Assembly (NCBI GenBank): GCA_002840405.1
Contig: PHAR01000007.1
Span: forward strand, 200,271 to 264,270
Reading direction: 5' to 3'
Length of the DNA stretch: 64,000 nucleotides
DNA from: Deltaproteobacteria bacterium HGW-Deltaproteobacteria-8
GTDB taxonomy: Bacteria; Desulfobacterota; Desulfovibrionia; Desulfovibrionales; Desulfovibrionaceae
Positions within the stretch are counted from its first letter, which is position 1. Each line of letters begins with the position of its first letter. The notes under the pieces were generated by a model that saw nothing but the letters and a program-made list of their open reading frames with translations, ran no database searches and was not told the origin of the DNA. Below, one piece after another: positions 1 to 64,000 of the stretch. A program made the position numbers and the translations under genes.

Positions 1-1
1 T

Positions 2-157
2 AACAAAATCCGCAAGTGGATTTATGCACTATTGGGAACAGCTTTTTTTGCGTGGATAATTTGGCTATCTCAAGAAATTTTTAAGAACCACCTTGCTGAT
101 AAAACGGTCACCATAGATAACTTGCATTCATTTGTTGTTCAGCTCTTTTCTCGGTAA
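2..157 (+). CDS. 3' end of an unidentified small membrane protein gene (5' truncated by window edge)
   Basis: An open frame enters at the left edge and stops at TAA 155-157, leaving 51 codons. It contains one hydrophobic stretch (about residues 8-24 of the visible part) followed by a polar tail, so a membrane-anchored protein is likely. The DNA is clearly AT-richer than the neighbouring prophage genes and the gene runs convergently to the Mor-like gene. It may be a cargo (moron) gene in the prophage. No start codon is visible and I do not recognise the family. Confidence 0.4.
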   Translation, partial: NKIRKWIYALLGTAFFAWIIWLSQEIFKNHLADKTVTIDNLHSFVVQLFSR

Positions 158-260
158 TTGTATTTTCCTTCTGCGCTTTTATGTGAATAGACAATTAGCC
201 CTTAGCGCATTTTACGTAATTGTTTGACTTTCTATTGCGAATCTTATTTCTTGCCACGCT

Positions 261-725
261 TCACCCCAGCAGCTTCAGCTGCACCTCCCCGCCCACGCTG
301 ACCGTGGCCATGGATGTGCGCTTGAGGATGTCGAACACGCGGCGGTCGGACAGGCGGTGGGTGCGCGCCAGGCGCTGCACGGCCTCATTGCCGCTCACGG
401 CCTGGATCAGCCGGTCATACTCGCGGCAGATGGCCGTATCCCGCGCGCGGCGCAAGGCATCCGCACAGCGGGGGATGTACAGGTCCGTGCTGCCGTAGCG
501 GCGCACAATGACCTCCGCCGCGTCCACGCCTACCACATCCGCCAGGACGTTGAAGCGCAGCTCGCCCAGCTTGGTTTCGCGCTTGGGCACCGGGAACGTG
601 GTGCCGCCCAGGGCCTCCACCAGGCGCAGCGTCTTGCGCAGGCCGATGCTGTCCGCCAGCTCCTGCGCCATGACGGGCAGGTGCTCCAGGTCCATATCAG
701 CGAGCGTTGGGTTCACCAGGTTCAT
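261..725 (-). CDS. mor: Mor-like middle operon transcription activator of a Mu-like prophage
   Basis: The 154-aa product has the layout of the Mu Mor/C activator family: an N-terminal dimerisation part and a C-terminal helix-turn-helix (about residues 110-140, around RLARTHRLSDRRVFDIL). In Mu, Mor activates the middle promoter that leads to late gene expression. I placed the start at 725 rather than at the longer upstream frame because this ATG overlaps the stop of the gemA-like gene by 4 bp (ATGA), the usual coupling in this cluster. It is the last gene of the visible early operon; the next genes to the left run the other way or lie outside the window. Confidence 0.8.
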   Translation of the reverse strand: MNLVNPTLADMDLEHLPVMAQELADSIGLRKTLRLVEALGGTTFPVPKRETKLGELRFNVLADVVGVDAAEVIVRRYGSTDLYIPRCADALRRARDTAICREYDRLIQAVSGNEAVQRLARTHRLSDRRVFDILKRTSMATVSVGGEVQLKLLG

Positions 726-1183
726 GCCGTCACCTCCTGCGTGTTGTCCTGCTCTGCCCGGCTGGCGCGCCTGCGGGCGTCCTTCACCAGGGCAGCGATG
801 ATGCCGCGCAGCTGCTCGGGCTTGGCCCATTCCAGCCGCTCCACCTGGTACATGCGCTGCGCCATGCCTGCGGCGTAGGCCCAGGGCCGCCCGGAGTCCG
901 CCAGCAGCGCGCCAATCTTGGAAAGCAGCGGCTGACAGCCGGGCGTGGCGCGGGGCGCGGGCTTGTTCCGGTTGGGGCGGGCCGGGCGCGGGTCTTCATC
1001 GTTCCAGCCCTTCGCGCGCAGGGCGGCCACCACCAGCACCAGTTGCTTGTCCGTGAGCTTCCCGGCGGAACGCTTGCCGGTGAGGGCCTCCAGCATGTCG
1101 CGGTAGGTTTCATCGTCCAGGCCCAGGGCCTTGGCGGCGATATGCACCTTGGCCAGCAGGCTTCGGCGTGACTCGGTTTTCAT
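722..1183 (-). CDS. gemA: GemA/gp16-like early regulator of a Mu-like prophage
   Basis: The 153-aa protein starts MKTESRRSLLAKVHIAAKAL and carries the YRDMLEALTGKRSAGKLT segment typical of the Mu gp16 (GemA, DUF1018) family. In Mu, GemA modulates host gene expression and DNA topology during the lytic cycle; its role here is inferred from family and position. The gene lies between the DUF3164 gene and mor, the same order as in other Mu-like phages. Its stop overlaps the mor start by 4 bp. Confidence 0.8.
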   Translation of the reverse strand: MKTESRRSLLAKVHIAAKALGLDDETYRDMLEALTGKRSAGKLTDKQLVLVVAALRAKGWNDEDPRPARPNRNKPAPRATPGCQPLLSKIGALLADSGRPWAYAAGMAQRMYQVERLEWAKPEQLRGIIAALVKDARRRASRAEQDNTQEVTA

Positions 1184-1216
1184 GTGTGCTCCGTGTGTTG
1201 TGGCTGCTCATCAGGC

Positions 1217-1265
1217 CGGGGCAACCACGCCCCGACGACCGCACCCCCGAATGGAGGGGGGCGGT
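1217..1265 (-). other. two hairpins in the gap between the DUF3164 and gemA genes
   Basis: The 92-bp gap holds two inverted repeats: CGGGGC/GCCCCG at 1217-1234 and ACCGC-CCCCC/GGGGG-GCGGT at 1238-1265. Neither is followed by a clear T tract on the minus strand, so they look more like a transcript processing or attenuation site than a strong terminator. Confidence 0.35.
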
Positions 1266-1275
1266 TTCGCTTGGG

Positions 1276-1875
1276 TCAAATCGACGCCATGTCTAGCGAA
1301 ATGGCCGTGTAGGCCCCGCTCTCCTGGCGCTTGTAAACGCGGACGTAGGACTTGCTCCCCGTGACCTGAATGGAGTCGCCGATGGCCTGCATGGCCGTGC
1401 GCCAGCGCTCGTCGGTGATGTCCAGACGGCGCAGGCCCAGGATGCGTGTGGTGCTGATGCGACCCTCCTTGTCGACCTGGAAGGCTTGGTCAATGAGCGC
1501 TTGAATCTCGCTGCTGCTGTCCTTGGTCCAGTCGCGCAGGCACTCATCAATCAGGCTCTTGGCCGCCTGGAGGCGCTCGTCAAAGGTGATGTGCTCGGCC
1601 ACCTGGCGCGCAATCTTGTACCTGCCGTCGTAGGACAGCAGGGTCACGTTGCCCTTATGCCCGCCCACCTTGGCCCCATACCGCTCGGCGGAAAGGGTCA
1701 CGAACGCGCCCACATCGGCCATGAGTTCGGCCTTGAGCTTGGCCAGCTGCTCGTGCATGGCCTGGACCTTGGCCACCTTCTCCATGACCATCTCATGCCG
1801 GGCCATGTCGATCTCCTGCACTTGCGCCACGGGCACCTGGTGCCCCTGGGCGTTCTCCATGTATCCTTCAAGCAT
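1276..1875 (-). CDS. DUF3164-family protein of a Mu-like prophage
   Basis: The 199-aa protein, starting MLEGYMENAQGHQVPVAQVQ, has the pattern of the DUF3164 family found in the early region of Mu-like phages: a helical charged N-terminal half, then a segment with DGRYKIARQVAEHITFDER and a C-terminal domain with ITDERWRTAMQAIGDSIQV. Its biochemical role is unknown. The start at 1875 is supported by an AGGAGG box 7 bp upstream; the longer upstream frame crosses two other genes and is not used. Confidence 0.75.
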   Translation of the reverse strand: MLEGYMENAQGHQVPVAQVQEIDMARHEMVMEKVAKVQAMHEQLAKLKAELMADVGAFVTLSAERYGAKVGGHKGNVTLLSYDGRYKIARQVAEHITFDERLQAAKSLIDECLRDWTKDSSSEIQALIDQAFQVDKEGRISTTRILGLRRLDITDERWRTAMQAIGDSIQVTGSKSYVRVYKRQESGAYTAISLDMASI

Positions 1876-1886
1876 GGTGCGTCCTC

Positions 1887-2084
1887 CTACGCTTGCGCGG
1901 GTACGTGTTGGGCCGCCTCGCCGGTTCCGGCGATGGGCAGCAAGGTTTCCAGGTTCCTCACGTCCTCGGCTGCGGCATCCAACACGATGCAGGCCTGGCG
2001 TATGACCTCGCCTTCCTCCTGGGTGACGTGCTGCCGCAGGTCGTCCAGGACATTGGCCACGTTGGCAATCGACTCGTGGATCAT
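1887..2084 (-). CDS. small hypothetical protein of the Mu-like early operon
   Basis: A 65-aa acidic, helical protein starting MIHESIANVANVLDDL. The start at 2084 has a strong AAGGAGG box and overlaps the stop of the preceding HTH gene by 4 bp, which supports it over the longer frame. I do not recognise the family. Position between a HTH protein and the DUF3164 gene suggests an accessory early function. Confidence 0.6.
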   Translation of the reverse strand: MIHESIANVANVLDDLRQHVTQEEGEVIRQACIVLDAAAEDVRNLETLLPIAGTGEAAQHVPAQA

Positions 2085-2362
2085 GATGCGTCCTCCTTGG
2101 TTTCCGGGTTGTGGGGGCAGGCCCGGCAGGCGCGCCACTGCCGCAGGGCAAGGGGGCTTGAGCTGGGCACCTGGCCGGTGAACTGGCAGTCCAGCCGCGC
2201 GTAGCGCTCAATGATGCGTGCGGCCATGAGGGCCGTCTCGGCGGGGTACTTGTCGACCAGCAGCAGGCTCACGGACGTACGCGAAATGCCCAGCTCACGC
2301 CCCACGGCGGCGCGGGAGCTGGCGTCCACGGCCTGGCGCAGCAGGGCCTGCCAATCAGACAT
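2081..2362 (-). CDS. small helix-turn-helix protein of the Mu-like early operon
   Basis: A 93-aa protein with a predicted helix-turn-helix near the N terminus (about residues 12-38, SSRAAVGRELGISRTSVSLL), of the lambda-repressor/LacI type. The C-terminal part has a CRACPHN segment with two cysteines. Such small DNA-binding proteins recur in early operons of Mu-like prophages. It overlaps the genes on both sides by a few bases, consistent with a tightly coupled operon. The DNA target is unknown. Confidence 0.65.
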   Translation of the reverse strand: MSDWQALLRQAVDASSRAAVGRELGISRTSVSLLLVDKYPAETALMAARIIERYARLDCQFTGQVPSSSPLALRQWRACRACPHNPETKEDAS

Positions 2363-2903
2363 GATGCACCTCGCCGGTGTTGGCGTCCGTCACGGTGCGC
2401 TGGGCCTTGTTCCAGGCCGGGGCGCAGGGGCCGCTGTCGCGCACCAGTACCCAGCGAGCTGGGCCGCCACGCCGGGGCAGTTCGGTGAGGAAGCCCGCCT
2501 TTGTGAGTGCGCGCAGGTAGCAGTCCAGGTTCTGGCGGGCCTTGGCCTCGGCCTCTGGCTTCGCCTCCGGTCCCAGGACCAGCGGCAGAAGATCATCCAC
2601 GCCAGCCTTGCGGCGGATGCGAAAACCCCGCCAAGCCTTGGCCCGCAGGCTGCCCTTGTAGCGCTCCGCGCAGCCGCCCTTGCTGGGGCCGGAGACAACC
2701 TCCGCCCCGCCCGCCAGGGCCTGGGCTCCGGCTGCGGTGATGCCGTGGACGCCTTCCGCGCTCTGCATGAGCCCCTTGTCCTTCAGCCTGCGGCAATGCT
2801 CCTTGGCCCTTTCAACGGGGATGCCCAGGGCGTCGGCCAGCTCCCGCGTGAGCTTGGGGCCGCCAGCCAGCAGGCGCAGTATGTCCAAGCCGCGCCAGGC
2901 CAT
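2355..2903 (-). CDS. winged-helix hypothetical protein of the Mu-like early operon
   Basis: A 182-aa protein. Residues about 5-60 (DILRLLAGGPKLTRELADAL onward) look like a winged helix-turn-helix, and a second similar segment occurs around residues 110-150 (NLDCYLRALTKAGFLTELPR). The start at 2903 is chosen because ATG overlaps the MuB-like stop as TAATG; the longer frame reads into the MuB gene. The function is probably regulatory, but this is inferred from fold only. Confidence 0.6.
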   Translation of the reverse strand: MAWRGLDILRLLAGGPKLTRELADALGIPVERAKEHCRRLKDKGLMQSAEGVHGITAAGAQALAGGAEVVSGPSKGGCAERYKGSLRAKAWRGFRIRRKAGVDDLLPLVLGPEAKPEAEAKARQNLDCYLRALTKAGFLTELPRRGGPARWVLVRDSGPCAPAWNKAQRTVTDANTGEVHHV

Positions 2904-3661
2904 TACGCGCCCCTCTTCGCCTTGCCACCACTGACGTTCACGGTGCGCGGGCGGCGCGCCTGCCAATCGTGAGTGATGCTCATGCCTTCCACAGCGGCCA
3001 CGTCCACCACGGCCAGGCCGTTCATCTTGCCCACGCGCTCCACCGTGGCGATGGCGTTCATCACCTCGCGCATGCGGCCGCCGCTCTGGCGGTGGATCTC
3101 GGCCACCAGGTCCGGGGCGATGCGCACCTCGGCCAGTTGCTGGCAGGTGAGCGCCACGTCCTCCAGGCTTGCCGGGGTGAACTCCACCACCTGGGCAATG
3201 CGGCTGGAAATCTGCGGGTGCCGGGCGATATTGCGCTGTATGGCCTCCATGCCCACCAGAATGACCATGGTTTCGGTGCGGTCGCTAAAGTCGCGTATCT
3301 TCTCCAGCACGGCCGCATGGTCCTTCAGGGTGGCCTCGGCCTCGTCAATGACCAGCGGGAGCTGCTGCGTGGCGATAACGGCCAGCATGCGGTTGAACAG
3401 CTGCTCGCTGGTGCCGCGCGGGTCCACGGCCAGGGCCTTGGCCAGCTCAACCAGGAAATAGCGCGGGGTCCAGTCGATGTTGGCGCGCAGGAACACCGCG
3501 CCCGTGTCCACGGCCCAGCTGGCCACCACCTCGCTCTTGCCGAAGCCGGGCTGGCCATGCACCAGCATCATTCCGGCCTCGGCCGCGCCACGGTTCTCCA
3601 CTGCGGCCACGCCAGCGGTGAACCGCTCGTAGTTGGTCGTCCGCACAAACAGTTTTCTCAC
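2903..3661 (-). CDS. MuB-like AAA+ ATPase, transposition target-selection protein
   Basis: The 252-aa protein has a Walker A motif GQPGFGKS (about residues 36-43) and a Walker B segment PLVIDEAE, with the C-terminal extension seen in MuB/TniB-type AAA ATPases. In Mu, MuB binds target DNA in an ATP-dependent way, delivers it to MuA and provides target immunity. It lies 23 bp downstream of the MuA-like gene, the conserved A-B order. The N-terminal HTH of classical MuB is not obvious, which is common in the shorter family members. Confidence 0.85.
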   Translation of the reverse strand: MRKLFVRTTNYERFTAGVAAVENRGAAEAGMMLVHGQPGFGKSEVVASWAVDTGAVFLRANIDWTPRYFLVELAKALAVDPRGTSEQLFNRMLAVIATQQLPLVIDEAEATLKDHAAVLEKIRDFSDRTETMVILVGMEAIQRNIARHPQISSRIAQVVEFTPASLEDVALTCQQLAEVRIAPDLVAEIHRQSGGRMREVMNAIATVERVGKMNGLAVVDVAAVEGMSITHDWQARRPRTVNVSGGKAKRGA

Positions 3662-3684
3662 GTCATGCCTCCCGTTAGTTCAGG

Positions 3685-5856
3685 TCAGATGCCAGGTGTT
3701 TCTAACGCCGGGAAAAGTTGGGCCGGGGCCAGGGCCAGGCCCTCGTAGTCGAAGCGCTCGCGCAGCAGGGCGTACTCGCGGCCCTGGGCGTATTCGGCCA
3801 GCCAGGCGCGGTCGGCGTCCGTCCACTGGTCCTGGTGGCGCATAAGCCAGCGGTATTTCTCGGTGGAAAGGTGGAACATCGGGCGTTTTTCGGGGGCGGG
3901 CCTGGGGGCCAGGGTCTGCGCTTGCTCGGCCTCGGCCTCGGCCATGACGGTGCGGATGCGCTCCAAATCTGCGGCGGTGGTGGCGGGCGCTGGGGCGGGC
4001 TCCGCCTGAATGGTGATGAACTGGCGGGCGGAGAGGCTGTCGGCCATGAGCGCCGGGGCGTCTTCCGCGACCTGGAGGGATGCGCCGGGGGCGATGGCCT
4101 GGGCCTTCTTCTCCAGGCGCTGCAATTGTGCGCGCTCGCGCTTGGCCCGCGCCTCTTCGATGCGGCTGATCGGGAAGTAGTTCATGGCGTTGGCGTCCAG
4201 GTGCGCGGTGCAGAGCTTTTCGCCCGCTTCCGTCCAGACGGTGACGTAGGTGGAATCCCAAATGTCGTAGCGCACCTGCACGATGTCGTCGTGGTGGGCG
4301 GCTAGCTCGGGCGCGAAATAATCGCGGTTCCACAGGCGCACCATGCCGTTTTTCACCTTGCGGAAGGTGCCGGGCATGAACAGGTCGTCGCGCAGGTCGC
4401 CTGGCACGCGGTACGGTTCAAACCTGCCCTCGAAGCTCTGCCAATGCTCGTTGGGGCTCATGTGGCGGCGCTTTCCGGCAGCAACGTCCTCGATGATGGG
4501 CAGGCCCCGGTGCGGGCTGGCGTTGTATTCTTCCACACGGGCCAGCAGCACGTTTTTGAAGGCCTCGAAAGTTGGCAAAAGCGCCGAGCGCCCGTGCTTT
4601 TTGAGCTGGGCGCGGGTGATCTTGTACACGCGCTTGGCCGCGTCATCGTCCATGTCCGCGTGGGTGCAGGTGGCCAGTTGCTTGGAGGCGGGCACGCAGA
4701 TGGTTTTGACCGCGCGCTCCATGAGGCCCTTGCCTTGCGGGCGTCCGGGGATGGATTTGCAGATTTCGATGCCCAGGCGCTCCAGCATGCCCACGCCTGG
4801 CTTTGTGAGCAGGTCCGCCGTGTAGCCCGGCCCGTTGTCGGTGTAGAGCATGGCCGGGATGCCGCCGAACAGGCAGGCCATGCGCAGGGCGTCCAGGGTG
4901 GCGGCGGCGCTTTCGGCCAGGGCCACGGAAAGGCCCACGCAGCGGCGCGTGGCCACGTCCAGGAAGAGCACCACCTCCGGTTTGAAGGGTCGCCCGCTGT
5001 CCGGGTGGGCAATCTCGGCGTCAAAGGTGGTGCCGTCCGCCGTGTACACGTCGCAGGGCAGCAGGGTGTCCGTTTTGCGTTTCATGTGGGGCTTGAGGTG
5101 CAGGAGCGCGTTGCCCGTCTTGCGCCCGGCTTCCAGGTCCGGCTTGGCGATCTTGGCCAGGAAGCGGCGCACGGTGTCGATGGCCGGTGCGGGTGTGGGC
5201 TGCTCGGCCTCCCAGGCGCGGGCAAAGTCGCGGTGCGCCTCGGCCAGGCTGGGGTTTTGCGGCCGCTGGAAGAACGAGAGGAACAGCGGGGCCCAGGCGG
5301 GCACGCCCATGTCCTTGTGCGGGTGGCGGGGTGCAAGCGCCAGCTCGCCGCCCTCGGCATAGAGCGCGCACCATTCATACAGGCGACGGCGCGAGAGGCC
5401 GCGCGCCTCGCCCGCGCCAAACTTGGCGTTGGCCACGGGGATGAGACGGGCCAGGCGCTCGCCCAGGGTTCCGGCCTTGGCGGCCTGCACCAGGTGGCGA
5501 ATGGCCGCCTCCTTGCCGGTGAGAGCGGCCAGGCGTTCAATCTCGCGGATGAAGGCCAGCCGGGCCAGGGCTGTGGCGCGCCGGTCCTCGGTCAGGTGGG
5601 CCAGGGAGGTTGCGCCAGCCATTGGTGAAGCCTTGGCCGGGGCCGTGGGCATGGGCAGCACGCCCTGTTCGGCCAGCTGGGCGAACACAATGGCGTCGCG
5701 GGTGGCCTTGGGCATGGACGCCACAATCCAGTCACTGCCGCCGCCGCGCGATTGGCGCTTGCGGCCCTGCCAGGCTTCACGCTTGGCGCGGCGAATGACC
5801 GTGCTCACGTTCGCGTTCAGCAGCCGGGCCAGGTCAAGAGAGGTAAAGGCATCCAT
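3685..5856 (-). CDS. MuA-like DDE transposase
   Basis: The 723-aa protein has an N-terminal HTH (MDAFTSLDLARLLNANVSTV), internal DNA-binding segments, and an RNase H-like integrase core. The probable catalytic triad is the D of YTADGTTF, the D of YTDNGPGY and the E of GKGLMERAV. A beta-barrel and a helical C terminus follow, as in MuA. It would catalyse strand transfer for prophage integration and replicative transposition. The start at 5856 is 2 bp after the Ner-like stop; the longer frame overlaps that gene and is rejected. The gene appears intact. Confidence 0.88.
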   Translation of the reverse strand: MDAFTSLDLARLLNANVSTVIRRAKREAWQGRKRQSRGGGSDWIVASMPKATRDAIVFAQLAEQGVLPMPTAPAKASPMAGATSLAHLTEDRRATALARLAFIREIERLAALTGKEAAIRHLVQAAKAGTLGERLARLIPVANAKFGAGEARGLSRRRLYEWCALYAEGGELALAPRHPHKDMGVPAWAPLFLSFFQRPQNPSLAEAHRDFARAWEAEQPTPAPAIDTVRRFLAKIAKPDLEAGRKTGNALLHLKPHMKRKTDTLLPCDVYTADGTTFDAEIAHPDSGRPFKPEVVLFLDVATRRCVGLSVALAESAAATLDALRMACLFGGIPAMLYTDNGPGYTADLLTKPGVGMLERLGIEICKSIPGRPQGKGLMERAVKTICVPASKQLATCTHADMDDDAAKRVYKITRAQLKKHGRSALLPTFEAFKNVLLARVEEYNASPHRGLPIIEDVAAGKRRHMSPNEHWQSFEGRFEPYRVPGDLRDDLFMPGTFRKVKNGMVRLWNRDYFAPELAAHHDDIVQVRYDIWDSTYVTVWTEAGEKLCTAHLDANAMNYFPISRIEEARAKRERAQLQRLEKKAQAIAPGASLQVAEDAPALMADSLSARQFITIQAEPAPAPATTAADLERIRTVMAEAEAEQAQTLAPRPAPEKRPMFHLSTEKYRWLMRHQDQWTDADRAWLAEYAQGREYALLRERFDYEGLALAPAQLFPALETPGI

Positions 5857-5858
5857 GG

Positions 5859-6098
5859 CTAGGCCGCCTTGCTTTTCAGCGGAATGAACAGCAGGTCTTC
5901 CGGCACGCCGAACTCGTCGCGCAGGCTCTCCAGCACGCGCACGTTGTTTCTTTGTCCGGCGATGGTATCCGCCACGAGGTTCTTGTTCACGCCAAGCCGC
6001 CGGGCGACCTCCAGCATAGTCAGTCCCTGGCGGTCCAGGTGTTCGCGGATGCGAAAGCGCATCTTTTGGCGTTGGGCCCGGCATTCGAGGGGCTTCAT
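5859..6098 (-). CDS. Ner-like helix-turn-helix regulator of a Mu-like prophage
   Basis: A 79-aa protein with an XRE/Ner-type helix-turn-helix (about residues 24-50, GLTMLEVARRLGVNKNLVAD). It sits immediately before the transposase gene, the position of ner in Mu, where the protein represses early transcription during the lytic cycle. It overlaps the upstream gene by 4 bp (ATGA). Confidence 0.7.
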   Translation of the reverse strand: MKPLECRAQRQKMRFRIREHLDRQGLTMLEVARRLGVNKNLVADTIAGQRNNVRVLESLRDEFGVPEDLLFIPLKSKAA

Positions 6099-6520
6099 AT
6101 GGTGTCCTCCAGCATCTTCTTGCGCTTGCGGGCCTCGCGTTCCGTCACGCAGGCACGGCCGTAGTCCCGCAGCTTGCGGTCCTCATCTGTCATCACGTCG
6201 AGCCCCAGGGAACGCAGCAGCACCCGCAGGGGGGCGGCGTCCTTGGTGGCCCGGCAGAAAGCAGCCACGGCCAAAAGGCCCGGCGTATGGTCGCGGTCAT
6301 TGGGGTTCAACCATTTGTCCAGGGTGTCTTTTGAGATGACCTTGGCGTTTCCGGCAGTGAGCCGAATGCCTGCATCTCTGGCCACCGCGTTGATGCGGTC
6401 CACCAGCAGCTTGCGGCCATCCTCGTCCTCGCCAGCGGCGCGGTTCATGGCCGCGCGCATGGCTGGGACTAGGCCGGAAAGCCTGCCGTGGTCGTCGTCG
6501 AAGAGGGAAACCTGCCGCAT
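6095..6520 (-). CDS. first early gene of the Mu-like prophage, hypothetical regulator
   Basis: A 141-aa protein starting MRQVSLFDDDHGRLSGLVPA. A central segment (ISKDTLDKWLNPNDRDHTPG) looks like the DNA-recognition part of a toxin-antitoxin or Cro-like regulator, and the C terminus is highly basic. It faces the repressor gene across a 169-bp regulatory region. The start at 6520 was preferred over the longer frame, whose first 44 residues lie in the operator region and have no ribosome binding site. The exact role is unknown. Confidence 0.55.
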   Translation of the reverse strand: MRQVSLFDDDHGRLSGLVPAMRAAMNRAAGEDEDGRKLLVDRINAVARDAGIRLTAGNAKVISKDTLDKWLNPNDRDHTPGLLAVAAFCRATKDAAPLRVLLRSLGLDVMTDEDRKLRDYGRACVTEREARKRKKMLEDTI

Positions 6521-6548
6521 AGTCGCAATCCGCCTTGTGGTGGAGGGC

Positions 6549-6577
6549 ACGTCCAAACGTTCTTTGTGTGTGGACGT
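6549..6577. promoter_or_regulatory. candidate operator between the divergent prophage regulators
   Basis: The 169-bp gap between the leftward early operon (start 6520) and the rightward repressor (start 6690) contains a perfect inverted repeat, ACGTCCA (6549-6555) and TGGACGT (6571-6577), spaced 15 bp. The position fits an operator bound by the CI-like or Ner-like protein. This is inferred from symmetry and location only. Confidence 0.45.
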
Positions 6578-6689
6578 TGACCCTGTTGCGCGGGGCTGGT
6601 AGGGTTTTTCTTGAAGGGTTTTCCACCGCCCGCACCGTCTTTTCCGGCGCAAAACTTAGCGCACATGTTCGGGCTGGGAAGTTTGGCGT

Positions 6690-7379
6690 ATGATCGGTGA
6701 CCGTATCGTGCTGATTCGCGGTAAGCAGGCCAGGGACTCCTTTGCCTCAGAGCTGGGCGTGCATCCGCAAACGCTGGCTCGGTATGAAAAGGGTGAGCGG
6801 CTCCCGGATAGCGCCTTCCTTGAAATGTTATCCAAACGGCACAACGTCGATCCAGCATGGCTGCTCACCGGCGAAGGCCAGCCCTATTCCAAGCAGGCCG
6901 CTGTCCAGCCAGTGGTATCCGCGCCGAATGCGCCGCTGGAGTTCATCGAATGCATGGACTGCCATCTGACCATGGTGCCCATGGTTGAGGCGAGGCTGTC
7001 GGCAGGGACGGGATCGTTTGAGGTTGAGGCGGGTGTCGAGCGCCGCTACGCCTTCCGTAGCGATTGGATACATTCCAAAGGTCAGCCCGCGAACATGGTG
7101 CTTATGCGCGTGGCTGGCGACAGCATGGAGCCGCAGATTTTCAACGATGATGTGGTGCTAGTTGATCAGAGCCAGACGACCCCGCGCGCGGGCGGCCTGT
7201 TCGCCATTGCGGTCGAAGATGTGGTGTATATCAAGATGGTGGACACCCTGCCGGGCAAGATCGTCCTGAAGAGCTACAACAACAGCTATGCGCCGCTTGA
7301 GATTGATGCGCGTGGCGATCTATTCAGTGCCGAATCTCGCGCACTTTCATCTCACTTTCTGCCAATCGGTGCCAAATAG
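6690..7379 (+). CDS. CI-like phage repressor with XRE HTH and S24 peptidase domain
   Basis: The 229-aa protein has an N-terminal XRE helix-turn-helix (about residues 12-40, SFASELGVHPQTLARYEKGE) and a C-terminal LexA/S24-type domain. The candidate catalytic serine is in AGDSMEPQ and the lysine in VYIKMVD, so RecA-stimulated self-cleavage is plausible. It would hold the prophage in lysogeny by repressing the leftward early operon. It is the outermost prophage gene on this side, as c is in Mu. Confidence 0.85.
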   Translation: MIGDRIVLIRGKQARDSFASELGVHPQTLARYEKGERLPDSAFLEMLSKRHNVDPAWLLTGEGQPYSKQAAVQPVVSAPNAPLEFIECMDCHLTMVPMVEARLSAGTGSFEVEAGVERRYAFRSDWIHSKGQPANMVLMRVAGDSMEPQIFNDDVVLVDQSQTTPRAGGLFAIAVEDVVYIKMVDTLPGKIVLKSYNNSYAPLEIDARGDLFSAESRALSSHFLPIGAK

Positions 7380-7655
7380 TCTTGCGCAGCCACCTCGCCC
7401 GAAAACTCTAGGCCCGCCTGGCTTTCCCCCGGACACCCCCGTCTTTCATCTAGTGCCAGAATGAATGCCTCCCCAGTGATAGGCGCAGTGGTCTGAATCC
7501 AACGCGCAAAGCCCCCTGTTTTAGGAGCAACCAGGAGCAGAGACTCTGGGCTTGTGAGCTTTACCCGATTTCAGGTCCAGGCTTTTGAGTACCCGGCACT
7601 CCTGAGCTTCAGACCTCTAAGGGGAAGGCAGAGGGAACGATTTTGTAAAAACGAA
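7380..7655. other. non-coding stretch holding the prophage-host junction
   Basis: No gene is visible in these 276 bases. Since the repressor is the outermost gene of Mu-like phages and an initiator tRNA with its terminator begins at 7770 reading left, one end of the prophage must lie here. I cannot identify the terminal TG/CA dinucleotide or the MuA binding sites with confidence, because the other end is outside the window. Confidence 0.4.
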
Positions 7656-7685
7656 AAGGGCTTACGATTTACACCGTAAGCCCTT
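7656..7685 (-). terminator. Rho-independent terminator of the initiator tRNA gene
   Basis: An 11-bp perfect stem (AAGGGCTTACG / CGTAAGCCCTT) with an 8-base loop. Read on the minus strand it is followed by a T-rich run (TTTTCGTTTTT). It lies 8 bases past the 3' end of the tRNA. Confidence 0.85.
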
Positions 7686-7693
7686 GATTCTTT

Positions 7694-7770
<77 letters not shown>

Positions 7771-7875
7771 ACACACCGACCGGACAAAAGCCGCGTCGAG
7801 AAAGGCTTTCTATATCCCCACCATCTCACTGTCAACGCTTATTTACAGCGGCCCGGAAATTTCCTATACCCGGCC

Positions 7876-8601
7876 ATGCCAAACACCCTGCCCGCCTCCA
7901 TCGTCATCCCCGTGTACAACGAGGAAAAAAACCTGCCCCGCCTGTTCGACGAAATCGCCCAGGCCATGCGGCCGCTCACCCGCACCTGGGAGGTCGTCTT
8001 CGTGGATGACGGCAGCAGCGATGCCAGCCTTGATGTGCTGAAGCTTCTGGCCCAGGCCAACCCGGAGGTCCGCTACCTCGCCTTCACGCGCAACAGGGGC
8101 CAGTCAGCCGCCTTTTGCGCCGGCTTCGACAATGCCGCCCATCCGGTCATCGTCACCCTGGACGCCGACCTCCAGAACGACCCGGCGGACATCCCGGCCA
8201 TGCTCGCGCTCTTCGACCAGGGGTTTGACATGTCCATCGGCTGGCGCAGGAAGCGCCAGGACACCTGGAGCAAGCGCATCGGCTCGAAAATCGGCAACGC
8301 CATCCGAAACCGCCTGACACGCGAATCGGTGCGCGACACCGGCTGCTCGCTGAAGGTCATGCGCCGCGACATGCTCATGCGCATCCCGCGCTTCAAGGGC
8401 ATGCACCGCTACCTGCCGACGCTGATGAAGCTTCAGGGCGCGCGCGTGGCCGAGGCCCCGGTGAACCACCGCGAGCGCTTCACCGGCGTGTCCAAGTACA
8501 GCAACTGGCAGCGCGCCCTGGTGGGCATTCGCGACCTCCTGGGCGTGCGCTGGCTCCAGGACCGCCACTTCAACTACGAGATTCGCGAGAAGAACCGCTA
8601 A
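7876..8601 (+). CDS. family 2 glycosyltransferase (polyprenyl-phosphate sugar transferase type)
   Basis: The 241-aa protein is a GT-A family 2 enzyme: SIVIPVYNEEKNLPRLFDEI at the N terminus, the VDDGSSD nucleotide-binding motif (about residues 43-50) and the metal-binding DADLQNDP motif (about 92-100). It resembles the soluble catalytic part of DPM1/ArnC-like enzymes that load a sugar onto a polyprenyl phosphate. The C-terminal membrane helices of ArnC/GtrB are absent. The stop overlaps the convergent receiver gene by 4 bp. The sugar is unknown. Confidence 0.8.
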   Translation: MPNTLPASIVIPVYNEEKNLPRLFDEIAQAMRPLTRTWEVVFVDDGSSDASLDVLKLLAQANPEVRYLAFTRNRGQSAAFCAGFDNAAHPVIVTLDADLQNDPADIPAMLALFDQGFDMSIGWRRKRQDTWSKRIGSKIGNAIRNRLTRESVRDTGCSLKVMRRDMLMRIPRFKGMHRYLPTLMKLQGARVAEAPVNHRERFTGVSKYSNWQRALVGIRDLLGVRWLQDRHFNYEIREKNR

Positions 8602-8984
8602 TTTTTTCCCAGGGGACTGCGCGCCAAGGCCTGGCGCACCTTGTCCTTGAGTTCGGAGAGATCCACGGACTTGACCACGTAAAAGTCCGCTGCAATGGAC
8701 TTCAGGTCGTGCTGGAAGCTGTCGTAGGCGGTGCACAAGATCACCGGCAGCCCGGCATCCAGGCTGCGTATGGTCTGCAGGAGGTCCAGGCCGGAGGTGT
8801 TGGGGCCGAGGCGGATGTCCAGGATGACCACCGCCGGGTTCTCCCGGGCCAGGATGCTCTCGATGGAATCTTCCCCGTCTGAGGTCGCAACCTCATAGCC
8901 TTCGCTCTCCAGTTCCTCCTGGTAAAGCATGCGGATGTGTTTCTCGTCGTCGACGACTAAAATCTTGGGCTTTTTGTCGGTCAT
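8598..8984 (-). CDS. single-domain response regulator (CheY-like receiver)
   Basis: The 128-aa protein consists of one receiver domain: acidic pair VVDDEKH (about residues 11-14), phosphoacceptor Asp in VVILDIRLGP (about 57), Thr in CTAYDS and Lys in YVVKSVD. There is no output domain, so it probably acts through a protein partner or phosphorelay. No kinase gene is adjacent. A GGAG box precedes the ATG at 8984. Confidence 0.88.
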   Translation of the reverse strand: MTDKKPKILVVDDEKHIRMLYQEELESEGYEVATSDGEDSIESILARENPAVVILDIRLGPNTSGLDLLQTIRSLDAGLPVILCTAYDSFQHDLKSIAADFYVVKSVDLSELKDKVRQALARSPLGKN

Positions 8985-9163
8985 GGTGACGCTCCTGGCG
9001 GCTTGGCTCTTGCTATTCTAAGACGTATAACCTGAATTTCGTCGTGGTCAACTGAATTGTGCGCCGCAACTGATTCCTGCTCTCGCGAGGACTGCCCCGG
9101 CCTTGACAACCAGGCCCCAGGTGCGCACCACTGCCTCACGCCAAAGCCAAGGAGACCCGGACC

Positions 9164-9361
9164 ATGATCACCGTCTTTGTGGAGCCCGACAACGAGACCC
9201 TGACCTTTGCACGCCACAGCACGGTGCTCAGGCTCCAGGAGCAGATGGGCCTGCGCGTCAACGACGCCCTGGTCATCCGCGGCGACAAGCTGCTCACCCC
9301 GGACGACAGGCTCAACAGCGGCGACCTGATCCGCATCCGCAAAGTCATGAGCACAGGATAG
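9164..9361 (+). CDS. ubiquitin-like sulfur carrier protein (TtuB/ThiS/MoaD type)
   Basis: The 65-aa protein has the short beta-grasp pattern of ThiS/MoaD/TtuB carriers: an N-terminal beta hairpin (MITVFVEPDNETLTF), a helix (TVLRLQEQMGL), the LLTPDDRLNSGDLIRIRKV segment, and a C-terminal tail. Such carriers are adenylated and thiocarboxylated on a terminal Gly-Gly. Here the tail ends STG with a single glycine. The ribosome binding site AAGGAG lies 9 bases upstream. It is 9 bp before a TtuA-like gene, so it probably donates sulfur for tRNA thiolation. Confidence 0.75.
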   Translation: MITVFVEPDNETLTFARHSTVLRLQEQMGLRVNDALVIRGDKLLTPDDRLNSGDLIRIRKVMSTG

Positions 9362-9370
9362 GAACACTCC

Positions 9371-10315
9371 ATGAAATGCCGCAAATGCAAGGCCCCGGCA
9401 GAAGTCGCCCTGCCGAGCCACCACACAGCCTTCTGCCGCGACTGCTTCTCCATCTACTTCACCAGGCAGGTGGAAAAGGCCATCCGCCACCACTCGCTCA
9501 TCAAGTACGGCGAGCGCGTGCTCGTGGCCCTGTCCGGCGGCAAGGACAGCCTGACCCTCATGCTCGAACTCTCGCGCCTGGAGTACGACGTCACGGGCCT
9601 GCACGTGGACCTGGGCATCCCGGGGTCCTCCGCGCCCGCCCGGGCCAAGGTGGAGGGCTTCTGCGAGCGCCACGGGCTCAAGCTACGCGTTGTGGAGCTC
9701 GCCAAGCTCGGCCTGGCCATCCCGGATGTGAAGAAGTACATCAACCGCCCGGTGTGCTCGGCCTGCGGCAAGATCAAGCGCCACTGGTTCAACCGCGTGG
9801 CCCTGGAGGAAGGCTTCCAGGTGCTGGCCACGGGCCACAACCTGGATGACGAGGTGGCGCGCCTGTTTGCCAACACCCTGCGCTGGGACGCGGGCTACCT
9901 GTCCGACCAGGGCCCCTGCCTGGAGGCCGAGAGCGGCTTCGCACGCAAGATCAAGCCGCTCTACCGCCTGACCGAGTTCGAGACCGCCTGCTACGCCTTT
10001 CTGAACGGCATCGAGATCCACTCCGCGCCCTGCCCGTACAGCGGCGGGGCCAGCTTCACCGGGCACAAGAAGCTCTGGGCCGACCTGGAGTACACCAGCC
10101 CGGGCACCAAGATCGCCTTCTATGACGGCTTCCTCGAGCGCGGACGCCCAGCCTTTGCCCACGCCGAGCAGCAGACCGGTACGCCCCTGGCCCCGTGCGA
10201 GACCTGCGGCTCGCCCACCTCGACGGGCGTCTGCGGCGTGTGCCGTTTGGGCATTGCCGTGGCCGAGCGCCGGGCCGCCGATCCTGATAGACAGACAGAT
10301 CCTGACAGGCAGTAG
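9371..10315 (+). CDS. TtuA/Ncs6-like tRNA 2-thiouridine synthetase (PP-loop ATPase)
   Basis: The 314-aa protein has an N-terminal zinc finger (C3, C6, C22, C25), a PP-loop SGGKDS (residues 55-60), a catalytic CSAC pair (RPVCSACGKIK), a third cysteine in APCPYSGG, and a C-terminal zinc finger (CETCG...CGVC). This is the TtuA/NcsA group of the TtcA family, which carries a [4Fe-4S] cluster on the three central cysteines and puts sulfur on a tRNA uridine. The upstream carrier gene fits the TtuA-TtuB pairing. Whether it modifies U34 or U54 cannot be told from sequence. Confidence 0.85.
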   Translation: MKCRKCKAPAEVALPSHHTAFCRDCFSIYFTRQVEKAIRHHSLIKYGERVLVALSGGKDSLTLMLELSRLEYDVTGLHVDLGIPGSSAPARAKVEGFCERHGLKLRVVELAKLGLAIPDVKKYINRPVCSACGKIKRHWFNRVALEEGFQVLATGHNLDDEVARLFANTLRWDAGYLSDQGPCLEAESGFARKIKPLYRLTEFETACYAFLNGIEIHSAPCPYSGGASFTGHKKLWADLEYTSPGTKIAFYDGFLERGRPAFAHAEQQTGTPLAPCETCGSPTSTGVCGVCRLGIAVAERRAADPDRQTDPDRQ

Positions 10316-10334
10316 GCCAAAGGCGGGCCTGAGC

Positions 10335-11432
10335 ATGTCCGGCAGCCCCAAGGTTATCCCCAAGGTCAGCCCAAAGGTAAGCGTTGGCCTGCCCTGCCGC
10401 AACGCGGCCGCCACCCTGCCCGCTGCCCTGGACAGCCTGCTGGCCCAGACCCTCTCCGACTTCGAGATCATCGCCGTGGACGACGGGAGTACGGACGCCA
10501 CCTGGGACGTGCTCTGCGCCTATGCCCGACAGGACCCGCGCATGCGGCCCCTGCGCCAGCGGCACCTGGGCGTGGCCCTGGCCTGGAACGCCGCCCTGGA
10601 GGCCAGCCGCGCCCCGCACATCGCGCGCATGGACGCCGACGACCTCTGCCTGCCGCGCCGCCTGGAAGCGCAGGCGGCCCTGCTCGACGCCGACCCCACC
10701 CTTGGCCTGGTTTCCGGGCTGGTGCGCTTCGGCGGCGACCGCAAGAAGCGCCAGGGCTACGCCGTGCACGTGGACTGGCTGAACAGCCTGCTCACGCCCG
10801 AGGCAATCAGCGTAAACCGCTTCGTGGACTCGCCCATCGCCAACCCGTCCGTCATGTTCCGGCGCGAGCTGTTCGAGCGCCTGGGCGGCGCGCGGCCAAA
10901 CACCTCCGCGATGATCGGCGATGCCGCAGGGGCCAGCCCGTTCCCTGAGGACTACGAGATGTGGCTGCGCTGGCTGGAGCGCGGGGTGCGCATGGGCAAA
11001 GTGGCCGAGGAAGTGCTGGTGTGGAACGACCCGCCCACGCGGCTGACGCGCACCGCTGACGAGTACAGCGTGGAGGCGTTCGCGCGCATCAAGGCGCAGT
11101 ACTTGTGGCGCTGGCTCATCCGGAAGAACCCCGGCCACCCGCGCGTGTGGGTCTGGGGCGCCGGGCGGGTGAGCAGGCAGAAGCTCGCGCCGCTGCTGGA
11201 CATGGGGCTTGTGATCGAGGCCTTCATCGACATCGACGCGCGCAAGATCGGGCAGACCATCCACGGCATCCCGGTGCTCCCGCGCACAGCCATCCCGCCC
11301 TACTCCCCTTCCGACCCCGCCACCCCCTTCATCCTGGCCAATGTCGCCTCACGCGGCGCGCGCGAGGAGATCATGGCGAGGCTGGAGGGGTTGGGGTATC
11401 AGATGGGCGTGGGGGCGGTGGCGGTGGGGTGA
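10335..11432 (+). CDS. family 2 glycosyltransferase with C-terminal Rossmann-like domain
   Basis: The 365-aa protein starts MSGSPKVIPKVSPKVSVGLP. Residues about 12-115 form a GT-A domain with VDDGSTDATW and the DxD-type motif ARMDADD; PFPEDYEMWLRW is a typical acceptor-side motif. Residues about 265-365 (VWVWGAGRVSRQKL onward) look like a small Rossmann domain. The start at 10335 lies 19 bp after ttuA; the longer frame overlaps ttuA and is rejected. Its last 74 bp are nearly duplicated at 12146-12219. The substrate is unknown. Confidence 0.75.
   Translation: MSGSPKVIPKVSPKVSVGLPCRNAAATLPAALDSLLAQTLSDFEIIAVDDGSTDATWDVLCAYARQDPRMRPLRQRHLGVALAWNAALEASRAPHIARMDADDLCLPRRLEAQAALLDADPTLGLVSGLVRFGGDRKKRQGYAVHVDWLNSLLTPEAISVNRFVDSPIANPSVMFRRELFERLGGARPNTSAMIGDAAGASPFPEDYEMWLRWLERGVRMGKVAEEVLVWNDPPTRLTRTADEYSVEAFARIKAQYLWRWLIRKNPGHPRVWVWGAGRVSRQKLAPLLDMGLVIEAFIDIDARKIGQTIHGIPVLPRTAIPPYSPSDPATPFILANVASRGAREEIMARLEGLGYQMGVGAVAVG
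11359..11432 (+). repeat. copy 1 of a 74-bp direct repeat: 3' end of the glycosyltransferase gene
   Basis: These bases encode the last 23 residues plus stop of the glycosyltransferase. They match 12146-12219 without gaps at 68 of 74 positions. Four of the six differences are synonymous, one changes Met to Thr, and one changes the stop from TGA to TAA. The two copies flank higBA. Confidence 0.9.
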
Positions 11433-11448
11433 GACCCGCCGCGAGAGA

Positions 11449-11781
11449 TCAGGCTGCCGGGCGGGGGCGCACCTGGGCCGCGATCTGCTCCGGCAGGTGG
11501 CTCATCCGGGCCACGTCCAGCTCAAAGCGGGTTTGCAGGTTGAGCCAGAACTGCGGGGTGGTGCCGAAATAGCGGGCCAGGCGCAGGGCCGTGTCCGCAG
11601 TGATGCCGCGCCGCCCGCGCACGATGTCGCCGATGCGCTGGGGCGGAATGCCGAGATCAAGGCCCAGCCGGTTCTGGCTCAGGGCCAGGGGCCGCAGGAA
11701 TTCCTCCAGCAGAATCTCGCCGGGATGGATGGGGCCGAGGGTGGCTTCATTCATATTGCTCTCGTTGCTCTCGCTGTCCAT
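11449..11781 (-). CDS. higA: HigA-like antitoxin
   Basis: The 110-aa protein is a HigA/VapI-type XRE antitoxin: GPIHPGEILLEEFLRPLALS at residues about 16-35, helix-turn-helix with IPPQRIGDIVRGRRGIT, and the family C terminus FGTTPQFWLNLQTRFEL. It should bind HigB and repress its own operon. A GGGGGAAG box supports the start at 11781; an internal ATG before NEATLG is an alternative. It lies 11 bp downstream of higB, the usual toxin-first order. Confidence 0.85.
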   Translation of the reverse strand: MDSESNESNMNEATLGPIHPGEILLEEFLRPLALSQNRLGLDLGIPPQRIGDIVRGRRGITADTALRLARYFGTTPQFWLNLQTRFELDVARMSHLPEQIAAQVRPRPAA

Positions 11782-11792
11782 TTCTTCCCCCT

Positions 11793-12074
11793 CTAGTGAT
11801 AGTCCACAAGCTCCACGTCTTCGGCGTCGCGTCCGGTCCAAACGAAGCAGATGCGGTACTGGTCGTTGACGCGGATGCTGTGCTGCCCGGCCCGGTCGCC
11901 CTTGAGCGCCTCCAGGCGGTTGCCGGGCGGCGTCCGCAGATCCTGCGCGGCCTGGGCGGCGTCGATCATCACCAGCTTTCGCCGCGCAGCCCGCTGCACC
12001 TCCGGCGGAAAGCGCCGGGTGGACAGCATGTCCCAGATACGCTCGGTGTCGCGGCACTTGAAGGTAAGGATCAT
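11793..12074 (-). CDS. higB: HigB-like RelE-superfamily toxin
   Basis: The 93-aa protein has the HigB/RelE host-inhibition signature: ERIWDMLSTRRFPPEVQRAA at the N terminus, the GNRLEALKGDRAGQHSIRVN segment, and the strand QYRICFVWTG followed by a C-terminal histidine (VDYH). Such toxins cleave mRNA at the ribosome until bound by HigA. The module sits between two copies of a glycosyltransferase tail, which points to insertion. Confidence 0.88.
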   Translation of the reverse strand: MILTFKCRDTERIWDMLSTRRFPPEVQRAARRKLVMIDAAQAAQDLRTPPGNRLEALKGDRAGQHSIRVNDQYRICFVWTGRDAEDVELVDYH

Positions 12075-12145
12075 GGCGAAGACTTACGTTGCGCCTGGCA
12101 CCATGTCAAGCGTGACACGTGATGCGTGTCATCATGCACTCGGCA

Positions 12146-12219
12146 CGCGCGAGGAGATCACGGCGAGGCTGGAAGGCCTGGGGTATCAGATGGGCGTGGG
12201 GGCGGTGGCAGTGGGGTAA
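12146..12219 (+). repeat. copy 2 of the 74-bp direct repeat: detached glycosyltransferase gene tail
   Basis: This segment reads TREEITARLEGLGYQMGVGA and on to a TAA stop, matching the 3' end of the glycosyltransferase gene 787 bp upstream, but no glycosyltransferase frame precedes it. It is therefore a gene remnant beyond the far side of the higBA module. Confidence 0.85.
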
Positions 12220-12307
12220 ATGCCATATTCTTGCCCACACGCCAACAGGTCGGGTTAATTAGGCGTTTTCTCTCACAAAGCTAACCACGAGCATACAGCA
12301 AAAACAA

Positions 12308-13057
12308 CTAAGCGCAGTCATTGTCAGCAAAAAGTTTTCTTTTATTCTTCTCAACCGCAGCCTTCAACTTGTCGCGTAGCTCTTCATGGTTGCTGAAATA
12401 CAAAACATTCCGGTGAATATCAAAATGTATCTTTGTACTAGACCCCGGTTTCAGTACACTTTGCTCGCTAGCCATATATATAACGTGCCTATCGAGTCCC
12501 TCCGCATAACCTACTTCAAAATAACAAGACGGTCGCTCATCAGTTAAATCTGCAACAACAAAGGCACACCTGCGAATTTCAGTTTTTATCCTACCAACAA
12601 GGTCTTCAAGAGGATGTTCTTTATCTATCCGTATAGCTACTGCACCACAATCAGAAAGCACTTCCTCAACTGCCTGAAATCTTTTGTCGTACTCACCGTA
12701 CACTCTTTGCTGATCTTGATCGCCATGCTTCTTCCCTTGAATAGGCGTTACGACAAACACACGCGGCATATTGTATGCAAGTAATAGTTCAGCTTTATCT
12801 TTAAATTTCTTGAAACAATTTTTCTTTCCTTTGATGAGATCATCGACCGTCCCAACCTTCTTGTTCCACGGGCTATTTGTAAAATATATCTTGAGCTCTA
12901 AGACCTGATAAGTTTTTAATTCTTTGCCCCACTTCTGAGCAATGACACCATTCTGCATGAATGGGAGTACAATTTGGGACAACAATTCGTCTTCGTTCTT
13001 GTTAGGAATTGTTTTCGTACGCCCACCCGACTGTACAGCGATTGCGTGATAAGGCAT
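12308..13057 (-). CDS. unknown protein with nucleoside deoxyribosyltransferase/TIR-like C-terminal domain
   Basis: The 249-aa protein has an unidentified N-terminal region (about 1-95) and a C-terminal domain (about 97-225) with FVVTPIQ, then FVVADLTDERPSCYFEVGYA. The last motif, with its glutamate, is characteristic of nucleoside 2-deoxyribosyltransferase-like and related TIR-like folds, several of which act as nucleotide- or NAD-consuming effectors in defence systems. The gene is much AT-richer than its neighbours and has no operon partner, so recent transfer is likely. A defence role is inference only. Confidence 0.6.
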   Translation of the reverse strand: MPYHAIAVQSGGRTKTIPNKNEDELLSQIVLPFMQNGVIAQKWGKELKTYQVLELKIYFTNSPWNKKVGTVDDLIKGKKNCFKKFKDKAELLLAYNMPRVFVVTPIQGKKHGDQDQQRVYGEYDKRFQAVEEVLSDCGAVAIRIDKEHPLEDLVGRIKTEIRRCAFVVADLTDERPSCYFEVGYAEGLDRHVIYMASEQSVLKPGSSTKIHFDIHRNVLYFSNHEELRDKLKAAVEKNKRKLFADNDCA

Positions 13058-13151
13058 AAGATCAACTCCATATTTTTAGAAGCATATCACCATCAATCTC
13101 CAAATACGATATACACCTACACGTAGATTCAAATACTGTCCAACCAAAACC

Positions 13152-13181
13152 CGCCCGGCCTCCTTTCAGAAACCGGGCGGT
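13152..13181 (-). terminator. terminator of the DUF2238 gene, copy A of a repeated hairpin
   Basis: An 8-bp stem CCGCCCGG / CCGGGCGG, followed on the minus strand by GTTTTGGTT. The hairpin, its loop and its flank are nearly identical to a terminator at 22644-22677 (about 40 bp, 4 differences). Both copies end a high-GC gene and precede a low-GC gene on the same strand. Confidence 0.7.
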
Positions 13182-13213
13182 TTGCATTTGTGTGGTCGGT
13201 GGCGCGGGCTTAC

Positions 13214-13840
13214 TCAGCCACTCTCGCCGTCCAGCCTTGCTATCTGACGGTCATGGACGCGCGAGAACACGAGCAGCGCCGCCACAGCGCCGATGAGCGC
13301 GAAGAGCATGTCCGACTGCGTGTCCCAGGGGTCGCCCTGGGTGCCCAGGAACTCGTCCGCGCCCTGGCCCAGGGCCACCGCAGCCCCCCACTCCACCAGC
13401 TCATACGTGGCGCTGATGGCCATGACCACGCAGACCGACAAAAAGGCCAGCATGCCCTTGCCGCGCACGTAGCGGCCCCGGAGGAAGACCTCGCGCGCCA
13501 CCAGGGCCGGAACAAGACCCTGCATGAAGTGGCCGATCTTGTCGTAGGGGTTGCGCGTGAGGCCAAACAGATCAGCAATCTGAAAGCCCAGCGGCACCCT
13601 GGCGTAGGTGTACGCGCCGCCGACCATGAGCACCACGGCGTGCAGGAAGATGAGCACGTAGAGCAGCGGGGTCAGCGGGAAGCTGCGGTAGGTCGCCCAC
13701 AGCACCGGCAGGGCCAGGGCAATGGGAAACACCTCCAGCAGCCAGGTGGTGCGGTCATAGGGCTGGTACCCGGACAAGGCCAGGAGCGCCAGCAGGGCCA
13801 CGGTCGCAGCCGCGAGGAATTGAGGGCGGCGCAAGGGCAT
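13214..13840 (-). CDS. DUF2238 (YjdF-like) inner membrane protein
   Basis: The 208-aa protein has about six hydrophobic segments and the family signatures NPYDKIGHFMQGLVPALVAR and GQGADEFLGTQGDPWDTQSD. It matches the length of E. coli YjdF. The start at 13840 has a GGAGG box 8 bases upstream; the ATG 12 codons earlier has none. The biochemical function of this family is not established. Confidence 0.8.
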   Translation of the reverse strand: MPLRRPQFLAAATVALLALLALSGYQPYDRTTWLLEVFPIALALPVLWATYRSFPLTPLLYVLIFLHAVVLMVGGAYTYARVPLGFQIADLFGLTRNPYDKIGHFMQGLVPALVAREVFLRGRYVRGKGMLAFLSVCVVMAISATYELVEWGAAVALGQGADEFLGTQGDPWDTQSDMLFALIGAVAALLVFSRVHDRQIARLDGESG

Positions 13841-13908
13841 GGACTCGGCCTCCAGGCGGAGTGAAGGGTCAGGCATTGGTCTGAAGGTGCGGCCGGGGCC
13901 GCGCGCCC

Positions 13909-14481
13909 CTACCCGCCGTATTTCTTCCCCGCGTTGAAGGCCTGGGCCACGACAGGCCCCACGCCGAAGTACTTGCTGGAGCCGGGCGAGTAGATGAGCG
14001 GCAAGAGCCGCGCCAGGTCGATGTTGCCGTCAGTGTCGAGGATGTCGGCGTCGGCCTTCACGTCCAGGATCTCGCCGATGAACTGGGTGTGCGCGCCCAG
14101 GTCCACGGTCTCAAGCAGCCTGCACTCGATGACCAGCGGAAACTCCTCCACATAGGGCGCGTCCACGAGGTCGCTCCTGGTGGCCGTGAGCCCGGTGACG
14201 GCGAATTTGTCCGCCGCGACGCCGCTGATCATGCCCACGTAGTCGGCCTCGGCCACGTGGCGCTGCGAGGGCACGCTCACGGTGAAGGCCTTGCGCGCCA
14301 TGATAGCGGCGTAGGTGTGGCGCTCCGTGCGCACGGAAACAGTGACGCAGGGCGGCTTGGAGCAGCAGATGCCCCCCCAGGCGGCGGTCATGATGTTGGC
14401 CTTGCCGGCGGCGTCATACGACCCCACGACCCAGACGGGCGTGGGCTGGGCCAGGGTCTTGGCTCCGAGGGACTGCTTCAT
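13909..14481 (-). CDS. flavin reductase-like FMN-binding protein
   Basis: The 190-aa protein has the split-barrel flavin reductase layout: PTPVWVVGSYDAAGKANIMT at the N terminus, PPCVTVSVRTERHTYAAI, KAFTVSVPS and the YVEEFPLVIECRLLE and FIGEILDV strands. Such proteins bind FMN and are common in sulfate reducers. The start at 14481 has GGAG 7 bases upstream; an ATG two codons earlier sits too close to that box. It lies downstream of yedF on the same strand. Confidence 0.8.
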   Translation of the reverse strand: MKQSLGAKTLAQPTPVWVVGSYDAAGKANIMTAAWGGICCSKPPCVTVSVRTERHTYAAIMARKAFTVSVPSQRHVAEADYVGMISGVAADKFAVTGLTATRSDLVDAPYVEEFPLVIECRLLETVDLGAHTQFIGEILDVKADADILDTDGNIDLARLLPLIYSPGSSKYFGVGPVVAQAFNAGKKYGG

Positions 14482-14576
14482 GATCATGCTCCTCAACTGC
14501 TGCGGGGTTTGACGGTCCGGATATATTGCCGCGCCAGGAGCCCGTTGGCAAGCCCGGCGACGGGGACCGCCAACGG

Positions 14577-15194
14577 CTAGACCCGGATGACCTTGTCCGC
14601 CAGCTGCAGGCTGGTGACCACGTCGAGCATGTTGGTGGTCTCGCCGACCTGCTTGGCCTCCATGAGGTCGAAGAAGGTCAGGCAGGTGCCGCACACGAGC
14701 ACGTTGACGCCCTTTGCGGCCAGGGCCTGCAGTTTCTCCAGGCCAGGGTGGCCGGTGGTGGCCAGGCGCACGCCGCCGTTGACCAGGATGATGCGCCAGA
14801 GGCTCCCTCCCAGCTCCGGCAGGGTGGCCAGAAAGTTCAGCATGAGCTTGCCGCCCAGTTCGTCGCTGCCCGCGCCGATGCTCTCGCTGGCGATGAGCAC
14901 CACCACCTTGCCGCCCGAGGGCGCGGTTGGCGCGCAACACGGCTCGGCGGCCGTTGCGGCGGCCTGAACCGAACCGGCGCGCGTGGCGGTGAGGGTGCTG
15001 TGGCTGGGGGCTTCGGCCACGGCCACGGCGTAGCCCTTGCCGGCCAGCAGGCGCATGACGTTCTCGCGCGCGGCCGCGTCGTCCACCAGCACCACGAAGC
15101 TCTCGGGCGCGTCCTTCTCGATGCAGTCCAGACAGCGCATGACCGGGCCGGGACAGGCCAGGCCGCGACAGTCGAGGGAAATATCTTTAGGCAT
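14577..15194 (-). CDS. yedF: YedF-like sulfurtransferase-like selenium metabolism protein
   Basis: The 205-aa protein fuses an N-terminal TusA/SirA domain (CRGLACPGPVMRCLDCIE, with the conserved CPGP cysteine at about residue 14) to a C-terminal DsrE-like domain (about 95-205). The DsrE part keeps a cysteine pair in VLVCGTCLTFF. This architecture is the selenium-metabolism YedF family, frequently found with selenoprotein genes. That fits the predicted selenoprotein at 18429-18749. Its exact chemistry is not established. Confidence 0.85.
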   Translation of the reverse strand: MPKDISLDCRGLACPGPVMRCLDCIEKDAPESFVVLVDDAAARENVMRLLAGKGYAVAVAEAPSHSTLTATRAGSVQAAATAAEPCCAPTAPSGGKVVVLIASESIGAGSDELGGKLMLNFLATLPELGGSLWRIILVNGGVRLATTGHPGLEKLQALAAKGVNVLVCGTCLTFFDLMEAKQVGETTNMLDVVTSLQLADKVIRV

Positions 15195-15271
15195 TGTCGG
15201 CTCCTATTTCTCGAATTGCTTGCGTCGATCTCTTGAGGCCTAGCCGCCCGCGCCGGTGCTGTCAATGGGCG

Positions 15272-15314
15272 AAAGAAAACGCCGGAGCAGGGCCTCTCAA
15301 GCCCCGCCCCGGCG
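15272..15314 (-). terminator. Rho-independent terminator of the exported-protein gene
   Basis: On the minus strand a GC-rich stem (GCCGGGGCGGGGC with GGCCCTGCTCCGGC, one bulge) around TTGAGA is followed by GTTTTCTTTC. It lies 25 bases beyond the stop at 15340. Confidence 0.7.
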
Positions 15315-15339
15315 GCGTCATTTTGGTCAAAAGGGTCCA

Positions 15340-16137
15340 CTACCGCAGGGTGAACACCACCTTGACCACGGTGGCGGTGGAGCGCTTGTAGTAGACCGTG
15401 GCGTTGTAATACTGGGCGGGCGCGTACAGGTCGCGGCCAGCGACGAGGTCGTAGAGCTTGAGGGCCAGTTCGAGGAGATCTGTAAACAGGCTGCGCGCCT
15501 CGGCCACGGGCACGGCCTCCACCTTGCCGCCGGATTTTTCGATGGCGGACAGCCACTTGTCCAGGCGCTCGGGCAGCTTTTTCATGGACACGGGCAGCGG
15601 ACACAGCACCTCGAAGCTGGCGGGGCGCTCGGCCAGGCTGCTGGAGAGCTTGCGGTCAAAGGCGGCGGAGTTCACGTAGGGCAGCGCGTCGCCAAGGCTC
15701 GCGGGACTGGCGGCGGAGCTGGCGGCGTAGGCCTCGCGCACGGTTCCGGCCACGGCCAGGAGGTTCTTGGCGCGCCCGGCCAGCACGCCCCAGGTCCCGC
15801 TGGAGTTGTTGGCCACGAGGTCCAGCACGGCCTCGGCGAGGTTGGAGGCGGTGTCGGTGCGGCCCTGGCCCAGGGCCATCTCGGAGAGCGCCAGGGCGGC
15901 CTTGCCCGTGGCCTCGGAGCTGGTCGAGGGCTCGGCCAGCAGCCGGGTCAGGCTGCGGCTGGCGGCCTGCTCCTCAACCGTGGCGTTCTGGTCGGCCGCG
16001 ACCGTGTCGGCCAGCGCCCGCAGGCGGGCCGAGGCCGTGGACTCGGCCCAGGCCGTGGCAACGGCGAAAAGGACAAGCAGGCACATGAGCAGGACGGGCA
16101 GAAAAGTCAGGGGCAGCGGGCGGTTCGGCTTGGGCAT
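15340..16137 (-). CDS. exported protein of unknown function
   Basis: A 265-aa protein with a classical signal peptide: basic MPKPNR, then the hydrophobic core FLPVLLMCLLVLFAVATAWA (about residues 12-31). The mature part is alanine-rich and mostly helical, with a single Cys-containing segment EVLCPLP. I do not recognise the family. It is a monocistronic unit between two terminators, with an AGGAG box before 16137; the longer frame upstream has no such support. A periplasmic location is inferred from the signal peptide. Confidence 0.65.
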   Translation of the reverse strand: MPKPNRPLPLTFLPVLLMCLLVLFAVATAWAESTASARLRALADTVAADQNATVEEQAASRSLTRLLAEPSTSSEATGKAALALSEMALGQGRTDTASNLAEAVLDLVANNSSGTWGVLAGRAKNLLAVAGTVREAYAASSAASPASLGDALPYVNSAAFDRKLSSSLAERPASFEVLCPLPVSMKKLPERLDKWLSAIEKSGGKVEAVPVAEARSLFTDLLELALKLYDLVAGRDLYAPAQYYNATVYYKRSTATVVKVVFTLR

Positions 16138-16331
16138 GCTGGCTCCTGTAGCGGGCAGGGATGGGTTCCCTGTTGATAGCCCTGCTGCCCGGTGCGCGTC
16201 AATCAGAGGATAGGAGTTACGCACAGGATAAGCGTCGATCACGGGATGTACGTTGATCACACGCGAGAACAGAGCGCGCACAGGCCCGAAAACGTGACCT
16301 CTGGCTTGAAAAGCGCACGCAAAAGGATTCC

Positions 16332-16371
16332 GACAAAAAAACCGGGGCAGGGCCATACGACCCCGCCCCGG
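16332..16371 (-). terminator. Rho-independent terminator after etfA
   Basis: On the minus strand CCGGGGC ... GCCCCGG (16342-16371, with further pairing GGGGT/GCCCT inside) runs into TTTTTTTGTCGG. It lies 28 bases past the etfA stop and ends the electron-transfer cluster. Confidence 0.8.
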
Positions 16372-16398
16372 CGGATATTGTTCCGGTGTGGTCCAGCC

Positions 16399-17394
16399 CT
16401 ACTTCAGCAGCTCCACGACCTTGTCCACCACGGCAAAGGCGTCGGCCACGTAGAGCACGTCGGCCTTGCCCTGGGCCCAGCCGCAGCTGGCGTCCAGGTT
16501 GATGGCCCGGCGCTCGCCGATGAAGCGCCAGCCCACCACGTGGGGCTCCTCGCCGTGGCAGCAGGTGGCCAGGCCCTTCTGATGGCGCGGGGTGGAGCCG
16601 GTCTGGCCGACCTGGTGCATGTGCGTCAAGAACGGCAGCGCGCCGCCGTCGCCGCTCTGGTCCACCAGGGACTTGGAGCTGCCAAGGGAGCACTGGGTGA
16701 CGTTCAGCAGGCCCAGGATGAGCTGGCTGGCCTCGTCCAGGCGCTTGACCCCGCCAGCCTGGGACTTGCCCCAGCCAGCGCCCGCCACCAGCAGCATGTT
16801 GGCCTCGGGCCGGATGGTCTGGGCATCGGCCGCCGGGGACTTGATGCCCGTGACGACCGTGCGCGTGGCAACGGCGGGAGTGAGCATCTCCACGCTGGCC
16901 GCTCCGGGTGCGGAAACCGGCTCGAAGCAGCCCGTGTCCACGGTGACGAGCCAGGGCTTGGTGTCGCGCTCGATCTTGCCGACCATGCGCTGGCGGTAGA
17001 ACCAGCGGGTGGCCACGACCTTGCCGCCTTCCACCGCGAGTCCGGTCAGGCGGGTGTCCACTGCGGCGCCCAGGCGCATGGCAACGCCAGCGGCCACGCG
17101 GCTGGCGCGGGCAGTGGCGGGCATGACGATGAGGTCAGCGCCCGCAGCCTTGGACATGGCCTCGCAGGCCGCCGCGTCCGAGCCGTAGCGCGCCGTGGCG
17201 AAGTCCGCCCCGGCAACGCCATAGAATTTCACCGCGCCGCAGGCAGCGATCAAGTCTGCTCCGGCCTGGACCTCGGCCCCGTACAGGCCGATGGTCAACT
17301 CTCCGCCAAGGCCCTTGGCAGCGCCCAGGGCCTCACACGCGGCCTTGCCGAGACTGCCGCCTTCTTCCGTATGCGCAAGGAAAAGTATTTTCAT
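16399..17394 (-). CDS. etfA: electron transfer flavoprotein, alpha subunit-like
   Basis: The 331-aa protein has the EtfA layout: an N-terminal alpha/beta domain (MKILFLAHTEEGG, LIVMPATARASRVAAGVAMR) and a C-terminal domain with LLVAGAGWGK and HQVGQTGSTPRHQKG. The usual FAD-contact segment (GISGAIQH type) is not recognisable; an unusual Cys-containing stretch (KGLATCCHGEEPHVVG) occupies that area. The pair with etfB and the nearby ETF:quinone oxidoreductase suggests electron transfer to the quinone pool. FAD binding should be considered unproven. GGAG precedes the ATG. Confidence 0.75.
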   Translation of the reverse strand: MKILFLAHTEEGGSLGKAACEALGAAKGLGGELTIGLYGAEVQAGADLIAACGAVKFYGVAGADFATARYGSDAAACEAMSKAAGADLIVMPATARASRVAAGVAMRLGAAVDTRLTGLAVEGGKVVATRWFYRQRMVGKIERDTKPWLVTVDTGCFEPVSAPGAASVEMLTPAVATRTVVTGIKSPAADAQTIRPEANMLLVAGAGWGKSQAGGVKRLDEASQLILGLLNVTQCSLGSSKSLVDQSGDGGALPFLTHMHQVGQTGSTPRHQKGLATCCHGEEPHVVGWRFIGERRAINLDASCGWAQGKADVLYVADAFAVVDKVVELLK

Positions 17395-17417
17395 CTGTGT
17401 CGCTCCTTACAGGGGCC

Positions 17418-18221
17418 TTAAGCCCGGATCCAGTCCGCGATCTCGCGGGCGATGTCGTCCACCGAGGCGTCCTTGACGATGCGCGTCTCGCGGCGCTGGC
17501 TGGGCACCTCCACGCTCTGGTAGCGCAGGCCTGCGCCAGCAAGCGGCGCGGGCGTGGCCTTCTGGAGCGCGGGCATGATGAAGCGCATGTTGGCCATGCC
17601 CACCTGAGGGTTGTTCGGCGGCTCGGGCAGGCTTCCCGTGGCCCAGCCAAGCACAGCGGGCGCGCCCTGGCAGGAGGACTGCTGGTAGCTGCCGCCCTCG
17701 ATGCGCTCCAGCACGCTGAAGCTGCCGTCGTCAGCCATCTTGATCTCGTCCACGCCCTGGAACTGGTCGGTGACGCCCAGGAGCTCGCCCACCATCTGCA
17801 GGACCGCTCCGGTCCCGCGCGAGGCCGACTGCCAGCCGCCGAAGATCAGCAGCTTGGACTTGTCCAGCCCGGGGATCTTCTCCACGCCAGCCGCCAGGGC
17901 TTTGGCGGTCTCGGCCGCGTCGGTGAAGCCGCCGGCCGGGCCGTCCAGCACCACGATCTCAAAAGGCACCTTCTGGGCCACGTTCATCATGACCTGCTGG
18001 AGCTTGGCCTTGGGGCCCAGCGCCACGAGGTACACCTTGCCCTCGACCTTCTTGGCCAGGTTGGCGGCCTCGTAAAGCGCATGCCCCGCCCAGGGGTCAA
18101 GCACCGCAGGCAGCATCATCTCGTTCTTCAGCGCCGGGCCGGTGGGGCCGACAATGGGCTCCAGGGTCTGGAGCGGGTCGGGCACGATGGAGCCCAAAAC
18201 CACGATCTGCAATCCTTTCAT
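17418..18221 (-). CDS. etfB: electron transfer flavoprotein, beta subunit-like
   Basis: The 267-aa protein begins MKGLQIVVLGSIVPDPLQTL and contains the EtfB features NEMMLPAVLDPWAGHALYEA, VYLVALGPKAKLQQVMM and LLIFGGWQSASRGTGAV, the last near the nucleotide-binding loop. It partners the EtfA-like protein 23 bp downstream. The electron donor that feeds this ETF is not encoded nearby. It follows the DsrE-like selenoprotein gene after a 207-bp gap with a strong hairpin. Confidence 0.78.
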   Translation of the reverse strand: MKGLQIVVLGSIVPDPLQTLEPIVGPTGPALKNEMMLPAVLDPWAGHALYEAANLAKKVEGKVYLVALGPKAKLQQVMMNVAQKVPFEIVVLDGPAGGFTDAAETAKALAAGVEKIPGLDKSKLLIFGGWQSASRGTGAVLQMVGELLGVTDQFQGVDEIKMADDGSFSVLERIEGGSYQQSSCQGAPAVLGWATGSLPEPPNNPQVGMANMRFIMPALQKATPAPLAGAGLRYQSVEVPSQRRETRIVKDASVDDIAREIADWIRA

Positions 18222-18247
18222 GCGAACTCCTTGGAGTCTGATTTGTC

Positions 18248-18295
18248 TCGGGGGAGGAGGGGAACTTTTTGGGAAAAAGTTCCCCTCCTCCCCCG
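18248..18295 (-). other. 21-bp near-perfect hairpin between the selenoprotein and etfB genes
   Basis: TCGGGGGAGGAGGGGAACTT and its exact complement face each other around a short loop. It lies 26 bases before the etfB start on the minus strand. There is no T tract after it in that direction, so it may be an mRNA-stabilising or attenuating element rather than a full terminator. Confidence 0.7.
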
Positions 18296-18428
18296 AACCC
18301 CCTCCACCCTTGCAAAACTTTTGTTGGGGGTGGAGATGGCGTTACTTGCTCATTTCGTTTTCGTTCACCCCTCTGCCCAACCAAAAGATTACGGGAGGGG
18401 TGGGTCGGGGCGGGGGCCCCCGCGCGCC

Positions 18429-18749
18429 TCAATAATTTAAGATCTTGTCGGCATTTTTTACCAGCTCGTGCAGCTTCACCATGTTCGCGCGCCGGATAAC
18501 GTCGCTTTCCCCCACGCCGTGGAGGTCCATGCACTTGCCTCAGGCGACAAGCAGACCCTCGCTCAAGGAGAAGAGCTTCATCTGTTCCGCGATGGAGACC
18601 GCTCTGGGGTCCCCGCTGTCGAGGGCCACGGCCGGGCCGTTCAGGAACAGGGAAACCTCTTCGCCCTCATTCAGCAGGTGATTCCCGAAGCGCACAGCAT
18701 TCCACTGTATCTCAGGGTCTTTGCTCGACAAAACAATAAGAACGTGCAT
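18429..18749 (-). CDS. DsrE-like selenoprotein (in-frame UGA read as selenocysteine)
   Basis: The frame starts at 18749 (MHVLIVLSSKDPEIQWNAVR) with a GGGAGG box, runs 69 codons to TGA at 18542-18540, and continues in frame for 36 codons to a TGA at 18431. Before the first TGA is SEGLLVA; after it is GKCMDLHGVGESDVIRRANM, the normal C-terminal part of a DsrE-like protein. Cysteine homologues have C-x-x-C here, so the product carries U-G-K-C with Sec at residue 70. A stem-loop 14 bases after the UGA fits a bacterial SECIS. DsrE-like selenoproteins are a known family. The role is probably sulfur or selenium transfer linked to the adjacent ETF system (inference). Confidence 0.82.
18509..18525 (-). 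promoter_or_regulatory. candidate bacterial SECIS element
   Basis: On the mRNA, CCUCCAC and GUGGGGG form a 7-bp stem (one G-U pair) closed by the loop GGC. The stem begins 14 bases, and the loop 21 bases, after the in-frame UGA. The spacing and a G at the first loop position agree with bacterial SECIS features. The element lies within the coding sequence, as in other bacterial selenoprotein genes. Confidence 0.7.
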
Positions 18750-18786
18750 GACGCCCTCCCGGCTGAATGCTCCCGAGCCAGCCCCT

Positions 18787-20673
18787 CTAGTTCTCCGCCG
18801 AGTGCAGGCCGCCGGCGCCAGCCTGGAAGCTCACGTTGGCGCCCTCCCCGCCCTGGGGCGAGGGCTTGCTGCAATTCCAGATGCAGGCCCCGCAGTGCAC
18901 GCACTTCTCCCGGTCGAACAGCGGCGTGCCGCCGTCCGGGTTGGTGGTGATGGCCTGGCCGGAGCAGGCCTCGATGCAGACCTTTTCGTCGCAGGCCTTG
19001 CACACGTTGCGGCTCTTGAAAGTCACGTGGTCGCGGTAGCCCGCCGGGGCCTGGACCTTGCCGCCCATCAAGAGCGCGTCCTGGTGCGACACGAGCAGCT
19101 GCCCGTCGAACTCGATGGCGGGCCAGCCCAGGCGGTCCATGAGCGCGCCGTGCAGGGGCAGGCCCTTGTGCGTGCATTCCTTGCGGATCTGCGCGATCTC
19201 GTCAATGGGGATGCGGCCCCGGAAGAACTCCTCCAGGCTCGGGATGCGCTCATGCGGCTTCTTGGACGCGCCGGGCCAGAAGGCCTTGCCGTTGGAGAGC
19301 CCGGCCAGGGCCATGCCGATGAACCCCTGGATGACGCCCACCTGGAAGCCGTCACGCGCCTTCTCGGCGGCTCTGGCCTCCCGCTCCAGCCACGACTCGC
19401 GGCGGCGGCGCACGTAGGAACGCGTCAGGTTGTCCTTGGTGAAGGGCTTGCCGTCCTTCAAGAGCTCCAGCACGCTGACGCCGAGCAGCACGCCGCTGGT
19501 CCAGGCCTCGTCAAAGCCCGAGCCGGTGAGCACGTTGGTGGTGCCGCTGCCCTCGCCGATGCGCGCGAAACCGTCGCCCACCAGATGCGGCTCGCCCTTG
19601 CGGCCGGACTCCTGCAGACTTTTCGCGCCCCAGGAGCGCATGCGCCCGCCCTTCAGGTGCTTCCAGATATACGGGTGCTGCATCCAGTGCTGGAGGTAGC
19701 GGTAGCCGGTGCGCACGGGCGAATCGTACCAGGACGGCACGAAGATGCCGAGGCTGGCGATGTTGCCGGGGTAGACGTAGAGGAAGCCGAAAATCTCGGG
19801 CTCGGGGTAGCCCAGGGTGTGCAGCACCAGGCCTTCCTTCAGCTCGCAGCCTTCGGGCAGGTCCACCACCATCTTCATGCCCACAGCCCATTCGCGGGCG
19901 TGGTTGCCTGCGGGCAGGCCCAGCTTCTCGTCCAGGTGCCTGCCCACCGCGCCCACGGGTCCGTCGGCCACCACGGTGAGCTGGCTGCGGATGTCCATGC
20001 CGGGCATGAACCCGGCCTCGGGCTGGCCGTTTTTGTCCACGCCCTGGTCTTGCAAGCGCACGCCCACCACCACCTGGTCAAACATGATGGGCTCGGCCAC
20101 GGGGGTGCCGGGCCAGATCTGCGCCAGGCCCTGGCCCATGATCTGCCCGCCAGCCCACTGGTTGAACTGGCCCATGGACAGCAGAAAGCCGGGCTCCTTG
20201 CGCAGGAAATTCGGGATGTAGGGCAGCGCATAGGCATGGTTCTTGGCCAGGCCCACGGCGCGCAGGAAGGCGTCCTTCAGGCGCATGATAAGCGGCCTGC
20301 GGCTGGCGCCGATGGGGTCGAGCAGGTACACGACCTCCTCGTGCTTGACCTCGGTGGCCAGCGGAATCTGCGAAAGGTCGAGGTCCGGGAAGCTGGCGCG
20401 GATGCCGCGGCCCTTGGTGACCACGCCGGACACGCCGAAGCCGATGTCGTCGGCGCGCTCGTAGCAGATGACCTGGGGCGGCATGCCGGGCATGGCCTTG
20501 CTCTCGGCCACGGGGGTGCCGTCCTCGTTCATCAGGCCCTGGGACAGGGTGTGCAGAAAGCCGCCCATGGCCGGGCCAAAGCCCACGCAGGCGATGTCCA
20601 CGTCCATGCGCTGGCGCTCCACGCCCTCGGGCAATGCGCCGTCAGGCACTTGCGTTGCGCTTGTCTCGGTCAT
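18787..20673 (-). CDS. ETF:quinone oxidoreductase-like flavoprotein with C-terminal ferredoxin domain
   Basis: The 628-aa protein has an N-terminal FAD-binding fold (DIACVGFGPAMGGFL, about residues 26-40), a central GEGSGTTNVLTGSGFDEA segment typical of geranylgeranyl-reductase/ETF-QO enzymes, and a C-terminal Fe-S region with CKACDEKVCIEAC and CVHCGACIWNC. It probably takes electrons from the EtfAB pair encoded downstream and reduces quinone at the membrane. The start at 20673 follows the region after a terminator; the longer frame begins inside that terminator region and is rejected. A 37-bp gap separates it from the selenoprotein gene. Confidence 0.82.
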   Translation of the reverse strand: MTETSATQVPDGALPEGVERQRMDVDIACVGFGPAMGGFLHTLSQGLMNEDGTPVAESKAMPGMPPQVICYERADDIGFGVSGVVTKGRGIRASFPDLDLSQIPLATEVKHEEVVYLLDPIGASRRPLIMRLKDAFLRAVGLAKNHAYALPYIPNFLRKEPGFLLSMGQFNQWAGGQIMGQGLAQIWPGTPVAEPIMFDQVVVGVRLQDQGVDKNGQPEAGFMPGMDIRSQLTVVADGPVGAVGRHLDEKLGLPAGNHAREWAVGMKMVVDLPEGCELKEGLVLHTLGYPEPEIFGFLYVYPGNIASLGIFVPSWYDSPVRTGYRYLQHWMQHPYIWKHLKGGRMRSWGAKSLQESGRKGEPHLVGDGFARIGEGSGTTNVLTGSGFDEAWTSGVLLGVSVLELLKDGKPFTKDNLTRSYVRRRRESWLEREARAAEKARDGFQVGVIQGFIGMALAGLSNGKAFWPGASKKPHERIPSLEEFFRGRIPIDEIAQIRKECTHKGLPLHGALMDRLGWPAIEFDGQLLVSHQDALLMGGKVQAPAGYRDHVTFKSRNVCKACDEKVCIEACSGQAITTNPDGGTPLFDREKCVHCGACIWNCSKPSPQGGEGANVSFQAGAGGLHSAEN

Positions 20674-20716
20674 GCTCGTTCCCCCATGAGTGGCACTCTG
20701 GGCGTGCGTTGCCGCT

Positions 20717-20751
20717 ATAAAAAACCTTAGGCGCGGAGACACTCCCGCGCC
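20717..20751 (-). terminator. terminator downstream of the 560-codon unknown gene
   Basis: A 7-bp perfect stem GGCGCGG/CCGCGCC is followed on the minus strand by TAAGGTTTTTTATAG. It lies about 100 bp past the stop at 20854 and insulates the unknown gene from the ETF:quinone oxidoreductase gene. Confidence 0.75.
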
Positions 20752-20853
20752 CCTGGCACAACGGCTTGCATCCCTTTACTCGAAGGGGCTGGCGCGCGTC
20801 AACCAGTGGGGTGAGGGGGGGTGACAGACGTGCGCAACAGACTCACGTTCGTT

Positions 20854-22536
20854 TCATGCCTTACGCTGGCTGTACTGAAACAGCATACCTACAGGTGATT
20901 TTTTAAGCTTATTGCTTTCCTCAGCAAGCTCCTTGATGGATTTCGGAATATCTTTTAGTTTTGGGGCAGAAAGGAGTTGGTCAGCGGCGACCGCTGCCAG
21001 CCCCCAAACAGGTAGGCCCGTTGCCGCAGATGTAACGGCCAGCGAACCGACAACAAGCCAAGAACCAATATCAGTTCCCGCAAACTTCCATTTCTTAGCC
21101 CTTAGCTGTTCGATGCTCGTTTTATGCTCAACGAACGCCGCACGAATATTGTCGAACACTTGGTCGCTAGTCCGATAAAAATTTGTCGGATTTACCTGCG
21201 CTAATTCATCAATACCCTTGCCGAGGATTGCTCGTATCTCACCAAGGGCGTTCACTTTGCGAAGTTCAATAAGCGCATCCGGTGGGACTTTTCCAAGCCA
21301 CTCCATCTGGTTTTCAGCTAAACTTTGAAGACCATGCAGGACATGAAGATTTGGACAATTGGATTTCATTGCTGCACCCTCAGCATCGTATTCAAGCTTC
21401 CACACAAAGTACTGCCAAGATGTTGGGGCATCTATTATCGGCGTACCTCGAAGGCGGCGCGCCTTGATAAGAAGCTCATTCATAATACCCATTCTAGCAA
21501 CAGCCTGTGATGCGACAATGATCCCTGGATTTTTAATATCAATGAATTTAGTTGACTCATCTTTTAGCGCATTCTCAATTTGCGACCTAACAGTTGATCC
21601 CCATCCTGTGTCGAACAGAACTCTATCCGTGCCAATAACTTCAGCCTCAACCTTCTCTATTGTATTTAATTCACTCGCGAAATCGACAAGATCTTCCAAC
21701 GAATCAAATGATCTGCCAAATACTTTTGACGAATGTATTAATGCATCAGCCTTTCCGAGGTCCTGTACGAACTGCCTTTCCTCTTGAATTACAGCTGTGT
21801 AATCTGGAAGGATGACAACAATCGGTATCGGCACATCAGCGCAAGCAAGCTCCTTATACTTAAGAACATTTAACCCGTGCTTCATCATAAAATACGCACG
21901 TTGCTCAGGTGTCCCAGAAGCAAATATATGCTTTGACCTCAGAAATGGGTCAGGCATAATTAATGTGTCTGTATATATACAGCATTTTGAAGCAATGTTG
22001 TCGTCACAGTACGGAAATAGATCGCCACCAAAAATGCTTTTCATACTGACGTTCATATCCTCAACATGCGCATGCGCAGCATCCGCAACTCCAGACCAAA
22101 ACTCCTCAAGCACCTCCATAAAACTTGACACGCTATTTGACAGATCAGTTACCATCGCGGGAATTTTCAGGGCAGACATTCCCATATCGTGGGGCGATAA
22201 CCCCCGCTCACACATCATCTTGTAGAAATTTCCAAAGTTATAATCTAGAAACGCAAAATATGACTCCTGAATTTCAGCCAAAGAAATTTGCTGCTTAAGT
22301 TCTTGACGATCATGCATAAATTCAACAGCTAAAGCCATTGAACGAACAGAACCATCAACGGTATCAAGATCGAATGATCCGTCAGGCGCATGTCGCACTT
22401 TCTCTAGGCTTTCAACAACGTTTAACCCTTCGGCAATCTTTATCTTTCCAGCCTCAAAATGTTGCTTTAGAATCTGCAAGCACCGCTGAAGACGCGCCTC
22501 ATATTTCTTTTGTTCTTCGTCCTTGTGGATAACCAT
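20854..22536 (-). CDS. large protein of unknown function, low GC
   Basis: The 560-aa protein is not recognised. The N-terminal third is helical and charged (MVIHKDEEQKKYEARLQRCL). The middle has alternating hydrophobic strands (IPIVVILPDYTAVIQEE; VEAEVIGTDRVLFDTGWGST), and residues about 490-520 are hydrophobic (WLVVGSLAVTSAATGLP), perhaps one membrane helix or buried hairpin. Base composition is far AT-richer than the hyp genes and ETF genes around it, a sign of transfer. The start at 22536 is chosen because composition and sense change there. The frame is open back into hypE only because hypE is frameshifted. Confidence 0.7.
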   Translation of the reverse strand: MVIHKDEEQKKYEARLQRCLQILKQHFEAGKIKIAEGLNVVESLEKVRHAPDGSFDLDTVDGSVRSMALAVEFMHDRQELKQQISLAEIQESYFAFLDYNFGNFYKMMCERGLSPHDMGMSALKIPAMVTDLSNSVSSFMEVLEEFWSGVADAAHAHVEDMNVSMKSIFGGDLFPYCDDNIASKCCIYTDTLIMPDPFLRSKHIFASGTPEQRAYFMMKHGLNVLKYKELACADVPIPIVVILPDYTAVIQEERQFVQDLGKADALIHSSKVFGRSFDSLEDLVDFASELNTIEKVEAEVIGTDRVLFDTGWGSTVRSQIENALKDESTKFIDIKNPGIIVASQAVARMGIMNELLIKARRLRGTPIIDAPTSWQYFVWKLEYDAEGAAMKSNCPNLHVLHGLQSLAENQMEWLGKVPPDALIELRKVNALGEIRAILGKGIDELAQVNPTNFYRTSDQVFDNIRAAFVEHKTSIEQLRAKKWKFAGTDIGSWLVVGSLAVTSAATGLPVWGLAAVAADQLLSAPKLKDIPKSIKELAEESNKLKKSPVGMLFQYSQRKA

Positions 22537-22643
22537 ACCTGCACCTACTGTGTGTGCTACACCCCGTGGGTAATGCTCTCTGCCAATTAGCAGTATTACT
22601 ATAACAAGTTTACGCCGCACCGACAAGCACAAGCCCAAAATAT

Positions 22644-22677
22644 AACCGCCCGGTCTCCTTTCGGAAACCGGGCGGTT
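22644..22677 (-). terminator. terminator of hypE, copy B of a repeated hairpin
   Basis: A 10-bp stem AACCGCCCGG/CCGGGCGGTT, followed on the minus strand by ATATTTTGGG. It nearly duplicates the hairpin at 13152-13181, including the loop and about 15 flanking bases. Confidence 0.8.
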
Positions 22678-22703
22678 CGCATTCGTTCGTGTGTCTGCGC
22701 TGG

Positions 22704-23676
22704 CTAGCAGATGCGCGGCAACTGCTCCCCTTCGAGCATGCCCAAGAGGCGCTTGCCGCCAAGGCCCGTCTTGAGCAGCACCCGGCCCATTTGTCCGGGC
22801 TTGTCCGTGGCCACCATGGTGCCGATGCGCCTGGCGTCGATGGGCTTCCGGCAGGATGCAGATGAACTTGCCCTCATTGGCCAGGTACAGCGGGTCCAGG
22901 CCCAAGAGCGAGCAGCCGCCCTTGACCTCCGGCCTGACCGGGATCAGGTCCTCCTCCAGCTCGCAGGTGACGTTCGAGGCGATGGCGATCTCGTTCAGCG
23001 TGGTCGCCAGCCCGCCGCGCGTGGGGTCGCGCAGCACGTGCACGTCCGGCACGGTCTTCAAGAGGTCCATGATGATGTGGTTCAGGCTGGCGCAGTCCGA
23101 GACAACCGGGGTCTCAAAGGACAAGCCCTGGCGCGTGGACAGAATAGCCAGCCCGTGGTCGCCCAGCGTGCCGCTGATGATGACGGCGTCGCCGGGCCGG
23201 GCCAGGTCGCCGGCCGGGGCCGGGTCCACAAAGACCTCGCCGATGCCCGTGGTGTTGATGAAAATCTTGTCCGCCGCGCCCTTCTGCACCACCTTGGTGT
23301 CGCCGGTGACGATCCAGACCCCGGCCTCGCGCGCGGCTGCGCCCATGGACTCCACGATGCGCGTGAGGTCGTCGATGGGCAGGCCCTCCTCCAGGATGAA
23401 CCCGCAGGTGAGGTACCTCGGCTGCGCGCCCATCATGGCCACGTCGTTGACCGTGCCGTGCACGCAGAGCGCGCCGATGTCGCCGCCGGGGAAGAAGATC
23501 GGGTCGACCGTGAAGGTGTCGGTGCTGACCGCGATCTTTCCGCCCATGGAGAGCACCGCGCCGTCGTTCAGCCGCCGCAGCTCCGGGTTGTCGAAGTTCT
23601 TCAGGAACAGTTCGCCGATGAAGCGCTGGGAAGCCTTGCCGCCGGAGCCGTAGTCGAGGAGTACCTTGTCGCTCAT
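22704..23676 (-). pseudogene. hypE: hypE, hydrogenase maturation protein, frameshifted near the 3' end
   Basis: Codons from 23676 encode a normal HypE start (DYGSGGKASQRFIGELFL) and ATP-binding core through DPLYLANEGKFICILPE. At about 22843-22852 the frame breaks: the rest (ARRIGTMVATDKPGQMGRVL onward, ending QLPRIC and TAG at 22706-22704) lies in the +1 frame. Compared with usual HypE length, about 10 codons also seem missing at the break. HypE needs its C-terminal cysteine to carry the carbamoyl/cyano group for the NiFe site, and the frame-0 product would lack it. Either the gene is inactive or the sequence has an error. It is 6 bp from hypD. Confidence 0.75.
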
Positions 23677-23682
23677 GAGTGC

Positions 23683-24777
23683 TTAATCCACCTGGTATTT
23701 GAAGTAGGCCGCGCAGGAGCCCTCGGTGGAGACCATGCACGGGCCGACGGGTTTCGCCGGGGTGCAGGCACGACCGAAGAGCGGGCAAAGGTTCGGGGCC
23801 AGCTTGCCCTTCAAGACGTCGCCGCACTTGCAACCGGGCAGGGGCGGGCATTCGGTGATGGTGATGCCGAACTCGCGCTTGGCGTCAAAGGCGGCAAAGG
23901 CGGCATTGATCTCCAGGCCGGAGCCCGGGATGTTGCCGATGCCGCGCCACAGGGCGTCGGCCGGGGTGAAGACCTCGGCCAAAATGGCCTGGGCCTTGGC
24001 GTTGCCCTCGTCGCGCACCACGCGGCGGTACAGGTTCACCACCTCGGCGCGGCCGTCGCGCTTGCACTCGGCCAGGAACAGCAAGGCCTGCAGGATGTCC
24101 AGCGGCTCGAAGCCCGCGATGGCCGCGGACTTGCCGTACTTGGTGGCCACGGGCAGGTACGGGGCCAGCCCGATGATGGCCGAGACATGGCCGGGCATGA
24201 TGAAGGCGTCGATGTCGGTGTCCGGGTCCGAGAGCAGCGCATCGAGCGCCGGGGGCACGATCTTGTGAAAGGACAGGACGCGGAAATTCTTGAGGCCCTG
24301 GGCCTTGGCCATCTTGAGGCTGGCGGCCACGCCGGGCGCGGTGGTCTCAAACCCCACGCCCAGGAAGACCACGATGGCGTCCGGGTTGTCGGCGGCGATC
24401 TTCAGCGCGTCGGGCGGGGAATAAACAACCTCGACCCGCGCGCCGTCGGCCTGGGCGGCCTTGAGCGTGCGGCTCTTGCTGCCGGGCACGCGCATGAGGT
24501 CGCCAAAGGTGGCGATGATGACCTTGGGGTTCTCGGCCAGGTCGAGGAAGGCGTTGACCTCGGACTCGTGGGTCACGCAGACCGGGCAGCCCGGGCCGGA
24601 AAGGTGCACGATCTCCGGCGGCAGGATGGAGCGCAGGCCGCTGCGGAAGATGGCCACGGTGTGCGTGCCGCAGACCTCCATGAAGCGCAAAGGGCCGGTC
24701 AGGGCGGCTTCCAGGCGTTTCAGCACGCTCTTGCACAGGGCCGGGTCGTGGAACTGGTCGAGAAGCTCAAGACTCAC
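23683..24777 (-). CDS. hypD: HypD, hydrogenase Fe(CN)2CO cofactor assembly protein
   Basis: The 364-aa protein carries the HypD signatures FMEVCGTHTVAIFRSGLRS, LSGPGCPVCVTHESEVNAFL, GFETTAP, and the [4Fe-4S] cysteines in ECPPLPGCKCGDVLKG and LCPLFGRAC. With HypC it forms the scaffold where the Fe(CN)2CO group of NiFe hydrogenases is built. It starts with GTG at 24777 and shares an operon with hypE. Full length and intact. Confidence 0.93.
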   Translation of the reverse strand: MSLELLDQFHDPALCKSVLKRLEAALTGPLRFMEVCGTHTVAIFRSGLRSILPPEIVHLSGPGCPVCVTHESEVNAFLDLAENPKVIIATFGDLMRVPGSKSRTLKAAQADGARVEVVYSPPDALKIAADNPDAIVVFLGVGFETTAPGVAASLKMAKAQGLKNFRVLSFHKIVPPALDALLSDPDTDIDAFIMPGHVSAIIGLAPYLPVATKYGKSAAIAGFEPLDILQALLFLAECKRDGRAEVVNLYRRVVRDEGNAKAQAILAEVFTPADALWRGIGNIPGSGLEINAAFAAFDAKREFGITITECPPLPGCKCGDVLKGKLAPNLCPLFGRACTPAKPVGPCMVSTEGSCAAYFKYQVD

Positions 24778-24953
24778 GGGCTACCATCCTTTTCATGACG
24801 GGCTGATTACTGCCAGGCTCTTACTGCCGGGCCGAATCCGGTGCCGGGGCAGGCGGGGCGATGGCTCGGCCTTACACCCCGGCCCGAAGTGCATACACGC
24901 ACCACGCCCGCGAGTCCATGCCTACGCAGGGGTTTGCGCGTGTCACTGCGGGG

Positions 24954-25469
24954 TTACGCCACGTAGTCGCCCTGCGCCGACTGATAGAGGATGAGGTCCA
25001 GGTCCGGCGGGCTGAACCCCAGCACGCCGAGCAGCGCGTGGATCTGGCCCCGGTGGAAGGTCTGGTGGTTGAAGAGATGCGCCAGGCAGATGGCCACCGG
25101 CTGGCTGCGCGGCTCACCCTTGAGGTTCTTGTAGTGCAGGATCTCGCCCAGGCGCGCCGGGTCGAGAGACTGGGCGAAACTGGCGATGCGCTCGTCCTCG
25201 GCCTGGCGCATTTGGCGCAGAGCCGCAAAGTCCGTGGCCGGGGCAAAGGTGTCCGGGGTCACGGCCGCACCCGCGCCGCTCAGGCGCGCAAGCCAGGCCT
25301 GGTCGGCCATGATGAGGTGATTGGCCAGGCCGAGGATGGAGCCGAAGTTGACACCGAAGGGTTGGGCGAGCTGCGCGGGCGAAAGCTTCTCCAGCTCGGC
25401 GTAGAGCCGCTCGTTGGCCCAGCGGTTGGCGCGGGCCTGGGTGGCAAAGGTGGGGGTCATTGGCGGCAT
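24954..25469 (-). CDS. DinB-fold protein (putative metal-dependent enzyme)
   Basis: The 171-aa protein has the four-helix DinB pattern: LYAELEKLSPAQLAQPFGVN, GLANHLIMADQAWLARL, and HLFNHQTFHRGQIHALLG. The histidines in NHLIMAD and HLFNHQTFHRG fit the three-His metal site. Members include thiol transferases and uncharacterised damage-inducible proteins. GGAGG stands 6 bases before the ATG at 25469. Confidence 0.75.
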   Translation of the reverse strand: MPPMTPTFATQARANRWANERLYAELEKLSPAQLAQPFGVNFGSILGLANHLIMADQAWLARLSGAGAAVTPDTFAPATDFAALRQMRQAEDERIASFAQSLDPARLGEILHYKNLKGEPRSQPVAICLAHLFNHQTFHRGQIHALLGVLGFSPPDLDLILYQSAQGDYVA

Positions 25470-25531
25470 GGGGGGCCTCCGGTGGTTGAGAATGCACGGG
25501 CGGCCAGCGAAAAGCCTGCCGGTCGCTGAAC

Positions 25532-25567
25532 AAAAAAAGGGCGGCAAGCCGAAGCCTGCCGCCCTTT
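25532..25567 (-). terminator. Rho-independent terminator of dsrC
   Basis: Stem AAAGGGCGGCA/TGCCGCCCTTT with a short loop, running into TTTTTTTG on the minus strand. It lies 23 bases after the dsrC stop. Confidence 0.9.
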
Positions 25568-25589
25568 GGGGACACAATTCGGCGCGGAA

Positions 25590-25907
25590 TTACACGCAGC
25601 CGGTGGGCTTGGGCAGGCCAGCCATCTTGCAGGCGCCCTTGCCGGGGCCGGACGGGAACAGCTCGTAGATTTCCTTGAGCTTGTAGCCGGTGACCTTGGA
25701 CAGGATGCGGACCATCGGGGCGATGCCGTTCTTCTTGTAGTAGTCCTGCAGGAAGTCGATGACCTTCTGGTGGCTCTCGCTGATGGTGGCGATGCCCTCG
25801 CTCTCCTTCACGTACTCCACCCACTCCGGATTCCAGTCCTCAAACTTCAACAGGAAACCGTCCTCGTCCACCTCAAATTTGTTGCTCTTGTACTCAACAA
25901 TAGCCAT
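25590..25907 (-). CDS. dsrC: DsrC, sulfur relay protein of dissimilatory sulfite reduction
   Basis: The 105-aa protein is a full-length DsrC (TusE family): MAIVEYKSNKFEVDEDGFLL, EDWNPEWVEYVKESEGI, YYKKNGIAPMVRILSK and the C-terminal arm with Cys93 (GACKMAGLP) and Cys104 (PTGCV), 11 residues apart. Both cysteines needed for trisulfide formation with DsrAB and reduction by DsrMKJOP are present. It stands alone, as in sulfate reducers, between its own promoter and terminator. It links the sulfite made by Xsc in this window to respiration. Confidence 0.95.
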   Translation of the reverse strand: MAIVEYKSNKFEVDEDGFLLKFEDWNPEWVEYVKESEGIATISESHQKVIDFLQDYYKKNGIAPMVRILSKVTGYKLKEIYELFPSGPGKGACKMAGLPKPTGCV

Positions 25908-25931
25908 GCCAGAACCTCCTCAATCAAATTA

Positions 25932-25960
25932 TTTATGCGAGTCGCATAATGGCCACTCAA
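25932..25960 (-). promoter_or_regulatory. candidate dsrC promoter overlapped by a 17-bp palindrome
   Basis: On the minus strand TTGAGT (25960-25955) and CATAAA (25937-25932) are spaced 17 bp, about 25 bp upstream of dsrC. The perfect inverted repeat TTATGCGA-g-TCGCATAA (25933-25949) covers the spacer and -10 box, so a repressor bound there would block RNA polymerase. The binding protein is unknown. Confidence 0.5.
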
Positions 25961-26139
25961 CCAGCCTGGATGGGACCGACAGGCCAAGCCGCCCGACACA
26001 TCCATCAGTTTCCAACACGCTGCTTAGCCCCTGTGGCGAAAAAATTCAAGGCCCTTTTTCACCCTGCCTCGATGAGAAAGGGGGGAAGCCGCACTTTCTT
26101 TTTCAGTCCGCCCTTGCTACTCATGAAGAGGTGGCGAGC

Positions 26140-26829
26140 ATGCGCCGTCTTTTCGACCAGCAGGACCAGGTACGCATGAACAAGACAAGCCCGACCATCC
26201 CCATGGCCACCATGTGGCCCGATCTGCCCCCGCCGCCCCTGCCGGGGCCTTCGCCACGGCCGAGGCCGCGCATGCGCGTGCCGAGCGAGCCCCAGTGCGT
26301 GGCCTGGTGGGACCGCTTCGAGATGCCGGAGCACATCCGCGCCCACAGCCGGGGCGTGGCCCAGGTGGCCTGTTTCGTGGCCGAGGCCGGGGCCAGGCGC
26401 GGCCTCGATGTTGACGTGAAGACGGTGCGCGCCTCAGCCCTGCTGCACGACCTGGCCAAGATCTACTGCATCCGCCACGGCGGCAACCACAGCCAGCTCG
26501 GCGGGGCCTGGGTCATGACCCTCACCGGCAACCCGCTTCTGGCCCAGGGCGTCATCCACCACGTATACTGGCCCTTTGAGCTGGACATCGAGCGCTTTTT
26601 CACCCCGCTGGCCGTGCTGTATGCCGACAAGCGCGTGTCCCATGACCGCATCGTGCACATCGAAGACCGCTTCGGGGACCTGCTGGACCGCTACGGCCAG
26701 ACCGAGGAGGTTCGCGAGCGCATCCACACCACAAACAACCAGGCCAAGGACATCGAAAACTCCTTGAGCCTGCTCCTGGAGATCGACCTCAATGCGCATG
26801 ATTTTGATCGCGGGCGGCTGGTCGACTGA
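26140..26829 (+). CDS. HD-domain phosphohydrolase-like protein
   Basis: The 229-aa product has an HD domain from about residue 60: HIRAHSRGVAQVACFVAEAG, ALLHDLAKIYCIRHGG with the HD pair, and VIHHVYWPFELD followed by AVLYADKRVSHD. Metal-dependent phosphohydrolase activity is likely; the substrate is unknown. The start at 26140 has an AGGTGG box, while ATGs at 26176 and 26203 are alternatives; the N terminus is proline-rich and low-complexity. The 3' end overlaps ddl by 38 bp. Confidence 0.75.
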   Translation: MRRLFDQQDQVRMNKTSPTIPMATMWPDLPPPPLPGPSPRPRPRMRVPSEPQCVAWWDRFEMPEHIRAHSRGVAQVACFVAEAGARRGLDVDVKTVRASALLHDLAKIYCIRHGGNHSQLGGAWVMTLTGNPLLAQGVIHHVYWPFELDIERFFTPLAVLYADKRVSHDRIVHIEDRFGDLLDRYGQTEEVRERIHTTNNQAKDIENSLSLLLEIDLNAHDFDRGRLVD

Positions 26830-27730
26830 GCGCGAGGTGTCCCTATCCGGGGCGCGCAAGATCGAACAGGCCCTGAAAGCCCTGGGCCACGAGGTCCGCT
26901 TCCTGGACCCGGCCAAGGAGTTTGCGGACATTGTCCCGGCCGCGTCCAAGGCCGACTTCGCCTTCATCAACCTGCACGGCTCCCCCGGCGAGGACGGCCT
27001 CATCCAGGCCCTGCTGGAGACGGCAGGCTGCCCCTACCAGGGCGCAGGCCCCAAGGCCTCTTTTCTGGCCCTGAACAAGGCCGCCACCAAGTCCGTGTAC
27101 ACCCGCTTCGGCCTGCCCACCCCGGACTGGCGGCTCTACTGCGGCCTGCCCGGCGAAGACCAGACCTGCGACCTGCCCTACCCGCTCTTCGTCAAGCCCA
27201 ACACCGGCGGCTCCAGCGTGGGCATGAGCCTGGTGCGTGAGCCCGCCGACTTCGGCGCGGCCCTGGCCAAGGTCTTCGCCCTGGGCCAGGAGGCGCTGGT
27301 GGAGACCTGCGTGACCGGCGTGGAGCTGACCTGCGCGGTGCTGGACCAGACCCCGCTGCCGGTGATCATGATCCGGCCCAAGTCCGGCTCGGCCTTCTTC
27401 GACTACGAGAACAAGTACGCCGCCGACGGGGCCGAGGAGATCTGCCCCGCGCCCGTCGCCCCGGAGCTGGCCGCCGAGGTCCAGCGCCTGGCCCTGGCCG
27501 CGCACCGGGCGCTGGGCATTGACGGCTACAGCCGCACGGACTTCATGGTCGGCGGCCCCATGGCCGGGGAAATCGGCCCGCAGCTCCTGGAGACCAACAC
27601 CCTGCCGGGCATGACGCCCACGAGCCTGCTGCCCAGGGCCGCCGCCGCCGTGGGCCTGACCTTTGAAGAACTCGTGTCCGAGCTGGTGCGCCTGGGCCTG
27701 GAAACCCACTCCCTGCGGATGGGGAAGTAG
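26792..27730 (+). CDS. ddl: D-alanine--D-alanine ligase
   Basis: The 312-aa protein is an ATP-grasp ligase of the Ddl family: AGGWSTEREVSLSGARKI, NLHGSPGEDGLIQALLE, YPLFVKPNTGGSSVGMSLV and the C-terminal QLLETNTLPGMTPTSLLP. It makes the D-Ala-D-Ala dipeptide for peptidoglycan in the cytoplasm. The first codons overlap the HD gene; ATG at 26798 is an alternative start. It heads a run of envelope genes with waaA and kdsB. Confidence 0.9.
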   Translation: MRMILIAGGWSTEREVSLSGARKIEQALKALGHEVRFLDPAKEFADIVPAASKADFAFINLHGSPGEDGLIQALLETAGCPYQGAGPKASFLALNKAATKSVYTRFGLPTPDWRLYCGLPGEDQTCDLPYPLFVKPNTGGSSVGMSLVREPADFGAALAKVFALGQEALVETCVTGVELTCAVLDQTPLPVIMIRPKSGSAFFDYENKYAADGAEEICPAPVAPELAAEVQRLALAAHRALGIDGYSRTDFMVGGPMAGEIGPQLLETNTLPGMTPTSLLPRAAAAVGLTFEELVSELVRLGLETHSLRMGK

Positions 27731-27740
27731 GGGCCGCCCG

Positions 27741-29105
27741 GTGCAGAGCCCCCGCCCGACGGTCAAACCGGCCCCCGCCCCGCTGCCCCTGGCCGTGCGC
27801 CTGGTGCTCGGACTGTATGGCCTGGCCTGGCGCGCGCTTTTGCCCGGCCTCAAGCGCAACGGCCGCCTGGCCGAGGGCTGGGAAGAGCGCACCCTGGCCT
27901 CCGGACCGCCGCCCCGCGCCGACCTGCTCATCCACGCTGCCTCCGGTGGCGAGGCCTACCTGGCCTGGGAGCTGCTCCGGAATCTCCCTGCCACTCTGGC
28001 CGCGACCCAGGCCAGCCTGCCGCCCCAGGGCGCGGACCCGCTTCTCGCACCCCTTCGCGTCCTCGTCACAACTTTTACCAGCCAGGGCCTGGGCGTACTG
28101 GAGCAGGCCAAGGCCGATCTGGCGCCAGGCGTCGAGGTCCTGCCCGCCTATTTCCCCTTTGACCTGCCCGGGCGCATGCGCACATTCCTCCACACGGTGC
28201 GGCCCAGGGCCGTGGTGCTGCTGGAGACCGAACTCTGGCCGGGCCTTTTGGCCGCCTGCCGCGAACAGGGCGTGAGCGCCCTGGTCCTGAACGGCCGCAT
28301 GACGGACAAGAGCCTGCGCGGCTACAGCTGGCTGCCCTGGTTCTGGCGTGCGCTGGCCCCGGCACAGGTGCTGGCCGTGTCCGACGAGGACGCCGGGCGC
28401 TTCGGCAAGGTCTTTGGCGACGGGTGCACAGGCCGCATGCCGAACATCAAGTTCGACCGCCTGCGCTTCGACGACGCGCCAGGGGAGCAGACGGCCCGGC
28501 CGGAATTCGCAAAAACCCTCCCGCAAGATTCCCCCTTCGTGATCCTGGGCTCGGTGCGCAAGGAGGAGGAAGAGGACGTCCTCAAGATCATCCAGGGCCT
28601 GCGCGAAGCCCGGCCCAAGTGCGTCATCGGCCTGTTCCCTCGCCACATGCGCCGGGTCTGCGTCTGGGAGCGCCTGCTGCGGGAAGCGGGCGTGCCCTTT
28701 GCTCTGCGCAGCGAGAAGCAAAAGGCCGAGCCGGGCTCGGTCATCGTCTGGGACGTGTTTGGCGAGCTCTCCGGGGCCTTTTCCCTGGCCCGTGCGGCCT
28801 TCATCGGCGGCAGCCTGGCCGACCTGGGCGGGCAGAACTTCCTGGAGCCGCTGGCCCACGGGGTCACGGCGGTCACAGGCCCGTCCTGGAGCAACTTCGC
28901 CTGGGTGGGCCGAGGCATCTTCGACACCGGCCTCGTTCGCCTGGCCCCAGACTGGCGGGGCGCGCTGGCCGAGCTCTCGGCCCTGGCGGCGGAGACGCCG
29001 GACCGGGCGGAGGTCCAGGCCAGGGCCTCGGCCTACGCCACCTCCCGCCGGGGCGGCGCGGTGGCAGCGTGCCAGGCAGTTGCCGAACGCCTCATAATTG
29101 CGTAA
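27741..29105 (+). CDS. waaA: Kdo transferase (lipid A glycosyltransferase)
   Basis: The 454-aa protein has the WaaA/KdtA layout: an N-terminal membrane-near helix (LAVRLVLGLYGLAWRALLPG), IHAASGGE, VVLLETELWPGLLAACREQG in the acceptor domain, and GSVRKEEEEDVLKIIQGL and FIGGSLADLGGQNFLEPLA in the CMP-Kdo domain. It adds Kdo to lipid A precursors at the inner membrane, which marks a Gram-negative envelope. A GTG start at 27741 follows a GTAGGGG box; the longer frame overlaps ddl. Confidence 0.88.
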   Translation: MQSPRPTVKPAPAPLPLAVRLVLGLYGLAWRALLPGLKRNGRLAEGWEERTLASGPPPRADLLIHAASGGEAYLAWELLRNLPATLAATQASLPPQGADPLLAPLRVLVTTFTSQGLGVLEQAKADLAPGVEVLPAYFPFDLPGRMRTFLHTVRPRAVVLLETELWPGLLAACREQGVSALVLNGRMTDKSLRGYSWLPWFWRALAPAQVLAVSDEDAGRFGKVFGDGCTGRMPNIKFDRLRFDDAPGEQTARPEFAKTLPQDSPFVILGSVRKEEEEDVLKIIQGLREARPKCVIGLFPRHMRRVCVWERLLREAGVPFALRSEKQKAEPGSVIVWDVFGELSGAFSLARAAFIGGSLADLGGQNFLEPLAHGVTAVTGPSWSNFAWVGRGIFDTGLVRLAPDWRGALAELSALAAETPDRAEVQARASAYATSRRGGAVAACQAVAERLIIA

Positions 29106-29129
29106 GTGAACGGCGGAGTCGCAACGCGC

Positions 29130-29891
29130 ATGCACACCCTGCCACCATGTTTTGGAATCATTCCGGCAAGGTATGATTCTACACGCTTCCCCGGCAAGCC
29201 GCTGGTGGACATCCTGGGCAAGCCCATGTTCGTCCGGGTCTACGAACGCGCCCGCGCCTGCCCCCTGTTCGAGCAGGTGGCCCTGGCCACGGACGATGCG
29301 CGCATCCTGGACGCGGCCAAGGCCTGGAAGGTTCCGGCGCTCATGACCTCGCGGGAGCACGTGAGCGGCACGGACCGCGTGCTGGAGGCGGCCAGGCTGC
29401 TCGGCGCAGGACCGGACGCCGTGGTGGTGAACATCCAGGGCGACGAGCCGCTGCTGGAGCCGGAGATGCTCGGCGAGCTCTTGGCCCCCTTTGCCGGGCC
29501 ACAGGGCGCGGCAGTCCAGGCCACGACCCTGGCCTCCCCGCTCGACCGGGCCGAGGCCGCCAGCCCGGACCGGGTCAAGGTGGTGCTGGACGCAAGCGGT
29601 CGAGCGCTGTATTTTTCGAGAGCACTTATCCCCTTCGACCGTGACGGGAAGGGTTGCGGAGTCGGCCCGCTGCTGCACATCGGCCTGTACGCCTTGCGCA
29701 TGGTCACCTTGGAGCGCTTCGCGGCGCTGCCGCCGGGGCTGCTTGAACAGACGGAACACCTGGAGCAACTGCGACTTCTGGAAAACGCCATTCCTCTGCA
29801 TGTGGCCATCACCCGCCACTGCTGCCACGGGGTGGACCGCCCGGAAGACGTTGCGCACATTGTCAAAATACTGCTGGAGCAAGAGAAATGA
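29130..29891 (+). CDS. kdsB: 3-deoxy-manno-octulosonate cytidylyltransferase (CMP-Kdo synthetase)
   Basis: The 253-aa protein shows the KdsB signatures [55 protein letters not shown] and [20 protein letters not shown]. It activates Kdo with CTP for the WaaA reaction encoded just upstream. I chose the ATG at 29130 over a GTG at 29106. The stop overlaps the carA start by 4 bp. Confidence 0.9.
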
Positions 29892-31009
29892 AAGCGATTC
29901 TGGCCCTTGAAGACGGCACCTGGTTCGAAGGAACCTCCTTCACCGGCCCCGGCGAGTCCGGCGGCGAAGCCATCTTCAACACCGGCATGACCGGCTACCA
30001 GGAAATCCTGACCGACCCCTCCTACGTGGGCCAGATGGTCTGCATGACCTACCCGCTCATCGGCAACTACGGCGTCAACCTGAAGGACGTGGAGTCGCAC
30101 AAGGTCGGCGTGGAGGCCTTCATCGTCAAGGAGTGCTGCAAGGAGCCCTCCAACTGGCAGGCCACCCAGTCCCTGCCGGACTACCTGATGGCCGCCGGGA
30201 TCATGGGCCTCGAGGGCATCGACACCCGCGCCCTCACCCGGCACCTGCGCATCCATGGCGCCATGCGCGGCGCCATCTCCACCAGCGAGCTGGACCCGGC
30301 AAGGCTGGCCGCGCGGGCCAAGGGCCTGCCCAGCATGGAGGGCCTGAACCTGGCCGACAGGGTCAGCGCCAAGAGGCCCTACCTCTGGACCGGCACCACC
30401 ACCCAGGACGTGGACCTGAAGACCTTCGCCTGGGCCGGCACCGGCCCGAAGCTCGTGGTCTACGACTTCGGCGTGAAGTGGAACATCCTTCGGTTGCTGG
30501 CGGCCCAGGGCTTCGACATGCTCGTGGTGCCCTCAAGCTTCACCCACCAGCAGGTGGCCGAGCTCCATCCCGACGCCGTGTTCCTGTCCAATGGCCCCGG
30601 CGACCCGGCCGTGGTCACCAACGCCATCGAGGCCACCCGCGTCTTCGCGGACAAGTACCCGGTGGCGGGCATCTGCCTGGGCCACCAGATCATGGGCCTG
30701 GCGCTGGGCGGCACCACCTACAAGCTCAAGTTCGGCCACCACGGCTGCAACAACCCGGTGCTCGACGTGGAGTCCGGCAAGATCGAGATCTCCTCCCAGA
30801 ACCACGGGTTCTGCGTGGACATCGACCACCTGCCGGAGCTCAAGATCACGCACCGGAACCTGAACGACCAGACCTTGGAAGGCTTCGCCCACCGCACGAA
30901 GCCGCTCATCGCCATCCAGTTCCATCCCGAGGCCGCGCCAGGACCGCACGACAGCGGCTATTTCTTCCAGCGCTTCCGCGAGCTGGTCCGCCAGGCCACA
31001 GGTAAGTAA
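29888..31009 (+). CDS. carA: carbamoyl-phosphate synthase small (glutaminase) subunit
   Basis: The 373-aa protein is a full-length CarA: N-terminal [40 protein letters not shown], and a class I amidotransferase domain with the nucleophile in [15 protein letters not shown] and the His-Glu pair in [12 protein letters not shown]. It supplies ammonia to CarB for pyrimidine and arginine synthesis. carB is not adjacent in the window. ATGA overlap with kdsB suggests translational coupling. Confidence 0.95.
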
Positions 31010-31049
31010 GGGAGCGAGCCCGCCCCCTACCAACTTCGAGGAGCAGAGC

Positions 31050-31853
31050 ATGTCCGGGGAACTCACCAAAGCGCGCCAGAGGCTCACGAGCATCAACTCC
31101 AGCCTCAAGCAGGGCAAGTACATGGCTGCGGCCCAGGCCCTGAACGACGCCATCGTCATCATGCTCAGCGCCCAGCTCATGAAGAACGAGCGTGAAGAAT
31201 TCGTCCAGATGCTCGACGATGCAGTCTACGCCCTGAACAACAACAAGGATCTGCGGAAGGTCTTCCCCCTGGTCCTGACCTACGCCGCAGGCGAAGAGAA
31301 AAAGCTCCTGGAGCAGATCTTCGAAATGCGCAAGGTCCTCCAGGATGACGTCAACGAGAGCGCGCAAAAGGACCTGGCCTCCCTGCAGGCCCGCAAGCAG
31401 GCCGAGCTTGATCGCGGACAGAAACACCTGGAGCAGCAGGAGTTCGACCAGGCCAAGCAGGTCTTCGACGCCCTCACCAGCGAGTTTGCGGGCGACGCCG
31501 ATCTCAAGGCCGACGTGGCCGAGCGCTACCAGAAGGTGGGGCTCAACGGGGAGGCCGTGGACTACCTGAGCGCAGCCATCAAGGAGTCGCCCAACTCCCT
31601 GCACCTCTACAACCGCATCGGCATCGTGCTGCGCAAGATGCAGGACTTCCAGAGCGCCGAGAACTACTACAAGCGGGCCTTGGAACTCACCCAGGCCGAC
31701 GAATACCTCTTCTTCAACTTAGGAAGGCTGTACTTCGACTGGCAGCGCTGGGACTTGACGGCCGAGGCCGCGCAGCGCGCCGTGGGCCTGAACCCGAACT
31801 TCGATCAGGCCAAGAAGCTCCTGGCTTACGCCCAGAAGAAGATGGCCGGATAG
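31050..31853 (+). CDS. tetratricopeptide-repeat protein
   Basis: The 267-aa cytoplasmic protein has a helical N-terminal half (LTKARQRLTSINSSLKQGKY) and TPR motifs in the C-terminal part (about residues 125-265), for example NSLHLYNRIGIVLRKMQDFQ and EYLFFNLGRLYFDWQRWDLT. TPRs mediate protein contacts; no partner is evident. It lies between carA and a flavoprotein gene on the same strand with a GAGGAG box before the ATG. Confidence 0.75.
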   Translation: MSGELTKARQRLTSINSSLKQGKYMAAAQALNDAIVIMLSAQLMKNEREEFVQMLDDAVYALNNNKDLRKVFPLVLTYAAGEEKKLLEQIFEMRKVLQDDVNESAQKDLASLQARKQAELDRGQKHLEQQEFDQAKQVFDALTSEFAGDADLKADVAERYQKVGLNGEAVDYLSAAIKESPNSLHLYNRIGIVLRKMQDFQSAENYYKRALELTQADEYLFFNLGRLYFDWQRWDLTAEAAQRAVGLNPNFDQAKKLLAYAQKKMAG

Positions 31854-31891
31854 GCCCGCACACCATCCGACTCCCCGGCGAGGAGGCCCCT

Positions 31892-33280
31892 GTGCGCCAC
31901 GCCCGCCTCAATCAGAACATCCTTGAGACCGACATCCTCGTGCTCGGCGCGGGCCTGGCCGGCCTTCGCGCGGCCATTGCCGCAGGCTCCTCCGCGCCTG
32001 GCCTGCGCGTGACCCTCGCCAGCCCGCAGCGGCGGCCCTCGGGCTCGTCCTTCGCCAACCGCAACAACGCCCTGGGCATGCAGGCCCCCACCCCGGACCA
32101 GGCCGACGCCTTCACGGCCGAAGCCCTGCGACTGGCCGCGCCCGGCCTGGCCGACCCAACCCTGGTCCGCGCCCTGGCCGAGGACGCCCCGGCCTGCCTG
32201 GACTTCCTGCTGGGCCTGGGCCTCGCCTTCCGCCGCGAGCCGTCCGGCAGCCTTCGGCTGTTTCCAGGGTGTTTCAGCTCCATTCCCCGCGCAGTGGTCT
32301 TCGACGGCCTGGCGCAGGCCCACGCGGCGCTGCTGGCCCAGGCGCGCGGGCTTGGCGTGGAGGTCGTCCACGGCTTCGAGGCTCTGGGCCTGGCGCAGGA
32401 AGAACCCGGCGGCCACGTCAGCGGAGCGCTGCTCTGCGCCCTGCGCAACAGCCCCAAGGGCAGACAGACGTTGAACGTGCGCGCCCGTTGCGTGGTGGCG
32501 GCCCTGGGCGGTCCGGCCCCGCTCTTTGCCCGGCGCATCTGCGGCCCCGGGGGCAGCGGCTTTTCCTACGGACTTTTGGCCAGCGCCGGGGCGCGGCGCG
32601 TCAACACGGAATTCCTGCAATGGTTCTGGGTGGAGGCGGCAAGTCTCGCCTTCGTGAACCCCGGCGAACTGATCTGGCCTTCGCCATTGGCGCCCCTGGC
32701 GGCCGAGCGGCTTCAGCATTGCCCCACCGCCTTTGGCCTGCCCGACGCGGCATTGGACCTCGCGTTGCTCTCCCGCCAGGGGCCGGACGGAATCGTGCGT
32801 GCGGAGCACCGGGAGCGCGGCGCGCTCGACCTCGTCTTGGCAGCCCACGCGGGCAACGGCGGCGCGCTCATCGACGCGCATGGCCGCACCAGCGTGGCCG
32901 GGCTGTATGCCTGCGGCGAGTGCGCCTCGGGCATGCACGGGGCCAACCGCCTGGGCGGGGGCATGGTGCTCTCGGCCCTGGCCTTCGGCGCGCGGGCCGG
33001 GCGGGCCGCTGCGGAAGAGGCCAGCGGCATTGCTTTTGGCGCGCGGCCGGACTGGTGCGCGGCGCCAGGGGCGGACGCCCGGACAGGGCTGTTGCGCTGG
33101 CTCCGGCCGGGCATGCAGCGCTTCGGCCTGCCGGGCGTTGTGCACAGTCCGGCGCGGCAGGGCTTCATGGACCGCCTGCGAACCCTGGTGGCGCATGCGC
33201 AGACGGACCGCCGGGAGCGCCTGCTGGCCCGCTCAGGGCTGGCGGTGCTGGAAGGCTCGGGCCAGACAGGGCAACCCTAG
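31892..33280 (+). CDS. FAD-dependent oxidoreductase related to L-aspartate oxidase/fumarate reductase
   Basis: The 462-aa protein has a dinucleotide fold ILVLGAGLAGLRAAIAAG (about residues 15-33) and the C-terminal FAD motif GLYACGECASGMHGANRLGG followed by MVLSALAFGARAG, both shared by NadB and fumarate reductase flavoproteins. It is shorter than typical NadB. A nadD gene lies 340 bp downstream in convergent orientation, so a role in NAD synthesis is possible. GTG start with AGGAGG upstream. Confidence 0.72.
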   Translation: MRHARLNQNILETDILVLGAGLAGLRAAIAAGSSAPGLRVTLASPQRRPSGSSFANRNNALGMQAPTPDQADAFTAEALRLAAPGLADPTLVRALAEDAPACLDFLLGLGLAFRREPSGSLRLFPGCFSSIPRAVVFDGLAQAHAALLAQARGLGVEVVHGFEALGLAQEEPGGHVSGALLCALRNSPKGRQTLNVRARCVVAALGGPAPLFARRICGPGGSGFSYGLLASAGARRVNTEFLQWFWVEAASLAFVNPGELIWPSPLAPLAAERLQHCPTAFGLPDAALDLALLSRQGPDGIVRAEHRERGALDLVLAAHAGNGGALIDAHGRTSVAGLYACGECASGMHGANRLGGGMVLSALAFGARAGRAAAEEASGIAFGARPDWCAAPGADARTGLLRWLRPGMQRFGLPGVVHSPARQGFMDRLRTLVAHAQTDRRERLLARSGLAVLEGSGQTGQP

Positions 33281-33412
33281 CCCAGTCCTGGTGACCGGAG
33301 CCATGGCAATGGCCTCCGGCGGCCGGGTGGCATGATGCCCCCCGGACCCCCTCATAGGGCCGAGGCCTGGGTGGCGAGGCCTGAGGCTTTGGCTGGGCTG
33401 GCCGCAAACAAT

Positions 33413-33473
33413 GCGCGCGGGTTTTCCGAGCGAAGACGCTCGAAAAGCCCCGCGCGCGGTTGGCCCCTTTTTT
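33413..33473 (+). terminator. terminator of the flavoprotein gene
   Basis: A long stem (GCGCGCGGGTTTTCCGAGCG with CGCTCGAAAAGCCCCGCGCG, one mismatch region) is followed within about 10 bases by TTTTTT. It lies 130 bp past the plus-strand stop. Confidence 0.6.
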
Positions 33474-33517
33474 AAGCGTAGAGACAAAGGCGAAGAGACT
33501 CTCCCCTGCCCCACACA

Positions 33518-33564
33518 CGCCGAAAGGGCTGTTTCAGGAGGAACCTGAAACAGCCCTTTCGGCG
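33518..33564. other. 21-bp perfect inverted repeat in the convergent gap before nadD
   Basis: CGCCGAAAGGGCTGTTTCAG (plus one G) pairs perfectly with its complement around a 5-base loop (AGGAA). It lies 57 bp from the nadD stop and could terminate nadD on the minus strand, but no T tract follows on either side. The rest of the 340-bp gap (33281-33620) shows GC-rich repeats and no gene. Confidence 0.65.
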
Positions 33565-33620
33565 CAATGGGGGGGGTCTGGGGGGCCTCAGGCCCCACAG
33601 CCGCCGGAGGCATATTCTCT

Positions 33621-34289
33621 TCAGCTCTCTGCGCGCTGGCCCCAGGCCTGTTCGTAGGCCGAGCCGCCACGTTCGAGGATCTCCTCGGCCGCGCCGGGCA
33701 CCAGCATGGCCAGGCTGCGCCGTTCGCACCAGCGCTTGCGGATGTCGGTGGAGGAGATCTCCAGCACGGGCATGGCCACGATGAAGAGGTTGGTGCCGGA
33801 GGCGAAGCGCATGTGGCCGAAACCGGAGCGCTCCATGCCGGGCCAGGTGGCCTCGGCAAAGGCCTTGACGCTCTCGTTGTCCGCGCCTGGCCGCAGCACC
33901 ACAACCAGGGAGCACAGGTGCGGAATCTCCAGGCCACGGCGCCATTTGGGCAGGGCCAGGAAGGACTCGCTGCCCATGATGAAGTGGAGCTCGTCCCCGG
34001 GCATCTTTTCGCGCAGGGCGGTGAGGGTGTCCACGGAGTAGGACGGGCCGGTGCGCGAGCCTTCCAGCCCGCTGGCCGAGAGTCCGGTCACGCCGCGCAC
34101 GGCCAGTTCCACCAGCCGCAGGCGGTGGGCGAAGGGCAGCATGCCCTCGGAGGGCTTGTGCGGGGGCTCGCCCGCAGGCATGAGCAGCACGCGCTCCAGG
34201 CCCACGATCTCGCGGACCTCCACGGCCATGCGCATGTGTCCGGCATGAATGGGGTTGAAGCTGCCCCCCAGGATTCCGATCTTGGCCAT
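33621..34289 (-). CDS. nadD: nicotinate-nucleotide adenylyltransferase
   Basis: The 222-aa protein has the NadD signatures KIGILGGSFNPIHAGHMRMA (with the HxGH nucleotidyltransferase motif), LLMPAGEPPHK, LHFIMGSESFLALPKW and the C-terminal ISSTDIRKRW motif. It makes deamido-NAD from nicotinate mononucleotide and ATP. It is downstream of proA on the minus strand, a common neighbour pair. Confidence 0.93.
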   Translation of the reverse strand: MAKIGILGGSFNPIHAGHMRMAVEVREIVGLERVLLMPAGEPPHKPSEGMLPFAHRLRLVELAVRGVTGLSASGLEGSRTGPSYSVDTLTALREKMPGDELHFIMGSESFLALPKWRRGLEIPHLCSLVVVLRPGADNESVKAFAEATWPGMERSGFGHMRFASGTNLFIVAMPVLEISSTDIRKRWCERRSLAMLVPGAAEEILERGGSAYEQAWGQRAES

Positions 34290-34392
34290 GATGCCTGTAT
34301 CCTTTTTCTGTCTGCCCGGAATGTGCGCAAATAAACCACTAGCCGAGCAGGGCCGGGGCGCTGGATTTATCTCTGTCGACCTGCTGACGAAA

Positions 34393-35652
34393 CTACTCCC
34401 TGATCTGGCCCTGGCCCAGGACCACGAACTTGGCGCTGGTGAGCTCGCGCACGCCCATGGGGCCGTATGCGTGGAGCTTGGTGGTGGAGATGCCGACCTC
34501 GGCCCCCAGGCCCAGCTCGCCGCCGTCGTTCAGGCGCGTGGAGGCGTTCACCGCCACCATGCTGGCGTCGGCCTCGCGGGTGAAGCGCATGGCGTTGGCA
34601 TGGCTCTCGGTCAGGATGACCTCGGTGTGGTTGGAGCCGTATTGGGCGATGTGCGTGAGCGCCTCGTCCAGGTCGGCCACGACCTTCACGGCCAGCGTCA
34701 GGCCCAGGAACTCGAAGCCCCAGTCGGCCTTGGTGGCAAGCTTTGCCGTCTTGCCCATAAGGGGCAGGGAGGTCTTGCAGCAGCGGAACCCCACCCCGGC
34801 ATCGCCGAGCTTCCTGGCCACCTTGGGCAAAAGCTTCTTGGCCACGGCCTGGTGCACCAGCAGGCACTCCAGGGAATTGCAGGTGCCGGGACGCTGGACC
34901 TTGGCATTGTGGATGATGACCACGGCGCGCTCCAGGTCGGCGCTGGCGTCCACAAAGGTGTGGCACACGCCCTTGTAGTGCTTGAGCACAGGCATGGAGG
35001 CCTGCTCCACCACGGCGCGGATGAGGCCTTCGCCGCCGCGCGGGATGACCACGTCGATGTACTCGTCGAGCTTCAAGAGCGCGGACACGGCCTCGCGGTC
35101 CGTGGTGGGCGGCACCTGCACGCAGCCCTTGGGCAGGCCTGCGGCCGTGAGGGCCTGGTGGATGATTTTGGTCAGGGCCTTGATGGAGTGGAAGGCCTCG
35201 CTGCCGCCGCGCAGGATGGCCGCGTTGCCGCTCTTGATGCAGAGCACGGCCGCGTCCACTGCAGCGTTGGGCCGGGACTCGAAGATCATGGCCACCACGC
35301 CGAGCGGCACGCGCATGCGGCCCACGAGCATGCCGTTGGGGCGCTTCTTCATGGACTCGATCTCGCCCACAGGGTCGCTCATGGCCGCCACCTCTCGGCA
35401 GCCCTGGACCATGGCGTCCAGCACGCCCTGGCTGATGGTCAGGCGGTCGAGCTTGGCGTCGTCCAGGCCGTTTTTGCGCGCGGCGTCCAGGTCCTTCTTG
35501 TTGGCGGCGAAGATGGCTGCGGCGCCCTGGCCGAGGAGATCAGCCATGTTCAGAAGGGCCTGTTGGCGGGCGCTGCCTTCGGCGCTGGCCAGCTTGCGCG
35601 AGGCGTCCTTGGCGTCCTTGGCGATTGTGCGCATCTGGGCGGCGATGGTCAT
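34393..35652 (-). CDS. proA: gamma-glutamyl phosphate reductase
   Basis: The 419-aa protein is a full-length ProA of the aldehyde dehydrogenase superfamily: PLGVVAMIFESRPNAAVDAA, GNAAILRGGSEAFHSIKAL, and PGTCNSLECLLVHQAVAKKL holding the catalytic cysteine. It makes glutamate semialdehyde in proline synthesis. AAGGAG precedes the ATG. A 103-bp gap leads to nadD. Confidence 0.95.
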   Translation of the reverse strand: MTIAAQMRTIAKDAKDASRKLASAEGSARQQALLNMADLLGQGAAAIFAANKKDLDAARKNGLDDAKLDRLTISQGVLDAMVQGCREVAAMSDPVGEIESMKKRPNGMLVGRMRVPLGVVAMIFESRPNAAVDAAVLCIKSGNAAILRGGSEAFHSIKALTKIIHQALTAAGLPKGCVQVPPTTDREAVSALLKLDEYIDVVIPRGGEGLIRAVVEQASMPVLKHYKGVCHTFVDASADLERAVVIIHNAKVQRPGTCNSLECLLVHQAVAKKLLPKVARKLGDAGVGFRCCKTSLPLMGKTAKLATKADWGFEFLGLTLAVKVVADLDEALTHIAQYGSNHTEVILTESHANAMRFTREADASMVAVNASTRLNDGGELGLGAEVGISTTKLHAYGPMGVRELTSAKFVVLGQGQIRE

Positions 35653-35901
35653 GGCCTGGCTCCTTGTTACTGGACGTCTTGACGTTGGCGTCGAAAGGCA
35701 TGCTGCCAGGGGTTCGCCACAGGCCCCGCCCGGCGTGTTTCCGCCTCATGCTCCAACCTTTTTGCCTACCCTCACAGCCCGCCCAAGTCAATATTACCAG
35801 GAATAGCTCCCTGCTGGCACCACCCCCCCGCGCACAACCTACTGTTTTTCCAATTCATTGGAATGCAACGCACAAAATGTCGGGTGGGGGTATCTTCCCC
35901 T

Positions 35902-35930
35902 TTGACCTGTTTGACATTTTTGCGTAAACA
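35902..35930 (+). promoter_or_regulatory. candidate sigma-70 promoter for the TPR-iorAB operon
   Basis: TTGACC (35902-35907) and TAAACA (35925-35930) are spaced 17 bp, 75 bp before the start codon at 36005. This AT-rich island is the only promoter-like site I see in the 352-bp divergent gap between proA and the TPR gene; the rest of the gap shows no gene. Confidence 0.4.
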
Positions 35931-36004
35931 TTTTTCGCCCGAACGCGGACGTGGACGGGACGACCATGAACGCAAGCCAACGCGCCTGTAAGGAGTTTCC
36001 CCGC

Positions 36005-36703
36005 ATGGAAGACAAGAAAGACCAGGCCCCGGCGCAGGACGCTGTCAACCCCGGTGTCATTGAGCAGCTTGAGCAGGAGATGCACAAGGCCGCGCCCGAC
36101 AACACCGCGCAGCGGCTCCTCGACTTCCTGGTGAACAACCTGAAATCCATCGCTGCCGGCTGCGGCGTGATCATCCTGGCCGTGGCCGTCTACGCAGGCG
36201 TGAACCACTGGCGCGGACGCCAGGCCGCCAAGGCCGCAGACGTCCTGGGCGTCATCCTCATCCAGAAGACCGAGCCCAAGGCCCGCGTGGACGCCCTGGA
36301 GGCCTTCCTGAAGGACGCGCCCGGCTCACTGCGGCCCACCGCGCTGCTCGAACTGGCCGCCAGCGCCATGGTCAGCAAGCAGTATGACAAGGCGAGCACG
36401 GCCTGGGCTGAGCTGGAAGGCTCGTCCGACGCCAACCTGAAGGTCGTCGCGGGCATCGGCCACGCCAAGAGCCTGCTCATGTCGGGCAAGGCCCCCGAGG
36501 CCCTGACCCTGCTCCAGGCCCTCAAGACCAAGTCTCCCGCCGCCTACGACCTGCCCATCACCCGGCAGCTGGCCGTGGCCGCCGAGGAGGCCGGGAACAA
36601 GAAGGCCGCCCTGGACGCCTACACCGAGTTGGCCACCAAGGCCGATGGCGCGAGCAAGCCCTACTTCGAATTCAAGGCCAACCAGCTCAAGGCGAAGAGC
36701 TAG
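36005..36703 (+). CDS. membrane-anchored TPR protein (YfgM-like)
   Basis: The 232-aa protein has a soluble N terminus, one membrane segment (SIAAGCGVIILAVAVYAGVN, about residues 48-67), and an extracytoplasmic helical repeat region with TPR-like character (ALLELAASAMVSKQYDKAST; AVAAEEAGNKKAALDAYTEL). This is the YfgM/TPR-21 layout. The start at 36005 has AAGGAG 8 bases upstream; an in-frame ATG 18 codons earlier lacks one. It precedes iorA by 15 bp. Confidence 0.72.
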   Translation: MEDKKDQAPAQDAVNPGVIEQLEQEMHKAAPDNTAQRLLDFLVNNLKSIAAGCGVIILAVAVYAGVNHWRGRQAAKAADVLGVILIQKTEPKARVDALEAFLKDAPGSLRPTALLELAASAMVSKQYDKASTAWAELEGSSDANLKVVAGIGHAKSLLMSGKAPEALTLLQALKTKSPAAYDLPITRQLAVAAEEAGNKKAALDAYTELATKADGASKPYFEFKANQLKAKS

Positions 36704-36718
36704 AAGGACACCCCCCGC

Positions 36719-38587
36719 ATGGCAAGCCCCCTGATCTCCGGAACTCCTGGCCAGACGCACCTGCTCCTCGGCAACGAGGCCATCGTGCGCGGAGCCGTGG
36801 AGGCTGGCATCCAGTTCATCAGCTGCTATCCCGGCACCCCCTCCTCCGAGGTGCCGGACACCTTCTTCAGGCTCTCCCCCGAGGCCTCCTACACCTTCGA
36901 GTACTCCGTGAACGAGAAGGTGGCCATGGAGGTCGGCGGCGGCGCGACCCTAGCCGGGGCGTTGACCCTGGTGACCATGAAGCACGTGGGCGTCAATGTC
37001 GCCGCTGACCCGCTCCTGACCATGACCTACACCGGCACGCCCGGCGGGCTCGTGCTGCTCTCGGCCGACGACCCCGGCTGCCATTCCAGCCAGAACGAGC
37101 AGGACAACCGCATCTACGCCCGCCTGGCCGGGCTGCCCTGCCTGGAGCCCGCTACGGCCCAGGAGGCCAAGGACATGACCGTCGCCGCGCTCACGCTCTC
37201 GCGCGAGCTCGGCACCCCGGTGCTGTTGCGCACCACCACCCGCGTGAACCACCTGCGCGGCCCGGTGACGCTTGCCGACCCCTTGGTGCTGCCCGCACCC
37301 GCAGGCTTCCAGAAGAACCCCTCGCGCTTCGTGCCCATCCCGGCCTTTGCCCGGCCCATGCACCTGCGCCTGCTGGACCTCCTGGAGAAGCTGCGCGGCC
37401 TGGCCGAGGTCTCGCCCTTCAACACCGTGTCCGGCGCGGGCAAAGTCGGCGTTGTGGCCTCGGGCATCAGCCGAGCCTACCTCTCCGACGCCCTGCTGGA
37501 GGACGACCTCACCGGCAAGGTCAAGGTCCTGGACCTGGGCTTCAGCTCTCCGCTGCCGGAGAAGCTCCTCGAAGCGTTCATGACCGGCCTGTCCACCCTG
37601 CTCGTGCTCGAAGAGCTGGAGCCGGTGCTGGAGACCGAGATCCGCGCCCTGGCCCAGCGCCTGGGCCTGACCCTGACCATCCTGGGCAAGACGCCCGGCC
37701 CGCTGCCCCGCTTTGGGGAATTCAGCGTGGGCATGGTGGCTGCGGCCCTGCGCACCGCGCTGGGCCTGCCCGCAGTCGCCACGCCGGCCTGCACCGCCGA
37801 GCAAAGCGCCTGCGGCCCGCTGGCCAACCGCCCGCCCAACCTCTGCGCCGGGTGCCCGCACCGCGCCGCCTACGTGGCCGTGCGCAAAGTTTACGGCGAC
37901 AACGCCATCTACTCCTCGGACATCGGCTGCTACACGCTGGGCATCCTGCCGCCGCTTCGGGCTGCGGACTTCCTCTTGTGCATGGGCTCAAGCATCTCCG
38001 CCGGGTCCGGCGTCGCAAAGGCTGCGGGGCAGGACGTGGTCGCCTTCATCGGCGACTCCACCTTCTTCCACTCCGGCATCACCGGCCTGGTGAACGCCCT
38101 GTTCAACCGGCACAACCTGCTGGTCTGCATCCTGGACAACCGCACCACGGCCATGACCGGACACCAGCCCAACCCCGGGGTGGACAAGACCGCCATCGGC
38201 GACAACCCGGTGCGCGTAGACATCGAGAAGCTGCTGCGCGGCCTGGGCATCGAGCACTTCCGCAAGGTCAACCCGCTGAACCACAAGGCCACGCTCAAGG
38301 CCATCGAGGAACTGAAGGTCCTGACTGGCGTGCGCGTGCTGCTGGCCGAGGAGCCCTGCCCGCTCTTCGCCCGGCGCTCCCTGGGCCAGAAACGTAACCA
38401 GGTGGCCTACGTGGCCGAGGGTTGCGGCGAAAAGGGCGAGTGCAACAACTGCCTGGATACCCTGGCCTGCCCGGCCTTCTATAAGAAGGACGGCAAGGTG
38501 GCCATCGACCCGCTGCTCTGCTCCGGCTGCATGCTCTGCCTGCAGCTCTGTCCGAACATCAAGGCCCGCAAGGGGGACACCAAATGA
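36719..38587 (+). CDS. iorA: indolepyruvate:ferredoxin oxidoreductase, alpha subunit
   Basis: The 622-aa protein has an N-terminal pyrimidine-binding domain (LLLGNEAIVRGAVEAGIQFI, SCYPGTPSSEVPDTF), a TPP domain with CAGCPHRAAYVAVRKVYGDN and DIGCYTLGILPP and GDSTFFHSGITGLVNALFN, and a C-terminal ferredoxin domain with CGEKGECNNC and CSGCMLCLQLCPN. It oxidises aryl pyruvates to aryl acetyl-CoA and reduces ferredoxin. The stop overlaps iorB by 4 bp. Confidence 0.93.
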   Translation: MASPLISGTPGQTHLLLGNEAIVRGAVEAGIQFISCYPGTPSSEVPDTFFRLSPEASYTFEYSVNEKVAMEVGGGATLAGALTLVTMKHVGVNVAADPLLTMTYTGTPGGLVLLSADDPGCHSSQNEQDNRIYARLAGLPCLEPATAQEAKDMTVAALTLSRELGTPVLLRTTTRVNHLRGPVTLADPLVLPAPAGFQKNPSRFVPIPAFARPMHLRLLDLLEKLRGLAEVSPFNTVSGAGKVGVVASGISRAYLSDALLEDDLTGKVKVLDLGFSSPLPEKLLEAFMTGLSTLLVLEELEPVLETEIRALAQRLGLTLTILGKTPGPLPRFGEFSVGMVAAALRTALGLPAVATPACTAEQSACGPLANRPPNLCAGCPHRAAYVAVRKVYGDNAIYSSDIGCYTLGILPPLRAADFLLCMGSSISAGSGVAKAAGQDVVAFIGDSTFFHSGITGLVNALFNRHNLLVCILDNRTTAMTGHQPNPGVDKTAIGDNPVRVDIEKLLRGLGIEHFRKVNPLNHKATLKAIEELKVLTGVRVLLAEEPCPLFARRSLGQKRNQVAYVAEGCGEKGECNNCLDTLACPAFYKKDGKVAIDPLLCSGCMLCLQLCPNIKARKGDTK

Positions 38588-39183
38588 GCGCCCTTCAGCA
38601 GCCCCGTCTGCGCATCTTCATGACCGGCGTGGGCGGACAGGGCACCCTCACGGCCACCACGCTGCTCGCCCGCGCAGCCCTGGCAGCGGGCCTGCCCGTC
38701 ACCTCTGGCGAGATCCACGGCATGGCCCAGCGCGGCGGCGTGGTCGAGTCGACCCTGCTCATCGGCTACAAGAGCCCCAAGATCGGCCCGGGCGAGGCCG
38801 ACATCCTCCTCGGCTTCGAGCCGCTGGAGACCCTGCGTGCCCTGCCCTATCTCAAGCCCGGCGGAATGGTGCTCTCCAGCACCGAGTATTTGGCGCCGCT
38901 CTCCGTGGCCTGCGGCCGCGAGGACAACCCAGACATCGAGACCATCAAGGCCAGGGTCGGCGTCTGCGCTGGCACGGCCCGCTTCCTGCCCTGCCGCAGC
39001 CTGGGCCTCCAGGCCGGGGCGGTGCAGAGCGGCAACATCGCCCTTTTGGGAGCGTTGTGCGCCCTGGGCGCGCTCCCCTTCGGCGTGGACATCCTGGCCG
39101 ACACCGTGCGCGCCACCATGAAGCCCAAGATCGCGGACGTGAACCTGAAGGCCCTGGAACTGGGAGCCGCGTACCTGGCCTAA
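38584..39183 (+). CDS. iorB: indolepyruvate:ferredoxin oxidoreductase, beta subunit
   Basis: The 199-aa protein carries the gamma-domain signatures IFMTGVGGQGTLTATTLLAR and EIHGMAQRGGVVESTLLIG of the IorB/2-oxoacid oxidoreductase family. It forms the CoA-dependent complex with IorA, with which it is translationally coupled. A sigma-54 activator gene follows 27 bp downstream on the same strand. Confidence 0.92.
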   Translation: MSALQQPRLRIFMTGVGGQGTLTATTLLARAALAAGLPVTSGEIHGMAQRGGVVESTLLIGYKSPKIGPGEADILLGFEPLETLRALPYLKPGGMVLSSTEYLAPLSVACGREDNPDIETIKARVGVCAGTARFLPCRSLGLQAGAVQSGNIALLGALCALGALPFGVDILADTVRATMKPKIADVNLKALELGAAYLA

Positions 39184-39210
39184 GGCCGCGCGCGCTAAAG
39201 AGGAAGCCCG

Positions 39211-40782
39211 ATGCCGAAATATGAGGCGCTGTGTCCCGGTCCGGAAGGACTGCTGGGGTCGCTCAGGATCATACTGAGGGAGCTCTCCCCTGGCTCGCCC
39301 CTGGACGAGAGCCTGGGCGGCCTGCTCAAGGCCCTGTCACAGCAGATGGGCTACGTCCGCGTGTTTCTGGCCATCATGGACCCGGAATCCGAGAACCTGC
39401 GGCTCTCCCTGGCCCACAGCCCGACCCGCTCCATCCCGGCCACCTACGCGCCCGGAAAAGGCGTGGTCGGCCAGGTCTACGAGACCGGCAAGCCCATCAT
39501 CGTGCCCCGGCTCTCCGAACACGGCGAGTTTTTGAACAAGGCCTTTGGCCGCAGCCAGGAAGAGCTGGAGAGCCTGGCCTTCCTGTCCGTGCCCGTGGTC
39601 AGCACCCGGCGCGGCGGCCAGGAGGTCCTGGGCGCGCTCTCCGCCGACCTGCCCGTGCAGCCCGACGAGGTCCTGCAGCGGCACCGCGAATTTCTGGAAG
39701 TCGTGGCCGACCTCATCGCCAACCAGGTGGCCCAGCTGCAGGAAGAGATGGCCCTGCACAAGCACCTCATGGCCCAGGGCATGGTCCCGGCGGGCATGGA
39801 CGCGGCCCCGCCCAAGGACTTCGTGGCCGCCAGCAAGAGCATGCGCGTGGTGCTGCGCCAGGGCAGGCAAGTGGCCCCCAGCCGGGCCACGGTGCTTTTG
39901 CGCGGCGAGTCCGGCACGGGCAAGGAGCTTTTGGCCGAGGCCATCCACCAGGGCAGCCCGCGCCACGACAAGCCGCTGATCAAGCTCAACTGCGCGGCCC
40001 TGCCCTCAGAGCTGGTGGAGAGCGAGCTCTTTGGCCACCAGAAGGGCGCATTCACCGGCGCGGTGCAGACCAAGCGCGGCCTGTTCGAGGTGGCCCACAG
40101 CGGCACCCTGTTCCTGGACGAGATCGGCGAGCTCTCCCTCGACGCGCAGGCCAAGGTGCTGCGCGCCATCCAGGAGAAGGAGATCCAGCGCGTGGGCGGC
40201 GAGCAGACCTTGAGCGTCGATGTGCGGCTCATCTGCGCCACGCACCAGAACCTGGAGGAGCTGCTGACCCGGGGCGGCTTCCGCGAGGACCTGTTCTACC
40301 GCATCAACGTCTTCCCCATTTTCATCCCGGCCCTGCGCGAACGGCGCGAGGACATCCTGCCCCTGGCCGAGCACTTCCTGGGCGACTTCGCCAAGGAGTA
40401 CGGCAAGAGCATCAAGCGCATCAGCACCCCGGCCATCGAGCTTTTGACCATGTACCATTGGCCGGGCAACGTGCGCGAGCTGCGCAACTGCCTGGAGCGC
40501 GCCGTGCTCTTGTGCGAGGAGGAGGTCATCCGCACCTACCACCTGCCGCCCACGCTCCAGACTGCGGACTCCTCGGCCACGGGCATAAACCTGTCCTTTG
40601 GCGAGGCCGTGGCCAAGTTCGAGCAGGAGCTGCTGGTCGACTCCCTCAAGAAGACGCGCGGCAACATGCTGCAAAGCGCGCGCGACCTGCGAGTGAGCTA
40701 CCGCATCATCAACTACAAGGTGAAGAAGTACGCCCTCGACGTGAAGCGCTTCTCCGGCGTCAAGCCCAAGCGCAAGAAATAG
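39211..40782 (+). CDS. sigma-54-dependent activator with N-terminal GAF domain (NifA type)
   Basis: The 523-aa protein has a GAF sensor (about residues 20-175), an AAA+ domain with Walker A GESGTGKE, the sigma-54 contact loop GAFTGA and Walker B LFLDEIGE, and a C-terminal Fis-type helix-turn-helix (about 475-510). There is no receiver domain, so it should respond to a small ligand or a partner protein through the GAF domain. It lies directly after iorAB and 253 bp before the Hyf-like operon; either could be a target. I found no convincing -24/-12 site in the 40783-41035 gap. Confidence 0.9.
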   Translation: MPKYEALCPGPEGLLGSLRIILRELSPGSPLDESLGGLLKALSQQMGYVRVFLAIMDPESENLRLSLAHSPTRSIPATYAPGKGVVGQVYETGKPIIVPRLSEHGEFLNKAFGRSQEELESLAFLSVPVVSTRRGGQEVLGALSADLPVQPDEVLQRHREFLEVVADLIANQVAQLQEEMALHKHLMAQGMVPAGMDAAPPKDFVAASKSMRVVLRQGRQVAPSRATVLLRGESGTGKELLAEAIHQGSPRHDKPLIKLNCAALPSELVESELFGHQKGAFTGAVQTKRGLFEVAHSGTLFLDEIGELSLDAQAKVLRAIQEKEIQRVGGEQTLSVDVRLICATHQNLEELLTRGGFREDLFYRINVFPIFIPALRERREDILPLAEHFLGDFAKEYGKSIKRISTPAIELLTMYHWPGNVRELRNCLERAVLLCEEEVIRTYHLPPTLQTADSSATGINLSFGEAVAKFEQELLVDSLKKTRGNMLQSARDLRVSYRIINYKVKKYALDVKRFSGVKPKRKK

Positions 40783-41035
40783 CCTGCCCTGCGCTGGCGG
40801 TCTGTCCTGGCCGCCAGCGCCTCCTTTCCGGAAAGCCCCCGTCACCCCTGCCACGCCCACGAGGCAGCGCCCAGTCCTTTGTTCCCATCCTGCCGGAAAT
40901 TGAATCCTTCCAGTTGATTATTGCGCGCATCCGTCATAACATCGCTTTGGGACAAGATAAGTGAGTGGTCAAAAATGGGCGGCGCTACCTTCTTTTTTGT
41001 GAACGCGCGCCGCTGCCTCGAACAAGGGGGCGTCC

Positions 41036-41944
41036 ATGACCGATACGCTGATGAGTGTCACCGTGCTGCTGACCATGCCGCCGTTGCTCCTTGGCGTCAT
41101 CAACAAGACCAAGGCCTGGTTCGGCGGCCGCACCGGCCCGCCCCTGCTGCAGACCTACTTCGACCTCCTGAAGCTGCTGCGCAAGTCCATGGTCCTCAGC
41201 CGCACCACCACCTGGGTCTTCCGCCTGGGTCCGCTCATCACCCTGGCAGCAGTCTTCCTGGCTGGCCTGCTCGTGCCCCAAGGCCCCTTTGACGCCCCGG
41301 TCAGCTTCAGCGGCGACGTGATCCTCTTCGCCTATCTCCTCGGCCTGGCGCGCTTCTTCACCACCTCCGCCGCCCTGGACACCGGCTCGGCCTTCGAGGG
41401 CATGGGCGCGGCGCGCGAGGTCACCTTCGCCTGCCTGACCGAGCCCACGCTGTTCTTCGCGCTGCTGGTGCTGGCCCGGATATCCGGGTCCCTCACCCTG
41501 ACCGGCATGCTGCACGGCCCGGAGCAGGGCTTTCCGGCGGTGGCGGCGGCCCCGCTGATCCTGGTTGCCATCGGCCTGTTCGTGGTGCTGCTGACCGAGA
41601 ACTGCCGCATCCCGGTGGACGACCCGACCACGCACCTGGAGCTGACCATGATCCACGAGGCCATGGTGCTCGACCACAGCGGCCCGCTCTTCGGCGCCAT
41701 CCTCTACTCGGCCAGCCTCAAGCTGTTCATCCTGGGCGCGCTGCTGCTGCACCTCATCTTCCCGCTGCACACCGGGCTGGCCTGGGCCGACTGGGCCTTG
41801 TTCCTCGCGCAGCTGCTGGGGCTGGCCGTGGCCGTGGGCGTGGTGGAATCCGTGCGGGCCAGGCTGCCCATGCGCCATGTGCCCTACCTTCTGCTGGCGG
41901 CCATGCTCTCCTGCGGCTTCGGCCTGCTGCTGCTGGTGCGGTGA
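41036..41944 (+). CDS. HyfC/NuoH-like membrane subunit of an Ehr-type complex
   Basis: The 302-aa protein is a NuoH/HyfC family membrane subunit with about eight hydrophobic helices and family motifs KAWFGGRTGPPLLQTYFDLL, LTENCRIPVDDPTTHLELTM and IHEAMVLDHSG. In complex I-like enzymes this subunit connects the hydrophilic arm to the ion-pumping modules. It is the first gene of a tightly packed operon; its stop overlaps the next start as TGATG. Confidence 0.88.
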   Translation: MTDTLMSVTVLLTMPPLLLGVINKTKAWFGGRTGPPLLQTYFDLLKLLRKSMVLSRTTTWVFRLGPLITLAAVFLAGLLVPQGPFDAPVSFSGDVILFAYLLGLARFFTTSAALDTGSAFEGMGAAREVTFACLTEPTLFFALLVLARISGSLTLTGMLHGPEQGFPAVAAAPLILVAIGLFVVLLTENCRIPVDDPTTHLELTMIHEAMVLDHSGPLFGAILYSASLKLFILGALLLHLIFPLHTGLAWADWALFLAQLLGLAVAVGVVESVRARLPMRHVPYLLLAAMLSCGFGLLLLVR

Positions 41945-42591
41945 TGAACATGGCCAGCCTGCTCAACAGCATCCTCGTGGTGGTCCTGGTGATGAACCTC
42001 TTCGCCCTGGGCGCCAGCCGCGTCCACGCGGTGATCCGCATCGTGGCGGCCCAGGGGGCCATCCTGGGCCTGATCCCGCTGCTGGCCCCGCAACACCTGA
42101 CCATCCCGGCGCTGCTCATGGTCGTGGCGGCCATGGGCATCAAGGGCGCGGTGATTCCCGGCATCATGATGCGCGCCCTGCGCGACGCGGCGCTCAAGCG
42201 CGAGGTGGAGCCGCTCATCGGGCGCCTGCCCTCGACCATCCTGGGCGCAGCGGCCACGCTTCTGGCGCTGCTGTTCGCGGGCCAGCTGCCCCTGGCCGGC
42301 CCGCACGACGTGGTGCTTCTGGTGCCCGCGTCCATGGCCACGGTGCTGGTGGGCTTCATTCTTCTGACCACGCGCTACACCGCGCTGAACCAGATCGTGG
42401 GCTACCTGGTGCTGGAGAACGGCATCTTCATCTTCGGCATGCTGCTGGTGGAGGCCATGCCGCTGATGGTCGAGCTTGGCGTGCTGCTGGACCTGGTGGT
42501 GGGCATCTTCGTCATCTGCATCATCGTCAACCACATCAACCGGGCCTTCTCCTCCCTGGACACGCGCCAGCTGTCCTCGCTCAAGGAATGA
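41944..42591 (+). CDS. HyfE-like membrane subunit
   Basis: The 215-aa hydrophobic protein matches HyfE: helices from residue 3 (LLNSILVVVLVMNLFALGAS) and the NuoK-like motif TTRYTALNQIVGYLVLENGI in the second half. It is related to NuoK and would take part in the membrane arm. The ATG at 41944 is preferred to a GTG one codon earlier. The stop overlaps the next gene by 4 bp. Confidence 0.87.
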   Translation: MNMASLLNSILVVVLVMNLFALGASRVHAVIRIVAAQGAILGLIPLLAPQHLTIPALLMVVAAMGIKGAVIPGIMMRALRDAALKREVEPLIGRLPSTILGAAATLLALLFAGQLPLAGPHDVVLLVPASMATVLVGFILLTTRYTALNQIVGYLVLENGIFIFGMLLVEAMPLMVELGVLLDLVVGIFVICIIVNHINRAFSSLDTRQLSSLKE

Positions 42592-44093
42592 CCATGGCGC
42601 TGTGCATGATCCTCCTGCCGCTGCTCATGGCCGCCATAGCCCTGCTGATCCCCGTGGGCCGGGGGCGGCCCTGGCGGCCCTGGCTTTTCCCGCTCACGGC
42701 CGTGACGCAGATGACCCTTGTGGTCATCACCCTGGCCGGGGGCACCCTGACCGGAATTGGGTTGGGCTGGCTCGACGCCGGAGTCAGCGGCGACTGGCTG
42801 GTGCTGGACCCGCCGGGCCGCATCGTGCTGCTCCAGGTGAGCGTGCTGTACCTGTTCTGCTCCTTCTACGCCGTGGGCTACCTGCGCTACCGCAAGGAGA
42901 CCGCCAACCGCGTGTTCTGCGCCTGCCTGCTGGCCTTCCTGGGGGCCATGAACCTGGTGGTCTGGTCGCACCATTTGGGCGTCATGTGGGTGGCGGTGGA
43001 GGCCACGACCCTGGTCACCGCGCCGCTCATCTACTTCCGGCGCACCCGCGAGAGCATCGAGGCCACCTGGAAGTATCTGCTGGTGGGCTCCGTGGGCATC
43101 GCCATGGCCCTGCTCGGCACCTACTTCCTGGCCTATTCCCTGGTCCACGTGGGCCTGGGCGCGCCGCTCACCATGGAGGGGCTGCTGGCCCACGCGCCGC
43201 AGCTGTCCAAGCCCTGGGTGCAGGCGGCCTTCGTGCTGCTGCTCGTGGGCTACGGCACCAAGATGGGCCTGGCCCCCATGCACACCTGGAAGCCAGACGC
43301 CTACGGCGAGGCCCCCGGCGTGGTGGGCGCGCTGCTCGCGGGCGGCGTGACCAGCTGCGCCTTCTTGGTGCTGGTGCGCGTCACGCACATCTGCCAGGCC
43401 GCCGGGGAAGGGGTGCTGACCTCGCGCCTGCTGCTGTTCCTGGGCCTGTTCTCCATGATCGTGGCCGCCATGTTCATGGCCGCCCAGCGCGACTTCAAGC
43501 GCCTGCTGGCTTACTCCAGCGTGGAGCACATGGGCATCCTGGCCCTGGGGCTCGGCCTGGGCGGCCCGGCCCTGTTCGGCACCATGCTGCACGTGCTGAC
43601 CAACGGCCTGACCAAGGGCGTGCTGTTCTTAAGCGCGGGCAACATCCACCGCGCCTACGGCAGCAAGAGCACGGACCAGGTGCGCGGGGTGTTCCGGCGG
43701 CTGCCCCTGTCCGGCACCCTGTTCTTCCTGGGCTTCCTGGCCATCACCGGGTCCCCGCCCTTTGGCCCGTTCATCAGCGAGTTCGCCATCCTCACTGGCT
43801 CCTTCCAACTTGGGCGCTTCGCCGTGGGCGGGGCCTTTCTGGTGCTGCTGCTGGTGGTCTTCATCGGCATGAGCCGCACCGTGCTCCGGGCCGTGCAGGG
43901 CCGTCCCCCGGTTACCGCCGGCGGCAGCGCCCCGGTGCGCGAGACCCTGCTGACCATCCTGCCCCCGGCCCTGCTCATGCTCCTGGTGCTGCTGCTCGGC
44001 GTCATCATCCCGGCCCCGCTGGACGCGCTTCTGAAGGACGCCGCAGCCTACATGAACAGCCTGCCGGGGCCGGGACTGGGAGGCCTGCCATGA
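42588..44093 (+). CDS. HyfF-like proton-pumping membrane subunit (NuoN/L/M family)
   Basis: The 501-aa protein is an antiporter-like subunit with about 14 hydrophobic helices. It has LLVGYGTKMGLAPMHTWKPD with the conserved lysine and histidine, then AYGEAPGVVGALLAGGVTS and FKRLLAYSSVEHMGILALGL, the HyfF/NuoM hallmarks. It would couple electron transfer to ion movement. It is coupled to its neighbours by ATGA overlaps at both ends. Confidence 0.88.
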   Translation: MTMALCMILLPLLMAAIALLIPVGRGRPWRPWLFPLTAVTQMTLVVITLAGGTLTGIGLGWLDAGVSGDWLVLDPPGRIVLLQVSVLYLFCSFYAVGYLRYRKETANRVFCACLLAFLGAMNLVVWSHHLGVMWVAVEATTLVTAPLIYFRRTRESIEATWKYLLVGSVGIAMALLGTYFLAYSLVHVGLGAPLTMEGLLAHAPQLSKPWVQAAFVLLLVGYGTKMGLAPMHTWKPDAYGEAPGVVGALLAGGVTSCAFLVLVRVTHICQAAGEGVLTSRLLLFLGLFSMIVAAMFMAAQRDFKRLLAYSSVEHMGILALGLGLGGPALFGTMLHVLTNGLTKGVLFLSAGNIHRAYGSKSTDQVRGVFRRLPLSGTLFFLGFLAITGSPPFGPFISEFAILTGSFQLGRFAVGGAFLVLLLVVFIGMSRTVLRAVQGRPPVTAGGSAPVRETLLTILPPALLMLLVLLLGVIIPAPLDALLKDAAAYMNSLPGPGLGGLP

Positions 44094-45613
44094 GCGCCAG
44101 CGCCGCCCTGCGCTCCTTCACCAACGGCTGGTCCATCGACCAGGCCTCCATCCCGCTGCTGGACCAGGACGCCCTTGCCCAGGTGATCCTGGACGCCGTG
44201 GCCGAGGGCCAGCGCGTGGTGGCCCTGTTTGGCGCGCAGGAGCAGGACGCGGTGGCGTTGTATGTGGTCCTGGCCAACGACGAGGACAACCTGCTCTGCG
44301 CCGCGCGCACGCTGATCACGGGCGAGGGCTTCGCCTCGCTCACGCCGCACTGCCCGCAGGTCCACCTGTTCGAGCGCGAGATCGCCGAGCAGTTCGGGCT
44401 CGTGCCCGAGGGCCACCCCTGGCTCAAGCCCGTGCGCTACCAGCCCTCGTGGACCGGCCGGGACGCCTGGGGCCGGGCGCCCGGCGAGAATATCCCGCCC
44501 GGAGTCGGCGACTTCTACCGCCTGGACGGCGAGGAGGTGCACGAGGTGGCCGTGGGCCCGGTGCATGCCGGGATCATTGAGCCCGGGCACTTCCGCTTCC
44601 AGTGCCTGGGCGAGCCGGTGCAGCACCTGGAGATCGCGCTGGGCTACCAGCACCGGGGCGTGGAGCAGGCCATGCTGGGCGGTCCGCACCCGCGCAGCGT
44701 CCACTACGCCGAGACCCTGGCCGGGGACGCGACCGTCGCCCACACGACCTCCTACTGCCAGGTGCTGGAGTCCTTGAGCCGCTGCCAGAAGACGGCCCGC
44801 TCCCAGACCCTGCGAGGCATCGCCCTGGAGCTGGAGCGCCTGGCCAACCACGTGGGCGACCTGGGCGCCATGGCCGGGGATGTGGGCTTCCTGCCCACGG
44901 CCAGTTACTGCGGGCGCATCCGGGGCGACGTGCTGAACATGACGGCCCTGCTCTGCGGCAGCCGCTTCGGCCGAGGCATGATCCGGCCCGGCGGCGTGGG
45001 TTTTGACCTGGACATGGACCGCTGCACAGCGCTGCTCATCCAGCTCGACGCCTTTGACGAGGACGCCCACGCGGCCATCAACCTGCTCTGGAACACGCCC
45101 TCGGTCATGGCCCGCTTCGAGGGCACCGGCCCGCTGTCCCGGCAGGCCGCCCTGGAGCTGGGCCTTGTGGGCCCGGCGGCGCGGGCCTCGGGCCTTGCGC
45201 GCGACGTGCGCCAGGACCAGCCCTGCGGGGTCTTCCGCTTCGCCCACATCCCGGCCTCGGCCGTGGACAGCGGCGACGTCTTTGCCCGGGCCTACGTGCG
45301 CTGGCTGGAGATCCACCAGTCCCTTCGCTTTGTCCGCGAGCAGCTGCGCGCCATGCCCTCCGGGGCCAGGCAGACGCCGCTGGGACCGCTGGCCCCGGAC
45401 AGCTTCGTGGTGGCCCTGAACGAGGGCTGGCGCGGCGAGGTCTGCCACGTGGCCCTCACCGACGCCACGGGCCGCTTCCGGCGCTACAAGGTCGTGGACG
45501 CCTCGTTCCGCAACTGGAGCGGCCTGGCCTATGCCCTGCGCGGCCAGCAGATCTCGGATTTCCCGCTCTGCAACAAGAGCTTCAACCTCTCCTACTGCGG
45601 GTTTGACCTATGA
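44090..45613 (+). CDS. HyfG-like large subunit lacking the NiFe ligands (Ehr-type)
   Basis: The 507-aa protein fuses a NuoC-like domain (VHLFEREIAEQFGLVPEGHP) to a NuoD/HyfG-like domain (YQHRGVEQAMLGGPHPRSVH). The first NiFe motif, normally with two cysteines, reads YAETLAGDATVAHT with none. The C-terminal DPCxxC motif is replaced by DFPLCNKSFNLSYCGFDL (Cys494 and Cys503, wrong spacing). So it should not bind a NiFe site and is not a hydrogenase. It fits the energy-converting hydrogenase-related group. No maturation tail follows the second motif. Confidence 0.88.
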   Translation: MSASAALRSFTNGWSIDQASIPLLDQDALAQVILDAVAEGQRVVALFGAQEQDAVALYVVLANDEDNLLCAARTLITGEGFASLTPHCPQVHLFEREIAEQFGLVPEGHPWLKPVRYQPSWTGRDAWGRAPGENIPPGVGDFYRLDGEEVHEVAVGPVHAGIIEPGHFRFQCLGEPVQHLEIALGYQHRGVEQAMLGGPHPRSVHYAETLAGDATVAHTTSYCQVLESLSRCQKTARSQTLRGIALELERLANHVGDLGAMAGDVGFLPTASYCGRIRGDVLNMTALLCGSRFGRGMIRPGGVGFDLDMDRCTALLIQLDAFDEDAHAAINLLWNTPSVMARFEGTGPLSRQAALELGLVGPAARASGLARDVRQDQPCGVFRFAHIPASAVDSGDVFARAYVRWLEIHQSLRFVREQLRAMPSGARQTPLGPLAPDSFVVALNEGWRGEVCHVALTDATGRFRRYKVVDASFRNWSGLAYALRGQQISDFPLCNKSFNLSYCGFDL

Positions 45614-45647
45614 GGCGGGCAACACACCCACGCAGGGAGGACGCGCC

Positions 45648-46463
45648 GTGCTGAAGATTTTGCAGGCCCGCATGCAGCAGGGCCACCGCACCATCCGCTA
45701 CCCCGCCGGGCCGGCCCCGGCCGTGCCGGACCGCCTGCGCGGCCACCCGGTCCTGAACCCCGGCAAGTGCCTGGAGGGCTGCCGCGCCTGCCTGGAAGCC
45801 TGCCCCACCGGGGCCGTGAGTTTCAGCGAGGGACGCTCCGGCAAGCCGCAACTCGACCTGGGCCGCTGCCTGTTCTGCGCCCAGTGCGCGGACGCCTGCC
45901 CGGCCAAGGCTTTGAGCTTCAGCACGGAGCACCGCCTGGCCGCGCAACGGCGCGAGGATCTCCTCATCGGCTCAGACAACCCGAGGATCCGCCTGGCCCA
46001 GGCCCTGGAGCCCAGGCTGATGAAGCTCTTCGGCCGCTCGCTCAAGCTGCGCCAGGTCAGCGCGGGCGGCTGCAACGCCTGCGAGGCCGACACCAACGTG
46101 CTCGGCACCGTGGGCTGGGACCTGGGGCGCTTCGGCATCCAGTTCGTGGCCGCGCCCCGCCACGCCGACGGCCTGCTCATCACCGGCCCGGTGACGCAGA
46201 ACATGAAGCTCGCCCTGGAAAAGACCTACGACGCCGTGCCCGAGCCCAAGATCGTCATCGCCGTGGGTGTGTGCGCCATCTCCGGCGGGCCGTACCAGGG
46301 CCATGCCCAGGCCAATGACGGGGCCGCAAGCGTGGTGCCGGTGGACCTGTTCATCCCCGGCTGCCCGCCGCACCCGCTGACCATCCTGGACGGGCTCCTG
46401 CGCCTGCTGGGGCGTGTCGGCAAGGACGACGGAGACGACGGAGACGGCGGCCAGGGCAAATGA
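45648..46463 (+). CDS. fused ferredoxin and NuoB/HyfI-like small subunit
   Basis: The 271-aa protein has two N-terminal [4Fe-4S] motifs (CLEGCRACLEACPTG; CLFCAQCADACPAK), then a NuoB/HyfI domain with GGCNACEADTNVLGTVGWDL, GVCAISGGPY and FIPGCPPHPLTILDGLLRL, giving the four cysteines of the proximal cluster. HyfH and HyfI functions are thus joined in one chain. It starts with GTG at 45648 after GGGAGG; the upstream frame overlaps the large-subunit gene. Confidence 0.85.
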   Translation: MLKILQARMQQGHRTIRYPAGPAPAVPDRLRGHPVLNPGKCLEGCRACLEACPTGAVSFSEGRSGKPQLDLGRCLFCAQCADACPAKALSFSTEHRLAAQRREDLLIGSDNPRIRLAQALEPRLMKLFGRSLKLRQVSAGGCNACEADTNVLGTVGWDLGRFGIQFVAAPRHADGLLITGPVTQNMKLALEKTYDAVPEPKIVIAVGVCAISGGPYQGHAQANDGAASVVPVDLFIPGCPPHPLTILDGLLRLLGRVGKDDGDDGDGGQGK

Positions 46464-46533
46464 GCACAGGCAAGGGCGACGAGCGCCGCAACAGAAGCAA
46501 AGGGTGAAGCAACCAGACGTTCAGGAGCAGCCG

Positions 46534-47241
46534 ATGCAGTTGTCAGTCAGGGATGCCGCCAGCCTCCTCAATGTCTCCGAGGACACCGTGTACCGCTGGG
46601 TCAAGGAGGGCGTGCTCCCGGCCTACCACATCAACGAGCAGTATCGTTTCAACCGGGCCGAGCTGCTGGAATGGGCCACCTCCCGGCAGCTGGAGATCTC
46701 CACAGACGTCTTCCGGGACGAGATCCGGCCCCGCGCGCCGCTGTCCGGCCTCACCGACGCCCTGGAGGCCGGGGACGTGCTGTACGGGGTCGAGGGCGAG
46801 GACAAGTCCGTGGTGCTGCGCAACATCATCAACGCCCTGGCCCTGCCCGCCGAGGTGGACCGCGAGTTCCTCTACCAGGTGCTCCTGGCGCGCGAGGCCC
46901 TGGGCTCCACGGGCATCGGGGACGGCATCGCCATCCCGCACGTGCGCAACCCGGTCATCCTGCACATCAACAGGCCCGCCGTGACCCTGTGCTTCCTCAA
47001 GCAGGCCATCGACTTCCAGGCCATCGACAACAAGCCCGTGAGCACCCTGTTCATGCTCATCACGCCCACAGTGCGCGCGCACCTGCACCTGCTCTCGCGC
47101 CTGGGCTTCGTGCTGCGCGACCGCGCGGTCAAGGCCGCGCTTGTCCGGCAGGCCCCGCGCGGGGAGCTGCTGGCCGAGCTGGCCCGGGCCGAGGCCGCCC
47201 TGGCCCCGGCGGAAGACACCGGCGGGCCCCAGAAGATATAA
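46534..47241 (+). CDS. HTH and PTS EIIA-domain protein inside the Hyf-like operon
   Basis: The 235-aa protein has an excisionase/MerR-type helix-turn-helix (residues about 1-50, MQLSVRDAASLLNVSEDTVY, WVKEGVLPAYHINEQYRFNR) and a PTS EIIA type-2 domain (about 65-225) with the phosphorylatable histidine in GDGIAIPHVRNP. This suggests a transcription regulator controlled by PTS phosphorylation, as in EIIA-Ntr-like systems. The start at 46534 follows CAGGAG; a longer frame overlaps the small-subunit gene. Its place between two structural genes is unusual. Confidence 0.78.
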   Translation: MQLSVRDAASLLNVSEDTVYRWVKEGVLPAYHINEQYRFNRAELLEWATSRQLEISTDVFRDEIRPRAPLSGLTDALEAGDVLYGVEGEDKSVVLRNIINALALPAEVDREFLYQVLLAREALGSTGIGDGIAIPHVRNPVILHINRPAVTLCFLKQAIDFQAIDNKPVSTLFMLITPTVRAHLHLLSRLGFVLRDRAVKAALVRQAPRGELLAELARAEAALAPAEDTGGPQKI

Positions 47242-47278
47242 CCCGGCGCAGATCTCCTCCAACGCAAAGGACAAGCCC

Positions 47279-49297
47279 ATGGCCCTGACCCTGATCCTCA
47301 CAGCCATCGCCCTCGCCGCAGTCAGCGGGGCTCCGGGTCTTCTCTGCGCGCGCTCGTCGAACCTGGGCCAGCGGCTCTCGGCCGGGCTCATGGGCCTGGG
47401 CGCCCTGTCCGGACTGGCCGGGGCCTTGTGGGGCCTGCTGGCCGAGGCCTTCGAACTCTCAGCCTTCCCCTGGCCAGCGGTGGGCGACGCGTCCGTGGGC
47501 CTGGACGCCCTGAGCGCCTTCTTCCTGGTGCCGGTGTTCCTCATGGGCGGGCTCGGCTCGCTGTACGGCCTGGGCTACTGGCCCCAGGACCACCACCAGC
47601 GCAACGCCCGCAAGCTGCAAGTCTTCTGGGGGCTCATGGTGGCGGGCATGGCGCTTTTGGTGGTGGCCAGACACGTGCTGCTCCTGCTGCTGGGCTGGGA
47701 GCTCATGGCCCTGTGCGGATTTTTGCTCGTCAGCACCGAAGACCAGCGCGAGGAGTCCTGCCGCGCCGCATACATCTACCTGATCGGGGCGCACGTCAGC
47801 ACCCTGGCCCTGTTCGCCCTGTTCGCCCTGTGGCGCTGGGCCACGGGCTCCTTTGCCCTGGCAACGGTGGCCCCGGGCGCGCTCGGCGTTGGTGTGCAGA
47901 CCGCCCTGTTCCTGCTGGCCCTCGTGGGCTTCGGGCTCAAGGCTGGCGTCATGCCGCTGCACTTCTGGCTGCCCGGCGCGCACGCCAATGCACCGAGCCA
48001 CGTGTCGGCCATGCTCTCGGGCGTGGTGCTCAAGATGGGCATCTACGGGCTGGTGCGCTTCCTGTCCCTTATGCCCAATCCGCCCGTAGCCTGGGGCGGA
48101 CTGATCATCACCCTGGGCGCGGTGAGCGGCCTGCTCGGGGTGGTCTTCGCCCTGGGCCAGCATGACCTGAAGCGGCTCTTGGCCTACCACAGCGTGGAGA
48201 ACATCGGCATCATCCTTCTGGGTTTGGGCCTGGCCTTGCTCGGGCGCTCGCTCCAGCACCCGGAATGGGTCATGCTGGGCCTGGCGGGCTGCCTGCTGCA
48301 CGTGTGGAACCACGCCCTGTTCAAGTCCCTGCTGTTCTTCACTGCGGGCTCGGTGCTGCACGGCACGCGCACACGCCAGCTGGACCAGCTGGGCGGCCTG
48401 GCCGGCCCCATGCCCTGGACCGCGCTGATGTTCCTGGTCGGCGCGGTGGCCATCTGCGGCCTGCCGCCGCTGAACGGCTTCGTGAGCGAGTTCCTGGTCT
48501 ACCTGGGGCTCTGGCATACGGTAACCACCGTTGATACGGGCGGGGGCGCCGGGCTCGGGGCGGCCATGATCGCCGTGCCGGTGCTGGCCATGATCGGCGC
48601 GCTGGCCGTGGCCTGCTTCGTGAAGGTCTACGGCTCGGTGTTCCTGGGCCTGCCGCGCACCCCGGCCGCTTCCCGCGCCAAGGAGTCGCCGCTGAGCATG
48701 CGCGCTCCCATGCTGGTGCTGGCCCTGTGCTGCGCGCTCATCGGCCTGGCCCCGGCGCTGGTGGTGCCGGTGCTGGAGCCCGTGCTGGCGCACTGGAGCC
48801 CGGAGGCCCTGGCCGCCGGGCCGGGGTTGGGCTCCCTGGCCCCGCTTTCGACCCTCAGCGCGCTGTCCATGCTCCTGGTGGCGCTGGTGCTGGCCCTGGG
48901 CCTGGCCCTGGCCCGCAAGGCCCGCCTGGCCCCGCGCCAGGGCACCTGGGACTGCGGCTACGCCCGGCCCACCAGCCGCATGCAGTACACGGCCTCGTCC
49001 TTTGCCCAGACCATCGTGGACATGTTCGGCTGGGTGCTGCGCCAGCACGTGCAGCAGCCCCGGCTGGAGGGGCATTTCCCGGCTCAGGCCAAGATGCAGA
49101 CCCACGTGGACGAGCTGGTGCTGGACCGGGTGCTGCTGCCTGCTGGCCGCAGGGTCGAGCGCTGGTTCGCCTGGTTCCACCTGTTCCAGCAGGGCCTGAC
49201 CCAGCAGTACGTGCTCTACATCCTCATCGCGGTGGTGCTGCTGCTGGGCTCGCTCATCCCGCTGGACGAGATGCTCGCGCGGCTGTTCCTGCGCTGA
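47279..49297 (+). CDS. HyfB-like membrane subunit (NuoL/N family)
   Basis: The 672-aa protein is an antiporter-like subunit with about 15 hydrophobic helices and the HyfB motifs LLLLGWELMALCGFLLVSTE, FGLKAGVMPLHFWLPGAHAN, HDLKRLLAYHSVENIGIILL and GLPPLNGFVSEFLVYLGLW. The C-terminal part (WDCGYARPTSRMQYTASSFA) is the extension typical of HyfB. The ATG at 47279 lies 37 bp after the regulator gene. Confidence 0.88.
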   Translation: MALTLILTAIALAAVSGAPGLLCARSSNLGQRLSAGLMGLGALSGLAGALWGLLAEAFELSAFPWPAVGDASVGLDALSAFFLVPVFLMGGLGSLYGLGYWPQDHHQRNARKLQVFWGLMVAGMALLVVARHVLLLLLGWELMALCGFLLVSTEDQREESCRAAYIYLIGAHVSTLALFALFALWRWATGSFALATVAPGALGVGVQTALFLLALVGFGLKAGVMPLHFWLPGAHANAPSHVSAMLSGVVLKMGIYGLVRFLSLMPNPPVAWGGLIITLGAVSGLLGVVFALGQHDLKRLLAYHSVENIGIILLGLGLALLGRSLQHPEWVMLGLAGCLLHVWNHALFKSLLFFTAGSVLHGTRTRQLDQLGGLAGPMPWTALMFLVGAVAICGLPPLNGFVSEFLVYLGLWHTVTTVDTGGGAGLGAAMIAVPVLAMIGALAVACFVKVYGSVFLGLPRTPAASRAKESPLSMRAPMLVLALCCALIGLAPALVVPVLEPVLAHWSPEALAAGPGLGSLAPLSTLSALSMLLVALVLALGLALARKARLAPRQGTWDCGYARPTSRMQYTASSFAQTIVDMFGWVLRQHVQQPRLEGHFPAQAKMQTHVDELVLDRVLLPAGRRVERWFAWFHLFQQGLTQQYVLYILIAVVLLLGSLIPLDEMLARLFLR

Positions 49298-49487
49298 GCG
49301 CCCCGCCGCAGCCCTTGCGCCCATCCTTGCCCACCCCCTTGCCCATGGAGGGAGGCCGTGGCATGTTCAGCCACAAGCCGGGCCGACGGACCCTCGCCCG
49401 CCAAGAGGCTTGGCCCTGGCCCGCGCGCAGCCGCATAATTCGGCGGCCCGGAGACAGGCCAGGACGAGCAGGAGGATTCGGCACGAC

Positions 49488-50891
49488 ATGACGGACCACA
49501 CGCCCGCGCACAAGAGCTTCACAGCCTCGCTGCACCGCCTGCTGCTCCGGCGCGTCCTGCGCATGACGGCGCTCATCTGCCTGCTGCTGGGGGGCGCGGT
49601 GTGCGTCAACGAGTTCAGGCGCTACGACGACTCCGTCCTGCAGGTCACCATGCAGGCGGCCGAGGACTTCCGGCGCAACATCCTCTCGCACCTCGACAGG
49701 CCGGACCAGGCCGAGGGCCGAGGCATCCAGGCCGCGCTGGACGCGCTGCCCCGCAGGCAGCACCCGGACCCCCAGGGCCGCACCATCTACATCCGCATCA
49801 CGGACACCAGCCAGCGCCTGCTCGCCCAGCGCTTCGTGCCGGACTACGCCCACCAGGCCGAGGTGGAGCGGTTCATGGACGCGCACACCTTCCCCTTCAC
49901 CCCCGGCGGCCAGGACCAGTTCCGCGAGATCGTGCGCATCGCGGGCAAGCCACACCTGCACCTGGGCATGGCTTTCACCAACAGCAAAGGCCAGAATGCG
50001 GCCTACGCGGAGAGCCTCTTCGCCGTGTCCGACGAGGCCCTGGACGGCATCACCAAGGGGATACTGCACACGGTGGCCATGGTGGTGCTGGTGGTGCTGG
50101 CCGCCACCCTGCTGCTGTACCCGGTGATCATCCGGCTGCTCAAGCGCGTCACGGACCTCTCCGTGCACCTGCAGGAGGCCAACCTGGAGACCTTGAGCGT
50201 GCTGGGCAGCGCCATCGCCAAGCGCGACAGCGACACCGACCAGCACAACTACCGCGTCACCATCTACTCCGTGCGCCTGGCCGAGGCCCTGGGCCTGGAC
50301 GACGCGGCCATCCGGCCGCTGGTCAAGGGCGCCATGCTGCACGACGTGGGCAAGATCGGCATCCGCGACGCCATCCTGCTCAAGCCCGGCCCGCTGACCG
50401 AGGCGGAGTTCACCGAGATGCAGCAGCACGTGCAGCACGGCCGCGACATCGTGGCCCAGGCCAGCTGGCTCAGCGACGCCGTGGACGTCATCAGCGGCCA
50501 CCACGAGCGCTACGACGGCCAGGGCTACGACCGAGGCGGCGGCGGCGTGGAGATCCCGCTGGGCGCGCGGCTCTTCGCCATCGCCGACGTGTTCGACGCG
50601 CTGACTTCGCGCAGGCCGTACAAGGAGCCCTTCAGCTTCGAGGAGGCCATGCGCCAGATGGAGGAAGGCCGCGGCACGCACTTCGACCCGGACCTGCTCG
50701 ACGCCTTCGCAGGCATCGCCCGGACGCTTTACGACACCACCGCAGCCTGCGACGAGGCCGGGCTCAAGACCTGCCTGCGCGAGATCTGCCAGGCCCACTT
50801 CACCGCCGACATCGAGGCCATGCTGGAGGGCGTGGAGAAGCTGGTTCCCGGCAAGTGGGACCGGCAGGCCGCGCCTACAGCATCTTCCTGA
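49488..50891 (+). CDS. membrane-anchored HD-GYP domain protein (putative c-di-GMP phosphodiesterase)
   Basis: The 467-aa protein has two membrane segments (ALICLLLGGAVCV, about residues 28-40; TVAMVVLVVLAATLLLYPVI, about 186-205) flanking an extracytoplasmic sensor region, then an HD-GYP domain. The HD part shows MLHDVGKIGIRDAI; the GYP motif reads HHERYDGQGYDRGGGG, with Asp in place of Pro. Other catalytic residues look intact (ADVFDALTSRRPYKE). It probably hydrolyses c-di-GMP. The GGAGGA box is 11 bases from the ATG. Confidence 0.82.
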   Translation: MTDHTPAHKSFTASLHRLLLRRVLRMTALICLLLGGAVCVNEFRRYDDSVLQVTMQAAEDFRRNILSHLDRPDQAEGRGIQAALDALPRRQHPDPQGRTIYIRITDTSQRLLAQRFVPDYAHQAEVERFMDAHTFPFTPGGQDQFREIVRIAGKPHLHLGMAFTNSKGQNAAYAESLFAVSDEALDGITKGILHTVAMVVLVVLAATLLLYPVIIRLLKRVTDLSVHLQEANLETLSVLGSAIAKRDSDTDQHNYRVTIYSVRLAEALGLDDAAIRPLVKGAMLHDVGKIGIRDAILLKPGPLTEAEFTEMQQHVQHGRDIVAQASWLSDAVDVISGHHERYDGQGYDRGGGGVEIPLGARLFAIADVFDALTSRRPYKEPFSFEEAMRQMEEGRGTHFDPDLLDAFAGIARTLYDTTAACDEAGLKTCLREICQAHFTADIEAMLEGVEKLVPGKWDRQAAPTASS

Positions 50892-51120
50892 ACTTCATGA
50901 ACAGGATCGCGCACGCGGCCAGCAGGCCAGCCCAGCGCCGGGCCGAGCAGCCTCCCTGCCTCTCCAGGCTTACCTACTGCCAACTCAAGGTGACATGACG
51001 GCATCTTGCATTCAAAATTATACTAACAAAATAAGAATATTGCGTCCTTGTCAGCATGGCACGTCCCTTGCTTTCCCTGAGGCATCGGTTCGCACTTTCA
51101 ATTGACCAAAGGAGCGCAAT

Positions 51121-51936
51121 ATGACGACATTGAGCAGACGTGATGCCTTGAGCTGGCTGGGCGGCGCGGTTCTCGGCGGTGTTGTGGCCGGGGTGGGCGG
51201 AGTCGTTTCCACGGCCAGGGAAGGGTTCGCGGCCAAAACAGCGGCATCCCCGGCGCTGTGGACCCCGCACAAGCTGGACGCCGCTGAATGCGCGCCCCTG
51301 GCTCACGCGGGATACTGGTACGAGGGCCTCGGCTGCTGCTACGGCGTGTTCGAGTCCATCATCGGCAGCATGGGCCGCAAGCATGGCGCGCCCTACAACC
51401 AGTTCCCCTTCGCCATGATGGAGGTCGGCAAGAGCGGCATCTCCGACTGGGGCACCGTCTGCGGCGCGCTGCTCGGCGCGGCCAGCGCCTTCGCCCTGTT
51501 CTGGGGCCGCAAGGAGCGCGACCCCATGGTCACGGAGCTGTTCCGCTGGTACGAGAAGACGGCCTTCCCCATGTACACCCCGGCCCCGGGAGCGCCGGGC
51601 CTGGCCGGTCCCCTGCCCACCCACGTGTCCGGGTCGGTGCTCTGCCACCTCTCCGTCAGCACCTGGAGCCTGGCCACGGGCATCGACGCCAACAGCAAGC
51701 AGCGCAGCGAGCGCTGTTCGCGCATCACCGCAGATGTGGCGGTGAAGGCCATCGAGATCATGAACGCCAAGATCGACGGCGCCTTCGCTCCCGGACTCAA
51801 GTCCACGGCCGAGGCCGGCTGCGTGTCCTGCCACGGCAAGGGCAAGGCCTCGCCCATCCTGAAGGGCCGCATGGACTGCACCCCCTGTCACGGTGGCAGC
51901 GTCCACGTGCAGGACAAGTTCCACAAGCACCCGTAG
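51121..51936 (+). CDS. split-Soret-type cytochrome c, Tat-exported
   Basis: The 271-aa precursor has a Tat signal (LSRRDALSWLGGAVLGGVVA) and a C_GCAxxG_C-type domain (GLGCCYGVFESIIGSMGRKH; TVCGALLGAASAFALFWG). At the C terminus are two CxxCH haem-binding motifs, CVSCHGKG and CTPCHGGS. This matches the split-Soret cytochrome c family of Desulfovibrio, a periplasmic dihaem protein; its physiological partner is not settled. AAAGGAG precedes the ATG. The gap upstream (50892-51120) is AT-rich around 51000-51050 and holds a TATACT box that may be its promoter. Confidence 0.82.
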   Translation: MTTLSRRDALSWLGGAVLGGVVAGVGGVVSTAREGFAAKTAASPALWTPHKLDAAECAPLAHAGYWYEGLGCCYGVFESIIGSMGRKHGAPYNQFPFAMMEVGKSGISDWGTVCGALLGAASAFALFWGRKERDPMVTELFRWYEKTAFPMYTPAPGAPGLAGPLPTHVSGSVLCHLSVSTWSLATGIDANSKQRSERCSRITADVAVKAIEIMNAKIDGAFAPGLKSTAEAGCVSCHGKGKASPILKGRMDCTPCHGGSVHVQDKFHKHP

Positions 51937-52126
51937 CCAATGAACTCTCGTCCGACACGAGCCCAGTCAACCGCCGGATAGGGGGCAGGCGCCTGGAGGG
52001 CGCCACCCCCGCATCCCGCACGAGGCTGCGCAGCCGCTGACAACGGCAGCCAGGGGCGGCAGCCAGGCGACGAGCGTCGACGATCATGATTCTTTATGTC
52101 CGGATTCTCCTTGCGGGCAAAAGAAA

Positions 52127-52162
52127 GGGGAGGGCAAGACCACGGCCCTCCCCACCTTTTTT
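52127..52162 (+). terminator. Rho-independent terminator after the cytochrome gene
   Basis: A 9-bp stem GGGGAGGGC/GCCCTCCCC with an 9-base loop followed by ACCTTTTTT. It is the only clear signal in the 383-bp convergent gap 51937-52319, which holds no gene that I can support. Confidence 0.85.
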
Positions 52163-52319
52163 CCGCGCCTGGCCCCAGGTGGGAAGCCTGCGCGGGCGAG
52201 ACTCCAGGCAATGCTGCGGGTAATGTCCCAGGCGCGGAAGGAATCGGCCCGGTAAAGGTGCGGAGATCCTGCCAGGGGCCAGCGGTCTCGTCTCGACGCG
52301 CTGCCCTGCGCCCTTTGGG

Positions 52320-53731
<1,412 letters not shown>

Positions 53732-53735
<4 letters not shown>

Positions 53736-56173
53736 ATGTTTCCCCCCAGGTGGCTAGAGGATTGCGGGGCAGGATCATCGCCCTGGGCCGGAAAGGTCAA
53801 GAGAAAGACGGCGCCCGGCTCGCTCAATATCTCCACGGTTCCGCCCAGCTCACGCATGAGCTCGTGCACCACGGTGAGCCCCAGGCCCGTGCCCTTGCCG
53901 ATCTCCTTGGTGGTGAAGAAGGGGTCGAACACCTGGCCGAGGTGCTCCGGCGGGATGCCCGGGCCGTTGTCGGCCACGCGCAGGCGCACGCTCCGGCCAT
54001 CCGCCACGGCTTCGGTGCCGATGCGGATGCGGCCCGTTTCCATGGGCACGGCGTCAAAGGCGTTAACCAGCAGGTTGGTCAAAATCTGCTCAATGGACGA
54101 GGAATCGGCTACGACGCGCGGCAGGCCCGGGGGCAGGTCCAGCTCCAGCGCCACTCCGGTCTTGTCCACCTGGACGCGGAAGATCTGCGCCACGTCGCGC
54201 GCCACGGCGTTCATATCGCAGGGGCCGGTGGAGGACTTGTTCACCCGGGCCAAGCCCAGCAGGTCCTGCAGCACCTTCTGGGCCTTCTTGGTGTGCCGCA
54301 GAATGACCTCCAGGTCCTCCTGCGCCTGCACCCCCGGCTGGCTCTTCTGCAGCAGCTGGGCGTAGCAGCTGATGACGCCGAGCGGGTTGTTGATCTCGTG
54401 CGCCAGCCCGCCCGCAAGCTTGCCCAGGGCGGCCAGCTTCTCGCTCTGCTGCATCTGGGCGTGCAGGCGCTTCTCGGCGGTGGTCTCGCGGATGTAGACC
54501 ACGGCCCTGCCCACGTCGCCGCCGCCGAGCAGGGGATACACGCTCACCGCGAGGAAGCGCGGGCCGGGCAGCTCGAACTCCATGCTCGACGGGGCCTGCC
54601 CGGCGATGGCCGCGGCCAGGCTGCCGTCCTGCACCGCCGGGGCGGAGATGCTGGCGAACCAGGTCTGGATGCGCGAGCCGGGCCGGATGCCCTCAGCCAG
54701 GGCGCGGGCCGAGGAGTTGGCCAGCACCACCGCCCCGCCCTCGTCCACCAGGAGCAGCGGGTCGGAGATGCCCTCGAAGATGAGCTCGAGCAGCTTGTTC
54801 TGGCGCAGGAGCGCGTTGATGGCCTCCAGGTTCTCGATGGCGATGCCCAGCTGCTGGCCAAGAGCGAGCAGCACCTCTGCCGAGATCTCCGGCCGGGGCG
54901 CGGCGTCCCAGAACAGGCCCACGAGGCCACGGTTGAAATCCGAGGTGCTGACCGGCACGAAGACCCGGTCCTCCTCCACGCGCATCTGCCCGGCGCCGAC
55001 CATCTCCACCCAGTCCGAAGGCATGGGCGGCGCGGCTTCCGTTTCGGGCCAGGAATACTGCTGGCGCCCCAGCGGCGCGCAGACATACCCGGCGCGGGTG
55101 GCGCCGAAGCGCTGCGCGATGCGCGGCAGGGCGCTCTTCAGCAGCTCCGCGTTGCCGTGGCTGTGGTTCAGGTCGTCCAAAAGCTCCACGAACAGCTGCA
55201 CATCGGTGCGGTGCTCTGCGGCCTCCATGCTCAGGTCCGCCGTGCGGCTGCGCACCTTGTCCTCAAGGTTGGCGGCGTAGTCCTCCAGCTGACTGCGGGC
55301 CTCGCGCAGGTGGGAGGCAAAGGCCCCAAAGGCCTCCAGCAGCGAGTGGATCTCGTCGCCCTCGTCCAGCCTGTCGAGGATGGACTGGTCCTTGGAGCTG
55401 GTGAAGTTGGCGCGGAAGATGGCCGAGAGGCGGCGCAGGTTCGTCACCACCAGGCGGTTGAAGAAGATGAGGATGAGCAGGAAGATGCCCACGGCCATGG
55501 CGATGAAGGAGATGCCGAAGAGGGTGATGGACTCCTGGATGTGCTTGACGCTCTTGTCCACGGGCATGCCCACGAAATCAAGCCCGGCCAGCTCGCCCTT
55601 CTTGCGGCCGAAGCCGCGCTTGTCGCCGTAGCGCTCGATGAGCACGTCGGGCGCGTCGTCGGGGTTGCCATGGCAGGTCAGACATTCCTGCTCAAAGAGC
55701 ACGGGCCGGGCCATGATGAAGTGCTCCACCCCGCCGATGTCCCGGTAGCCGCGATAGTTTACATTGTTCGGGTGGGCCAGGAAGTAGTTGATGAGCCCGC
55801 GTTCCAGGACGTTCGCCACCGAGGCCGGGTTGCGCGGATGCAGAGCCACGCGCCGGTAGATGTACTGGTCGCGCTGGGAGTTCAGGTCCACCAGCACCTT
55901 GCGCGTCACAAAGGAGGTGCTCATGGCCTCAAGCAGGAAGTCCTCCGCTGGCAGGGCCTTGCGCACGCTCGGGCGGAGCATGATGCGCACGTAGTCCTGC
56001 ACCGAGGCGAGGTGGGAGAACACGAGCTCGGCCTTGGCCTCGGCCTCGATGTGCAGCATCTCCCGCAGGTGGATGTTCAGGGAGATGATGAAGACCACCC
56101 CCAGCAAGAGGAATATGCCGGCAAGGCCCAGAAGGAATTTGTGCTGAAGCTTCCCGTGGTGGTGGCTCGACAT
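53732..56173 (-). CDS. membrane histidine kinase with periplasmic CxxCH (Tll0287-like) sensor
   Basis: The 813-aa protein has membrane helices at about residues 12-32 and 222-246. The periplasmic part between them resembles the Tll0287/DUF3365 domain and has one haem c motif C164-L-T-C-H168. Cytoplasmic parts follow: a HAMP-like linker and coiled coil, a GAF-like and a PAS domain, HisKA (KLAGGLAHEINNPLGVISCY) and HATPase (DNGPGIPPEHLGQVFDPFFT). It should phosphorylate the adjacent sigma-54 regulator. The haem suggests sensing of redox, sulfite or a gas. The start at 56173 gives the normal N terminus. Confidence 0.9.
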
Positions 56174-56621
56174 GGTCCAGGCTCCTGGTTCCCCTCCTCC
56201 TGAACCCGCCGCACCGGGGCCGGAGTGCGGCGGGCAGGAGGCCCGGCGGGCTGGAAGTGCCCAGTCCGGGAGGGGCGATGTGTGCAACCGCAGCAGCGGC
56301 GTGGAAGAAGTCGTCACTTACCCAGTCAGGCATCGCCAAGGATTTTCTTCCGACCCTATGGGTCCAGGTAAAGGGCTTCTTCTCAAAGGGCAAGTGGGCT
56401 GTCCTGCCCCTGTAATTTTTCTGCCTGTCGTTTTCATCCTCGCAAGGGCTTGAAGGTTGCCCCGCGATATGGCCTGGGGCCTCAGTCCGGGGGGTGTAAT
56501 CTCGCGCAGTGCGGGTCCATGCCATTGCCGCGCACCACATTCTGCGTATCCGGAGTGTTTAATTGCCACCGCTGCAAGCCAGGCGTTCCGCCACACGGCA
56601 GAAACCACCTGACCCGTGCCG
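56174..56621. other. 448-bp gap without a supported gene
   Basis: Between the kinase and the small membrane protein gene I find no open frame with a credible ribosome binding site, and no clear terminator or -24/-12 promoter. Frames present are GC-type shadows. The stretch presumably holds the kinase promoter. Confidence 0.4.
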
Positions 56622-56855
56622 TCACTTCTTGTTCAGCACCTCATCAAGGTACTGTTCTGACTCCTTCACCTGCTCGACATCGGTGTAATAGTACCGCGTC
56701 GGGTCGATGCCGTTCTCGTTCAGGTACAGGGACATCCTGTTCAGGATGCCGCACGAGCTGGTCAACATGGGCAGCAGTACATAGGTGAACGTCAGCATAG
56801 CTCCAAGGGTCACCACGAAGTTGCGAAGCCGCAGCGGTAAGTTCTTCTCGTTCAT
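56622..56855 (-). CDS. small one-helix membrane protein downstream of the YeiH-type transporter
   Basis: A 77-aa protein: short basic N terminus (MNEKNLPLRLRNF), one membrane helix (VVTLGAMLTFTYVLLPML, about residues 14-31), then a polar tail with a single cysteine (TSSCGILNRM) and an acidic C terminus. I do not recognise a named family. It lies 67 bp after the transporter gene on the same strand, across a hairpin, so it may be an accessory subunit of that transporter. Confidence 0.6.
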   Translation of the reverse strand: MNEKNLPLRLRNFVVTLGAMLTFTYVLLPMLTSSCGILNRMSLYLNENGIDPTRYYYTDVEQVKESEQYLDEVLNKK

Positions 56856-56873
56856 GGGGGTGTCCTTTTGAAA

Positions 56874-56900
56874 GCCGGGGGGAAAGGTCTCCCCCCCGGC
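56874..56900 (-). terminator. intercistronic hairpin after the YeiH-type gene
   Basis: A 9-bp stem GCCGGGGGG/CCCCCCGGC with a 9-base loop, followed on the minus strand by only TTTC. It probably attenuates transcription between the transporter and the small gene. Confidence 0.5.
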
Positions 56901-56922
56901 ATGTTCAGTCAGCCGCCAATCG

Positions 56923-58662
56923 CTAGATCTTCGCGGTGATCTCCGGGAACACCAGGTAGAACATGACGTAGGCCATGGCCAGGGTCAGGACCAGGTTGAA
57001 CGTCTGGCCGCACACATACAGGATGAGAGGCTTGCCGCCCTTGAAGTACTTGGACAAGGCGCGGAAGTTGGTGGACAGGCCAATGGCCGCGAAGGACAGG
57101 GCGAAGAACCAGGCGCGCAGCAGGCGGGTTCCGCCGCGGACCACGCCCTGCTCCAACATGGCGTTGCCCATGTCCTTGCCCAGGCTGCTGTCCAGCAGGG
57201 AGAAGATGACGGACGCCGCCAAAAAGCCCAGGACGAACTTGGGGAAGCGGTTCCAGATCTCGGAAACGCCGACCTTGCGACCGGCCTCGTGCTCCACCTT
57301 CAGGCACCAGTACATGGCCACGCAGAAGGCGGTGACGCCGATCAGGACGTTCTGGATCATCTTGATGGTCGCCGCGACATACATGGCCTTCTCTCCCAGG
57401 AAGGCGCCGGCCGCAGCCACGGCTCCGGTGGAGTCGATGGTGCCGCCCATCCACGCGCCGCCCAGGATTACGGGCATGCCCATGGCCTTGATGGCGGCGG
57501 GCATGGCGATCATCATGATGGCGGTGAAGACCAGGGACAGGCCGATGGACAGGGTCAGCTCCTCCTTCTTGGCCCGGCAGGCTGCTGCCGTGGCGATGGC
57601 GGCGGAGGTGCCGCAGACCGACATGTCGGCGGAGATGACGATATTCAGGGTCTTGGAGGGCATCTTCAGCACCTTCTGGCCGAAGATGTAGGTGCAGATG
57701 AGCACGATGGGCGTGACCACCCAGGCCACGAAAATGCCCGGGATGCCGATGGCCACGATCTTGTTGAACAGCACCTCAGCGCCGAGCAGAACCAGACCGC
57801 TCTTGATGAAGAACTCGACCTGGCAGGCCGGGAGGACCCACTTGGGGGTGCCCAGGGTGTTGGCGATGATCATGCCCAGGATGACGCCCCAGGCCTCGGC
57901 ACCGAAGCCATACTGCTTGCTGATGGCTTGGTTGCCCAGCATGTAGGCCAGGCAGGCCACGAGGAAGACGACGACAAAGCCCTGGGCAAAGGCCGTGAAG
58001 CTCATGCCCATCATCTTGATGCCCGCGCCGAAGAGCAGCACCATGAACAGGCACAGGCCGATGAGCGTGGGAATGTGGTTGTACGGCTTGTGTTCCGTCT
58101 TCTTCTTGGCGTCGCTGGCCTTCCTGTGCTCCACCCGCCAGTCGGAGATCTTATCCTTGGCCGCGTCGTTCAGGGCCGGGTTCTGGAAGGAGGCCTGGGC
58201 GGCCGCAGCTTCTGCCTCGGTGGCGGCCACAAGGGCCGTGCCGGCCGCAGCCTTGGCGGCCTCAAACTTGGGCATGGCCTTCTCATTGACGACCTTGACC
58301 TGCTGCTCGGTCTGGATGAACGCGTCCAGGGGATTGCTCTTCCAGGAGCCAGGAGACTTGGTCCAGTGCGAAACGAACTTGCCAAAGCCCGAACCCGACG
58401 CCTTCAGCTTGCCCTTGTCGTCATTGGCCTTGAACCAGGCGATGGTCTTGAACGGCGCCTTTGCGGCCTCGACGGCCTGGATCTGGTTCGCCACCTCTAT
58501 CTTCTTCGCAAAGTCCTCCTTCGGTGCGAAGTTGAAATAGGCAAACATACACACCACGATGACCAGAAACCCGAGCCAGATGGCGAGAAAATCTTCCTTC
58601 TTCCACAGGTCCGACCACTGGCTGTGCCCGTGATCAACCACAACGTTTGCGTCTTGTTCCAT
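56923..58662 (-). CDS. YeiH/UPF0324-family transporter, putative sulfite/sulfate exporter
   Basis: The 579-aa protein has one N-terminal helix ([19 protein letters not shown], about residues 28-46), a large charged, alanine-rich extracytoplasmic insert (about 47-170), then ten or so helices with family motifs [31 protein letters not shown] and [20 protein letters not shown]. Members of this family sit beside sulfonate-degradation genes and are proposed to export sulfite or sulfate. The divergent xsc gene supports that idea. AAGGAGG stands before the ATG at 58662. The long insert is not found in short YeiH proteins. Confidence 0.82.
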
Positions 58663-58808
58663 AGCCAGCACTCCTCCTTCCCTTTGCGCACAAGCTCCCC
58701 TTTGGGAGCGCTCCTCAATGCCTCTACCGAACACCTCGCGCCGCCAAGGCAGACGCACTCAAAAATCCTTTGGGGTGGGAATGCTCCGCACCCGCTACTG
58801 ACTCATGA

Positions 58809-58822
58809 GCAAAACTTGAGCC
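58809..58822 (-). promoter_or_regulatory. sigma-54 (-24/-12) promoter for the YeiH-type gene
   Basis: On the minus strand the sequence TGGCTC-AAGTT-TTGC places GG at 58822-58821 and GC at 58810-58809, exactly the 14-base GG-N10-GC pattern (consensus TGGCAC-N5-TTGC with one change). It lies about 147 bp upstream of the transporter start. Confidence 0.7.
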
Positions 58823-58883
58823 AGCATCGCCGTGGTACAACACACCAAAATAACATGATCTTTTTTGTTCATTGCCCAGAAAA

Positions 58884-58901
58884 CGCCAACTCGAGTTGGC
58901 G
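58884..58901. promoter_or_regulatory. 18-bp perfect palindrome, candidate enhancer for the NtrC-type regulator
   Basis: CGCCAACTCGAGTTGGCG is fully self-complementary. It lies 62 bp upstream of the -24 element of the leftward promoter and about 340 bp from the rightward one. Both distances are compatible with DNA looping by a sigma-54 activator bound there. Confidence 0.65.
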
Positions 58902-59237
58902 ATGCGCCTTCCGCCAAAGGCAGAAGGCAAGACTTCCAGCCTGGCGCGGCAGGGCCAGAGCGTAAAGAATTCGGCCACAAGCAAGGGGCAGGCAGGGGGC
59001 GCTTGGGAGTGCGGTTGCGGAGGGGGGCAAAAGGGAGAGCGAGGCAGCACAAAACGCTGATTGAAACGTATTCTTTTCCAACGCCTAAAGCTTCATACAT
59101 GTCGAGTTTTCAATACACATCATTGCGCACACGCCCTGGCCAACGGGTCTGCGCATGTCCGGCGATGCACAATAAAGTTATCCCAATTCGACATGTTATG
59201 TGCAATCGTACAGCCGAACGCATATCCTCACCATTCC

Positions 59238-59251
59238 GGCACAATGCTTGC
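59238..59251 (+). promoter_or_regulatory. sigma-54 (-24/-12) promoter for xsc
   Basis: CGGCAC-AATGC-TTGCT has GG at 59238-59239 and GC at 59250-59251, matching the consensus core GGCAC-N5-TTGC exactly. Transcription would start near 59263, 65 bp before the xsc ATG. The remainder of the 665-bp intergenic region (58663-59327) contains no gene I can support. Confidence 0.78.
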
Positions 59252-59327
59252 TCCTTATGTCACAAGCTAGCCCGTTGGGCCGGCGCATTTCAAGTACGGC
59301 CCAAACCGTTTGGAAAGGAGAGGCGTG

Positions 59328-61058
59328 ATGAAAATGACCCCGAGCGAGGCGTTGGCTGAAACCCTGGTCGCTGAGGGCGTACAGAATGTCTTCGGCATCG
59401 TAGGATCCGCGTTCATGGATTTGCTTGATCTGTTCCCCGCAGCAGGCATCCGTTTTATTCCCTGCGCCCACGAGCAGGCTGCAGCCCACGCGGCGGACGG
59501 CCTGGCACGCGTCACCGGAAAGCCCCAAGCCTGCATCGCCCAGAACGGCCCTGGCGCGCTTAATTTCGTCTCCGCCATCACCGCAGCCTACTGGGCGCAC
59601 TCCCCGGTGGTGGCCCTGACCCCGGAAACCGGCAGCAAGGGCATCGGCACCGGCGGTTTCCAGGAAATCGACCAGATGCCCTTTTTCCAGGCCAACACGA
59701 AGTATCAGGTACGCGTGAACCGGCCCGACCGCATGGCCGAACTGGCGCGCCGCTGCTTCTACATCGCCAAGGCCGAGAACGGCCCGACCCAGTTGAACAT
59801 CCCTCGCGACTATTTCTACGGCATCTGTGACGACGACATCTACACCACGCCCACCGTCATGCGCGGCCCCGGCGCGGCAAGCCAGGTTGAGGAGGCCGCG
59901 CGCCTGCTGGCCGGCGCCAAGTACCCGGTGATCCTGGCCGGTGGCGGCGTGTCCATGGCTGACGCCATCGCCGAGACCCGCCTGCTGGCCGAGCACCTCA
60001 CCGCGCCCGTGTGCAACAGCTACCTGCACAACGACTCCTTCCCGGCCGACCACCCGCTCTCTTGCGGACCCATCGGCTACTGCGGGTCCAAGGCCGCCAT
60101 GCGCACCATCGCCAAGGCCGACGTGATCCTGGCCCTGGGCAGCCGCCTCGGCCCCTTCGGCACCCTGCCCCAGTACGACATCGAATACTGGCCCAAGAAC
60201 GCCAAGGTCATTCAGGTCGACATGGACCACCGCATGCTCGGCCTGTCCAAGCGCGTGAACCTTGGCGTCGTGGCCGATGCCAAGGAGTTCGCCGGGGCGC
60301 TGCTCAGGGCCCTCAAGGGCCTGGAGCCCAAGCGCAAGCCCGCGCCCGCGCGCCAGAAGGATGTGGCCGCCGAAAAGGCCGAATGGAACGACGAGCTCAA
60401 GAAGTGGTCCTCCTCCACGGCCAAGCTCATGCACCCGCGCCGCTTCCTCAAGGAGCTCTCCGAGGCCATCCCGGCCGACTCCATCGTGGCCACGGACATC
60501 GGCAACAACTGCTCCATGACCAACAGCTACCTGAAGTTCAGCGGCGCGCGCCAGCACATCTCGGCCCTGTCCTGGGGCAACTGCGGCTTCGCCTATGGCG
60601 CGGCCATGGGCGCCAAGATCGGCATGCCCGCGACCCCGGTGTTCGCCCTGCAGGGCGACGGCGCCTACGGCATCAGCGGCCTGTCCGAGGTCATGACCGC
60701 CGTGCGCGAGAACATCCCGGTCATCGCCGTGGTCTTCCAGAACTACGAGTGGGGCGCGGAGAAGAAGAACCAGGTGGACTACTACGCCGAACGCTACGTT
60801 GGCGTGAACCTGCGCGAGAACCCGAGCTACGCCCAGTTGGCCAAGGACATGGGCGCAGACGGCTACCGCATTGAGGACTACAAGACAGTGAAGGACGTGG
60901 TCCGCGCGGCCGTGGCCTCGGGCCGGCCCACGGTCATCGAGGCGGTCGTCGAGGGCGGCAAGAAGGTGCTGGCCGAGCCCTTCCGTCGCGACGCCCTGGC
61001 CATGCCCACCCGTTACCTGGACAAGTACGCGCATTTGAATGCGCCCAAGAAAAAGTAG
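59328..61058 (+). CDS. xsc: sulfoacetaldehyde acetyltransferase
   Basis: The 576-aa protein is a TPP enzyme of the Xsc group. The N-terminal domain has Glu49 in CAHEQAAAHAADG, then QNGPGALNFVSAITAAYW and EIDQMPFFQANTKYQVRV; the C-terminal TPP motif starts at LQGDGAYGISGLSEVMTAV and ends FQNYEWGAEKKNQ. It converts sulfoacetaldehyde and phosphate to acetyl phosphate and sulfite. AAGGAG stands 8 bases before the ATG at 59328; an in-frame GTG/ATG 6 codons earlier is less likely. The tpa gene follows after 196 bp containing a GGGGCC/GGCCCC hairpin. Confidence 0.92.
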   Translation: MKMTPSEALAETLVAEGVQNVFGIVGSAFMDLLDLFPAAGIRFIPCAHEQAAAHAADGLARVTGKPQACIAQNGPGALNFVSAITAAYWAHSPVVALTPETGSKGIGTGGFQEIDQMPFFQANTKYQVRVNRPDRMAELARRCFYIAKAENGPTQLNIPRDYFYGICDDDIYTTPTVMRGPGAASQVEEAARLLAGAKYPVILAGGGVSMADAIAETRLLAEHLTAPVCNSYLHNDSFPADHPLSCGPIGYCGSKAAMRTIAKADVILALGSRLGPFGTLPQYDIEYWPKNAKVIQVDMDHRMLGLSKRVNLGVVADAKEFAGALLRALKGLEPKRKPAPARQKDVAAEKAEWNDELKKWSSSTAKLMHPRRFLKELSEAIPADSIVATDIGNNCSMTNSYLKFSGARQHISALSWGNCGFAYGAAMGAKIGMPATPVFALQGDGAYGISGLSEVMTAVRENIPVIAVVFQNYEWGAEKKNQVDYYAERYVGVNLRENPSYAQLAKDMGADGYRIEDYKTVKDVVRAAVASGRPTVIEAVVEGGKKVLAEPFRRDALAMPTRYLDKYAHLNAPKKK

Positions 61059-61254
61059 AAGCCATTCCCTCCCTCTGCCGGGGACCGGCTCCCGCGCCCA
61101 TGGCGGGGGCCAACCCCGAAAGAGACGGCCCCGGTTGTTCTTTGTACCGAGAGTCCTTTTGGCCCGCCCCAGACCGTCTGCCCGTGGGGGGAAAGCCTGC
61201 CGATGCAGGGCCGAGTCCACTTAGCGCGCAACGAAAGTCGCGGAGGATGCATCC

Positions 61255-62637
61255 ATGCAAAACAAAGCGGAACTTACCGATCCCAGCGCCCTTGTGAAGG
61301 GTGATGTGGAGCATGTCTGGCACCACCTGCTCCAGCATAGCGCACTGGTCGCCAAGGAGCCTGTCATCATGGTCGAGGGCGACGGCCTGCGGCTGCGCGA
61401 CATCCACGGCCGTGAATACCTCGACGCCACCTCCGGCGGGGTCTGGTGCGTCAACGTGGGCTACGGCCGCAAGCGCATCGCCGAGGCCGTCTGCGCCCAG
61501 ATGATCAAGATGCCCTACTACGCCGCCACCGCGGGCAACATCCCCTACATCGAGTTCGCGTCCAAGCTGACCTCGCTCATGCCGGGCATCAACCGCGTGT
61601 ACCTGTCCAACTCCGGCTCCGAGGCCAACGAGAAGGCCTACAAGATGGTCCGGGCCATCGGCCACATGAAGCACGACGGCCACAAGAAGACCGTCCTCTA
61701 CCGCCACCGCGACTACCACGGCACCACCATCGGCGCGCTGTCCTCCACGGGCCAGCAGGAGCGCCGCGAGTGGTTCGGCCCCTTTGCCCCAGGCTTCGCC
61801 GAATTCCCCCACGCCTGCTGCTACCGCTGCGCCTTCGGCAAGACCTACCCCGGCTGCGACATCGACTGCGCCAAGGCCCTGGAGACCGTCATCCAGCAGG
61901 AAGGCCCGGAAGAGGTCGGCGCGGTCATCGTTGAGCCCATCACCGCAGGGGGCGGGGTCATCCCTCCGGTGGCCGAGTACTACGACGTGCTCCAGGAGAT
62001 CTGCCGCCGCCACGGTGTGCTGCTCATCATGGACGAGGTGGTCTGCGGCATGGGCCGCACGGGCAAGTGGTTCGGCTACCAGCACTACAACGCCAAGCCG
62101 GACATCGTGACCATGGCCAAGGGCGTGGCCAGCGCCTACATGCCCATCTCCGTCACCGCCACCACGGAGAACGTCTTCGCCCAGTTCCTGCACGACACCA
62201 GCGATGCCATGGCCTACTTCCGCGACATCAGCACCTTTGGCGGCTGCGCAGCGGCCTGCACGGCGGCCATCGAGAACACCGCCATCATCGAGGAGGAGAA
62301 CCTGCTCGAGAATTGCCGGGTCATGGGCGAGCGCCTGCTGGACGGCCTCAAGGGCATGACCGGCCTGCCCCATGTGGGCGACGTGCGCGGCAAGGGTCTG
62401 CTCTGCGGCATCGAGCTGGTCGAGGACAAGAAGACCCGCCAGCCCGTCCACGAGACCTATGCCATGCGCGCTGTGGGCGAGATCGCCGCCCAGGGCGTGC
62501 TGGTGGGCCGCACCAACCGCAGCCTGCCCGGCCACAACAACATCATCAACCTGGCCCCGGCCCTGTGCGTCAGCAAGGATGAGATCGACACGATCCTGAA
62601 GGCCGTGGAAAACGCGCTCGTCAAGGCGGCGCAGTAG
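61255..62637 (+). CDS. tpa: taurine--pyruvate aminotransferase
   Basis: The 460-aa protein is a class III PLP aminotransferase: YLDATSGGVWCVNVGYGRKR, SNSGSEANEKAYKMVRAIGH, DYHGTTIGALSSTGQ, MDEVVCGMGRTGKWFGYQHY and the PLP lysine in TMAKGVASAY. The cysteine-rich CCYRCAFGKTYPGCDIDCAK region is typical of the taurine:pyruvate group. It turns taurine and pyruvate into sulfoacetaldehyde and alanine, feeding Xsc. The neighbour gene strengthens the assignment over other class III enzymes. Confidence 0.9.
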   Translation: MQNKAELTDPSALVKGDVEHVWHHLLQHSALVAKEPVIMVEGDGLRLRDIHGREYLDATSGGVWCVNVGYGRKRIAEAVCAQMIKMPYYAATAGNIPYIEFASKLTSLMPGINRVYLSNSGSEANEKAYKMVRAIGHMKHDGHKKTVLYRHRDYHGTTIGALSSTGQQERREWFGPFAPGFAEFPHACCYRCAFGKTYPGCDIDCAKALETVIQQEGPEEVGAVIVEPITAGGGVIPPVAEYYDVLQEICRRHGVLLIMDEVVCGMGRTGKWFGYQHYNAKPDIVTMAKGVASAYMPISVTATTENVFAQFLHDTSDAMAYFRDISTFGGCAAACTAAIENTAIIEEENLLENCRVMGERLLDGLKGMTGLPHVGDVRGKGLLCGIELVEDKKTRQPVHETYAMRAVGEIAAQGVLVGRTNRSLPGHNNIINLAPALCVSKDEIDTILKAVENALVKAAQ

Positions 62638-62719
62638 CCAACCGGCCGCACAGTAAGCGGCAACACAGCGGCAAGACAACGGAAAAGGGCTTACGCAACA
62701 CGAGAGCGAGGAGTTGCCA

Positions 62720-63478
62720 ATGGCGCGAGAGGGCGAGACAAGCCAGTCCAAGATCGAGGTCCGCAACCTGACCAAGCGCTACGGCGAACTGCTGGTGCTC
62801 GACGACATCAACTTCGACGTGGCCGAGGGTGAGTTCGTGGCCATTGTCGGCCCGACCGGCTGTGGCAAGACCACCTTCTTAAACGCCCTGTCGCGGCTCA
62901 TCCCCATCACCCAGGGCCACATCCGCATCGACGGCGAGGACGCCGATCCCAAGCGCCACAACATCTCCTTCGTGTTCCAGGAGCCCACCTGCCTGCCCTG
63001 GCGCACCGTGCGCGACAACGTGGCCTATGGCATGGAGGTCAAGGGACTGCCCCAGGCCGAGATCAACGCCCGGCTGGAGAAGATCCTTGAGCTTGTGGGG
63101 CTGACGCAGTGCCAGAACCTCTACCCCAACCAGATCTCCGCCAGCATGCTCCAGCGCATCGCGGTGTCGCGCGCCTTTGCCGTGAACCCGGACCTGCTGC
63201 TCATGGACGAGCCATACGGCCAGCTCGACGTGAAGCTCAGGTTCTACCTCGAGGATGAGCTCTTGAGCCTCTGGCAGAAGCTCGGGAGCACCGTGCTGTT
63301 CATCACCCACAACATCGAGGAGGCCGTGTACGTGGCGCAGCGCATCCTGGTGCTGTCCAACAAGCCGACCAAGATCAAGGCCGAGGTCAAGGTGGACCTG
63401 CCCCGGCCCAGGGACTTCCGCGATCCTGAATTCGTCCGCATCCGCAAGCACGTCACCGAGCTCATACGCTGGTGGTAG
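62720..63478 (+). CDS. ABC transporter ATPase, taurine/sulfonate type, with degenerate signature motif
   Basis: The 252-aa protein belongs to the SsuB/TauB/NrtD group: Walker A GPTGCGKTT (residues 44-52), Q loop FVFQEPTCLPWRTV, Walker B LLLMDEPYGQLD and H-loop TVLFITHNIEEA. The signature motif, normally LSGGMQQR, reads ISASMLQR, losing both glycines. The ATG at 62720 has GAGGAG 6 bases upstream. With the binding protein gene that follows it should import taurine or another sulfonate. Confidence 0.85.
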   Translation: MAREGETSQSKIEVRNLTKRYGELLVLDDINFDVAEGEFVAIVGPTGCGKTTFLNALSRLIPITQGHIRIDGEDADPKRHNISFVFQEPTCLPWRTVRDNVAYGMEVKGLPQAEINARLEKILELVGLTQCQNLYPNQISASMLQRIAVSRAFAVNPDLLLMDEPYGQLDVKLRFYLEDELLSLWQKLGSTVLFITHNIEEAVYVAQRILVLSNKPTKIKAEVKVDLPRPRDFRDPEFVRIRKHVTELIRWW

Positions 63479-63572
63479 CGCTGCGGCGGCGGTGAAGTCG
63501 ACAGGGGGAAACAGCGCGGCGGGCAGACCGCGCAAATGGTGAGCGAATAACTCAACGACGGAGGAACAGTCC

Positions 63573-64000
63573 ATGCAAAAGCTTAAGCATCACATCACGC
63601 TGTGTGTTGTGCTGGTTCTGGTCCTGACCTGGGCCGGATTGGCGCAGGCGGAGACCAAGGTGCTGAACACCACCTGGCAGGCCGAGCACGAGACCTTCAT
63701 CCCCTGGTACGCCAAGGCCCACGGCTGGGACAAGGCCGAGGGCTTTGAGTTCAAGCTCCACATGTTCGACTCCGGCATGGCCCAGCTGGAAGCCCTGCCC
63801 GCCAAGCAGTGGGTTCTGGGCGGCACCGGCGGCGTGCCCATGATGTTCGGCGCGCTCCGTCACAACGCCTACCTCATCGCCATCGGCAACGACGAGTCCG
63901 TGACCAACGCCGTGCTCGTGAGGCCGAACAGCCCCATCCTGAAGACCAAGGGCTTCAACAAGAAGTTCCCCGAGGTCTTCGGCTCGCCCGAGTCCGTGAA
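63573..64000 (+). CDS. ABC transporter substrate-binding protein, taurine/sulfonate type (3' truncated by window edge)
   Basis: The frame opens at ATG 63573 after GGAGGA and stays open to the window end (142 codons). A signal peptide is clear (HHITLCVVLVLVLTWAGLAQ, then AETK). The mature N terminus (VLNTTWQAEHETFIPWYAKA; FKLHMFDSGMAQLEALPAKQ) has the pattern of SsuA/TauA-like binding proteins. It is the periplasmic partner of the upstream ATPase. A permease gene is expected beyond the edge. Confidence 0.8.
   Translation, partial: MQKLKHHITLCVVLVLVLTWAGLAQAETKVLNTTWQAEHETFIPWYAKAHGWDKAEGFEFKLHMFDSGMAQLEALPAKQWVLGGTGGVPMMFGALRHNAYLIAIGNDESVTNAVLVRPNSPILKTKGFNKKFPEVFGSPESV

Follow-up and report, generated by a model that had tools for sequence, protein, structure and literature searches.

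A DsrE-like gene with an in-frame UGA between ETF-QO and EtfB genes in a Desulfovibrionaceae genome very probably encodes a selenoprotein

Introduction

In the window (the whole stretch of 64,000 nucleotides analysed here, from Deltaproteobacteria bacterium HGW-Deltaproteobacteria-8), a short DsrE-like reading frame on the minus strand is interrupted by a single TGA and lies between genes for an ETF-QO-like and an EtfB-like protein. Does this codon end the protein or encode selenocysteine (Sec), and does the position of the gene say anything about the role of its product?

DsrE/TusD sulfurtransferases belong to DsrEFH/TusBCD, with DsrF and DsrH or TusB and TusC as partner subunits. Members of the DsrE-like family that carry Sec are already on record. 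The available part of PMC1088965 places a DsrE-like protein (Pfam02635, UxxC, two sequences) among the families newly reported from the Sargasso Sea in 2005 and gives a SECIS element just downstream for the Sargasso sequence, and that of PMC1794560 counts a DsrE-like protein among the Desulfovibrio vulgaris selenoproteins (2006). As far as the accessible sections go, DsrE 1 and DsrE 2 are listed in PMC2398784, and the D. vulgaris-type protein WP_014524487.1 is listed in PMC13188914.

Results

The reading frame and its homologues

The features of the gene are as follows.

18429–18749, minus strand: predicted DsrE-like selenoprotein gene, 106 residues with Sec70 in U-G-K-C (frame and codons; Pfam PF02635; homologues sharing the TGA codon)
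18540–18542, minus strand: in-frame UGA, the putative Sec codon (same codon TGA in most homologues read, counts below)
18754–18760, minus strand: ribosome-binding-site-like GGGAGGG ahead of the ATG (read by eye, without a score)

The frame opens with an ATG at 18749, runs for 69 codons to the TGA at 18542–18540 and continues for 36 more codons to a final stop, which is also a TGA (18431–18429); the first-pass annotation had given the same coordinates for the single interruption. The standard bacterial code (table 11) yields the 69-residue ORF at 18749–18540 alone, the truncated product that had been foreseen for a conventional gene caller. With Sec read at the UGA, the motif is U70-G-K-C73. 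The UGA-filled protein matches Pfam DsrE PF02635 over residues 1–105 with 29.8 bits against a cut-off of 22.7, which agrees with the DsrE-like identity first proposed, and none of the NCBIfam models matched it at E ≤ 0.01.

A search of 247 genomes of the same bacterial family gave matches at E ≤ 1e-5 in 64 genomes and 72 match rows in all, with one TGA in 61 rows and none in 11. We fetched the loci of the best 66 of these 72 rows; among the remaining six, the G110 row falls within the locus fetched for its partner, and the weak rows of G161, G106, G130 and G083 and the second row of G167 were left out. The codon at the Sec position could be read in 64 of the 66 loci, L093 being out of register and L095 ending before the codon, and it is TGA in 60 and Cys in four. 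The 60 TGA rows comprise 58 close homologues and two members of a more distant Sec-DsrE group, and the four Cys rows comprise three distant paralogues (L096–L098, CGTC) and one close orthologue (L062/L028, 57% identical). The TGA sits at the first Cys of a C-x-x-C motif, as had been stated. The two members of the distant group, L099 (G014) and L100 (G020), have U-G-V-C and a predicted hairpin after the TGA. Two TGA-bearing DsrE rows each were found in G015, G133, G160, G188 and G226 in the family search, the second row of G133 being partial.

In a phylum sample, matches at E ≤ 1e-10 occurred in 69 of 395 genomes; counting a TGA anywhere in the match, the 78 matches had one TGA in 61 cases, a TGA and a TAG in two and none in 15. 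Among 20 named loci, the TGA is also present in those titled Desulfomicrobium (L115), Desulfarculaceae (L120) and Syntrophobacterales (L126).

Gene neighbourhood

The genes and elements around the selenoprotein gene are as follows.

18787–20742, minus strand: ETF-QO-like flavoprotein with a C-terminal ferredoxin-like stretch, start codon unsettled (Pfam ETFQO_UQ-bd, 42.3 bits, cut-off 27.7)
18248–18296, no strand: perfect inverted repeat of 23 nt with a 3-nt loop, a possible transcript boundary, in the gap between the selenoprotein gene and EtfB (sequence repeat)
17418–18221, minus strand: EtfB-like protein (Pfam ETF, 48.6 bits, cut-off 26.7)
16399–17394, minus strand: EtfA-like protein (Pfam ETF, 76.6 bits, cut-off 26.7)
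14577–15194, minus strand: YedF with TusA and DsrE domains, of a selenium-metabolism-associated family (NCBIfam TIGR03527, 197.6 bits, cut-off 110)

The ETF-QO-like protein, which several 4Fe-4S models match below their own cut-offs, is encoded upstream on the same strand, and its gene ends 37 nt before the ATG of the selenoprotein gene. The downstream order is EtfB, EtfA, an ORF without a Pfam or NCBIfam match, and YedF; YedF also lies near the selenoprotein and ETF genes in L041 and L053. The arms of the inverted repeat (18248–18270 and 18274–18296) fall between the selenoprotein gene and EtfB, and co-transcription with EtfB is therefore not assured. Of the operon proposed by the first-pass annotation, the close same-strand arrangement with ETF-QO holds and the continuation into EtfB is in doubt. 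Hairpin-like stretches before EtfB were also seen by eye in members of the genus without the selenoprotein gene in this slot.

The first-pass annotation had further suggested a link of selenol chemistry to electron input to quinone, which would make the protein a specific servant of the ETF/ETF-QO path. The 37-nt gap is consistent with such a role, as is the position of the gene directly after ETF-QO, on the same strand, in G000, G061, G134 and G144. These four, all of one genus, are however the only cases of adjacency to ETF-QO among the 61 close-family loci (L035–L095, Cys orthologue included), 57 of them with 2 kb or more of upstream sequence. Even within the genus the arrangement varies. 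ETF-QO orthologues at E ≤ 1e-60 are present in 11 of its 15 genomes, and the next gene is the selenoprotein gene in four and EtfB in another four (G098, G110, G168 and G029, where EtfB starts 98–259 nt on); the contig ends first in the other three (G122, G175 and G153). The selenoprotein gene is located elsewhere in G110 (with a frame break in the gene), G168 and G175, and the family genome search gave no match to it in G098 and G029. G182, a genome 84% complete, has the selenoprotein gene and no ETF-QO match. In G061, EtfB is separated from the selenoprotein gene by an ORF of 188 residues; the G144 contig breaks off within the selenoprotein gene.

The neighbours in other lineages differ: TauE/SafE with an ArsR-type regulator, TSCPD, NAD kinase-like, DksA-type, MnmE and CBS proteins at other loci, and LUD and UbiE-type proteins beside the Cys orthologue. 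A Pfam scan of 17 neighbour proteins returned a mixture of families, with three lacking a match. ORF clustering for a conserved, function-revealing neighbourhood gave fixed-position groups mostly of single genera (seven loci of g38, six of g5, and six to seven of g26); the largest two, with 10 loci each, were mixed in position or genus. A tree of 58 rows and 106 columns did not settle by bootstrap whether the placement beside ETF had a single origin (support 54/85); the rows left out were L094, which has a frame break, L093 and L095, each incomplete or out of register, the distant L096–L100, and the near-copies L049, L058, L060, L065, L066, L067 and L071. With four of 61 close-family loci, one genus and other neighbours elsewhere, the proximity to ETF is a local arrangement and does not mark the general partner of the selenoprotein. 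A dedicated function in the ETF/ETF-QO electron path to quinone is accordingly improbable, and the suggested link to quinone electron input is not supported. It is similarly a long shot that, in the few genus members concerned, the Sec-DsrE protein was recruited beside ETF-QO/EtfBA and YedF as a selenol-based coupler (persulfide or redox), joining sulfur/selenium handling to a quinone-linked flavoprotein path.

Two further elements were observed elsewhere in the window. A Type II hammerhead ribozyme match lies at 1198–1272 on the minus strand (Rfam RF02276, 62.4 bits, gathering score 37). The frame of hypE (23676–22704, minus strand) shows an apparent shift just after residue 273, at about 22838–22860; the usual C-terminal part of HypE, ending PRIC with the stop at 22704, is in another frame, through either a sequence error or a real break.

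A conserved hairpin after the UGA

18509–18525, minus strand: putative SECIS stem-loop with a 7-bp stem and a GGC apical loop (fold; conservation and covariation across 52 distinct sequences)

The stem CCUCCAC/GUGGGGG consists of a 5' arm at 18525–18519 and a 3' arm at 18515–18509 that enclose the loop at 18518–18516. It begins 14 nt past the TGA, and the spacing from the TGA to the loop is 21 nt; fold and spacing both match the hairpin first noticed at this locus. Its conservation was assessed in 66 Sec rows (58 close-family rows and eight named loci, 52 distinct sequences; L099 and L100 left out). All seven pairs form in 45 of the 52 distinct sequences and at least six in every one of them, with compensatory changes. 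In 1000 codon shuffles with family usage, fully paired sequences averaged 4.2 and never exceeded 12, so the hairpin goes beyond chance. In register, 98.1% of the cells are paired, and sliding the 3' arm by 1–3 bases reduces this to 26–54%.

The second stem pair is A-U in 26 sequences, C-G in 14 and G-C in five, with a mismatch in seven. Double-change cells number 22, compared with a mean of 13.7 in 1000 within-column synonymous-codon permutations, none of which reached 22. The same permutations leave a mean of 95.7% and a maximum of 97.3% of the cells paired; hence, the pairing depends largely on the protein columns, and the excess over this null is small though never reached. The loop is always GGN (GGT 23, GGC 22, GGG 5, and GGA 2 in the 52 sequences), and the stem codons that flank it are nearly fixed, with CAC in 50 of 52 and GTG in 52 of 52. 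In the close Cys orthologue, HAV replaces HGV (loop Gly to Ala) and the SECIS stem is lost, and its genome keeps a tRNA-Sec of 79.1 bits.

Selenium machinery of the genome

Genes for the complete Sec pathway were found in the source genome over curated cut-offs, in accordance with what the selenoprotein proposal predicts: selA (582.3 bits, cut-off 267.9), selB (381.4 bits, cut-off 242.25), the tRNA-Sec selC (81.2 bits, gathering score 47) and selD (323.1 bits, cut-off 125). The selD gene itself carries a single in-frame TGA, with a stable hairpin behind it. Only matches over the cut-off were counted as presence. Weak selB and tRNA-Sec matches occurred in 247 of 247 family genomes, and in 14 controls, weak matches to selB, selD and tRNA-Sec occurred in all 14, with 2, 2 and 5, respectively, over the cut-off; selA matched in four of the 14 and exceeded its cut-off in one.

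Coding constraint past the UGA

The homologues do not all end at the UGA. The frame beyond it is conserved in 54 full-length Sec ORFs of 106 codons, as expected from the coherence that had been noticed in the 36 codons. Across 1423 non-identical pairs of these ORFs, pN/pS is 0.32 for codons 1–69, 0.49 for codons 71–106 and 0.47 for codons 83–106, which lie beyond the SECIS element. Judged by these substitution ratios, the tail after the UGA is constrained, less strongly than the head. The final stop codons of the 54 ORFs are TAG in 23, TGA in 22 and TAA in nine.

These data bear on two other readings of the TGA. It might genuinely terminate a DsrE gene that is truncated or in decay, and indeed the table-11 ORF ends at this codon and the gene of the relative G110 has a frame break. 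Against this, 60 of the 64 rows that could be read share the TGA, and both the frame past it and the hairpin are conserved; we rejected the decaying gene as very improbable. A general code change, with TGA read as another amino acid, was likewise rejected and has next to no probability, as TGA terminates 22 of the 54 ORFs and the window gene itself (UGA is thus not reassigned in general) and the Sec machinery is complete.

Sequence comparison establishes the UGA codon, its hairpin, the Sec machinery and the coding constraint past the UGA. The reading of the UGA as Sec is very well supported, because the TGA recurs, the SECIS element is conserved and covarying, the close Cys orthologue lacks the stem and the sel genes exceed their cut-offs, and the full 106-residue selenoprotein, with UGA-70 decoded as Sec, is very probably made.

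Fold and possible role of the protein

The AlphaFold2 model has a mean pLDDT of 72.8 and a pTM of 0.69, with residues 71–86 below 50, and places residue 70 directly after the strand of residues 66–69. The top PDB match of the model in Foldseek is the DsrE protein 3pnx (E 5.8e-4, TM 0.73 by query, rmsd 7.2), followed by the DsrE protein 3mc3 (E 3.4e-3, TM 0.73 by query, rmsd 6.0) and, lower down, 2qs7, with unrelated folds interspersed; searching the PDB with a sequence profile yielded no related structure. The model thus gives moderate support to a DsrE fold, and the selenoprotein would share with the DsrE/TusD sulfurtransferases both the family and the predicted fold. The CGTC of the YedF in the window aligns with UGKC over 39 columns (hhalign with the selenoprotein profile, probability 33%, E 4.6e-4), and a CGXC is described in YedF in the accessible part of PMC5322559. 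YedF differs from the selenoprotein in its greater length, its TusA domain and the Cys in place of Sec.

In the proposed mechanism, SelB with Sec-tRNA would read UGA-70 as selenocysteine owing to the hairpin 14 nt downstream, and when Sec is lacking, translation would end after residue 69. The full product would be a small cytoplasmic protein in which Sec70 may serve as the nucleophile of the U-G-K-C pair. We favour, at roughly even chances, a role in selenol/thiol redox exchange via a Sec70–Cys73 bond; our second choice, tentative yet worth keeping in view, is that the protein relays sulfur as a persulfide in the manner of DsrE/TusD. The Sec homologue L092 (G044) has U-G-K-S, with Ser replacing Cys73. 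Not every homologue thus keeps the partner Cys, an argument against a strict Sec–Cys bond.

Discussion

The DsrE-like selenoprotein family has been known since 2005–2006, and the gene in the window is a further member of it, not a new kind of system. By published description, in the parts of the sources available, the protein shares Pfam PF02635 and UxxC with the DsrE-like selenoproteins of the Sargasso Sea and D. vulgaris, and orthology to the latter, compared by the description of family and motif, is likely. The first-pass annotation had not seen the link between selenol chemistry and quinone electron input described; within the portions of the open-licence literature at hand, we found no description of a linkage of a DsrE selenoprotein to ETF or ETF-QO.

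What the locus does offer is a correction of annotation, in which ordinary gene finding leaves a 69-residue stump in place of the 106-residue selenoprotein that is very probably made. According to the accessible text of PMC13188914, a review of 2026, the functions of a group of selenoproteins that includes the DsrE-like ones are largely uncharacterized, which makes the family worth a direct test. The many Sec homologues, the Cys replacement without the SECIS stem and the covarying 7-bp stem together form a natural set for studies of Sec-to-Cys swaps.
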